Source: Nitrospirota bacterium
GTDB taxonomy: Bacteria > JACPQY01
Length of the DNA: 40,419 bases
Direction of reading: 5' to 3'
Assembly: GCA_016190245.1 (NCBI GenBank)
Contig: JACPQY010000023.1
Location: 1 to 40,419 of the forward strand
The notes under the pieces are model-generated. The model saw only the letters and a list, made by a program, of their open reading frames with translations. It searched no databases and was not told where the DNA came from. Positions 1 through 40,419 of this stretch are shown here, in pieces (within the stretch, counting starts at the first letter, position 1; each line of letters starts with the position of its first letter). Both the position numbers and the translations under genes were made by a program.

Positions 1-18
1 TGGACCCGCCCGAGGGGA

Positions 19-40
19 GGGAGGGTGCAAGCACCCTCCC
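19..40. repeat. Perfect hairpin near left edge
   Basis: The arms gggagggtgc (19-28) and gcaccctccc (31-40) are perfectly complementary around a 2-nt centre. No U-tract follows, so it is not a typical intrinsic terminator. Similar GGGAGGGTGC-type palindromes are often dispersed intergenic repeats, but only one copy is visible here. It may lie in the 3' flank of a gene left of the window. Confidence 0.5.
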
Positions 41-81
41 CTACAAGGATTGCGGTGGCCGGCGAAGGGTTTTCAAACAGA

Positions 82-229
82 GCCTAGTACCATGTTGACT
101 ACTTCTTGGAACAGATCGGTGCCTCCAACATGGTACTTTCGGAACGATGTTTGCTTCCGCAAACATCGTTCCGATGGTCCCGCGTCGGTGACGATCTGCT
201 CCAAGAATTCCTCAACGCGGGACTAGGCC
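82..229. repeat. Nested inverted repeat of two hairpin-bearing half-elements
   Basis: The centre is a perfect 16-bp stem: tcggaacgatgtttgc (139-154) pairs with its complement at 159-174 around a 4-nt loop. The outer ends (82-98 and the reverse complement of 213-229) match at 14 of 17 positions. An intermediate block, ttcttggaacagatcg (103-118), matches the complement of 192-207 at 15 of 16. Each half also has its own internal stem: agtaccatgttg (86-97) with caacatggtact (126-137) on the left, and a tcccgcgt/acgcggga type stem on the right. The two internal stems differ in sequence but both remain paired. This resembles a REPIN or MITE-like doublet. It ends directly before the porin start codon. 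Confidence 0.7.
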
Positions 230-231
230 GG

Positions 232-1740
232 ATGGCCTCCGGCTCCGTCCGTCCGCCGCGCCGCCTGGTCCGCTCTCGCACCTTGGCGCTCGCGGTCCTG
301 CTCATGCTTGTCCTCACCCCGGTCATCTCCCACGCCGCGGACGTCGAAATGGGCGGTTACGCCAAGGCCCTCACCTCGCGGGACCTTCGGGACGATCATC
401 CCCTCGAAGACATCTCGCAGAGCGCGACGAAGCTTTTCCTCCGGGCCCGCGCGCGGACCTCGGAGGCCGTGGGGATCGAGTTCTCTGCCAAGGCGCGATA
501 CGACGTGTTCGTCGCCCAGACGATCGAGCCTCTCGTCGAGGGTCACGCCGAGGCGGACCTTCACGAACTCTACGCAGACACGAGTTGGGGCAAGCTCGAT
601 GCCAGGCTCGGGTTCCAGATCGCTTCCTGGGGGGAGAACCTCTTTCTCAGCCCCTTGGACGCCATCAACCCCCCCGACCTGCGCTACATGCTCGATCCCG
701 ACGCGGACGATGCCCGCCTGCCCGTCGCTGCTGCCCGCCTCACCTACTACCCGGCCGATTCGCTCACCCTGGAAGCCATTTGGATCCCCTTCTTTCGCGA
801 GGCCGGGTTCCAACTCTTCGCGCGCGACACCGCTCTGCTCAAACATGAGAGCATCCGCGTCCACATCAACCCCTCGGCTCAGACCGACCCCAGCAAGGCC
901 CTCATCCTCGGTGATGACCCGGCCGATCCCTTGCACGATCCCGAACTCGAAGATCGCGCCAATCGGCTCTTCAAGGCAACCGATTTCCCGGACGAGGACC
1001 TGGGCGATTCGGACGGCGGCGGCCGGCTCGTCTACGCACGGGATCCCTTCACCCTTGGGCTCTCCTACCTCTATGCGCATGACCACTTCCCGGCCCTCAG
1101 AGCCAGCCCCGAGATCGTCAGGGCGGTCAAGGACGGCGTCATCACCCTCGACGAGCTGTTCAAACTGCAGCAGGTTGGAGCTGAATTGGACATCACCTAC
1201 GCACGGCGGCACCAACCCGGCCTCTCGCTCAACGCCACTGTCCTGGACACAAACTTCGGCTTGGAAGCCGTCTACACCTCGAAGCGCGCCATCTACGATC
1301 GCCAGATGACCCGCTACGACCGCCCCTACACCACCGTGGCCGCCGGAGGAGACCGCCTGCTTCTCGATGGCCACCTCATGGTTGGAGCCGAAGCGCTGGC
1401 CATGTGGTTTCACGATCTCCCGAAGGACGCCGATCTGCTCCTCGTTCGCAACCCGATGCTTGCCGTGATCGGCATGGCGCGGCTCATGCTCCTGGATGAC
1501 ACGCTCACCGCCGAGTTGCGAGGCATGGCTCTTCCGAATTTCGGCGAGGGTCTCATCAACCCGCGCATCGAATACGCGCTCAACGATCACTGGCACCTCT
1601 TCACGGGCGCCTCCTGGTACCAGGGCGAATCCAAGCCGCTGTTCGTCCAGAATCCCGACGACCCCTTTCCCAATCTCACGCCAATCGGGTATCTTCAGGA
1701 GAACTCGGAGGCGTTTGCCGGCGTCAAGTACCACTTTTGA
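232..1740 (+). CDS. DUF1302-like outer-membrane beta-barrel (porin-like) protein
   Basis: This 502-residue protein is predicted to sit in the outer membrane. The ATG at 232 places a basic stretch and hydrophobic segment (LALAVLLMLVLTPVISHA, about residues 16-33) at the N-terminus as a signal peptide. Upstream in-frame codons lie in the inverted repeat and were rejected as starts. A segment near residue 125, LGFQIASWGENLF followed by DAINPPDLR, matches the DUF1302 / alginate-export-like pattern (GRQ..xWGE...INxxD). The rest alternates short beta strands and ends in a Phe, as BAM substrates do. The family is known only loosely; substrates are unclear. The gene lies 84 nt upstream of the transglutaminase/ABC genes on the same strand and may be their outer-membrane partner, which is inference. 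Confidence 0.75.
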   Translation: MASGSVRPPRRLVRSRTLALAVLLMLVLTPVISHAADVEMGGYAKALTSRDLRDDHPLEDISQSATKLFLRARARTSEAVGIEFSAKARYDVFVAQTIEPLVEGHAEADLHELYADTSWGKLDARLGFQIASWGENLFLSPLDAINPPDLRYMLDPDADDARLPVAAARLTYYPADSLTLEAIWIPFFREAGFQLFARDTALLKHESIRVHINPSAQTDPSKALILGDDPADPLHDPELEDRANRLFKATDFPDEDLGDSDGGGRLVYARDPFTLGLSYLYAHDHFPALRASPEIVRAVKDGVITLDELFKLQQVGAELDITYARRHQPGLSLNATVLDTNFGLEAVYTSKRAIYDRQMTRYDRPYTTVAAGGDRLLLDGHLMVGAEALAMWFHDLPKDADLLLVRNPMLAVIGMARLMLLDDTLTAELRGMALPNFGEGLINPRIEYALNDHWHLFTGASWYQGESKPLFVQNPDDPFPNLTPIGYLQENSEAFAGVKYHF

Positions 1741-1779
1741 GTCCGTGGTGAGAGCTTCGCGGAGCGCGCCGAAAGAAAC

Positions 1780-1806
1780 CGGCGGCGAGGCGCCGGCGCG
1801 CCGCCG
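1780..1806. other. Intergenic GC hairpin
   Basis: The arms cggcggcg (1780-1787) and cgccgccg (1799-1806) form an 8-bp stem with an 11-nt loop, between the porin stop and the next start. No T-run follows. It could be an mRNA-stabilising or weak attenuating structure. Confidence 0.35.
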
Positions 1807-1824
1807 AGTGGAAGATCGGGACGG

Positions 1825-3321
1825 ATGAAACTGCGCGTTTGGACCCTCCTCAAGGTGCTCATCCTCGTGGTGTGGGCGCTCCAGCTCGTGGAGCTTCAGC
1901 GCAAGTCCCGTTCCCCGCTTCTTCCACCCGCCGAGATCCTCGATCTGGACGCCTTTGCCGCCGAGCCGCCGGCCGAGACGTGGATGGGCGTCTACTACCA
2001 GGGAAAGAAGATCGGCTACACCAATGCGGTGTGGTCGGCCGAGGAAGACGGCTACCGGGTCGTCGAGCGCGCTTTGCTTTCACCCAAGATCATGGGGGAA
2101 GCCAAGGAGATCAAGACCGCCACCCATGCGCGCGTGGGACCGGACTACAGCCTGCGCAGCCTGGAATTCAAGATGGAATCCGGGCCGGTGGACTTCTTTC
2201 TTACGGGAACGGTGGAGGGGCACCGGCTCAAGCTCACCGTGCGATCCGGAGGCCGCGACAGCAACCACGAGATCGAGCTCCAGGAAACGCCCCGCCTGGC
2301 GGCGGCGGTCCAGAGGATCGCGGCCCAGAAGAAACTCCAGCCGGGGGCCCGCTACCGCATGCCCATCTTCGATCCGTCCGTGATGGCCAACCAAGAGCTC
2401 GTTGTCGAGGTGGGCGGGCGGGAGCGCGTCGCCGTGGGCCGGGAGGTGGTGGATGCCTACAAGCTCCATCAGGTGATGGGATCGGTGGAAAGCTGGACTT
2501 GGGTGACGCCCGAGGGCGAGACCGTGAAAGAGGAGAGTCCGATGGGCTTCACGCTTTTGCGCGAGACGGCGGAGCAGGCGCTCTCGGAAGGCTGGCCCAC
2601 CGAGCAGGTCGATCTGATCGCCTCCACGGCCATCCCCGTGGAGGAGTTCATCGCCGACCCCACGGCCCTTTCTCTCATCTCCCTTCGCCTGCGCGGCGCT
2701 CCGATCCGCAGCCTCAGCGGCCTGACGGAGCGCCAGGAGGTGTCGGGCGAAGTGGTGACGATCAGGAAAGAGAGCGGCCTGGAGACGCTCAAGGGTCGCC
2801 TCCCGGTCCCGGTGGACAAGGGCCTGAAGGCCTTTCTCGAACCGGAGGTGCTCATCCCCACTGAGGATCCGCGCCTGGCGGCGGTGGCACGAACCGCGCT
2901 CGGGACGGAAACAGGGGCCTTGGCGGGCGCGCGGCGGCTCACTTCCTTCGTCTACAGCTACCTGGAGAAGGTGCCGACCGTGAGCATCCCGGATGCCCTC
3001 CAGGTGTTGGAGTCGCGCCGCGGCGATTGCAACGAACACGCCGTCCTCTTCGCCGCCCTGGCCCGCGTGGTGGGCCTCCCGGCCAAGGTGGCGGTGGGAC
3101 TGGTTTACAACGGCGGCTCGTTCTACTATCACGCCTGGAACGAAGTGTACGTGCCGGGGGCGGGGGGGCGCGGCCGCTGGATCGCGGTTGACTCGGCCCT
3201 CAATCAAGTCCCGGCGGACGTCACGCATCTCAAGATGGCCGAAGGCGGCCTCGAGAACCAGATCCAAATCATGACGTACGTGGGGCACCTGCGCATCGAC
3301 ATCCTCCGCACCGTTAAATGA
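1825..3321 (+). CDS. Membrane-anchored transglutaminase-like protein
   Basis: This 498-residue protein has one N-terminal hydrophobic segment (about residues 5-24, KVLILVVWALQLVEL), a likely signal anchor facing the periplasm. A long beta-rich region follows, then a C-terminal transglutaminase-like (cysteine-protease fold) domain. The presumed triad is visible: Cys402 in RRGDCNEHA, His436 in YYHAWNEVY and Asp456 in WIAVDSALN. Proteins of this superfamily cleave or cross-link peptides, and many bacterial members sit beside transporters. Its stop overlaps the ATG of the ABC ATPase in an ATGA (3318-3321), so the two are probably translationally coupled. The substrate cannot be told from sequence. 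Confidence 0.85.
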   Translation: MKLRVWTLLKVLILVVWALQLVELQRKSRSPLLPPAEILDLDAFAAEPPAETWMGVYYQGKKIGYTNAVWSAEEDGYRVVERALLSPKIMGEAKEIKTATHARVGPDYSLRSLEFKMESGPVDFFLTGTVEGHRLKLTVRSGGRDSNHEIELQETPRLAAAVQRIAAQKKLQPGARYRMPIFDPSVMANQELVVEVGGRERVAVGREVVDAYKLHQVMGSVESWTWVTPEGETVKEESPMGFTLLRETAEQALSEGWPTEQVDLIASTAIPVEEFIADPTALSLISLRLRGAPIRSLSGLTERQEVSGEVVTIRKESGLETLKGRLPVPVDKGLKAFLEPEVLIPTEDPRLAAVARTALGTETGALAGARRLTSFVYSYLEKVPTVSIPDALQVLESRRGDCNEHAVLFAALARVVGLPAKVAVGLVYNGGSFYYHAWNEVYVPGAGGRGRWIAVDSALNQVPADVTHLKMAEGGLENQIQIMTYVGHLRIDILRTVK

Positions 3322-4064
3322 TCCGCCTCCACGGACTCAGAAAGGTCTACGCCTCCCGCGTCGCCCTGGACGGCCTCGACCTCCACGTCGCCCACGGGGA
3401 GATCTTCGGCCTACTCGGCCCCAATGGGGCGGGGAAGACCACCACCGTGCGTATGCTGGCGGGTCTTCTCCAGCCGACCGGGGGGCGCATCGTGATCGGC
3501 GGGTTGGACGCCGCGCAAGATCCGATCGGCGTCAAGCGATGCCTCGGCGTCATCCCGGACCGGCCGTTCATCTACGAGAAACTGACCGGCCAGGAGTACC
3601 TGGAGTTCCTGGCCTCGATCTACGGGATGAACGGCGAGAGCGCTCGGCGGCGAATACCGGAAAGCCTCAACTTCTTTGAGCTCCACGAATGGCGCAACGA
3701 ACTCGTCGAGACCTATTCTCATGGCATGAGACAGCGCCTCACCATCGCCGGGGCCCTGATCCACAGCCCGAAGCTCCTGATCGTGGACGAGCCGATGGTC
3801 GGCCTGGACCCGAGGGCGGCCCGCCGCGTAAAGGATCTTTTCGTGGGCCTGGCCAAGAACGGGATGACGATCTTTCTCTCGACACATTCACTCGACATGG
3901 CCGAGGAGATCTGTCATCGCGTGGGAGTCATCAATCAGGGCAAGCTCATCGCCTTGGGTGCGCCCGACGATCTGCGCCGGGCCGTCGGCGACAGGACCCT
4001 GCGTCTGGAGGAAGTCTTCTTGCGCCTGGTCGAGGAAGAACGGTGGGGTCCGGAAACGCCCTGA
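3318..4064 (+). CDS. ABC transporter ATP-binding protein
   Basis: This 248-residue nucleotide-binding subunit would power the adjacent permease from the cytoplasmic face. Walker A is GPNGAGKTT (about residues 35-43), the signature is a degenerate YSHGMRQR in place of LSGGQ, Walker B is LLIVDEP followed by the D-loop MVGLDP, and the H-loop is STHSLDMA. The degenerate signature and short C-terminal tail are typical of ABC-2-type exporter ATPases of the CcmA/NatA group. The ATG overlaps the stop of the transglutaminase-like gene, and its last 22 nt overlap the permease start, so three genes form one unit. Confidence 0.93.
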   Translation: MIRLHGLRKVYASRVALDGLDLHVAHGEIFGLLGPNGAGKTTTVRMLAGLLQPTGGRIVIGGLDAAQDPIGVKRCLGVIPDRPFIYEKLTGQEYLEFLASIYGMNGESARRRIPESLNFFELHEWRNELVETYSHGMRQRLTIAGALIHSPKLLIVDEPMVGLDPRAARRVKDLFVGLAKNGMTIFLSTHSLDMAEEICHRVGVINQGKLIALGAPDDLRRAVGDRTLRLEEVFLRLVEEERWGPETP

Positions 4065-5758
4065 TCCTCTGGGGACGGCTGCTGGCGCCGTCGCTGCGTT
4101 CGGCCCGCAACCGGCTTCGCCGCCCGACGGGTCGCGGCGTGGCCAAGGGACTCCTCTTCGCCCTCGCGGGCGCGGCCGTCTGGGCTGGAGTCTATGGCGG
4201 CGTGCTCCGGGCCCTTGTCTACTTCCGTTCCACGGAGGCGGTCGGCGACCTGCTGGTTGCCAAGCTCTTGACGATGCTCTGCCTGCTCTTCCTCACCTTG
4301 CTCGTCTACTCGAACCTCGTCGTCTCCCTCTCCACCCTCCTCCTCTCGAAGGATCTCGATCTGCTGGCGAGCCTGCCTGTGCCCGCCGGCGTCGTTTTTC
4401 TCCGCCAGTTCTCGCTGGGCCTCCTGCACAGCTCCTGGATGTTCCTTCTGTTCGGAACCCCGGTCTTCGCCGCCTATGCGAGTCTCTACGCCGCCCCGCC
4501 ACTCTCGCTCCTGGTGCTGGTCGTCGGCCTGGCCGGTTTTCTCCTCATCCCCGCTTGCGCGTCGGGGTTTCTCATTCTCGTCTTCGGCAGGATCTTTCCC
4601 GCCCGACGCGTACGCGAGGCGGCGGCCGTGGGCGGGATCCTCCTCTTCGCCGCTCTCTACCTCGCGTTCCGCGTTCTGCAGCCCGAGCGGCTCGCGGACC
4701 CCGGCTCCTTCCGCAGCCTCCTCGGGTACACGCTGTCCCTTCAGGCACCCGGCTCTCCCGCCCTCCCCAGCACGTGGCTCTCCAATCTGGCGTTCGAGGC
4801 GCTCCGAGGCCAGTGGTCCAACGCCACCTTCTATCTCTCCCTGATCGTCACGACGGGCGCTTCGCTCACCATCGTGCTCGCCGAGGTTGCGGCCCGCATC
4901 TATCCCTCGCTCCTGTCTCGTGCCCAAGAAGCGGGGGGCCGGCGCCGACGGCGGGAGACGGCGGGCTCAAGACCTCTCCCTGTCCCGCTCCGGTGGCTCC
5001 CTCACTCCCTGGGCGCCGTCATCCTCAAGGACACGCGGACCTTCCTGCGAGACCCGACCCAGTGGTCGCAGCTCGTGCTCGTGGCCGCTCTCATCATCGT
5101 CTACCTCTACAACTTCCGCGTCCTTCCGAAAGAACGAGTTCCCCTGCCGACCTTCGACATGGAGAACCTTCTGGCGTTCGTCAACCTCGGCCTGTGCGGC
5201 TTCGTCCTTGTAGCGGTCGCGGCGCGATTCGTTTTCCCTCTCCTCAGCCTGGAAGGACGCTCGTACTGGATCCTGCGGGCAGCACCCATGGCGGCCCGGG
5301 ACATCCTCCTGGGCAAACTGCTCCTCGGGCTCGCCCCCATCCTCGGTCTCGGCCTCTTTCTCACGGTCGCCTCCAACCTCGTGCTGGGCTCCACCCGGCT
5401 CATGCACGTCGTCTCCGCCGGTACCACCATCGGCATCTCCGTGGCGGCCGTCACCCTCGCCTTGACGTTCGGCATTCTCTATCCGCGCTTCAACATCGAG
5501 AATGCGGCGCGCATCCCCACCGGTGTCGGCGGGCTCACCTACATGGTGACCGCCATGGCGGTCATCCTGGCGGTGCTGGCCATCGAGGCATGGCCCACCT
5601 ACCTTTTATTCAGCGCCCGGTATAAGGCGCGCGGCTTGTCTACCGCGGAGTGGGCTGCCATCTTGGGACTGTTCTCCGCAGCGGGCATCCTGCTCGCCGG
5701 CGTCTCGGCCCTCGCCTTGCACCGCGGGCTGCGGGCCCTCGCCCGGTTGGAGCCGTAG
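4043..5758 (+). CDS. ABC-2-like exporter permease, 12 TM
   Basis: This 571-residue integral membrane protein has about twelve hydrophobic segments in two groups of six, separated by a basic loop (around RRRRRETAGSRP). That is the size and layout of the large ABC-exporter permease families (Pfam ABC_tran_2-like) rather than the six-TM ABC-2 type. I chose the GTG at 4043 because gaggaag lies a few bases upstream and it begins just inside the end of the ATPase gene; longer in-frame extensions would overlap the ATPase extensively. It is the partner of the preceding ATPase. Export is inferred from family resemblance, and the cargo is unknown. Confidence 0.82.
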   Translation: MGSGNALILWGRLLAPSLRSARNRLRRPTGRGVAKGLLFALAGAAVWAGVYGGVLRALVYFRSTEAVGDLLVAKLLTMLCLLFLTLLVYSNLVVSLSTLLLSKDLDLLASLPVPAGVVFLRQFSLGLLHSSWMFLLFGTPVFAAYASLYAAPPLSLLVLVVGLAGFLLIPACASGFLILVFGRIFPARRVREAAAVGGILLFAALYLAFRVLQPERLADPGSFRSLLGYTLSLQAPGSPALPSTWLSNLAFEALRGQWSNATFYLSLIVTTGASLTIVLAEVAARIYPSLLSRAQEAGGRRRRRETAGSRPLPVPLRWLPHSLGAVILKDTRTFLRDPTQWSQLVLVAALIIVYLYNFRVLPKERVPLPTFDMENLLAFVNLGLCGFVLVAVAARFVFPLLSLEGRSYWILRAAPMAARDILLGKLLLGLAPILGLGLFLTVASNLVLGSTRLMHVVSAGTTIGISVAAVTLALTFGILYPRFNIENAARIPTGVGGLTYMVTAMAVILAVLAIEAWPTYLLFSARYKARGLSTAEWAAILGLFSAAGILLAGVSALALHRGLRALARLEP

Positions 5759-5795
5759 TGCGCAGCGCCACCCTTCATGACCCGTAGGAGGCCCC

Positions 5796-6527
5796 ATGAA
5801 CTCGCATGAAACAATCCGAACCGAAGTCACCGAAGACGCCATCGGTGTGGTCACCCTCAACCGCCCGGACAAGCGCAACGCCCTTTCGATCAAGATGCGG
5901 AGCGAGATCTCGGCGTGCCTCGATGTCTGGAAGGCGGCCGAGAGCGTTCGCCTCGTCGTATTCACCGGCGAGGGCCCGGTCTTCTGCGCGGGATTCGACC
6001 TCAACGAGTTCAGAGATCCGACGTGTTATCCCCGGCTCTACGAAACATCAGCACGCTACCACCGGGACGTGTGGTACTACTCCAAGCCGACCCTGGCGGC
6101 GATCAACGGTCCCGCCCTCGGCGGCGGATTCGATCTGACCACTCTTTGCGACGTGCGCATCTGCAGCGAAACGGCCCAGTTCGGCCACCCCGAGATCAAG
6201 TTCGGGGCCCCGCCCCTGTTCTCGCCGCTGCGCTGGATCGTGGGAAGCGGCCTTGCGCGGGACCTGTGCCTGAGCGGTCGCAGGATCGACGCCGCGGAGG
6301 CGCTGCGTTCTCACCTGGTGAGCGAGGTCGTTCCGGCGGCCGATCTCAGAATGCGCGCCCTGGCGGTGGCCAAGTCCATCCTGGAAGCGCCCGACCAGGC
6401 CCTGCGGATGACGAAGGCCTACATGGCAGGGGCCTCCTCGAACGAATTCGAGTCCTCCTTCCGCGTCGAGCACGACCAGGTTTTCCAAGAGACCCTGTTG
6501 AAGGGGATGGCACCCACGCGGTCCTGA
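5796..6527 (+). CDS. Enoyl-CoA hydratase/isomerase (crotonase) family protein
   Basis: This 243-residue cytoplasmic enzyme of the crotonase fold is expected to act on an acyl-CoA. The start is supported by taggagg about 4 nt upstream. The CoA/oxyanion-hole signatures are FCAGFDL (about residue 68) and NGPALGGGFDL (about residue 106). The first catalytic glutamate position is kept in FGHPEIKFG, but the second (Glu164 of rat hydratase) aligns with Asp in ARDLCLSG, and the usual IPGAGGTQ loop is replaced by PPLFSPLRWIVG. It could therefore be a hydratase, isomerase or thioesterase-like crotonase. It stands alone after the ABC genes, 37 nt downstream. Confidence 0.88.
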   Translation: MNSHETIRTEVTEDAIGVVTLNRPDKRNALSIKMRSEISACLDVWKAAESVRLVVFTGEGPVFCAGFDLNEFRDPTCYPRLYETSARYHRDVWYYSKPTLAAINGPALGGGFDLTTLCDVRICSETAQFGHPEIKFGAPPLFSPLRWIVGSGLARDLCLSGRRIDAAEALRSHLVSEVVPAADLRMRALAVAKSILEAPDQALRMTKAYMAGASSNEFESSFRVEHDQVFQETLLKGMAPTRS

Positions 6528-6543
6528 GGGGGAATCCACCCCC
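6528..6543. terminator. Possible weak terminator hairpin after crotonase gene
   Basis: The arms ggggg (6528-6532) and ccccc (6539-6543) surround aatcca, directly after the crotonase stop and between convergent genes. The stem is only 5 bp and no T-tract follows, so this is a weak candidate. Confidence 0.25.
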
Positions 6544-6574
6544 GCCTGCCCCGCCGGACCCCTGACGAAGCGCC

Positions 6575-7624
6575 TCAGTACCTCGCGCCGACAAGGAAAT
6601 CCACGCCCCCGGCGTCCAGGTTCACGTAGCGGTCTTCGAAGAAAGGCGTGCTCGAATATCGGATCTCGACCAAGGCGCGTAGGCGAGGGAGCTTGCGTGT
6701 CACTTCGAAGTGGGCGCCGACGAGTGCGTGGTAGGCAAACTCAATGTGCGAAGAGTCCGATGCCTCCGAAGCCTTCCCTCCCTTGGCGGCCAGTTCGTTC
6801 ACCTCGACCACATCGGGCGTCAGAGACACGAGACTCAGCCCCAGGCCGACGCCCACGTAGGGTTCGTACGGCCATGAGCCCCGCCAGGGCTCGGTCAGCA
6901 GCGAGGCCTCGATGGGGATGGTGCGGATCGCGACGTCTTGCCCGGCCTGTGTGGACACGGTCTTGGAAAACCAGCCGAACCGCGTGCGGAGGCGCGACCA
7001 CGTGAGGAGATCGTAGTCGCCGAAGAGACCCAGTGTGAGCCCGCCCCCGAAAGCATCCTGGAGCGCGGACGTGGAGCTGTGGAAACCGAGAAGCAGGCCA
7101 CCGTGGAGATACGCAAGGCCCATGGCCTGCCCCCCCCCGCGTGGCGGATCCGCGTCCGGAGGATCCATCGAGGGACCTGCGGGGCGCGACCTCGAGGCAC
7201 CCTCGCCGAACAGCGCGGCCTTCGGTGGCAGCACACGCGGGGTCGAAGGCTTCGGCCCCGTGAGATCCACGTTCCGCCCGAGCGTCACAACGAGATCGAA
7301 CTGACTCTCCCAGGTCACCACTCCAATCTCGAACTCCCCCGGAAGGAGGTTGTAGATCCTCTCGGCCAGATCGTACGCCTCCGCCTTGAAGTACAAGCCG
7401 GATTTGGGAACCTTGCCCTTCAGAACGGCCGTCTTGTCCACCTTGATTCCCGCATCGGAGAGGTAGGAGACGACCGACGCCAGCGCGCCGTTCTTGGAGG
7501 AGTAGTCCATCACGGCGACACGGAGTCCATATTTTGCGGCCAGCGCCTCAGCCGGAGGCAAAACAGTGCCCGCACCGATCGCGAGCGCGGCGATCAGGGA
7601 GGAAACAACGTGCCCATGGACCAC
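6575..7624 (-). CDS. LytR_C domain fused to outer-membrane beta-barrel
   Basis: From the GTG at 7624 this is a 349-residue protein with a hydrophobic signal region (SLIAALAIGAGTVLPPAEALA) at the N-terminus. Residues about 30-120 match the LytR/CpsA/Psr C-terminal (LytR_C) pattern: LRVAVMDYSSKNGALASV, then YLSDAGIKV, SGLYF, AERIYNLLP and FDLVVTLGRNV. A Pro/Gly-rich linker containing a G9 tract follows, then a barrel domain of alternating strands (LGLAYLHGGLLLGF, EPYVGVGLGLSLVSL) ending in LVGARY, a terminal aromatic as in BAM substrates. The start is uncertain: the frame stays open to a GTG at 7762, but the intervening sequence looks non-coding. The gene is convergent with the crotonase gene and divergent from the TPR gene. 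Confidence 0.72.
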   Translation of the reverse strand: MVHGHVVSSLIAALAIGAGTVLPPAEALAAKYGLRVAVMDYSSKNGALASVVSYLSDAGIKVDKTAVLKGKVPKSGLYFKAEAYDLAERIYNLLPGEFEIGVVTWESQFDLVVTLGRNVDLTGPKPSTPRVLPPKAALFGEGASRSRPAGPSMDPPDADPPRGGGQAMGLAYLHGGLLLGFHSSTSALQDAFGGGLTLGLFGDYDLLTWSRLRTRFGWFSKTVSTQAGQDVAIRTIPIEASLLTEPWRGSWPYEPYVGVGLGLSLVSLTPDVVEVNELAAKGGKASEASDSSHIEFAYHALVGAHFEVTRKLPRLRALVEIRYSSTPFFEDRYVNLDAGGVDFLVGARY

Positions 7625-7703
7625 GCCCGAGCGTGTCAGCGCGCCCTCAACGAACAGGTGAAACCTCCGGGGGGCAGGCGTCAGCAGGAAGGCCCATCTA
7701 GTG

Positions 7704-7717
7704 GAATGGGTCCATTC
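7704..7717. promoter_or_regulatory. Small inverted repeat, possible operator
   Basis: gaatgg and ccattc (6-bp arms, 2-nt centre) are flanked by ctag on both sides (7698-7701 region and 7717-7720). The site lies upstream of the LytR_C/barrel start and could bind a dimeric regulator. No regulator is identified. Confidence 0.25.
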
Positions 7718-7915
7718 TAGGCGGTTGGACGTGTGCTTGCAAGACGCGCAAGGGCATGGCACAAGGCGTGCGTGCCTCTCGAGATCCTCGCGCCCCCGAT
7801 CCCGAACATCCCGCGCGGGACTTCACGGCCCGCGCCTCCGTCGAGCACGGCGAGACGCGACCGAGGGCGACGAGAGAGCCCACATGTGGGACGGGAACCG
7901 GAAGTCGGTATCCTC

Positions 7916-7945
7916 TTGCGGGCCATGGGCGCTCCCAATTATAAT
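7916..7945 (+). promoter_or_regulatory. Sigma70-like promoter for the TPR gene
   Basis: A consensus -10 tataat (7940-7945) lies 18 nt after ttgcgg (7916-7921). It sits in an AT-rich patch that stands out from the GC-rich surroundings. The expected transcription start falls about 9 nt before the ATG at 7961, and no Shine-Dalgarno sequence is present, so the transcript would be nearly leaderless. Confidence 0.6.
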
Positions 7946-7960
7946 TAAGTATTAGAACGA

Positions 7961-10162
7961 ATGGACAGGACTGGTCTATTCACTCAAGCCCAAAAGTACG
8001 CGCAGAAGGGGCAACTCGACAAGGCCGTCAGGCAGTACGAGAAGCTGCTCGAGGCCGATCCCGATGACGTCAAGATCCACATCCAGATCGGGGAACTGAA
8101 CAACAAGCTCGGTCGCCGCGACGAGGCCCTCCAAGCCTACTTCAGAGCGGGCTCCCTCTTTCTCCAGACCGGCTTTACGCAGAAGGCAATCGCCGTCTAC
8201 AAGCAGGCCCTCAATATCGACCCCGGCTCTTCGGAGATTCACCTCAAGCTGGCCGATTTGTACCTCAAGTCCAACCTCGTTCCGGAGGCCATCAAGCATT
8301 TCGAACTGGTCGCTCAAAACTGCGAGGAAGACGGCAACGTTGACGACGCTCTGGACATCTATACTCAGCTCTACACCCTCGATCCCGACCGAAAGCACTT
8401 CCTCCTCAAGCAAGCAGAGATGCTTTTCCGGAAGGGGGACCGCTCGAAGGCCGTTCAACTCCTTCAGCCCCTCGAAGCCACGTACAAGGCCAAAGGCAAC
8501 ACCGACTACCTGATTTCCCTCTACGAGATCATCCTCAAGTACGACCCCGTCAACGAGCAGGCTTTGACCGACTACACAGCGATCCTGATCGCCAAGGAGC
8601 AGCACGCGCGCGCGGTGGAGGTCCTCGAGGCGCCCATCAGCAACGGAGCCATCCGCGCACCCGCGCTGCACCTTCGGCTTGCCGACGCGCTCGAGAGGGC
8701 GGGCCGGCCGCAGGATGCCCTCCGGCAATATCTCACCATCTTCGAGGGGTCAGCGGGCGCGGAGGAGGACCTTCCGCTCTATCAGAAACTCCTCGAGGCC
8801 ATCGTGCGCCTCGATCCCGCGCAGACCAAGGCAAGCCAAGCCCTCGAGCAGTTGCGCGGACCCGGCGAGGCGGCGAGCGAGGAACGCCTTCCCATACCCG
8901 ACGAAACGCTTCTGGGCCGCACGGGCCGCGCCGGAGCGGGCCTCTGGCGTAGCGTGGAACGCCCCGACGCCGAGAAATGGGCCGCCCAGGTGGACATGCT
9001 GCTCAAGCACCAGCTCCAGGATCTGGCCTACCAGCACCTCATGAAGGCCATCGAGACACACCCCGATTCGGAGCTGCTGACGCGCCGGCTTGCCGAAATC
9101 GACCTCTCTTCCGCGGCACCGCTCGAGGAGATCGAGGTCCTTGAAGAGGCCGAAGAAGATCGGACGCCCATGCCGCTCGGCCCGCCCTCCGGCGGGCTCC
9201 GTCCGCCCACCGGCGGATTCAATCGACCCGCCGGCGGATTGGAAAGCGCGCCGCCGGTCCAAACCGCTGCCGAAGCCCCTCCCTCCGAGCCGGCCGAGGA
9301 GCCGATCCTCCTCGATGAACCGGCGGACCTGGAGGAACCGATCATTCTCGAGGAAGCCATCGAGCCGGGCGGCCACCCGCCGAGCCAGGGAATGGCGCAA
9401 CCGGAGGCCGCTGCGCAGGACCGGGGCACCACGCAGCAGGTTGCTGCGCCCCCCGGGAGCCCCGCACCCGAAACGTACGGCGAGTTCAAGATCTACATGC
9501 CTGAGGAGGAGGCATCCCCGTCCCAAGAGGAACCACTTCCCGAGTCGCCGCCGGACGAGCCTTCACTTCCGGAGCCGCCCGCCGCGACGCCGGACGATCT
9601 CTATCACCAGGGCGTGGCCCTCTGTCTCATGGGCCGTCATGGGGAAGCGCTCGATTTCCTGAACGCCTCGCCGCCCGACGGCACGAGGCTCCTCCCCGTC
9701 CGCCTAAGCTGCCTGCACGCACTGGGCCGGCACGACGAGGCGGCCACGCTCCTGGCCGAAACGGCCGCCGCGGGTGTAGGCGACGAGGACACGCAACTGC
9801 ACCTCCTCTACGAGTTGGCCGAGGCCCTGGAGCGCTGCGGACAGGCCGACAAGGCCCGCCGATGGTTCGCGCGCCTGGCTGATCTCCGACCCGACTACCG
9901 CGACGCCGCGAGCCGCGCCGTAACGGGCACCGTCGAACCGGAGGATCTCCCCCCCCCCGAGATCGCCGAGCCGGCGCCTCTGGAACCTCCTTCACTCGTG
10001 GGTGTCGAGCCGCCCCCGCCGGAGATCCCAACCCTACGGCCCGATCTTGCGCCACAGGCCGTGGAGGCTGTGCCCGAATCGGTGCCCGAGCCGATGCCGG
10101 AACCGACGCCCGGCCCCCCGGCCGCGCCACCGAAGGCGCGTTCGAACATTTCGTTCATCTGA
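7961..10162 (+). CDS. TPR-repeat protein with Pro/Glu-rich linker
   Basis: This 733-residue protein appears soluble, with no signal peptide. The N-terminal ~290 residues are tandem TPRs (units such as AVRQYEKLLEADPDD, AIAVYKQALNIDPGS and ALDIYTQLYTLDPD). A short helical stretch follows, then a disordered acidic and Pro-rich region from about residue 385, containing three near-identical 7-residue units PPSGGLR/PPTGGFN/RPAGGLE (DNA 9182-9244). Two more TPRs occur around residues 545-645 (DDLYHQGVALCLMGRHGEAL), and the tail is Pro-rich. TPRs are protein-interaction scaffolds. The next gene, 14 nt downstream, is an ExeA-like ATPase, so a role in assembling a secretion or pilus-type machine is plausible but inferred. 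A C10 tract (9949-9958) lies in the coding strand. Confidence 0.85.
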   Translation: MDRTGLFTQAQKYAQKGQLDKAVRQYEKLLEADPDDVKIHIQIGELNNKLGRRDEALQAYFRAGSLFLQTGFTQKAIAVYKQALNIDPGSSEIHLKLADLYLKSNLVPEAIKHFELVAQNCEEDGNVDDALDIYTQLYTLDPDRKHFLLKQAEMLFRKGDRSKAVQLLQPLEATYKAKGNTDYLISLYEIILKYDPVNEQALTDYTAILIAKEQHARAVEVLEAPISNGAIRAPALHLRLADALERAGRPQDALRQYLTIFEGSAGAEEDLPLYQKLLEAIVRLDPAQTKASQALEQLRGPGEAASEERLPIPDETLLGRTGRAGAGLWRSVERPDAEKWAAQVDMLLKHQLQDLAYQHLMKAIETHPDSELLTRRLAEIDLSSAAPLEEIEVLEEAEEDRTPMPLGPPSGGLRPPTGGFNRPAGGLESAPPVQTAAEAPPSEPAEEPILLDEPADLEEPIILEEAIEPGGHPPSQGMAQPEAAAQDRGTTQQVAAPPGSPAPETYGEFKIYMPEEEASPSQEEPLPESPPDEPSLPEPPAATPDDLYHQGVALCLMGRHGEALDFLNASPPDGTRLLPVRLSCLHALGRHDEAATLLAETAAAGVGDEDTQLHLLYELAEALERCGQADKARRWFARLADLRPDYRDAASRAVTGTVEPEDLPPPEIAEPAPLEPPSLVGVEPPPPEIPTLRPDLAPQAVEAVPESVPEPMPEPTPGPPAAPPKARSNISFI
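9182..9244 (+). repeat. Three tandem 21-nt in-frame repeats
   Basis: Three consecutive 21-nt units (9182-9202, 9203-9223, 9224-9244) encode PPSGGLR, PPTGGFN and RPAGGLE. Each carries a ccggcgg core. They lie in the disordered linker of the TPR protein and could vary in copy number without shifting frame. Confidence 0.7.
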
Positions 10163-10176
10163 CCGTCCCCCCCCGA

Positions 10177-11178
10177 ATGGCCTACCTCAATTTCTACCGC
10201 CTGAAGGAGGAACCCTTCTCCAACGCCCCCCTCGCCCATTTCTTCTTCACCAGCGAGGAGCACCAGCGCGCCCTCGCGCGCCTGGGGCACGCGGCGCGCT
10301 CGATGAAGGGACTCGCGCTCGTGGTCGGCGACATCGGCTCGGGCAAAACCACGCTGGCCCGAAGGATGCTCGAAGAGCTGCCGGAAGACGAATTCATCGC
10401 CAGCCTCCTCGTCATCGTCCACTCCAACGTCAGCCAGGAATGGCTCCTTCGAAAAGTGGCCATCCAACTCGGCGTGGATCGTCCCCAGGAGGAAAAAGTC
10501 GCGCTGATGTCCCAGCTCTTCGAGCGTCTCGTGCGCATCCAGCAGGAAGGCAAGAAAGCCGTGGTCATCATCGACGAGGCCCAGATGCTGCGCGACCCCG
10601 AAATCTTCGAGGAGATCCGCGGCATGCTCAACCTCGAAACGGGCGCCGGCAAGCTCATCACCTTCATCATGTTCGGGCTGCCGGAGATCGAGGGCTGCAT
10701 GGCGCAGGACGCGGCCCTGGCGCAACGCGTCGCCATTCGTGTTTCGCTCCGACCGCTGGATCGTGCCACCATGGAAGAGTACGTCGGCCACCGCATGCAG
10801 GTGGGGGGCTCGTCGCAGAGTCCGTTCACCGCCGACGCGATCGACATGATCTACCACCACTCCGGCGGCATCCCCCGTCTCGTGAATACGCTGTGCGACA
10901 ACGCGTTGCTCGAGGGTTTCCTTCGCAGCCGTGAACAGATCGACATGGAGCTCGTCCAGGAAGTCGCCCGCAATCTCCGCCTGACGGACAACACCGGCGA
11001 TCACACCCTCCGGCCGCCGGCCGACGCGGCGGCCGTCGCCATTCCCGGTCCGAAAGCGGAAACCACTGAAGAAGCGCTGCCCTACCGTCTGGACTTCTCC
11101 GTCATGGCTGAGGAACAGCACGGCGGCGAACGCGCGGACCTGGATGACCTCATCGACCGACTCGAGCGGAAGCGGTAG
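10177..11178 (+). CDS. ExeA-like AAA ATPase (general secretion pathway family)
   Basis: This 333-residue ATPase carries the ExeA/GspA hallmark start (YLNFYRLKEEPFSNAP). Walker A is GDIGSGKTTLAR (about residue 50), Walker B is VVIIDEAQML (about residue 130) and GGIPRLVNTLCDNAL is the typical C-terminal lid motif. ExeA works with ExeB in assembling the type II secretion secretin; relatives also serve pili and unrelated systems such as transposition. This protein ends soon after the ATPase domain and has no visible TM segment or peptidoglycan-binding domain, unlike full-length ExeA. No Shine-Dalgarno sequence is present, because a C8 tract (10167-10174) fills that position. Coupling to the TPR gene 14 nt upstream seems likely. 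Confidence 0.88.
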   Translation: MAYLNFYRLKEEPFSNAPLAHFFFTSEEHQRALARLGHAARSMKGLALVVGDIGSGKTTLARRMLEELPEDEFIASLLVIVHSNVSQEWLLRKVAIQLGVDRPQEEKVALMSQLFERLVRIQQEGKKAVVIIDEAQMLRDPEIFEEIRGMLNLETGAGKLITFIMFGLPEIEGCMAQDAALAQRVAIRVSLRPLDRATMEEYVGHRMQVGGSSQSPFTADAIDMIYHHSGGIPRLVNTLCDNALLEGFLRSREQIDMELVQEVARNLRLTDNTGDHTLRPPADAAAVAIPGPKAETTEEALPYRLDFSVMAEEQHGGERADLDDLIDRLERKR

Positions 11179-11185
11179 GCGCTGC

Positions 11186-11977
11186 ATGGGAAATAGGGCA
11201 TGGGGCGTGGCGCTCCTTGCCGTTCTCGCTGTAAGGGCAAGTCCCATCCCCGCTTATGCGCTGACGATCGACACACGCGACCTCAAGGCGGTGGGTGGAG
11301 ACCCGCAAGGCGAGTTCAAGACTCTTACTCTCGACCTGGCCGAAGCCATGCTCTGGCCGCCGACCGGCGAGCCCGAAAGCCTGGGCCGCCAGTGGCTGAT
11401 CGAGGGCGGCACGAGCCTGAAGCGCCTCAATCCCGACCGGCCCGCCTGGGCCGAGACGTCCGGCGGACGAGACAACGTTCCGTCCTGGCTCACCGTGCCC
11501 CGGCTGAGCGGAGCCATCGGCCTCCCCTATCGCTTCGACGCCACCGCCGGCCTCGGCCTGGTGGCCGGCTACCCCGCATCCCAGCTTGCCCTGAAGCACC
11601 TCCTCATCGAGGGGACACCGCTCGCCCCTGGCCTTTCGGCGAGCGCCACGTGGAGCGCCCTCTGGGGCAATTCGACACTCTACGTCTCCGTGTCCTCACT
11701 CAGGTCCTGGCTCGCCTGGCGCTTCCTGGGAGGACACTTCTCGCTCGGAGTCGAACAGGACCTCGTCTACGGGACCGATCGCCGGGACGGGGGGCTCACC
11801 TCCGTCAAGGACCCCCAGTTCCAAGCCTTCGCGGGCTATCAGACGGGGGTCAACCTGTGGCCCGGCCGCCGCCTCGGGCTGAAGGCCTTCGCTTCCCTGT
11901 CCCGAATCCCCTTCCTGTTCTCGGCCGGGCACCCACGCCTGGGCCAGATCTACGGCGGCCTCTTCTGGAGGTTCTGA
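11186..11977 (+). CDS. Secreted/outer-membrane beta-barrel protein, unknown function
   Basis: This 263-residue protein begins with a clear signal peptide (MGNRAWGVALLAVLAVRASPIPAYA split near ALT), which fixes the ATG at 11186, 7 nt after the ExeA-like stop. The mature part contains amphipathic beta-strand segments (RFDATAGLGLVAGYPAS, LYVSVSSLRSWLAWRF, FQAFAGYQTGVNLW) and ends YGGLFWRF with a terminal Phe, consistent with an outer-membrane barrel. I recognise no named family. It is the third gene of the TPR/ExeA group. The quoted signal sequence is: residues 1-25, cut after an Ala. Confidence 0.68.
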   Translation: MGNRAWGVALLAVLAVRASPIPAYALTIDTRDLKAVGGDPQGEFKTLTLDLAEAMLWPPTGEPESLGRQWLIEGGTSLKRLNPDRPAWAETSGGRDNVPSWLTVPRLSGAIGLPYRFDATAGLGLVAGYPASQLALKHLLIEGTPLAPGLSASATWSALWGNSTLYVSVSSLRSWLAWRFLGGHFSLGVEQDLVYGTDRRDGGLTSVKDPQFQAFAGYQTGVNLWPGRRLGLKAFASLSRIPFLFSAGHPRLGQIYGGLFWRF

Positions 11978-11987
11978 CAGCGTCCTG

Positions 11988-12092
11988 ACGACGCGGGCTG
12001 CCTGTCCGCCGAAGTCCGTCCAGTCCGCCACGGCGGACGGACTGGACAGGCGGGAAGCCCGCGGCTACCTGGAATGAGGGCCCCCGGTAGTC
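11988..12092. repeat. Dispersed palindromic repeat, copy A
   Basis: A long imperfect palindrome: outer arms gcgggct (11994-12000) and agcccgc (12056-12062), inner cctgtcc (12001-12007) and ggacagg (12044-12050), and a central gtccgcc-ac-ggcggac. A second copy in the opposite orientation lies at 17505-17610. Copy A sits between convergent genes and overlaps the 3' end of the ybeY frame, where it could act as a bidirectional terminator-like structure. Confidence 0.75.
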
Positions 12093-12694
12093 GCAGGCCA
12101 TGTTGCATGCCGCGCCATCCTGGGCGCGGCGACATTGCATGGCCCCATGCCCTCACTGGCAAGGGACTTTGAGCCTGCGGGCCTTCCGCGCCCCGAAGCT
12201 ATTCCCTTCGACGCCCTGGGTCGCCGCAGGGGATGAAGGCTTGCCGCCAATTCCTCCTCGGCGCGCTCCATGCGCCGTGCCGCCGATCCTCCGCGATCGT
12301 GCTCGTGCCCAAGGAGATGCAGCACACCGTGCACAATCAGCATCAACGTCCTGTCCTCGAGAGGCACACCGGCGTCGCGCGCCTCCGCCGCCGCCCGGTC
12401 GAGCGAGACGACCACGTCCCCGAGTGACAGGGGCGTCCGATCTCCGCATCGCCGCAATCGCCGGAGCACCGCTGCGGGACTGCCTTCCCATTGGCCTAAG
12501 GACACCACATTGGTCGGCGTGTCCAGCCCGAAGTACCGCCGGTGAAGCATCCGCAGGACACTGTCCCGGTCGAGCACCACGCTCGCTTGGGTTGAGGCCG
12601 GGAGGCGCAGAAGACGCAGCGCGCGGCCGAGCCGTCGCCGCACCCGACGAACGTCAAGCCTCCGGCCGGATCTGTTGCTAAGAAGGATCCTCAC
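12065..12694 (-). CDS. ybeY: Endoribonuclease YbeY (16S rRNA maturation)
   Basis: This is a zinc-dependent RNase of the UPF0054 family, needed for 16S rRNA 3' maturation and ribosome quality control. The zinc motif HGVLHLLGHEHD matches the family pattern HGxLHLxGxDH, and LDTPTNVVSLG with LSLGDVVVS are the other conserved segments. I chose the GTG at 12694 because gggggac lies just upstream and it overlaps the phoH stop by 17 nt, matching the common phoH-ybeY pairing. From that start it is 209 residues; family members are usually about 150-170. The last ~50 residues run through low-complexity DNA and a palindromic repeat, so the tail is probably non-conserved. Confidence 0.88.
   Translation of the reverse strand: MRILLSNRSGRRLDVRRVRRRLGRALRLLRLPASTQASVVLDRDSVLRMLHRRYFGLDTPTNVVSLGQWEGSPAAVLRRLRRCGDRTPLSLGDVVVSLDRAAAEARDAGVPLEDRTLMLIVHGVLHLLGHEHDRGGSAARRMERAEEELAASLHPLRRPRASKGIASGRGRPAGSKSLASEGMGPCNVAAPRMARHATWPATTGGPHSR
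12097..12144. repeat. Imperfect hairpin inside the ybeY tail
   Basis: gccatg...ccgcgcc (from 12097) and gggcgcgg...catggc (to 12144) form an imperfect stem around atcct. It lies within the extended 3' part of the ybeY frame, next to dispersed repeat copy A. Confidence 0.4.
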
Positions 12695-13757
12695 GCGACG
12701 CGTCCCCCGGCGAAGGGGGCGCCGTGCCGGCGGTGGAGCCTGGGCTCGCCATCCCCGGCTCGCCGGGTACCGTCGGCACAGGGCGGTCCAGGCCCGCGGC
12801 GGCGCGCTCGTGGCGCTCGTACGCGCGGATGATCTCCTGCACGAGCGGATGCCGCACGACATCCCTATCGGTGAACCAAACGATCGCCAGCCCATTCACT
12901 CCCCGCAGGATCTGCTCCGCCTGGATCAACCCGGATCGCTTCGGATCGGGCAGGTCTATCTGGGTGACGTCGCCGGTGATCACGGCCTTGGAGTTGTTGC
13001 CGAGCCGGGTGAGAAACATCTTCATCTGCTCCGGCGTCGTGTTCTGGGCCTCGTCGAGAATCACGAATGTGTCGTTGAGCGTCCGCCCCCGCATGAAAGC
13101 GAGCGGCGCGACCTCGATGATCCCCTTCTCCACCATCTTGCGCGCCTTTTCGAACTCGACCATGTCGTGGAGGGCATCGTACAAGGGACGGAGATAGGGA
13201 TTGACTTTCTCCAGGATGTCCCCGGGAAGGAAGCCGAGCCGCTCGCCGGCCTCGATGGCGGGCCGCGTGAGCGCCAGGCGGTGAACCCGGCCCGAACGCA
13301 GGAGACTGAGCGCCATCGCCATCGCGAGATAGGTCTTGCCCGTGCCGGCCGGACCGATGCCGAATACCACGTCGTGACCGCGGATGGCTTCTACGTACGT
13401 CTTTTGCGCGAGACTGCGTGGCGTGATCTTGAGGCTTTGCCCGGTCAGGTAGACTTCGTCGCCATAGATCTGGCGGACGCCTTCCTCTCCCCGCGCCCGG
13501 TAGACCTCCACCAAGCGCTCCAGGTCGCCCTCCATCAGCGTGTACCCTTTCTGGATCAGCGAGGAGAGCAGCATGACCACGCGGCGCGCGGCGGCGCTGT
13601 CGGCTTCGGGGCCCTCGATGGCAAGCTGATTGCCGCGGGAATGGACGCGGACATGGAAGAGCCGCTCGAGGGCCTTCAAGTTCTCGCTTTCGCGGCCCAA
13701 CAGCGCTCGCGCGCTCACGTTGCTGTCGAGTTCGATCTCAAGCAGAGTGGATTCCAC
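12678..13757 (-). CDS. PhoH-family ATPase (YbeZ-like)
   Basis: This 359-residue cytoplasmic protein of the PhoH/YbeZ family combines an N-terminal KH-like region (residues ~20-90) with a RecA-like NTPase domain. Walker A is GPAGTGKTYLA (about residue 134), Walker B is FVILDEAQNTT, and VITGDVTQIDLP is a strongly conserved family motif. In many bacteria PhoH/YbeZ physically and genetically partners YbeY in RNA metabolism, and here the two overlap. The ~30-residue Pro/Ser-rich C-terminal tail is not conserved. The gene starts 3 nt after the upstream stop, inside the long minus-strand operon. Confidence 0.94.
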   Translation of the reverse strand: MESTLLEIELDSNVSARALLGRESENLKALERLFHVRVHSRGNQLAIEGPEADSAAARRVVMLLSSLIQKGYTLMEGDLERLVEVYRARGEEGVRQIYGDEVYLTGQSLKITPRSLAQKTYVEAIRGHDVVFGIGPAGTGKTYLAMAMALSLLRSGRVHRLALTRPAIEAGERLGFLPGDILEKVNPYLRPLYDALHDMVEFEKARKMVEKGIIEVAPLAFMRGRTLNDTFVILDEAQNTTPEQMKMFLTRLGNNSKAVITGDVTQIDLPDPKRSGLIQAEQILRGVNGLAIVWFTDRDVVRHPLVQEIIRAYERHERAAAGLDRPVPTVPGEPGMASPGSTAGTAPPSPGDASREDPS

Positions 13758-13760
13758 GAG

Positions 13761-14120
13761 TCAGCGAATGGGATCGAAAATCATGAACCCCTTCTCGTCC
13801 CCAGCCTCGTAGGTCTCGTACACATAGGGAAAGCCCCAGGGGAACCTGGGCTCGCCGGGTCGGAGGTGTCCGTCCTGCTCGAGAACGTTCAGATCCGCCG
13901 GCAGCCGCCCGTTCTCCCAGAAGTACGTCTCGACGGCATAGCGCAGCTTGAGCCGGTGGAGGCCGCTGAGCCAACGCTGGCACACTTCGACGGCCGAACC
14001 CACTTTCACCTCGGAGCCCTTCGCGGACGTCAGCCCCCAGAACAGCCCGAGCGCCAGCACGATGCAGGCGCCGGTCGCGATCAGGTACCGAACCCCGTCA
14101 GAGAGCAGCCTTTTGATCAT
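13761..14120 (-). CDS. Small membrane-anchored pseudopilin-like protein
   Basis: This 119-residue protein has one TM helix (YLIATGACIVLALGLFWGL, about residues 12-30) and a short periplasmic domain. The segment LKLRYAVETYFWENGRLPA, followed by DLNVLEQDGHL and FPWGFPYVYE, resembles the C-terminal half of type II secretion/type IV pseudopilins (alpha helix, GxxP, DPWG-Y-Y). There is no GFTLxE prepilin cleavage motif, so it would be an atypical member. It overlaps the preceding membrane TPR gene by 23 nt and precedes phoH by 3 nt. Function unknown. Confidence 0.65.
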   Translation of the reverse strand: MIKRLLSDGVRYLIATGACIVLALGLFWGLTSAKGSEVKVGSAVEVCQRWLSGLHRLKLRYAVETYFWENGRLPADLNVLEQDGHLRPGEPRFPWGFPYVYETYEAGDEKGFMIFDPIR

Positions 14121-15954
14121 AGCGCGTGATTCCGATGACGCAGACCAGCCAGGTGAGGCAGCCCAGCGCGGTGAGACCCCAGACGAGCCCCCGGAGGGCC
14201 GCCTCGGTCACGGGCGGGAAGAGCGGCGCGGGCGCAAGCCAGGCGGCCACCACCGCGGCATCCATCGCAAGGGCCGACAGCGCGACCCACGTGGACCCCG
14301 CAGCGTAGTGCCCTGTACCCGGGAGCACAATGGTTGCGGCCAGCCTTGCCGCGGCCTGGCGCCGCCGATGCTCAGCCACCTCGAGATCCTTTGCTTCGTC
14401 CGCCTTGCCAACCAGCGGATGCCCCTCGACGTAGTGGGTCTGACACTCGCCGCAGAGCGGACGATCCGGCCTCGCTCGCGGGCACCACACGCAAGCCATC
14501 GCCCCGCATCGAAGGCAGGGGCGAGGGAGGGTGCGCCCGCGCATCACCGGCAGCATGAGAAGCGACAACGCCGAGAGGAACCCGAATGCGATCGTGCCGT
14601 AGGACGCGGGCAGCCGCGGCATGAACGCCTCCCACAGGGCGGCAAACTGGGGTGGCCCGAGCCGGTCTCCTTCAACCTTCGCAACGCCCATCAGGGCGCG
14701 CACGGGCATGATCTCGTCCTGGGCCAGGCGATTCGGATGCGTTCCCGACCGCTCGATCAGACCCTCGACAGCTTCCGCGTTGAGCTGGCCCGCGATGGCC
14801 ATTTCGCGCTCTCCCTCCTCGATCATCAGGAGCTTCCGCTGGAGGACTTGAGCCACGTTGTAGTGGTAGAGCTCACGCTCGGGCGCCTGCGCAATCGCCT
14901 GCCGGTACAGGGCCACCGCGCCTCGATCGTCGCCTAAGGCCGCCTTCGCGCCGGCCAGATTGTTCAGCACGAGGGTCTGCAGATCGTTCCTGCCTAGGAT
15001 GGATTCGAGCGCCGCGACCGCGTGCTGGTAGTCCGACCGCCGCTTGAACGAGGTGGCCAGGAGCATCGTTTCCTCGGGCAGGATATCGCCCCCGACTTCC
15101 CAAGCCTGCTCCACCCGACGGACGCTCGTGTCCATCGCCACGCCATCGCGCCAGGCCGCCGCCTCGAGGAATCTCGGGGAACTGAGGCCCGCCGCCCATC
15201 TCACGCCGGCTTCGCCCGCCTGCGGCAACCCGGCCAGGAGACCGGCAAGGATCGCCCCGGCGACGCGGTCCCGGGGATCGCCCAACAGGGCCACAAGAAA
15301 TAGGACCGCCGCGGCCGCGTAGCCCGGACCCGCCAGGATCGAAGCTGCCAGCAAAAGTCCCAGCGCCACGCGCAAGGGCAACGCGGGCATCCGCAGGCGG
15401 AGCGCGTGAGACAGCCAGTGGGCCAGCACCCAGACCGGCCGCCGCGCGAGGACGATCAGGACAAGAACTCCAAACACGCTCAATCCCAGGAGACCGAGGA
15501 AGACGCCGTGGACCATGGCGCCGGCGGCAAACACGCCGCTGCCCGCCGCCTGCACCACACCCTTGACGGCGTGGCCCACCGACGGAACGATCTCGAACGG
15601 GTGATGCTTGAGACGGATCCACGACTCGGCGAGGTAAACGTCCAACCAGTTGGGCGAGAGCTTGCGCGCGTATTCGAGATAGAGGCTCGTCCGGTCCCTG
15701 TCCCTTTCCCGTTCCGCCTTGAGAGCGGCTCGCACCAGGGCTTGACTCACCGTGAACAGGTTCGGGATCCCCGAGTCGAGCTTCCACTGGTGGATCTCCT
15801 CCAAGCCCTGACGGATCTGATGCAGATCGCCCAGGAGAGTGGCTTCGCGCCCCGCCAACCAGACCTCCGCCACGCGCGCATCGGGCCGGATGTAGTCTTC
15901 CGTTCCCAACGCCCCCAGGAGGCTCGCCAACAACAGCGCGGCAGACAGGTTCAC
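14098..15954 (-). CDS. Membrane TPR protein with zinc-ribbon-like Cys cluster
   Basis: This 618-residue protein starts with a hydrophobic segment (LSAALLLASLLGALG). It has TM segments near residues 140-175 and 190-245, a TPR-like helical region around 300-380 (AVAALESILGRNDLQ, GAVALYRQAIAQAPER), a TM near 455-475, a cytoplasmic cluster of three CxxC pairs at residues 480-504 (CLRC, CVWC, CGEC), and two or three C-terminal TMs containing LPGTGHYAAGS, a TM2-domain-like turn. The CxxC pairs suggest zinc binding. Its GTG overlaps the phosphodiesterase stop (GTGA, 15951-15954), so the genes are probably coupled. I do not recognise a named family; comparable proteins are annotated as hypothetical TPR proteins. 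Confidence 0.75.
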   Translation of the reverse strand: MNLSAALLLASLLGALGTEDYIRPDARVAEVWLAGREATLLGDLHQIRQGLEEIHQWKLDSGIPNLFTVSQALVRAALKAERERDRDRTSLYLEYARKLSPNWLDVYLAESWIRLKHHPFEIVPSVGHAVKGVVQAAGSGVFAAGAMVHGVFLGLLGLSVFGVLVLIVLARRPVWVLAHWLSHALRLRMPALPLRVALGLLLAASILAGPGYAAAAVLFLVALLGDPRDRVAGAILAGLLAGLPQAGEAGVRWAAGLSSPRFLEAAAWRDGVAMDTSVRRVEQAWEVGGDILPEETMLLATSFKRRSDYQHAVAALESILGRNDLQTLVLNNLAGAKAALGDDRGAVALYRQAIAQAPERELYHYNVAQVLQRKLLMIEEGEREMAIAGQLNAEAVEGLIERSGTHPNRLAQDEIMPVRALMGVAKVEGDRLGPPQFAALWEAFMPRLPASYGTIAFGFLSALSLLMLPVMRGRTLPRPCLRCGAMACVWCPRARPDRPLCGECQTHYVEGHPLVGKADEAKDLEVAEHRRRQAAARLAATIVLPGTGHYAAGSTWVALSALAMDAAVVAAWLAPAPLFPPVTEAALRGLVWGLTALGCLTWLVCVIGITRYDQKAAL

Positions 15955-17504
15955 GACGCCTGGCCCTCCAGCCTCGAACGACCGTCCAGCCCGGCAGGAA
16001 TGGGCCGCCCGGCCGCGCTCAAGAGCGTCGGACAGACGTCCGCGGTGCGAACGGGCCCCGGCCGCAGACGCAGGTTCGTCAGGAGGGGAACGATCATGTG
16101 GGCCCGCTGAAACGAGCCGTGCGAGGCCCGATGCTCGGGGTGCTCATAGCGATAGCGCAGATCGCTTCCTTCGCCGGCCGATACCACCAGGTCGCCGGTC
16201 CGCTGCGATGCGAAGACTTGGAGCAACTGCACCAGGACATCCGGGTACCGCCCGGTCCACGTGCGGCGCAGACTCGTTTCGGCATCCCGGTGAACGCACG
16301 CGCCCAGCCCAAGTGGATCTCCCCCCAACGGTGTGTGGCGGATGGACCGGCCGGACGTCTGTATCCGCGCCGCTCCGTCACGGGAACGGACGATCACGCC
16401 GCCCCCACCGTCGCGCGCCGCAACGAAGTCAACTTCCGGTCGGGCGCAAAGGCGTTCCACCAACCGCCCGTGAGCCGCCTCGATCTCGTCATAGGATTGA
16501 GCGGCCCCCCACCCATCCTTCCGCCTGAGGTACAGGTTGGCCATGGCGTTGCCCGAGACCATCACGGCACACTCGGCGTCCCTCCAATGCCGGTACACCC
16601 GGGGATAGGCGAACGTCCGCAGGCCCTGTTGCTCACAAAACGTCGTCAACTCGAAGTGGCGCTCCACGGGTGTCATGCCGTGGTCGCTCACCACCACGAT
16701 GGCCGATCGGTCCAGTTCGCCCCGGTCCGCGAGGCGGTCGCAAAGCCGGCCCAGCCAGCGGTCGAACGACCTGTACACCCTCAGCACGCGTTCGTGATCC
16801 GGGGCGATGTGGTGGGACAGCTCGTCCAAGGCGAGAAACGCGCCGAAGATGAAAGGCGCCCCTCGCTGCACGGCCCGGGAATACCGGAGGCGCGCGACGC
16901 CGTCCACAGCCTCCCAATGCTCGGTGTAGTGGGCATACGTGAACAACGCGGCCTTGCGCACCGGCGTCGGTTCTCGCGGCCCGCCGTTGCGGGAGGAGAC
17001 GGGGGAGAAGATGTTGGCCGAGCCCGGGAAGTGATCGAACAGCGTGATGGTGCCCGGCGCGAGGTCGCGGTTCATGAGGAAGCTCTCGAGGCCGACATAG
17101 CTCCGGACGCGGTCCAAGGACCACCGCCGGACTTCGTAGGCTCCACGGTCGAGCCAGCGGATGCCCGGCAGGTTGAGGTGGCCGGGAAAGCGGCCGCTCA
17201 GAATGGGCAGGTAGGCCGGCCCCGTCGTGGAAGGGAAGCATGTCACGGCCTCGGTGTGCGTCCCCCCCCCCCGCACGAGGGTGCGGAGTGTCCGCAGCTC
17301 ACCGGCGTCCATCAAGTCGCGAATCGTATCGGCCCGCGCCCCGTCCAGCAGGAACACGAAGAGCCTTTCCCTGGCAAAGGACGCCGCCCCGCGCGCCGGT
17401 CCGCGCGGGTTTCCGGGCTCCTCTGGGAGAGGGGAAGCATCCGGCAGATTGCACGTCTGGTGCGAGAGGCCCGCAGGCTGAAAGCTTGCTGTGCCCCGTT
17501 CCAC
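15951..17504 (-). CDS. Alkaline phosphatase superfamily phosphodiesterase (NPP-like)
   Basis: This is a metal-dependent phosphodiesterase/nucleotide pyrophosphatase-like enzyme. The first metal Asp is in FVFLLDGARAD, the nucleophile Thr in CFPSTTGPAYLP, the second metal group in VVVSDHGMTP, an Asp/His pair in LDELSHH, and a late His in ASHGSFQRAH. No signal peptide is evident, so it is probably cytoplasmic. The start is uncertain. GTG 17504 lies just after a dispersed repeat and gives 517 residues with a Pro-rich lead. GTG 17357 has a better ribosome site (agggaaagg) but would begin inside the first beta strand. The frame is open to 17651 through the repeat. A G11 tract in the coding strand (17262-17272 on plus) is read through in frame. 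Confidence 0.82.
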   Translation of the reverse strand: MERGTASFQPAGLSHQTCNLPDASPLPEEPGNPRGPARGAASFARERLFVFLLDGARADTIRDLMDAGELRTLRTLVRGGGTHTEAVTCFPSTTGPAYLPILSGRFPGHLNLPGIRWLDRGAYEVRRWSLDRVRSYVGLESFLMNRDLAPGTITLFDHFPGSANIFSPVSSRNGGPREPTPVRKAALFTYAHYTEHWEAVDGVARLRYSRAVQRGAPFIFGAFLALDELSHHIAPDHERVLRVYRSFDRWLGRLCDRLADRGELDRSAIVVVSDHGMTPVERHFELTTFCEQQGLRTFAYPRVYRHWRDAECAVMVSGNAMANLYLRRKDGWGAAQSYDEIEAAHGRLVERLCARPEVDFVAARDGGGGVIVRSRDGAARIQTSGRSIRHTPLGGDPLGLGACVHRDAETSLRRTWTGRYPDVLVQLLQVFASQRTGDLVVSAGEGSDLRYRYEHPEHRASHGSFQRAHMIVPLLTNLRLRPGPVRTADVCPTLLSAAGRPIPAGLDGRSRLEGQAS

Positions 17505-17610
17505 GGGTGCGCCTACCCCGGATTCTCGTTCCTGGCAGCCGCGGGCTTCCCGCCTGTCCAGTCCGCCACGGCGGACGGACTTCGGCGGGCAGGCACCCCG
17601 CGTCATTGCC
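17505..17610. repeat. Dispersed palindromic repeat, copy B
   Basis: This is an inverted copy of the element at 11988-12092, sharing ccgcgggcttcccgcctgtc, the gtccgccacggcggac core and the flanking acttcggcggg. It sits between the apgM stop and the phosphodiesterase start within the minus-strand operon. It may form a hairpin in the polycistronic mRNA. Confidence 0.75.
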
Positions 17611-17657
17611 TTTGACGCTCTCAAGGCAGACCTCGCGGCGACCCGTGCCAACGGCGG

Positions 17658-18929
17658 TCAGGCCCCGAATTTCTTCAGCTTGAGGGCGTTGGCGAGGAGC
17701 AGGGGCATCAGGTCCTTCATCGCGAAAATGCCGAGCGAGCCGGAATTGCACGTGCGCTCGCTGAATCGCCCCTGCCCGTCGCCCCCCCCCCATCGCGACC
17801 AGATGAGCGCCGGGACGGGGTGCCAACTGTGTGCCTTGAGGGGAACCGGCGAGGAGTGATCGCCCGTCACGGCCACCACATCGGGCTTCCACTCCAGAAT
17901 CCGCGGCAGCGCGCCGTCCAGGGTCTCGATGGCGCGCACCTTCGCTTCGAAGTTCCCGTCCTCGCCGGCCTGATCCGTCGCCTTCCAATGAAAATAGAAG
18001 AACGTGTAGCGGTCGCGGTTCCGGTCCAGCGCCACGCACTGCCCATCGAGGCCGCCGGGAGTGACGTCCAGGATCTCCATGCCCAGGAGCCGCGCCAGAC
18101 CCCGGTACATCGGGTAGCTTGCGACGCAGGCCGCCTTGAGGCGGAAGCGATCCGTCAAGGAAGGCAGATCGGGGCGTTTCGAGAACCCCCGGAGGAGCGC
18201 GGCGTTGGCCCGCGACTCGCCCTTCAAGAGCGCCTGGACGCGGCGAGAGAACAGGTTGGCCGCGCGTGCGGTCCTGGCCGCGCCGGCCGCCAGCGGGCGC
18301 GCAGGCGGGATGGCACGCCCTTCCTTTTGAGGATCCATGTCGGTCACTTCGTCACTCAGGCCCTTGCCCCGGAAGACGATCGCGAAGCGGTGCGACATAC
18401 CCGGCTGGATCACGACCTTCACGCCGTCCAGCCGCTCGCACTCGGTCTGGATCCGCGCACATAGCACCCGTGTCTTCTCGGTTTCAATCCGACCGGCGCG
18501 CCGATCCGTGACGATGCCGGAAGGATCGAGCGTGCAGAAATTGCCCCGCGCCGCCACGTCCCCTGCCTCCAGCTTCATGTCCAGTCCCACCGCTTCCAGG
18601 ACCCCTCGCCCGATCTGGACGCCTATGGGGTCGTAGCCGAATAGCGCGAGGTGCCCGGGACCACTCCCCGGGGTGATGCCGGGGCCCACGGGGAGGAGAC
18701 GCCCCAGCGAGGCCTCCCGCGCCAACTCGTCAAGGTGGGGCGTGCGCGCCGCCTCCAGAGGCGTGGCAGGATGCTCGCGCGACGGGATGTCACCCAGCCC
18801 ATCCATGACCAGCAGGAGGATCCGGCTCGGGGTTTCTTCGATGAGGTCGGCCCACGGCCCCCCCCCCGCCGCCTGCGCCGGGTCCACCCCCGTCGAGCGG
18901 CCGCGCACCCGCTGCGCGTCCTTCCTCAC
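17658..18929 (-). CDS. apgM: Archaeal-type cofactor-independent phosphoglycerate mutase
   Basis: This enzyme interconverts 3- and 2-phosphoglycerate using a metal-bound phosphoserine intermediate. ILLLVMDGLGD carries the first metal Asp, TPGSGPGHLALFGYDP the likely nucleophile Ser, and GRGVLEAVG, VAVTGDHSSPVPLKAHSWHP and SGSLGIFAMKDLM are aPGAM family blocks. From the GTG at 18929, which overlaps the lapAB stop as GTGA, it is 423 residues; a GTG at 18887 would give 409 and is also possible. Family members are about 400. Two runs of ten Gs occur in the coding strand (plus 17782-17791 and 18858-18867), both in frame. aPGAM occurs in archaea and many bacteria, including deltaproteobacteria. Confidence 0.92.
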   Translation of the reverse strand: MRKDAQRVRGRSTGVDPAQAAGGGPWADLIEETPSRILLLVMDGLGDIPSREHPATPLEAARTPHLDELAREASLGRLLPVGPGITPGSGPGHLALFGYDPIGVQIGRGVLEAVGLDMKLEAGDVAARGNFCTLDPSGIVTDRRAGRIETEKTRVLCARIQTECERLDGVKVVIQPGMSHRFAIVFRGKGLSDEVTDMDPQKEGRAIPPARPLAAGAARTARAANLFSRRVQALLKGESRANAALLRGFSKRPDLPSLTDRFRLKAACVASYPMYRGLARLLGMEILDVTPGGLDGQCVALDRNRDRYTFFYFHWKATDQAGEDGNFEAKVRAIETLDGALPRILEWKPDVVAVTGDHSSPVPLKAHSWHPVPALIWSRWGGGDGQGRFSERTCNSGSLGIFAMKDLMPLLLANALKLKKFGA

Positions 18930-20215
18930 GACAGGGTCAGCCGCAGCCCCGAGAAACGCCCGCACGCGGGGCACCGATCCGCGTAACCGGACGGGTTGCG
19001 CCGGTGGCAACCCGTGCACACGTAAGACGGCTGGATCTGGTTGTCCTTCCCCAGCGCCTTGCGGAAGTTGGCCCCTGCCTTTTCGAAGGCCTGCCGACGG
19101 TAGTGGGCCTCGCCCAGGAGGAGATGCGCGGCCGCATTCTCGGCATCCTGCTCCTCCATCTGCCGGAGCTGGTCCTGGCACTCGTCAATGAGCCCGATCC
19201 GGAGCAGCGCATTCGCATACAGCAGCCGCAGGGGGCCCGCGGCCTCGTCACCGTCGATCGCGCGGCGGTAGAAGCGAATGAGCCGGTTGGGATCGTGGGC
19301 CTTGATCCACAGCTCCTCGATGGGAGGGGCGAAGACCGGGTCCTTCGTCTTTTGGAAGCAACGCTCCAGGAATTCGGCGGCATCCCGCTCTCGGTTCGAG
19401 TCGGAAAGCAACCGCGCCTTCAAGAGGTGGGCCGGCGGGCAATCATCCTTCTCGGAGAAACTCTCCTCCAGCGCCGCAATCGCCGCGGCGCGGTCGCCGC
19501 CGTCCGCCCGTATGCGGGCACGCTCGTGACGAACTTCCAGGAGAAGAGCCGCCAGGGCGGGATCTTCGCCGCGACCGAGACGAACCGCCTTTTGAGCAGC
19601 CTCCACGGCATCCTCCCACCGCTCGCCGTTGCGGTAGGCCTGTGCCAGCAACGCCCACCACTCGGCCCGCTTCCCGTCCTGACTGATGATCCTCCGCAGT
19701 TCCTCCGCGGCCCTGAGATACTCCCGGTTCTCGAAGAGGATCTGGGCAAGCTTGTAGCCGTAGTCGAGGTTCTTGCGATCGTGAGAGATCAGGCTCTCGA
19801 TCCGCCTCCTCGCGCCGACCGCGTCGCCCATCTTGCGGAACGCCTCCACCTCCGCGAGCCGGGCCGGAAGGTGATCGGGAAAGACGTCCGTGGCCTGGGC
19901 GAAATGCTCGCGGGCCGCGGCGAAGTCACCGGCCAGGAGGCGCTCCATGCCGCGGTGGTAGAACTCGTCCGCCACCGTGCGCTTGCGCTCGACCTTCCGG
20001 GCCGACCACCGCCGGACAGCGCGCCGACCCCGCCCGATCCAAGAGGCCACGGTGGCGAACACGGCGCCGGCCGTGGCGGAGATGAAGACCAGCAGCCCGA
20101 GCGGGACCTGCCACGTCGGGCCCTCCGGCCGAAGGGCGAACTCTGCAATCCCCTGGTTCAGCCAGTAGATGTAAAAGAACAGGCCGGCGAGGACAAAAGA
20201 GACGACAATCCACAT
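18926..20215 (-). CDS. LapA-LapB fusion: TPR protein with rubredoxin-like zinc site
   Basis: This 429-residue inner-membrane protein has a first ~65 residues with two TM helices (MWIVVSFVLAGLFFYIYWL and VPLGLLVFISATAGAVFATV), the layout of LapA (DUF1049). Tandem TPRs then fill residues ~85-395, and the C-terminus has a rubredoxin-like site with C400, C403, C415 and C418 (CTGC...CPAC). E. coli LapB (YciM) has one TM, TPRs and the same metal site, and steers LpxC to FtsH to balance LPS and phospholipid synthesis; LapA is a separate gene there. I chose ATG 20215 because it begins with the TM, 7 nt after the rsfS stop. LPS control is inferred from this resemblance. Confidence 0.83.
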   Translation of the reverse strand: MWIVVSFVLAGLFFYIYWLNQGIAEFALRPEGPTWQVPLGLLVFISATAGAVFATVASWIGRGRRAVRRWSARKVERKRTVADEFYHRGMERLLAGDFAAAREHFAQATDVFPDHLPARLAEVEAFRKMGDAVGARRRIESLISHDRKNLDYGYKLAQILFENREYLRAAEELRRIISQDGKRAEWWALLAQAYRNGERWEDAVEAAQKAVRLGRGEDPALAALLLEVRHERARIRADGGDRAAAIAALEESFSEKDDCPPAHLLKARLLSDSNRERDAAEFLERCFQKTKDPVFAPPIEELWIKAHDPNRLIRFYRRAIDGDEAAGPLRLLYANALLRIGLIDECQDQLRQMEEQDAENAAAHLLLGEAHYRRQAFEKAGANFRKALGKDNQIQPSYVCTGCHRRNPSGYADRCPACGRFSGLRLTLS

Positions 20216-20222
20216 AGGGAAA

Positions 20223-20624
20223 TCAGGACGCGGTCGCCGGTCCGCCGCTCGCAACCGGGCCGCCGCCTGTTCCTTCGCCGGGTCGTTCGTCCGAGGCCAT
20301 CGAAACGCGGGGCGCATTGTACCACAGCCCTTCGAGGTCGTAACGCGTCCGCAAGGGGCGGTGGAAGATGTGGACAACCACGTCGCCGAGATCAATCAGC
20401 GCCCAGCGGCCCGATTCCAGCCCCTCGACACCGATGGGACGCACCCCTCGCTCCGCGGCACCGCTCACAACGGCCTGGGCGAGCGCCGTGACGTGACGGT
20501 CCGATCCGCCGCTCGCAATCAGCAGGTAGTCGGCATACGTCTTCTCGGCCACCAGATCGAGAAGGACGGGGTTCTCCCCCTTCTTGTCCTCGATGTGCCG
20601 CAAGCAGGCGCGGGCGAGATCCAC
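20223..20624 (-). CDS. rsfS: Ribosomal silencing factor RsfS
   Basis: This 133-residue Iojap/DUF143 protein binds ribosomal protein L14 and blocks subunit joining when nutrients are low. Conserved segments are KKGENPVLLDL, TYADYLLIASGGSDRHV, GVEGLESGRWALIDLGDVVV and IFHRPLRTRYDLEGLW. The GTG at 20624 is the start; the nadD stop lies 25 nt upstream. The nadD-rsfS order is widely conserved. The last ~25 residues are a Gly/Pro-rich tail beyond the domain. Confidence 0.94.
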   Translation of the reverse strand: MDLARACLRHIEDKKGENPVLLDLVAEKTYADYLLIASGGSDRHVTALAQAVVSGAAERGVRPIGVEGLESGRWALIDLGDVVVHIFHRPLRTRYDLEGLWYNAPRVSMASDERPGEGTGGGPVASGGPATAS

Positions 20625-20649
20625 CGGCGTCAGACCGCTCCCAGGTGAG

Positions 20650-21375
20650 CTACCGATATAGACCGTTCTCCTCGATGTAGTGGTGCACCGCTTCCGGCAC
20701 GAGACCGCGCATGGGGTGGTGCGCTTGGTAGGATTCCCGGATGGCCGTGGAGGACACGGGCACAGGCGGGGCGTCGAGAAAAGTCACCGTCTTGCCCGAG
20801 CTGTTCGTGTACACTCGCTTGCGGAGATTATAGCGATAGAGTCCCGTTGGATCAAGGCCCGCTCCGGTGTGCCGTCTCCCTCCCGCATCAGGTCTCGCCC
20901 GTCCGCCCTGGCCCACCGAGGGCGCGGCCACGCCTCCCGTTGGGCGGTCGGCAACCGCAACATGGGCCGCGCGAAGGATCCGAACATAGCTCTTCCACGT
21001 GCGGATCTCGCGGAAGCTGTCCGCCCCCATGATCAGGTAGAGCGCCGCGGATCGGGTGACGAAGCCCCGAATTTCCCTCAACGTGTCCACCGTATAGGAG
21101 GGACCGTCCCTCCGTCCCTCGAGATCAGACACCAGAACCCCTTTCCACCCTCTGAAGGCGAACCGCACCATGGCCAAGCGGTGGCCGAAGGGGGTCGCAC
21201 GGCGCCCCGGTTTGTGAGGCGGCTGTCGGTTGGGCAGAACATAGACGATATCCAGCCCGAGACGCCGCTGCGCCTGGTCCACGACGTACAGGTGGCCGAC
21301 GTGAACCGGATCGAACGTGCCGCCGAAAACCCCGACCTTCACGTGGCGGTCAGGAACGAACCTGCCCTGTGCCAT
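20650..21375 (-). CDS. nadD: Nicotinate-nucleotide adenylyltransferase
   Basis: The enzyme makes deamido-NAD from nicotinate mononucleotide and ATP. The nucleotidyltransferase signature [15 protein letters not shown] lies at the N-terminus, PPHKP follows, and [10 protein letters not shown] is the second ATP-binding motif. At 241 residues it is somewhat longer than usual (190-220) because of a Gly/Arg-rich insertion around residues 145-175. I chose ATG 21375; a TTG two codons upstream is possible. The start overlaps the end of proA by 26 nt. Confidence 0.95.
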
Positions 21376-22612
21376 AGACAATGAACTTCTGCGTCGTCAG
21401 CCCCTCCAGCCCCATCGGGCCGAACGCATGAATCTTGGACGTACTGATCCCGACCTCGGCGCCGAGACCCAACTCGAACCCGTCGCTGAACCGCGTTGAG
21501 GCGTTGACAAGGACGGTGGAGGAATTCACCTCGCGCAGGAACTGCTCCGCGCGGTGGTAGTCGCGCGTCACGATCGTCTCCGTGTGGAGCGAGCCGTACG
21601 TCTGGATGTGCCGGATCGCCTCGCCGATGCCGGGGACGACCCGAACGGCCAGGACGAGGGCGAGGTACTCCGCGCTCCAGTCATCCTCCGTGGCGGGCTT
21701 GGCCTCGCGCAGGATCGCCCTCGTCCGCTCGCAGCCTCGCAGTTCCACCCCCGCCTCGGCCAGGTCCCGCCCGACCAGCGGCAAGAAATGCGGCGCGATC
21801 GCCTCGTGAATGAGCATCGTCTCCATCGCGTTGCACACGGAGGGCCGCTGAACCTTCGCATTCACGCAGATCGAACGCGCCATGTCGAGATCCGCCCCCT
21901 CGTCCACGTACACGTGGCATACCCCTTTGTAATGTTTCACAACCGGGATCCGGGATTTCTCGGCCACGCTGCGGATCAGACCCTCGCCCCCGCGGGGCAC
22001 GATCAGGTCGATGTCGTCCTCCAACTTGAGCAGCTCGTCCACAAGTGCGTGGTCGGTGCGCTCCACGAGTTGGATGGCATCCTGCGGCAGGCCCGCCCCG
22101 CCCAGCTCCGCCCGCAGGAGCGATGCCACGGCGCGATTCGACTCCAGGGCCTCGGAGCCACCCCGCAGGATGACGGCATTCCCCGCCTTCACGCACAAAC
22201 CCGCGGCATCGGACGTGACGTTGGGACGCGCCTCGTAGATCACGCCGATCACGCCGAGCGGGATCCGCATCCGGCCCACGCGCAGTCCGTTCGGCCGCGT
22301 CCACATCCCCGAGACCGTGCCCACAGGGTCCGGGAGCCGGCTGACTTCGATCAGGCTGTCGGCCATGGTGCGGATCCGAGCGGGAGTGAGACGCAGCCGA
22401 TCCACGAGCGCCGTGGCCGTACCCTTCGCCTCGGCGGCCCGCACATCACGGGCATTGGCCTCCAGAAGCGCGGCCTCCCCGCCTCGGAACGCGGCCGCCG
22501 CTCCCTCGAGAAAAGCATCCTTCTGCCGCGAGGGAGCGGACGCCATGGACACGGACGCGCGCTTCGCCCGCGCCGCGATCTCCCGCGCTTCCTTCTCGAG
22601 TTGGCCGGTCAT
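21350..22612 (-). CDS. proA: Glutamate-5-semialdehyde dehydrogenase (gamma-glutamyl phosphate reductase)
   Basis: This NADPH-dependent enzyme performs the second step of proline synthesis. It has 420 residues, close to the family norm of about 417. The aldehyde-dehydrogenase core is visible: [46 protein letters not shown] and the active-site Cys in [13 protein letters not shown]-terminal blocks [20 protein letters not shown] and [21 protein letters not shown] are typical. The ATG at 22612 heads the long minus-strand operon; proB is not in the window. A tacgat box 6 nt before the ATG is a possible -10. Confidence 0.96.
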
Positions 22613-22637
22613 TGGGTGATCGTAGCAAAAGCGGGCG

Positions 22638-22666
22638 TTGAAGAAAACGGGACCGACCGGTAAGCT
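22638..22666 (+). promoter_or_regulatory. Promoter-like boxes before the DUF4175 gene
   Basis: ttgaag (22638-22643) and taagct (22661-22666) are separated by 17 nt and end 8 nt before GTG 22675. The spacing matches the boxes at hslV and ilvD, but the -10 match is weak. Confidence 0.35.
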
Positions 22667-22674
22667 TGGAGGTT

Positions 22675-25600
22675 GTGGAAGGCCCTGGGATTCTTCTGGA
22701 CCGGGTAGTGCGGCGCGCCACCGCCGAGTGGGCGAAGGCGTGGTCCCGACTGGCGCTCGCCTGCACGCCGCTCGGCCTTGTCGCGGGCTTCTACGCCGTG
22801 GCGCTCGCCGAGGAAACCTTTCCCGAACACCTCCCCTCTCCGCCCTACCCCGGCGTGGCCGTGGCCGGGGCACTCGCCCTCCTCTGGTGCGTGGTTGTGG
22901 CCTGGCCGATGGCGGCCAAGCTGGGCACTTCCAACCGCCTGCGGTGGATTGAGTCCGCCTCGGGGCTCGCCTATCAGCCCCTCAGAACTCTACGAGAGGC
23001 AGGAAACTTCGATCCCGCGTTCTCGGCGGCGGTGATGGCTTTCGGCGAGCGGGAAACGGGCCGGCTTGACTATGCCCGCCTCGTTCAAGTCCCTTCCCGG
23101 CGATCGAGGCAGGCTCTTCAGGCCGGTGGGGTGGCGCTCCTTGCCCTCGCCCTCGGGTTCACGATCTTCCCGCGCGCGCACCTGCGATGGCTGCGCCTCC
23201 AGCTTCCCGCGGCGGCCGCGGCCTGGCTCCCCTCAAGCGTCACCGGCCGGCTCGCACTCCGGGAGATCTCCCTTCTCGTTCATCCGCCCGCTCACGCGCA
23301 CCGTCCTCCGCACGAGCTTCGCCCCACGGCGGACCCGATCCAGGTCCTCAAAGGCAGCCGGGTCGAGATGCGCGTCTCCACCGAGGAACCTCTCCGATCG
23401 GCCTCCGTGCTCTTCGAAGACGGCGCTTCGCTCCCCGCCCAGGTCGCAGGCGGCCGCATCGAGGCGACCTTCGACGTCCTGGCTCCAACCCGCGTGCGCG
23501 TCGCGGGACTCAACCGACGTTCGGAACCCGTGGAATCCACCGACGCCGTGGCGTTCTCCATCGAGGAGGATCAGCCCCCACGCGTGTCCCTTCTCCAGCC
23601 GTCGGAGGATCTGACCTTGGAAGAGACCCAGCGGGTTCCTCTCCAGTACTCGGCCGAAGACGACTTCGGTTTGCAACGGCTCGAGCTGGTGATTCTGCGC
23701 GGCAAGGACGAGACCACGGTTCCCCTCGAACGCCTCGAGGGGGAGCCGAAAGCCACGACCGGCGAATACCTCTGGGACCTGATTCAACTCTCGCCCAGCC
23801 CGGGGGAGGTCATCGCCTTCCACATCCGGGCGCGGGACAACGACACGGTCTCGGGCCCGAAATCCGCCGTCTCCGAAACGCGCCTCATCGAGATCCTGAG
23901 CGCGGATCACCGGCTGCGCGCCGAGATCGAGAAACTGCGCGCCGTCTGGGAGGGTTTGATCCAGACCCTCGCGGTGGAGCTGCCGACCGCCGAACCCGGG
24001 ATGAGCGCCACCGACCGCCGGACGTCCCACTCGACGATCGACACCCGCGTCCGCGAACTCCTCGGCTATCTCGACGACATCCTCGCCCAGATCGGTGAGG
24101 ACCAGCGCGTGAGCGCCGAATGGCTCGTCGCTCTGCGGGCGCTCCGCCAGGACCTCCACGACGCGAACGCGGCAAAATCCAGGTTCATGGCCGAGGCGGC
24201 CCCCTCGCTCGATGCGGCCGCCCCCGCCCTGCCTGCGCTCTACCGCTCGCTCGTCGGCGAGGAGATCGAGCAGATCGAGCGCGGCGTTCTCGGACTCGAC
24301 CGCTTCTTCGACGCGCAGGCGCTCGCAGAGGCCCAGCAGGGCTTCCAGCAGGCGCTCCAGAGCCAGCAAGATCTGGCGGACATCCTCTCCCACCTCGATC
24401 TCAAGGATCCGAAAGCCGCGTCCGAACTGCGCCGCCGGTTGGACGAGCTCCAGCGGTCGCTGGCCGGACTGTACGAGGACTTGATGAAGACGGCGCGCCA
24501 GATTCCGGACGAGATCCTCAACAGCGACGCAGCGGAGCCTCTCGGCGGCGAGCGGCTGGGCGACCTGATGAACGAGATCCGCGCCGCCCTCGATGCGGGC
24601 GATCTCGACAAGGCAAGGGAACTCCTCGCGCGCTTGCGCGAATCCATGGAGAAACTGATGAGCAGCCTCGATGCCGCGCGCCGCGGCGCGCAGGGGATCG
24701 ACGAGGAAGACTACAACGAGGCGATGGAGCTCTACCGTGAGGTCGAGCGGATCGAGCGGGATCAAGTGGCGCTCCGGGGCGAGACCTTTGAGGCCTCGAA
24801 GACCGGCCGGAACGAGGCCCAGGCGTTGCGGGACTGGCTCCACGCGCGCCTCGGGGAGATCCGGGGGCGTGTCGCATCCTCGGCAGAGGGTCTCACGCGG
24901 CTCGAGGCGGAGTCGCGCGCGGGCGCCTGGACGCCGCCGGTCCGGATGAGCGCGGACGCGAGCGCCGCCGCTCTGAACCAAGTCGAGAATCACCTGGAGC
25001 GCTCCGGCCTTGACGATCTGCTCCCGCAGGCGCAGGGCCTCGAGGCAGCCTTGAGGGCCGGCGTCCAATCCTCGCGAACCGCGCCACCGCCGGACGGGAC
25101 CCCGGAGGCGCCCAAGATCCGTGAGGACATCGAGAAGGCCCACGCCACGGCGCGCGAGATCGTCCGCACGCTTCAGAACCCGCCGCCGCCACAGGCCGGT
25201 GCGCCGTCCGCAGGTGGATCTCCGGACTCCTCGCAGGCGCTGGCCGGGAGGCAGGACAAGCTCGCGGAGGAGACACGCGGGCTGTCCGATCGGATTTCGG
25301 GTCTCGCGGAACGGATTCCCATGATGGGGCGGGGACCGGGGCGAAAGATCGGCGAGGCCGCGCAGGACATGGATGCCGCCGGATCCCAAGCGAGACAGGG
25401 GTCGCTCGGCCGCGCCCTCGGCCACCAGGATCAGGCGATCCAGAACTTGCGTGAGGCCACGGGCCGGATGCAGCAGGCGATGAACGGTATGAGTCAGGGT
25501 CTTGGCGGACTCGCCATGCCTTTCCCCGCGCTCTGGCCAACCGCAAGACAGGAAGGGCGCGGAGGGTCACCCGTCCAGAAAGTGCAGATCCCCACGCCGG

Positions 25601-25716
25601 ATCAGCACCGCGTGCCGAAAGAATTCCGCGAGGACATCCTGGAGGCAATGAAGGAGAAATACCCCGAGCGCTTCGAGCAGCCGATCAAGCGATACTATGA
25701 AGAACTGCTGCGCTGA
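22675..25716 (+). CDS. DUF4175-domain membrane protein, large coiled-coil
   Basis: This ~1013-residue protein has three N-terminal TM segments (near residues 20-45, 52-75 and 140-160) and beta-rich Ig-like segments (about 180-400, with [20 protein letters not shown] and [17 protein letters not shown]). A long Glu/Arg/Gln-rich helical region (about 410-900) follows, then a Gly/Met/Gln-rich stretch, and the end [20 protein letters not shown]...[10 protein letters not shown]. This architecture matches DUF4175 proteins, which in many bacteria accompany MoxR/DUF58/BatA genes; none is adjacent here. The start is ambiguous: GTG 22675 (used), TTG 22666 or GTG 22708. It is divergent from proA. Function unknown. 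Confidence 0.83.
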
Positions 25717-25861
25717 CTCACAGAAGGAGAAGGAGTTGTGGAACTGCCTTAGCTCATGAACAATCAGGATATCGCTGAGAAAGCCGTCCAACAAGCAGGT
25801 GGTGCCGACGGCGGGCAAGCCGCAGGAATGACGGAAAGTCTTGCGCGGTCGCGGCTGAACC

Positions 25862-26800
25862 TCAGTCGAGTTCGAAACCGAGGTAGGCCTCGTCCTCGCA
25901 TCCGAAGGACCGCGCGATCTGCCGCAACCGATCAACTTGCTTGGCCGTGACCGAGGCGGCCCCCCTACCGGCGACCCCTTTGCTGAAGTTGATTCCTCCC
26001 AACTGCCGAATACTCGTCGAGACGCTCCGCGTTCGTTCGTCATCGCATTCGACCTCCAGCCACTGCGCCACGCGGCGCACGAGGGCCGGCTCGTTGGCCG
26101 CCAGCTCCTCGTAGGTGATGAAGCAAGGCCGAAGCGTCAGGGTCCCCTCGAACGTCTTCCACGAGCTGAAAAAGTTGATGTATTGACCCGCGAAGGCATC
26201 GATGACCACGTCCATCTGACCCTCCGCCGGGGCATCGAGGAAGCGTCGTATCGCGGCAGGCGAGAGGATCTCCGGCGGGTTGATCGTCACGTCCATGATC
26301 CTTTGCGCGTCTTCCCCCGCCCCGCCGTCGGAGCCGGTCCGATCCCGCGAGACGTCGCGGATCAGCATGTCCCTCCGGCTGACCAGCGTGTCCAGAAGGT
26401 TCCGTGTCAGGACGAGCGGCCTGAAGCGCAATTTCAGAGCGATAGAAATCAGGCTCCGCGACGGCGCCGCGTGGCAATGGGAGATCGTGTCCAGCCCCGA
26501 GTACTTCGCGCACAACATCCTGGGGTAGTAGACTTCGCCGGCGTTCTTGTTGAACCCGACTTGGTAGTTTGTCAGGCCCAGCGCCGAGGCGAGCAGTTGG
26601 ACCAGGTAGAGGCCGGCGCTTTTCGGCTGGGCGCAAAACAATACGTTCTTGCGCTGTGTGTCTACAACTGTGTCCACAAACCCGCTGAGGACATTTCCGA
26701 TGAACCAGAAATAGTCGGGGAAGGCCTTGAGGGCCTTCAGGTGTTCGGCCGGCAGGTTCAGGTGGAGATCCCAGTCCCGATCGAGATCCTCGCGCTTCAT
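25862..26800 (-). CDS. Sulfotransferase-domain protein
   Basis: This 312-residue cytoplasmic protein matches the PAPS-dependent sulfotransferase pattern. NVLFCAQPKSAGLYLVQLL (near residue 60) corresponds to the 5'-phosphosulfate loop (YPKSGTTW), and RPLVLTRNLLDTLVSRRDML (near residue 135) to the 3'-phosphate site (RNPxDxxxS). GINFSKGVAGRGAASVTA resembles the C-terminal (F)xKGxxG...T motif. The first motif is degenerate (SAG for SGT), so activity is not certain. ATG 26800 was chosen over TTG 26824. It lies 74 nt downstream of argG on the same strand; the substrate is unknown. Confidence 0.8.
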   Translation of the reverse strand: MKREDLDRDWDLHLNLPAEHLKALKAFPDYFWFIGNVLSGFVDTVVDTQRKNVLFCAQPKSAGLYLVQLLASALGLTNYQVGFNKNAGEVYYPRMLCAKYSGLDTISHCHAAPSRSLISIALKLRFRPLVLTRNLLDTLVSRRDMLIRDVSRDRTGSDGGAGEDAQRIMDVTINPPEILSPAAIRRFLDAPAEGQMDVVIDAFAGQYINFFSSWKTFEGTLTLRPCFITYEELAANEPALVRRVAQWLEVECDDERTRSVSTSIRQLGGINFSKGVAGRGAASVTAKQVDRLRQIARSFGCEDEAYLGFELD

Positions 26801-26874
26801 CGTGAGACCGCTCGGCCGTTCCAAATTGGAGTCACCCGATGCGCCGGCCGCGCCCGCACTCCGCGCCCGCCTGC

Positions 26875-28071
26875 CTACCGCTTCCCCGCGCGGTTGCGCA
26901 GCCGCAGTCCCTGCAGGCGGATGAAGCCCGTGGCGTCCTTGTGCGACAGTCCGCCTTCCTCCTCGAAGGAGACCATGGCCTGCCGGTAGAGGCTGAAGGG
27001 CGATGCCCGTCCGGTGATGCGACAGGTCCCGCGGTAGAGTTCCACCCGCGCCCGCCCCGTTACGTTCCGCTGCGTCTCGTCAACCAGTTTCTGGAGGGCC
27101 CTCCGCTCGGGCGAGAACCAGAATCCGTAGTACACGCACTCGGCGTAGCGCGGGATGAGTTGATCGCGAAGGTGCAGCACTTCGCGGTCCAACGTGAGGT
27201 GCTCGAGCGCGCGATGGGCGGCATGGAGGATCGTGCCGCCGGGCGTTTCGTAGACACCGCGCGACTTGATCCCGATGAAGCGATTCTCAACCATGTCCAC
27301 ACGTCCAATCCCGTGCTTCACCCCGAGGCGGTTCAGCCTGTCCAGGAGCGCCTCCGGAGAAAGGCGCCTTCCGTTGACCGCCACGGGGTCGCCCCTCTGG
27401 AACTCGACCACCACCGTTTCAGGCCGGGCCGGCCCCTTTTGAGGAGAGGTGGTCCACTCGAAGAGCGAATCCTGCGGGGCGTACCACGGATCCTCCAGGG
27501 GGCCTCCCTCATAGCTGATGTGAAAGAGATTCCTGTCCACGCTGTACGGCTTGCTGCGCGTGACCGGCACGGGGATGCGCCGCTTGCGCGCGTAGTCCAC
27601 CAGTTCCTTACGGGACGTGTAGGGCCACAGCCGCCACGGGGTGATCACCCGGATGGCAGGGTCGAGCGCCGCATATGTGAGTTCGAAGCGGGCTTGGTCG
27701 TTTCCCTTGCCGGTCGAACCATGCGCCACCGCGTCCGCGCCCACATGGCGCGCCGCTTCTAGCTGGTGCCGGGCGATGACGGGCCGCGCGATCGAGGTGC
27801 CCATCAGGTAGCTGCCCTCGTACACCGCCGCCGCCCTCACCATGGGGAACACGAAATCGCGAACGAACTCTCGCCGGAGATCCGCCACGATGACGCCCGT
27901 GGCGCCGACCGCGCGCGCCCTCCGCGCCGCCAGACGGAGGTCCTCATCCTGCCCGATGTCCGCGATGAAGCACGTCACCTTGCAACGGTAGGTCTGCAGG
28001 AGCCAGTCCAGGATGACCGAGGTGTCCAGCCCCCCCGAGTACGCGAGCACGATGTGTTTGATGTCTTTCAT
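26875..28071 (-). CDS. argG: Argininosuccinate synthase
   Basis: The enzyme joins citrulline and aspartate with ATP in arginine synthesis. The PP-loop AYSGGLDTSVI is at the N-terminus, and GTSIARPVIARHQ, HGSTGKGNDQARFE, RVDMVENRFIGIKSRGVYETP and FSLYRQAMVSFEEEG are family blocks. It is 398 residues, the normal size. ATG 28071 follows ggagga at a good distance and overlaps the argF stop as ATGA (28068-28071). Confidence 0.97.
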   Translation of the reverse strand: MKDIKHIVLAYSGGLDTSVILDWLLQTYRCKVTCFIADIGQDEDLRLAARRARAVGATGVIVADLRREFVRDFVFPMVRAAAVYEGSYLMGTSIARPVIARHQLEAARHVGADAVAHGSTGKGNDQARFELTYAALDPAIRVITPWRLWPYTSRKELVDYARKRRIPVPVTRSKPYSVDRNLFHISYEGGPLEDPWYAPQDSLFEWTTSPQKGPARPETVVVEFQRGDPVAVNGRRLSPEALLDRLNRLGVKHGIGRVDMVENRFIGIKSRGVYETPGGTILHAAHRALEHLTLDREVLHLRDQLIPRYAECVYYGFWFSPERRALQKLVDETQRNVTGRARVELYRGTCRITGRASPFSLYRQAMVSFEEEGGLSHKDATGFIRLQGLRLRNRAGKR

Positions 28072-28979
28072 GAGATATCCTCCGTAAGCCATTCCAGAAT
28101 CGCCTTCTGTATGTGAAGGCGGTTTTCAGCTTGATCGAAGACGGCGGACCGCGGTCCGTCCATCACCGCGGCATCAATTTCCTCGCCCCGGTGCGCCGGC
28201 AGGCAGTGGAGCACGATCGCATCGGGGCGCGCCTGGGCTACAACGCGCTCGTCAAGCTGGTACGGTCTGAGCACCCTGAGCCGTCGCGCCTGCTCCGCCT
28301 CCTGCCCCATGCTCACCCAGACATCGGTGTACAGGACGTGGGCCCCGCGCACGGCGACGTGCGGGTTGCGCTCGATCCGCACCGGGTGACCGTTCGCGCC
28401 CGCCTTCGTCACCAAGCGGGCGTCCGGCTCGAATCCCTTCGGGCAGGAGACGGTCAGCCGAAGACCGTAGATCGCTGCGGCCTGCACCCAGGTATTCGCC
28501 ACGTTGTTTCCGTCTCCCACGTAGACGATGTCGAGATCCCGCCACCGGCCGAACTTCTCCTGGATCGTAAGCAGGTCCGCCAGGATTTGGCACGGATGGA
28601 GGGCATCGCTCAGCGCGTTGATGACGGGCACGGTCGCCACGGCCGCCATCCGCTCCAGCGTCTCCTGCGCAAACGTCCGGAGGACGAGTGCGTGGACGTA
28701 CCGGTTCAGGACGCGCGCCATGTCCTCCGGCGACTCTCCCCGGGAGAGGTGCGTTTCGTTCCCGCTCAGAAAGATCGGGGTGCCCCCCAGTTCGCTCGCC
28801 GCGATCTCGAAGGACACGCGGGTGCGCGTGGAGGCCTTTTGAAAAATCAGCGCGACCGTCTTGCCGCGCAGCGGCTGCCCATGGCCGCCGCGCCGGCGCT
28901 TGAAGTGCGCGGCGCGCGTGAGGAGACGCCCCAGCACGCGCGGGGGAACGTCCTCAAGCGTGAGCAGATGCCGCGGCAT
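28068..28979 (-). CDS. argF: Ornithine carbamoyltransferase
   Basis: The enzyme converts ornithine and carbamoyl phosphate to citrulline. The carbamoyl-phosphate loop is KASTRTRVSFE, followed by ALHPCQILADL, YVGDGNNVANTW, DVWVSMGQEAE and HCLPAHRGEEI, covering all classic OTC motifs. It is 303 residues from ATG 28979, which starts at the expected N-terminus (MPRHLLTLEDVPP) and overlaps the end of argD by 26 nt. Upstream in-frame codons would lie deep in argD. Confidence 0.97.
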   Translation of the reverse strand: MPRHLLTLEDVPPRVLGRLLTRAAHFKRRRGGHGQPLRGKTVALIFQKASTRTRVSFEIAASELGGTPIFLSGNETHLSRGESPEDMARVLNRYVHALVLRTFAQETLERMAAVATVPVINALSDALHPCQILADLLTIQEKFGRWRDLDIVYVGDGNNVANTWVQAAAIYGLRLTVSCPKGFEPDARLVTKAGANGHPVRIERNPHVAVRGAHVLYTDVWVSMGQEAEQARRLRVLRPYQLDERVVAQARPDAIVLHCLPAHRGEEIDAAVMDGPRSAVFDQAENRLHIQKAILEWLTEDIS

Positions 28980-30180
28980 CGGTACCCCCGGTTTCAGCCA
29001 GAACGCGATCAAGGACGGCCACCGCCCGGTCGAGCTCATTCCTCTTCACGGTGAGCGGCGGGAGGAAACGCACCACGCGCTCCTGGAGGACGGTGAGGAG
29101 CACTCCCCTCCCCACGCAGGTCTCCACCACAGGCCTGGCCGGCCTATCCAATTCGATCGCCTGGAGAAGGCCCATCCCCCGGACATCCTGGACGGCGGGA
29201 TAGCAACGCAGCCGTTCGAGTCGGCTCCTCAGATAGGCGCCCGCCGCCGCGGCGCGGCGCAGCAGCGCAGGCGCCAACTGACGTTTCATGGCCCACAGGG
29301 CCGCCACCGCCACGGCGGGGCTGCCACCCATCGTCACCGCATGGGAGCCGGGCCCGAAGGCGGATACCACCTCGTCACGCGCCAGCATCGCGGCCATCGG
29401 CAACCCCCCGCCCAACGACTTGCCCAGGGTGAGGATATCGGGCCGCACGCCGAAATGTTGGAACGCGAAAGCCCGGCCCGTGCGGCCCAGGCCCGTCTGC
29501 ACCTCGTCGAAAATCAGGACGATGCCCTTGCGATCGCACATCCCCCGCACCCGGCGCAGATAGTCCGACGAAGGGACGCGCACGCCTCCCTCGGCCTGGA
29601 TCGGCTCCACGATCACCGCGGCCGTGCGGGGCCCCGTCGCGGCGTCCAGCGTGGCGAAATCGTTGAACGGCACGTGGAGGAAGCCCGGAACGAGCGGCTC
29701 GAAGCCGACCTGATACTTGGACTGCCCCGTAGCCGAGAGGGAACCGTACGTCCGGCCGTGGAACGAATTCTCCATCGCCACGATCTCGCTGCGATCCGCG
29801 CCATCGCGACCGTGCGCGTATTTCCGGGCGAGTTTGAGCGCCGCCTCATTCGCCTCGGTCCCGCTGTGGCAGAAGAAAACCTTCGAGGGGAAGGCGGCTT
29901 TCACAAGCAGCTCCGCCAGTCGTCCCGCGGCCTCCGTGTGGTAGAGGTTCGAAACGTGCACCAGGCGGTCGATCTGGCGCGCGACGGTGGAGGCCAGACC
30001 CCGCGGTCCGTGCCCCAGCGCCGTCACGGCGATGCCGCCGACGAAGTCGAGATAGCGACGTCCGTCCGCATCCCACACCCACGAGCCCCTCCCGCGCACG
30101 AGCGCCAGGGGGAACCTCGCATACGTCGGCATGACGTACGTCTCGGTCCTTCGAACAATGTCCGCCGCGTGAGATTTCAC
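28954..30180 (-). CDS. argD: Acetylornithine aminotransferase
   Basis: This PLP enzyme makes N-acetylornithine from the semialdehyde. It is 408 residues. FCHSGTEANEAALKLAR, HGRTYGSLSATG, IVLIFDEVQTGLGRTG and the PLP lysine in LTLGKSLGGGLPMAAML are intact. The GTG at 30180 overlaps the argB stop as GTGA (30177-30180). Class III aminotransferases overlap in specificity, but the operon settles the assignment. Confidence 0.96.
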   Translation of the reverse strand: MKSHAADIVRRTETYVMPTYARFPLALVRGRGSWVWDADGRRYLDFVGGIAVTALGHGPRGLASTVARQIDRLVHVSNLYHTEAAGRLAELLVKAAFPSKVFFCHSGTEANEAALKLARKYAHGRDGADRSEIVAMENSFHGRTYGSLSATGQSKYQVGFEPLVPGFLHVPFNDFATLDAATGPRTAAVIVEPIQAEGGVRVPSSDYLRRVRGMCDRKGIVLIFDEVQTGLGRTGRAFAFQHFGVRPDILTLGKSLGGGLPMAAMLARDEVVSAFGPGSHAVTMGGSPAVAVAALWAMKRQLAPALLRRAAAAGAYLRSRLERLRCYPAVQDVRGMGLLQAIELDRPARPVVETCVGRGVLLTVLQERVVRFLPPLTVKRNELDRAVAVLDRVLAETGGTDAAASAHA

Positions 30181-31061
30181 TTCGACAGGATTTCGGTGCC
30201 CGCGCCCTCGCGGGTGAAAATCTCCAGGAGGAGGGCGTGCGGCAACCTCCCGTCCACGATGTGGGCTTTCTTCACGCCGTGCGTGACGGCCTCCAGACAG
30301 GCACTTACCTTCGGAATCATCCCGTCCCGGATGACACCCTTCTGAAGAAGCCGTTGGATGTCCGTTCGCCCGAGACTGGCCACAAGACCGCCATCCTCAC
30401 CGAGGATCCCGGACTGGTCCGTCATCATGATCAGCTTCTCGGCTTGGAGCGCCTCCGAGACGCGGCCGGCCACGACATCCGCGTTGATGTTGTACCCCTC
30501 CCCTTTCGTCCCGGCTCCGATGGGCGCGATGACGGGAATGAAATGATCCCGCTGGAGCGTACGGAGTACTTCCGTTTCCACCGCGGCGACGGTGCCTACC
30601 TGTCCGAGGTCCACCTTCTTTCCGCCCGACTCGGCCAGAAGTTTGCGCGCCCGGATGAGGTTGCCGTCCTTCCCGGAAAGCCCCACGGCCTTCGCGCCCT
30701 TGGAGTTGATCATCGTAACGATTTCCTTGTTCAGCTTGCCCAGGAGGACCATCTCGACCACGCCCAGCGTCTCAGGGTCCGTCACCCGCATCCCGTCCAC
30801 GAACTTGTAGGGGATCTTGAGGCTGTCGAGGGTCTTGTTGATCTGCGGACCGCCGCCGTGCACGACCACCGGCTGGATTCCGACGAACTTGAGGAGGGCC
30901 ACGTCCTCGGCGAAATCGTCCAGCAAGCGCGCGTCCTCCATGGCGCGGCCGCCGATCTTGACCACGAACGTGCGCCCGGCGAAACGGCGGATAAAGGGAA
31001 GCGCCTCAACAAGGACCTCGGCCTTCTGGCCGGGCGTGTCAAAGGGGCGGCTCTCCCTCAC
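30177..31061 (-). CDS. argB: Acetylglutamate kinase
   Basis: The enzyme phosphorylates N-acetylglutamate. It is 294 residues. [52 protein letters not shown] and GTEILSK are characteristic. The extra N-terminal helix ([18 protein letters not shown]) is the kind found in hexameric, arginine-inhibited kinases such as those of Thermotoga and Pseudomonas, so feedback inhibition is likely. The GTG overlaps the hslU stop as GTGA (31058-31061). Confidence 0.96.
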
Positions 31062-32440
31062 AGGATGTACCGGGAGAGGTCCTGATTGCGAACGATGTCG
31101 CGCACGCGCTCGTCCACGTAGGCCGCTGTGATTTCGATTGTCCGGCCGGAGAGGTGGGGCGCCTCGAACGAGACCTCGTCCAGCACCTTTTCGAGGATCG
31201 TGTGCAGACGGCGGGCGCCGATGTCCTCCGTCTGCGCGTTGACCTCATGCGCCAACTCGGCGATCCGCCGCACGGCGTCGCCCCTGAACTGAAGGGTGAC
31301 GCCTTCTGTTTCGAGAAGGCCCACGTACTGGCGGACGAGGGCGTTCTCGGGCTCCGTCAGTATCCGCTCGAAATCGTCCCGGCCCAGCGGGCTGAGCTCC
31401 ACGCGGATCGGGAACCGGCCCTGCAGTTCCGGGATCAGGTCCGACGGCTTGGCGGAATGGAAGGCGCCCGCCGCGATGAAAAGGATGTGGTCGGTGCGGA
31501 CCATGCCGTGCTTCGTGTTGACCGTGGACCCTTCCACGATCGGCAAGAGATCGCGCTGAACGCCCTCGCGGGAAACGTCCGGACCGTGCGTCGCATCCCG
31601 TCCGGCGATCTTGTCGATTTCATCAATGAAGACGATGCCCCGGTCCTCCACGCGCTGCCGCGCCTCCTTGCCCAGTCGCTCCAGGTCCACCAGCCGCTGC
31701 GCTTCCTCCGTCCGCAGGTACTCCAGCGCTTCCGGAACCTTGGCGCGGCGGGGACGATTGCGCCGCGTGAGAATGTTCCCGAACATATCCTTCAAGTTGA
31801 GATCGATCTCCTCCATGCCCCCCGGGGCAAACAGCTCCACGAAGGGGAGCGCCCTCTCGCCTGCATTCAGCTCCACGGTGCGACCGTCCAGTTTCCCTTC
31901 GCGCAGCATCGCCCGCAGACTTTCGCGGGCCGCGGCATTCCCGTCCTCCTTCTCGGCCTCTCCCCCCCCCGAAGGCGCACGCCGGGGAAGCATGAGGTCC
32001 AGGAGCCGCTCTTCGGCCTGCTTCGCAGCCGTCTCCCTGACCCGCTCCATCTCTCGGTCGATGAGGAGCTTCACCGTCATCTCCGTCAGATCGCGGATCA
32101 TCGAGTCCACGTCCCGGCCGACGTACCCCACCTCGGTGTATTTCGTGGCCTCCACCTTGATGAAGGGCGCATCCGCGAGGCGCGCGAGCCGCCGGGCGAT
32201 CTCCGTCTTGCCCACCCCGGTGGGACCGATCATGAGAATGTTTTTCGGAGCGACCTCTTCCCTAAGCTGCGCCGGCAGTTGCCGCCGGCGCCATCGGTTG
32301 CGCAGGGCGATGGCGACGGCCCGCTTGGCCTCCTTCTGGCCGATGATGTACTTGTCCAACTCCGCCACGATCTCGGTGGGCGTGAGGGCCTGCTCGGGAC
32401 CCGCGGGACGATCCGGAAACCGGAGAACGGCTTCGGCCAC
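31058..32440 (-). CDS. hslU: ATP-dependent protease ATPase subunit HslU
   Basis: This AAA+ unfoldase feeds substrates to HslV. It is 460 residues. Walker A is [15 protein letters not shown], the pore loop is GYVGRD, Walker B is [12 protein letters not shown], and [19 protein letters not shown] with [12 protein letters not shown] follow. It ends LSRYIL, the tail that docks into HslV. The intermediate (I) domain carries a Gly/Glu-rich insertion encoded across a run of nine Gs (plus 31972-31980). The GTG start lies 6 nt after the hslV stop. Confidence 0.97.
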
Positions 32441-32446
32441 GGCGCG

Positions 32447-32980
32447 CTACAGCGTTTCGACCTGCAAACGGTCGTTGGTGTAGATACAGACGTCCGCGGC
32501 GATCTTCATGGATTCGACCGCGATCGCACGCGCGTCCATCGCCGTATGGAGAAGCAGAGCCATCGCAGCGGCGCGCGCGTAGTCTCCGCCGGATCCGATG
32601 GCGACCACACCAACATCCGGCTCGATCACGTCCCCCTGACCGGAAATCACCAACGACTGCTCGCGATCGGCCACGGCCAGGAGAGCGTCCAGCCGCCGGA
32701 GGACGCGATCGGTCCGCCAGTCCTTCGCCAGCTCGACCGCCGACCGTTTGAGGTTCCCATGGTATTTCTCGAGCTTGGACTCAAAGCGCTCAAAGAGCGT
32801 GAAGGCGTCCGCCGTGGCCCCCGCGAAGCCGGCGAGGATGCGCTCGTTGTACACCTTGCGGATCTTGTGCGCCTGATGCTTCACCACCGTTTCACCCCGG
32901 GTGACCTGGCCGTCCCCCGCCATCGCCACTTGGCCGTCACGGTGCACGCACACGACGGTGGTGGAGCGCGCGCCTTTCAT
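32447..32980 (-). CDS. hslV: ATP-dependent protease proteolytic subunit HslV
   Basis: This is the threonine protease of the HslVU complex. It is 177 residues. From ATG 32980 the sequence MKGARS precedes [20 protein letters not shown], so a six-residue propeptide would be removed to expose Thr7. [35 protein letters not shown] and [12 protein letters not shown] are typical. It is first in the hslVU-argBDFG operon. No ribosome site precedes the ATG; promoter-like boxes end 10 nt upstream. Confidence 0.96.
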
Positions 32981-32990
32981 AGCGCCCGCG

Positions 32991-33018
32991 ATCTTAGCAC
33001 TCCTGCGCCTCATTTCAA
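32991..33018 (-). promoter_or_regulatory. Promoter-like boxes for hslVU-arg operon
   Basis: On the minus strand ttgaaa (33018-33013) and taagat (32996-32991) are 16 nt apart. The -10-like box ends 10 nt before the hslV ATG, which predicts a transcript with a leader of only a few bases. Confidence 0.5.
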
Positions 33019-33059
33019 CGACGGCTCGCGCCCGGAGATCGACCGAGCTGAGATCGCCA

Positions 33060-33103
33060 TCCGCCAGTGGGCGGACAGGCTGCCCCTTTCCGCCTGTGGC
33101 GGA
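33060..33103. repeat. Two tccgcc/ggcgga hairpins in divergent region
   Basis: tccgcc-agtg-ggcgga (33060-33075) and tccgcc-tgt-ggcgga (33089-33103) lie side by side between hslV and ilvD. They share the core of the palindromes at 11988-12092 and 17505-17610 and may be a third, diverged copy. Confidence 0.5.
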
Positions 33104-33187
33104 CTCGCGATGACAGACAAGGCGCGTCGTTGCGATCCGCCGGCCGCCGGAGAACCAATCTCCAAACACGTGGCGCACCGCACGGGC

Positions 33188-33216
33188 TTGAAAACGCGCC
33201 GCGCGGGTGCAAGAAT
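33188..33216 (+). promoter_or_regulatory. Promoter-like boxes for ilvD
   Basis: ttgaaa (33188-33193) and aagaat (33211-33216) are separated by 17 nt and end 9 nt before the ilvD ATG. No Shine-Dalgarno sequence is present, so the message is probably leaderless or nearly so. Confidence 0.5.
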
Positions 33217-33225
33217 CGCGTTCCC

Positions 33226-34911
33226 ATGAACGACAAACGCCCGCACGGTCTCAAGGACCGCTCCTGGATCATCAGCGAGGGAGCGGAACGAACACCTCAT
33301 CGCGCCATGCTCCACGCCGTCGGGCTGACGGACCAGGACATCGCCAAGCCCTTCGTCGGGATCGCCAGCACGGACAACGATGTCACGCCCTGCAACCTGC
33401 ACCTGCGAAGACTCGTGGCCAAGGTGCGCGAGGGCGTCAAGGCCGCCGGTGGGACGCCCTTCGAGTTCACCACCATCGCCGTCAGCGATGGCATCGCGAT
33501 GGGCCATGAGGGCATGAAGGCGTCACTTGTCAGCCGGGAAATCATTGCCGATTCGATCGAGGTCATGGCCCTGGCCGAGCGGTTCGATGCCATCGTCACG
33601 CTCGCGGGGTGCGACAAGAGCCTCCCCGGCTCGGTCATGGCGGCCGCGCGGCTCAACCTGCCCGCCGTGTTCATTTACGGTGGGACTATCCTCCCGGGCT
33701 CATTCGACGGGCGGGCCGTGACGATTCAGGACGCCTTTGAGGCGGTGGGCGCCCACGCCAAAGGGGCGATGTCCGCCGAGGCGCTCAAACTGCTCGAACA
33801 TGCGGCCTGCCCCGGCGCGGGGTCGTGCGCGGGGATGTACACGGCCAACACGATGTCCTCCGCCGTCGAGGCCCTCGGGCTCGCCCTCCCGGGCACGGCC
33901 TCGATTCCCGCCGTGGATGCCCGCCGGGACCAGACCTCCTACCAGGCCGGGGAGGCCGTCATGCGCCTGCTCGAGCGCAACATCCGCCCGCGCGACATCC
34001 TCACCCGCGAGGCCTTTGAAAATGCGATTGCCGTTGTCTCGGCCATCGGCGGCTCGACCAACGCCGTGCTCCATCTCCTCGCCATCGCCCGCGAGGCCGG
34101 CGTGCCCCTCGCGCTGGACGATTTCGACCGTGTGAGCCGAAATACGCCACACCTCGCGGACATGAGGCCGGGCGGCCGATTCGTCATGGCCGAACTCGAC
34201 CGCGTGGGCGGCATCGCGCTCGTGATGAAGCTCTTGCTCGACGCCGGCAAACTCCACGGAAACGCGCTGACGGCCACCGGCCGCACACTCGCGGAAAATT
34301 TGGCCGGTCTCGACAGCCGTCCGGACAGCCAGGTGGTCCACTCCACTTCGGCCCCGTTGCGTCCAACGGGGACGCTCGTGATCCTTCGCGGGACGCTCGC
34401 CCCCGAGGGCGCCGTCATGAAGGTGGCTGGAGGCGACTACGGCGTGCGCCGCGGCCCCGCCCGCGTCTTCGACCGCGAAGAGGCCGCCTTCGAAGCAATC
34501 TCCCGGCAAGAGATCCATGCGGGCGATGCGATTGTCATCCGCTACGAGGGCCCCAAGGGCGGCCCCGGCATGCGCGAAATGCTCGCCGTGACCGCGGCCC
34601 TCTTCGGCCAGGGGCTCGGCGACAAGGTCACGCTCCTCACCGACGGTCGCTTCTCCGGCGCCACGCACGGACCCATGGTGGGGCATGTGGCCCCGGAGGC
34701 CGCCGTGGGCGGCCCGATCGCCGCGGTCCGAGACGGCGACATGATCCGCTTGGATGTCCCCGGGCGACGGCTCGACCTCGAAGTCCCCGAGGCCGAGATC
34801 CGCCGCCGCCTCGCCGAGTGGAAACCCCGTCCCACGGCCTTCGCGAGCGGCGCCCTGGCCAAGTACGCCAAGCTCGTCTCCTCCGCCGCCGTCGGCGCGA
34901 TCACCGGCTGA
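33226..34911 (+). CDS. ilvD: Dihydroxy-acid dehydratase
   Basis: The enzyme makes the 2-keto acid precursors of valine, isoleucine and leucine. It is 561 residues. The Fe-S cysteines are in [18 protein letters not shown] and [17 protein letters not shown]; three cysteines suggest the [2Fe-2S] class. [24 protein letters not shown] and [19 protein letters not shown] are family blocks. ATG 33226 begins at the expected N-terminus. The frame stays open upstream into palindromic repeat DNA and was not extended. It is divergent from hslV; the next gene starts 7 nt downstream. Confidence 0.97.
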
Positions 34912-34918
34912 CGCTCGC

Positions 34919-36031
34919 GTGGCGTCCACCGCCCGCGTCCTCATCGCCGCGAGCGAGCTCGACTCCGACCTCTTCTACGCCACCCGCTTTCTCGCGCCGG
35001 ATCCCTTCACCTACGTCGAGATCCGCGGCCGAAAGACGCTGCTCCTGAACGAGCTCGAGGTGGACCGGGCGCGGAGGGAAGCAGCCGTGGATGAGGTCTT
35101 GTGCACGACAGATCTGCTGCGCAAAGGGCAGAAAGGGTCGCTCGTCCCCCTCGTCAACTTTCTCCGCCGTCACCAGGCGCGCGTCGTCGAGGTGCCATCC
35201 ACCTTCCCCATCGCACACGCCCGACATCTCGAGCGCCGCGGTGTTCGTGTGAGGTGCAAACCGTCAGCCCTCTTCTTCGAGGAAAGAATGACCAAGACGG
35301 CCGACGAGATCGAGGCCATCCGAGAGACGCAGCGCGCCACGGAGGCCGCCGTCGCCGACGCGCTCGATCTGCTCCACCGCGCCCGGATAGTGGACGGAAG
35401 GATCGAACACGAGGGGCAGACCGTCACCTGCGAGATGCTGAGGACCCGCATGGATCTGTTCCTCCACGAGCGCGGCTACCTCGCGGCGAATACGATCGTC
35501 GCTTCCGGGGCCGACGGCTGCGATCCGCATTGCCGCGGGACAGGCCCCGTCCGGCCTCATCAGTCCCTCGTGATCGACATTTTCCCCAGGTCACTTCGAA
35601 CCCGGTACTACTCCGACATGACGCGCACCGTCGTTAAGGGCCATCCCTCCCCCGAGCTCAAGCGGCTCTACCAGACCGTGCTGGACGGACAGCGGATGGG
35701 CCTCGGTGCCGTGCGGGCCGGCGCGGACGGCGCCAAGATCCACCGAGCCATACTCGACTACTTCACCCACAAAGGGTACAAGACCGGCCTCAAGGACGGC
35801 CGGATGCAGGGCTTCTTCCACGGAACCGGCCACGGCCTCGGCCTCGACATCCACGAGCCCCCGCGCCTCAGCCGCCTCGGGCAGCAGCTTGCCGAGAACA
35901 ATGTCGTAACGGTCGAACCGGGTCTCTACTACCCCGCGATCGGCGCCGTGCGCATCGAGGACACGGTGGTCGTTCGTGGCGGAGATTCGGAGAATCTCAC
36001 CTCGTTCCACAAAATCCTCGAAATCGAATAG
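34919..36031 (+). CDS. M24-family metallopeptidase (Xaa-Pro aminopeptidase-like)
   Basis: This 370-residue cytoplasmic protein has a creatinase-like N-terminal domain (residues 1-130) and a pita-bread catalytic domain. The five metal ligands are visible: Asp in LVIDIFPRS, Asp in YSDMTRTVV, His in GTGHGLGLDIHE, Glu in VTVEPGLYYP and Glu in RIEDTVVV. It probably removes N-terminal residues before proline. GTG 34919 was chosen because it follows the ilvD stop by 7 nt; the frame is open further upstream but overlaps ilvD. Convergent with the SGNH hydrolase gene. Confidence 0.9.
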   Translation: MASTARVLIAASELDSDLFYATRFLAPDPFTYVEIRGRKTLLLNELEVDRARREAAVDEVLCTTDLLRKGQKGSLVPLVNFLRRHQARVVEVPSTFPIAHARHLERRGVRVRCKPSALFFEERMTKTADEIEAIRETQRATEAAVADALDLLHRARIVDGRIEHEGQTVTCEMLRTRMDLFLHERGYLAANTIVASGADGCDPHCRGTGPVRPHQSLVIDIFPRSLRTRYYSDMTRTVVKGHPSPELKRLYQTVLDGQRMGLGAVRAGADGAKIHRAILDYFTHKGYKTGLKDGRMQGFFHGTGHGLGLDIHEPPRLSRLGQQLAENNVVTVEPGLYYPAIGAVRIEDTVVVRGGDSENLTSFHKILEIE

Positions 36032-36059
36032 CGTCGGTGTGTCCCGGCGCGGGCCTGAA

Positions 36060-37070
36060 TCAGTGTGCGGCCGCGGGTAGACCGAGCCCATGCTCGGACG
36101 CATAGTCCAAGAGAAAGGCCTCGAGGGCGCGACCGAAATGAGCGTGCCCTTCGCTCTTCCAATGGCCGTCCACGGGGAAGATCATGCTTCGCCACCGTTC
36201 GTCCGGAGGCAGAATCCCCCACCAGTCCTGGACGGCGATCCCTAACCCCTCGAGCCGCTGTGCCAGGACCCTCTTGCCGCGCACAAAAGCCTCGCTCCTC
36301 TCTTCCAAGGGCGACGTCGGCATGTAGAGCACCACGAGGCTGAAATCCTCCCTCCGAGCGACGTCCTGCATCCGCCGAAACAGATCCACGGTTACGTCCA
36401 GGGCTTTCTCCGAGATCCCCGCACGCAGACCCTCCCGACCTTCCACGTGTCCCAGGTATGTGTACCAAGCCCTCTTGACGGCGCAGTAGACATGAGAATG
36501 GGTGTTGAGCCACTCCCGGAGGCGGCTCTGCCGGTCGGTGGCGAGAACGAGAAAGCCGTCCTGCACCTGCAGCGACGTCTCGACGCCCACGTCGTTCCAA
36601 GCCAGGAGCACCAGGGCGAGATGAGGCCGATACAGCGGCGCCAAGTGGCTCAGCACCCCTAACTGGTTGACCGTGGCATAGCCGCTCACGGAAGTGTTGA
36701 AAAGGTCAACGTCGAGATACCGATCACGCAGGGCTCCTTCAGCGCGTTCGACGAGCCCCTCCCCTTCCTCCACGCCCTGCCCCATGCCGTACGAATCGCC
36801 CAGGACGAGGACTCGAAATCCGGCATCGGGATTCGGTTCCTCACCGCGAAAGCCATAGGAGTTGGCATGAATCGCATAGGAATACTCCGGTTGCGAGTGC
36901 CTCCCCACGAAGCCCGGCGTGAGGCGGTACCCTGTTGGCTCGAAGGGTTGAAACAGTCCCTTCTCGAACGAGTACAGGGGTTGGGGCGCGAAGAGGCGCA
37001 ATCCGAATTCCACCGTCAGCAATCCCGCGATGAGCCCCACCGACGACAAGAACAAAACACGGCGAACCAT
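36060..37070 (-). CDS. Membrane-anchored SGNH/GDSL hydrolase-like protein
   Basis: This 336-residue protein has an N-terminal hydrophobic segment (VLFLSSVGLIAGLLTVEFGLRLF) that anchors or exports it. VLVLGDSYGMGQGV holds the block I Ser, VLLAWNDVG is an Asn-containing block, and FPVDGHWKSEGHAHF supplies the Asp-His pair, so the triad appears complete. Such proteins are esterases or O-acyl modifying enzymes of envelope polysaccharides and lipids; the substrate is unknown. ATG 37070 follows a G-rich stretch; a GTG at 37106 would add 12 residues. It lies 48 nt after the coiled-coil gene on the same strand. Confidence 0.83.
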   Translation of the reverse strand: MVRRVLFLSSVGLIAGLLTVEFGLRLFAPQPLYSFEKGLFQPFEPTGYRLTPGFVGRHSQPEYSYAIHANSYGFRGEEPNPDAGFRVLVLGDSYGMGQGVEEGEGLVERAEGALRDRYLDVDLFNTSVSGYATVNQLGVLSHLAPLYRPHLALVLLAWNDVGVETSLQVQDGFLVLATDRQSRLREWLNTHSHVYCAVKRAWYTYLGHVEGREGLRAGISEKALDVTVDLFRRMQDVARREDFSLVVLYMPTSPLEERSEAFVRGKRVLAQRLEGLGIAVQDWWGILPPDERWRSMIFPVDGHWKSEGHAHFGRALEAFLLDYASEHGLGLPAAAH

Positions 37071-37118
37071 CGAGCCCCCCGATTTTCGAGCGGCCCCGGG
37101 ATTCACGATCGCGGGGCC

Positions 37119-38522
37119 CTAGGCGGATAGCTCATTCGCCCGGTCGTGGGCGTAGAGAGCCCACAGGCTGTGCGGGTCAATCTCCTCCGCCTTACGATAC
37201 AGCTCGCGCGCGGCGGCGCGATCCTTCTTGTGGGTGAACACGTCGCTGAGGAGCGCCAGGTTGTAGTAGCCGACTTGGCTCGGCCGGCTCTCTGCGAGGG
37301 AGCGATACTTCTGCAGAAGAATCTGAGCGGCCTCCGGCGTAGGTCTTCCCCCGGGGCAATCCGGTTCGTCCAGCAGTTCATCCCACCGCGGACCGATGTT
37401 TTCCTTGAATACGCGGTAGCTCGCCCCGGCGAGCGTCTTGCTCCCTTTCACCACGGAGGTCATCCAGAGAACATAGTCCGAGATGAAGCGCTCCGCAAAC
37501 TCCTCGAAGGACTCGAAACCCAGGCCGGCATCCAGGTAGGCCTTCTCGAGCGGGCCGCGCAAGCGGCTCTTGCGCCTCTCGCGCATGATCTCGATCTTGA
37601 ATTTCTGCTCCCTCTCGCGGACGGCCGCCAGATCCTCCCGCGTCATCCGCGCCTCCTCCCGGCGCCGCTCACGCTCGTACGTGTCCACTTGGTCAATGAA
37701 CGACCGGACCTCCTCCTCCTTGCGAAGCGCGGCCATCCCCGTAACGAGGGCATAGCCTACCGGCTTGGCCCCGAACACCGGCACCACGATGGCCTCGATC
37801 CGGCGTTTCGAGTACAACACGCCTCCGTTCTCGCCATCGTAGGGGACCATGAGGAGCGGTAAGTCCCCCTCCCGGAACCGGCGATCGAAGCGCCTCACCT
37901 CTTGGTAGGCCCGCGCCGCCTGTTCTCGCCGCGTCCATTCTGTTCCGAGGAGCGCGCTGTAGAACATTCCGTCCGTGGCCGAGCGGACCGCCGCCCGGAG
38001 GCTCTCGAAGGAATCCATCCATTCCCGAGTCTTCTGGGGGTTCTTGAGGGCAAACTCGATCCATTCCGCCACCGTTTGATGCACGAGCCGCGCCACAGGG
38101 TGGGTCTCCTCCAGGTCGGCCCGGAGCGCCTCCTCCAAGTCCGCGGGACTCAGGCCGGGACAGAAACCGTAGTCGAGGAGGAGCAGTTCGTCCGTCTCGA
38201 AGGCCTCGCCATTCGTCAGCTTGCGGCGGACTACGGCCTTGAGAATGTCCCAAAACTTCGTGCTGTGGATCTGGAAGAGTTGGCGGTGGCACCTCGCGAG
38301 CTCGTTATTGGCGTCCTCCCGCTTGAGTTTGAGGGGTTTGAGGCGGCTTTCCCTCTCATCGGCCTCGAGCAGTTTCCTGAGGCCGGTGTAGGTCTCCTCG
38401 ATCTCCGCCTCCCGCTTCAGCAAGGCCCGCACCTCGGCCTCCACGGTCTCGGCTTTTTTCCGGAGATCCTGAAAGGCTCGCACGAATTCCTCGATCAACT
38501 CCCCGACATGCTCCAAGCCCAT
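37119..38522 (-). CDS. Coiled-coil and TPR-tail protein, unknown function
   Basis: This 467-residue protein has no signal peptide or TM segment. Residues ~1-85 are a charged coiled coil (ELIEEFVRAFQDLRKKAETV and on). The middle is mostly helical, with a beta-rich stretch (GDLPLLMVPYDGENGGVLYS) and a second long charged helix (about 280-325, RERRREEARMTREDLAAVRE). The C-terminus carries TPR-like units (QVGYYNLALLSDVFTHKKD, AARELYRKAEEIDPHS). I do not recognise a family. ATG 38522 is preceded by gagaagag; a TTG four codons upstream is possible. Probably co-transcribed with the SGNH hydrolase gene. Confidence 0.75.
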   Translation of the reverse strand: MGLEHVGELIEEFVRAFQDLRKKAETVEAEVRALLKREAEIEETYTGLRKLLEADERESRLKPLKLKREDANNELARCHRQLFQIHSTKFWDILKAVVRRKLTNGEAFETDELLLLDYGFCPGLSPADLEEALRADLEETHPVARLVHQTVAEWIEFALKNPQKTREWMDSFESLRAAVRSATDGMFYSALLGTEWTRREQAARAYQEVRRFDRRFREGDLPLLMVPYDGENGGVLYSKRRIEAIVVPVFGAKPVGYALVTGMAALRKEEEVRSFIDQVDTYERERRREEARMTREDLAAVREREQKFKIEIMRERRKSRLRGPLEKAYLDAGLGFESFEEFAERFISDYVLWMTSVVKGSKTLAGASYRVFKENIGPRWDELLDEPDCPGGRPTPEAAQILLQKYRSLAESRPSQVGYYNLALLSDVFTHKKDRAAARELYRKAEEIDPHSLWALYAHDRANELSA

Positions 38523-38893
38523 GGCTCTTCTCAATGGGTCATGTCGAGCCCGAAGTCAAGCCGTTGACGCCATGGATCCCACCGGATTGTCCCGCCCCCC
38601 CCCCTCCTCACCCGCGCCGCTTGGCGGGTCTTCGACTTCCCGCGTGTCGTTGACTGCCCACGTCAAGATATCGCCATCCCTTCACCTCATTCGTTGACGC
38701 ATCACCTGCCCACGTGCTACACGGACTATGGTCGGTGCTCGACGGACGCTAAGTACTTGAAATCATGAATTCGTGCCGGGTTTTTCCGCCACATTGCAAA
38801 GATGATCGCAGACGCCCGTGCCACGGAGGGCACGGCATCCTGCGGGCGGGCGGGCAAGAAGGCCGGATGGACCAGGGGCCGAATCGTCCATAG
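38523..38893. other. Divergent intergenic region with TTGAC repeats and hairpin
   Basis: About 370 nt separate the coiled-coil gene (-) from the kinase gene (+). They contain cgttgac three times (38562, 38648, 38692 regions), a C10 run (38595-38604), two gcccacgt elements, and a hairpin ccgtgcc/ggcacgg (38817-38823 with 38830-38836). ttgacg (38694-38699) with ctacac (38717-38722) at 17-nt spacing is a possible plus-strand promoter. No coding region is evident. Confidence 0.5.
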
Positions 38894-40419
38894 GTGAACC
38901 TGGCCGGCGCGTTGTCGTTGTTGGTCTTCGCCACGGGGCTGTCGCCCACCGCCCACATGGACGCCGCCCTCTTCGCCACGCTCCGAGGACGGCGAAGTGA
39001 AGCGTTGTGGAGTCTCAGCGCCGCCCTCAAGCCCTTTGACGCCCCCCCCAAGTTTCGGATCGGAGACGATCCCGCTCGGTCTTCGCCCTCGTTCGACGAT
39101 TCCGAGTGGTCGGAGCGGGAAGCGGGGGCGGGTTGGCCCTCCATCACCATCCCCTTGCGAGGTGAACGTATCGGGTGGTACCGGCTGCGATTCGACACAG
39201 ACCCCAATCTCTCCGCCATCGCACCCTCACGCGCCGTCCTTGGCGCTCCGGGTACGACCAGCCTTCCTAGCGTCGAACCCGCTGTGTATCTTGGAAGAGT
39301 GGGCCAAAGCGACGAGGTCTTCCTGAATGGCGTCAAGATCGGGGGCGAAGGGGAGCTGGGACAAGGTTTCGTTCAGGCCTCCTGGACCGAGAGGGTGTAC
39401 CCCTTGCCGCGCAATCTCCTTCGTTCGGCCAAGGATGGCCTGTACCCGAAGCTCTCCAGTGATGCCAGGAAGGCATCACAGTCCTTCGCGAAGGGTGCGG
39501 ACAGGCCCAACATCCTGGCGGTCAGGGTGATGAACGTTTACGGCTCGGGCGGCCTGTTGGATTCGGACATCGGCGTGGGGGACTTCAGGTCGCTCCAGCT
39601 GGTCAAGGCGGCGCGTGAGAGCGCCCGGAAACAATTCGAGGGTGTCTTCCTGACCTTGACGGTGCTCCTCCTCCTGCTGATTTTGCTCCTCCAGTCAAGG
39701 AACCCCCAAGGGTTGGAGTATCTCTATTGCGCGATCCTGTTGCTCGCCTATGGCCTGGCGTTTGCGCTGGACAGCCAGCTTCTATACGACGCGGGCTTGA
39801 AAACGCACGGTGTCCAGAAGCTCGTGTTCATCCTGTGGTTCCTCGCGGTGGGCGCGGGTGGGATCCTGGCGGTCCGCGTATTCCAAGCGCCCCTGAAAGC
39901 AATGGCTCGCATCACCGCCGGAGGTTGCGTGCTTCTGTCCCTTGTCGCATGGTTTCTCCTCGACCGGTACTCCGGGGAGATTCTGATGCTCTCGCTCCCC
40001 TTGTACCTGCTGACCGCGGTGGTCTCCCTGGCAGCGAGTGTCAGAGGCATTCTTCTCCGCTACGCCGGCGCGTGGGCGGTGCTGACCGGTCTGGCGGTGC
40101 TCTTCACCGCCATCGGAATCGAATGGTCGGGGGCCTTCGGCTACACCTCCGTCCTCTCGAGGGTGCCGGCCTATCCGACCGATTTCGGCGTGGCGGTCAT
40201 GATGATCTGCATCATGTACACGATGGTGGCCCGATTCAGAACGGCCCGCGCGACCATCCAGTCGCTTTCCGCCCGCGTGATGGAGGCTCATGAAGAACAA
40301 AACCGGAAGCTGGCCCTGGAGTTGCACGATGAGCTTGGCCAGGGACTGACGGCTCTGAACTTGGATCTGTCCTGGCTGGAGCGACACCTCGCCCAGGGTG
40401 AAGCGCCCCAGCAGAAGAA
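38894..40419 (+). CDS. Sensor histidine kinase with jelly-roll ectodomain and 7 TM (partial)
   Basis: The frame is open to the right edge, so the C-terminal catalytic domain is cut off; 508 residues are visible. GTG 38894 directly follows an in-frame TAG and begins a hydrophobic signal-like segment (LAGALSLLVFATGL). Residues ~50-260 look like a galactose-binding-type jelly roll (SEWSEREAGAGWPSITIPL, GWYRLRF, LGRVGQSDEVFLNGVKIG, NILAVRVMNVYG). About seven TM helices follow (residues ~270-450), as in 7TMR-DISM receptors, then a HisKA_3 dimerisation box LALELHDELGQGLTAL with the phospho-acceptor His478. This is a NarL-class two-component kinase; the regulator should lie to the right. Confidence 0.85.
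   Translation, partial: MNLAGALSLLVFATGLSPTAHMDAALFATLRGRRSEALWSLSAALKPFDAPPKFRIGDDPARSSPSFDDSEWSEREAGAGWPSITIPLRGERIGWYRLRFDTDPNLSAIAPSRAVLGAPGTTSLPSVEPAVYLGRVGQSDEVFLNGVKIGGEGELGQGFVQASWTERVYPLPRNLLRSAKDGLYPKLSSDARKASQSFAKGADRPNILAVRVMNVYGSGGLLDSDIGVGDFRSLQLVKAARESARKQFEGVFLTLTVLLLLLILLLQSRNPQGLEYLYCAILLLAYGLAFALDSQLLYDAGLKTHGVQKLVFILWFLAVGAGGILAVRVFQAPLKAMARITAGGCVLLSLVAWFLLDRYSGEILMLSLPLYLLTAVVSLAASVRGILLRYAGAWAVLTGLAVLFTAIGIEWSGAFGYTSVLSRVPAYPTDFGVAVMMICIMYTMVARFRTARATIQSLSARVMEAHEEQNRKLALELHDELGQGLTALNLDLSWLERHLAQGEAPQQK

Follow-up and report, generated by a model that had tools for sequence, protein, structure and literature searches.

A family of miniature elements in Nitrospirota with selected end hairpins and a probably REPIN-like mode of movement

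The beginning of the window, the whole 40,419-nucleotide stretch analysed here, carries one copy of a real mobile-element family whose end hairpins are under selection and which is new relative to the collections searched. Mobility of the family is close to certain, as far as sequence can show. For the route we infer single-strand transposition by a Y1 enzyme with a cut at CT, and the element is probably a non-autonomous, REPIN-like miniature element that relies for its movement on a RAYT/TnpA-REP-type Y1 HUH transposase acting in trans and cutting after CT. Copies were mapped in G000, the source genome (3.29 Mb, about 85% complete), and in the sole other genome of the phylum in the collection (G001), which belongs to the same taxonomic family and a different genus.

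The window copy has the layout described in the initial annotation, with two half-elements in 82–229 facing each other around a perfect 16-bp stem with a 4-nt loop (139–154 / 159–174) and an internal stem of different bases in each half. The coordinates given there were right within 2–4 bases. The window from 84 to 226 reads CTAGT...ACTAG and is one type A copy, 143 bp from CTAG to CTAG. In all comparisons every copy is turned with half G first, which for the window copy means the minus strand. The features are as follows, a slash marking the element boundary.

1–84, minus strand: partial 'C' element, truncated by the contig start and adjoining half M; ends GGCTCTGTTTGAAAAC at CTA/TAG.
84–85, plus strand: CT flank of half M, giving CTAG together with 86–87 and read on the minus strand as the 3' flank AG.
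86–224, minus strand: type A element body, 139 bp, reading CT/AGTCCCGCG ... CATGGTACT/AG; six copies in the genome, junctions compared over 27 copies.
86–137, plus strand: half M hairpin with a 12-bp perfect stem (86–97 / 126–137); the equivalent type B stem covaries (helix 3).
139–174, no strand assigned: central palindrome, 16-bp perfect stem and 4-nt loop TTCC or GGAA, its orientation varying among copies.
177–224, minus strand: half G hairpin with a GC-rich stem (177–184 / 216–223); the equivalent type B stem covaries (helix 1).
225–226, plus strand: AG flank of half G, read on the minus strand as the invariant 5' flank CT.
232–1740, plus strand: DUF1302 outer-membrane (porin-like) gene, outside the element (Pfam PF06980, E 1.9e-19).

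Both halves carry a box in their long loop, TTCTTGGAACAGATCGG at 103–119 in half M and TTCTTGGAGCAGATCG at 192–207 in half G. The region folds far more strongly than dinucleotide-preserving shuffles, with z of -9.9 as RNA and -10.2 as DNA. In two of the six type A copies (C16 and C67, compared with C9, C51, C63 and C82) the central 4-nt loop is reversed with respect to the ends, as hairpin processing or recombination at the palindrome would give. The copy does abut a porin start, as had been noted: the DUF1302 gene most likely begins at ATG 232, five bases past the element. Its G001 orthologue (52% identity) has no element upstream.

The C element at the contig start is a separate repeat of about 155 bp with ends GGCTCTGTTTGAAAAC, present in 8 full and many partial copies (for example L067, 13–171, on G000 C86). 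Its flanks are CTA/TAG, with TTA at one end in two copies; a TA-duplicating MITE of the IS630/IS5 type would be expected to look like this. At three places it adjoins half M of an A or B element, with CTAG in common. Further along the window, a gene at 10177–11178 resembles an XrtA/PEP-CTERM-associated ATPase (TIGR03015, under the curated cut-off) and adjoins a large TPR protein at 7961–10162; this is possibly a PEP-CTERM/exosortase locus.

The 143-bp stretch from CTAG to CTAG occurs six times in G000 with 94–100% identity, and similarity stops at CTAG on both sides. A pattern describing the ends gave 26 matches and 0 for the reversed control pattern; the matched ends fall to types A and B and to one decayed A-like copy. 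The near-identical copies and this difference in pattern matches place the window element beyond chance. The family in G000 consists of 6 copies of type A (139-bp body), 8 of type B (about 160 bp) and one decayed A-like copy (C41). Type B has ends of the same kind as type A and an unrelated centre, TACGCCCCGCC...GCGGGGCTAC, so that a different hairpin stands in place of the central palindrome. This B centre (for example in L057 and L092) is a GC-rich hairpin with GTAG ahead of it in most copies and looks like a REP nested within the element. There are 13 B-type copies in G001, one of them degenerate (C5), and no A copies. The further copies that the initial annotation had called for are thus 14 and a remnant in G000 and 13 in G001. 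A covariance model of one half recovers the known set and the degenerate C5 copy. Neither the end pattern nor the covariance model finds a longer element with the same ends in G000 or G001, and a search of 60 relatives yielded nothing outside this family. Exact-pattern scans of 84,980 bacterial and archaeal genomes and of viral contigs were empty, and a similarity search of plasmids gave no match; records of the source genome may be absent from these collections.

The alignment of 19 B copies, with halves G and M aligned separately, shows which fold is conserved. With the stems paired within each half and the centre paired on itself, 99.2% of cells are paired and 19 cells are changed on both sides of a pair. 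None of 500 shuffles is as high on percentage paired, on double-changed cells or on covariation score, and the values lie far above those of all slid versions; these shuffle counts are not p-values, since shuffling ignores the relatedness of the copies. In half G, column pair 6/47 goes from C-G to G-C in seven copies (one being G-U) and pair 4/49 from A-U to G-C in three, while in half M pair 105/158 goes from A-U to G-C in six. The double changes fall at several different pair positions and are present in both genera, and the stems contain 17 G-U cells against 0 A-C cells. Pairing the stems of both halves end to end in a cruciform gives 82.9% paired cells and no double changes, and all 500 shuffles are as high on the covariation measures. 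With no covarying pairs, the cruciform was rejected as the selected form, although energy folding favours it for the A copy. The compensatory changes within halves and their absence from the cruciform indicate that each half's hairpin was maintained while the halves diverged. Judged from the aligned copies, the folded unit is each half, as the initial annotation had it, and not the whole-element cruciform. The earlier view that selection acts on the folded form, as in REPINs or transposase-recognised ends, and that this is no passive repeat, is supported both by the copies and by the covariation within halves.

The two halves have a box in common in their loops, and the loops covary as a set (0 of 500 shuffles). 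Loop–loop ('kissing') pairing of the ends was considered and dropped. G-U and A-C cells are about equally frequent in the loops (19 and 17) and loops taken from other elements fit almost as well, so the likeness appears to reflect shared sequence and not base pairing.

With half G first, the general layout is flank-CT/AGT... and ...GGTACT/NN-flank. On the 5' side, 23 of 27 copies have the dinucleotide CT, and the other four, more diverged copies of G001, have CG. On the 3' side every A copy has AG, and B copies have AG, GG, TG, AA, AT, GC or GA. TA stands on both sides in all A copies and in 10 of the 17 CT-type B copies, and loss of TA is one-sided only: among CT-group copies TA is intact in 23/23 at the 5' side and in 16/23 at the 3' side (Fisher p 0.009). 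A two-sided duplication of the conventional kind should decay equally on both sides. The junction pattern is not a search artefact, because the census by B-centre pattern (8 matches in G000, 12 in G001) was made without the outer ends.

Insertion lies mostly in intergenic DNA, and several copies are positioned on the stop codon of the preceding gene. Particular sites lie at gene ends that we take, from their translations, to be succinate-dehydrogenase-like, moaD, plsX and fabH. Between the succinate-dehydrogenase-like genes, the orthologous G001 interval contains one CTAG, at the stop codon (TTC TAG G), and G000 reads ATC TAG-element-CTAG G. At moaD the element comes after the Gly-Gly-stop end of the reading frame. 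The plsX–fabH junction is tight in G001, while G000 has the element plus other inserted sequence. As sequences, the empty sites would fit a cut at CT/AG without duplication and a TA duplication of CTAG alike.

The main rival, possible though unlikely, is a MITE mobilised by an IS630- or IS5-like DDE transposase, with insertion in CTAG and duplication of TA; the element would run GT...AC between two TAs. All A copies and 4 of 8 B copies in G000 read C-TA-(GT..AC)-TA-G, the C element in the same genome has exactly such a TA/CTAG flank, and the single CTAG at the empty site suits TA duplication equally well. ERIC- and Correia-type elements are described as lying between two duplicated TAs, and ours resembles them as an imperfect palindrome of about 100–160 bp in intergenic DNA with a TA/CTAG context. 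It differs in that pairing is conserved within halves and not end to end, and in that the 3' side of several B copies has no duplicate. Terminal repeats that are read as double strands need no compensatory upkeep of a stem within each half. Other observations against a DDE enzyme are that TA loss is one-sided (0 versus 7 of 23), that the third base is always C at the 5' junction but free at the 3' junction in G001, that B copies are strand-biased, and that no autonomous partner with the same terminal repeats was found in G000 or G001.

The strand bias was read from the sign of GC skew, which does not change across the windows sampled on the long contigs C2, C3 and C7 of G001, except for a near-zero window ending C3. 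B copies are oriented 16:3 relative to the skew sign of their contig (p 0.004), not counting two copies whose contigs have no clear skew; G001 alone gives 11:1. The A and A-like copies show no bias (3:4). The bias of B copies fits insertion into single strands exposed at replication, with gene direction a possible confounder. Their CT-side strand is the C-rich strand, and if the G-rich strand is the leading one, this polarity is opposite to the simplest IS608-like expectation.

In the preferred reading, a single-strand Y1 route, each end would form a single-strand hairpin with a stem of 8–12 bp and a long loop, the two halves being opposed across a centre that can be replaced. The folded ends would be recognised by an enzyme acting in trans, most likely a RAYT/TnpA-REP-type Y1 HUH transposase, which would cleave after a CT dinucleotide. 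The element would then be rejoined after a CT, mostly in intergenic DNA and often at a stop-codon CTAG, without duplication of the target. Several observations count against this route. No Y1 gene of the two genomes carries these ends, the ends have no GTAG foot, and the polarity of the B copies is that just described. The A copies, moreover, are all bounded by CTAG at either end and lack a strand bias, as would also result from a TA-duplicating element.

The RAYT/IS200-like transposases proposed as a check do exist, with eight Y1 genes in G000 (L018–L025) and seven in G001 (L122–L128), all of the RAYT/TIRYT type. Their expected link to the element was not found: within about 1.5 kb, these ends stand beside none of the 15 genes across both genomes. 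Fourteen of the 15 have their own flanking terminal repeats or REPs. The terminal inverted repeats (GGGGTCA.., GGGACGTTG.., GAAAAGGGGACATTCC.., GGTGACAGTATAC..) are unlike the ends studied here, two short genes on G001 C5 are flanked by GTAG-bearing REP-like repeats, and L123 has no convincing repeat on both sides. Since the source genome is about 85% complete, the Y1 partner may be missing from it. A search for Y2 (IS91) transposases gave no match, and its controls likewise had none.

The element resembles REPINs in several respects. It is short, non-coding, mostly intergenic and multi-copy, it consists of two inverted hairpin halves, and paired inverted hairpin repeats occur as one dispersed unit in 27 mapped copies. 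The genome has RAYT-type genes, and the CT junction is as in TnpA-REP cutting (PMC3116915, PMC8266576). The TnpA-REP enzymes studied bind folded single-stranded REPs and cut at CT, and the importance of GTAG varies among them (PMC8266576). The differences are equally clear. The element ends in CT/AGTACC without a GTAG or GTGG foot, GTAG lying solely in the B centre of most but not all copies; its stems of 8–12 bp and loops of about 25–40 nt contrast with compact REPs; it has few copies (about 14 per genome) and asymmetric halves; and no RAYT gene is flanked by its ends. By analogy, then, the element would work like a REPIN, and its membership of the class fails on the GTAG foot and the flanked RAYT gene. 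We keep the wording of function despite these two features because TnpA-REP enzymes cut at CT and because TIRYT genes of other bacteria are flanked by repeats unrelated to GTAG. Such terminal repeat families are also dispersed in other species, and some are self-complementary (PMC3733652, PMC6006769).

TIRYT-associated repeats (TIRtrons; RAYT subclass 2.1) are also close in kind, as both genomes have Y1 genes of the same type whose terminal repeats resemble GGGGTCA; the repeats that flank them here are unrelated in sequence to the element ends. With non-autonomous derivatives of IS200/IS605 the element shares subterminal single-strand hairpins and, as far as the B copies go, would also share a constant target on one side only, no duplication and a strand bias. 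The one-sided target is seen in B copies, in which CT is constant and the 3' side varies, while the A copies fit both readings. It differs from those derivatives in that its ends are mutual inverted repeats, its target is two bases (CT), no autonomous element was found in the two genomes and its strand polarity is not of the simple IS608 type.

The four diverged B copies with CG flanks (L119, L120, L121 and L154, on G001 C12, C18, C30 and C5) suggest a further feature. None of the four has CT at the 3' end of the element, compared with 21 of 23 CT copies (hypergeometric about 0.0009, hand-calculated), and two of them terminate in CG. With so few copies this association is only a lead, and a coordinated switch of target and end dinucleotide is possible in these copies. 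The fuller proposal is doubtful: a lineage-restricted class of single-strand elements whose recognition signal is the long-loop end hairpins and not a GTAG foot, and whose target switched from CT to CG together with its own 3' dinucleotide.

A non-mobile family of regulatory RNAs or transcription terminators, kept for its RNA fold, is highly improbable. The strong RNA fold of the window region, the many copies immediately 3' of a stop codon and the position of the window copy closely upstream of a start codon would agree with such a role. The exact ends, unrelated flanks, near-identical A copies and orthologous sites without the element argue against it, as do the presence of copies in both strand orientations relative to neighbouring genes and the lack of any Rfam match in the window. 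Least probable of all is that these are recombination sites belonging to a different system, single-strand or core-dinucleotide: integron attC and IS110-like systems have folded sites, or CT shared at both ends, while the copies here are single and dispersed with no arrays, their flanks show no evident conserved target beyond CT, and attC was set aside for its reversed GTT/AAC order.

The 27 mapped copies in two genera form a compact natural dataset in which compensatory changes identify the repeat fold that matters. It is each end's own hairpin, against the larger cruciform that energy folding prefers. If the single-strand route is right, the family would carry REPIN-like elements into a phylum that has been little sampled, in a form lacking the GTAG foot by which REPs are defined, and would offer a testable case of two-base target choice by Y1-type enzymes. 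The CT to CG switch, if true, would be a naturally occurring case in which a Y1 system was retargeted. That CTAG at stop codons is used repeatedly also shows how such elements can settle at gene ends without lengthening the protein.
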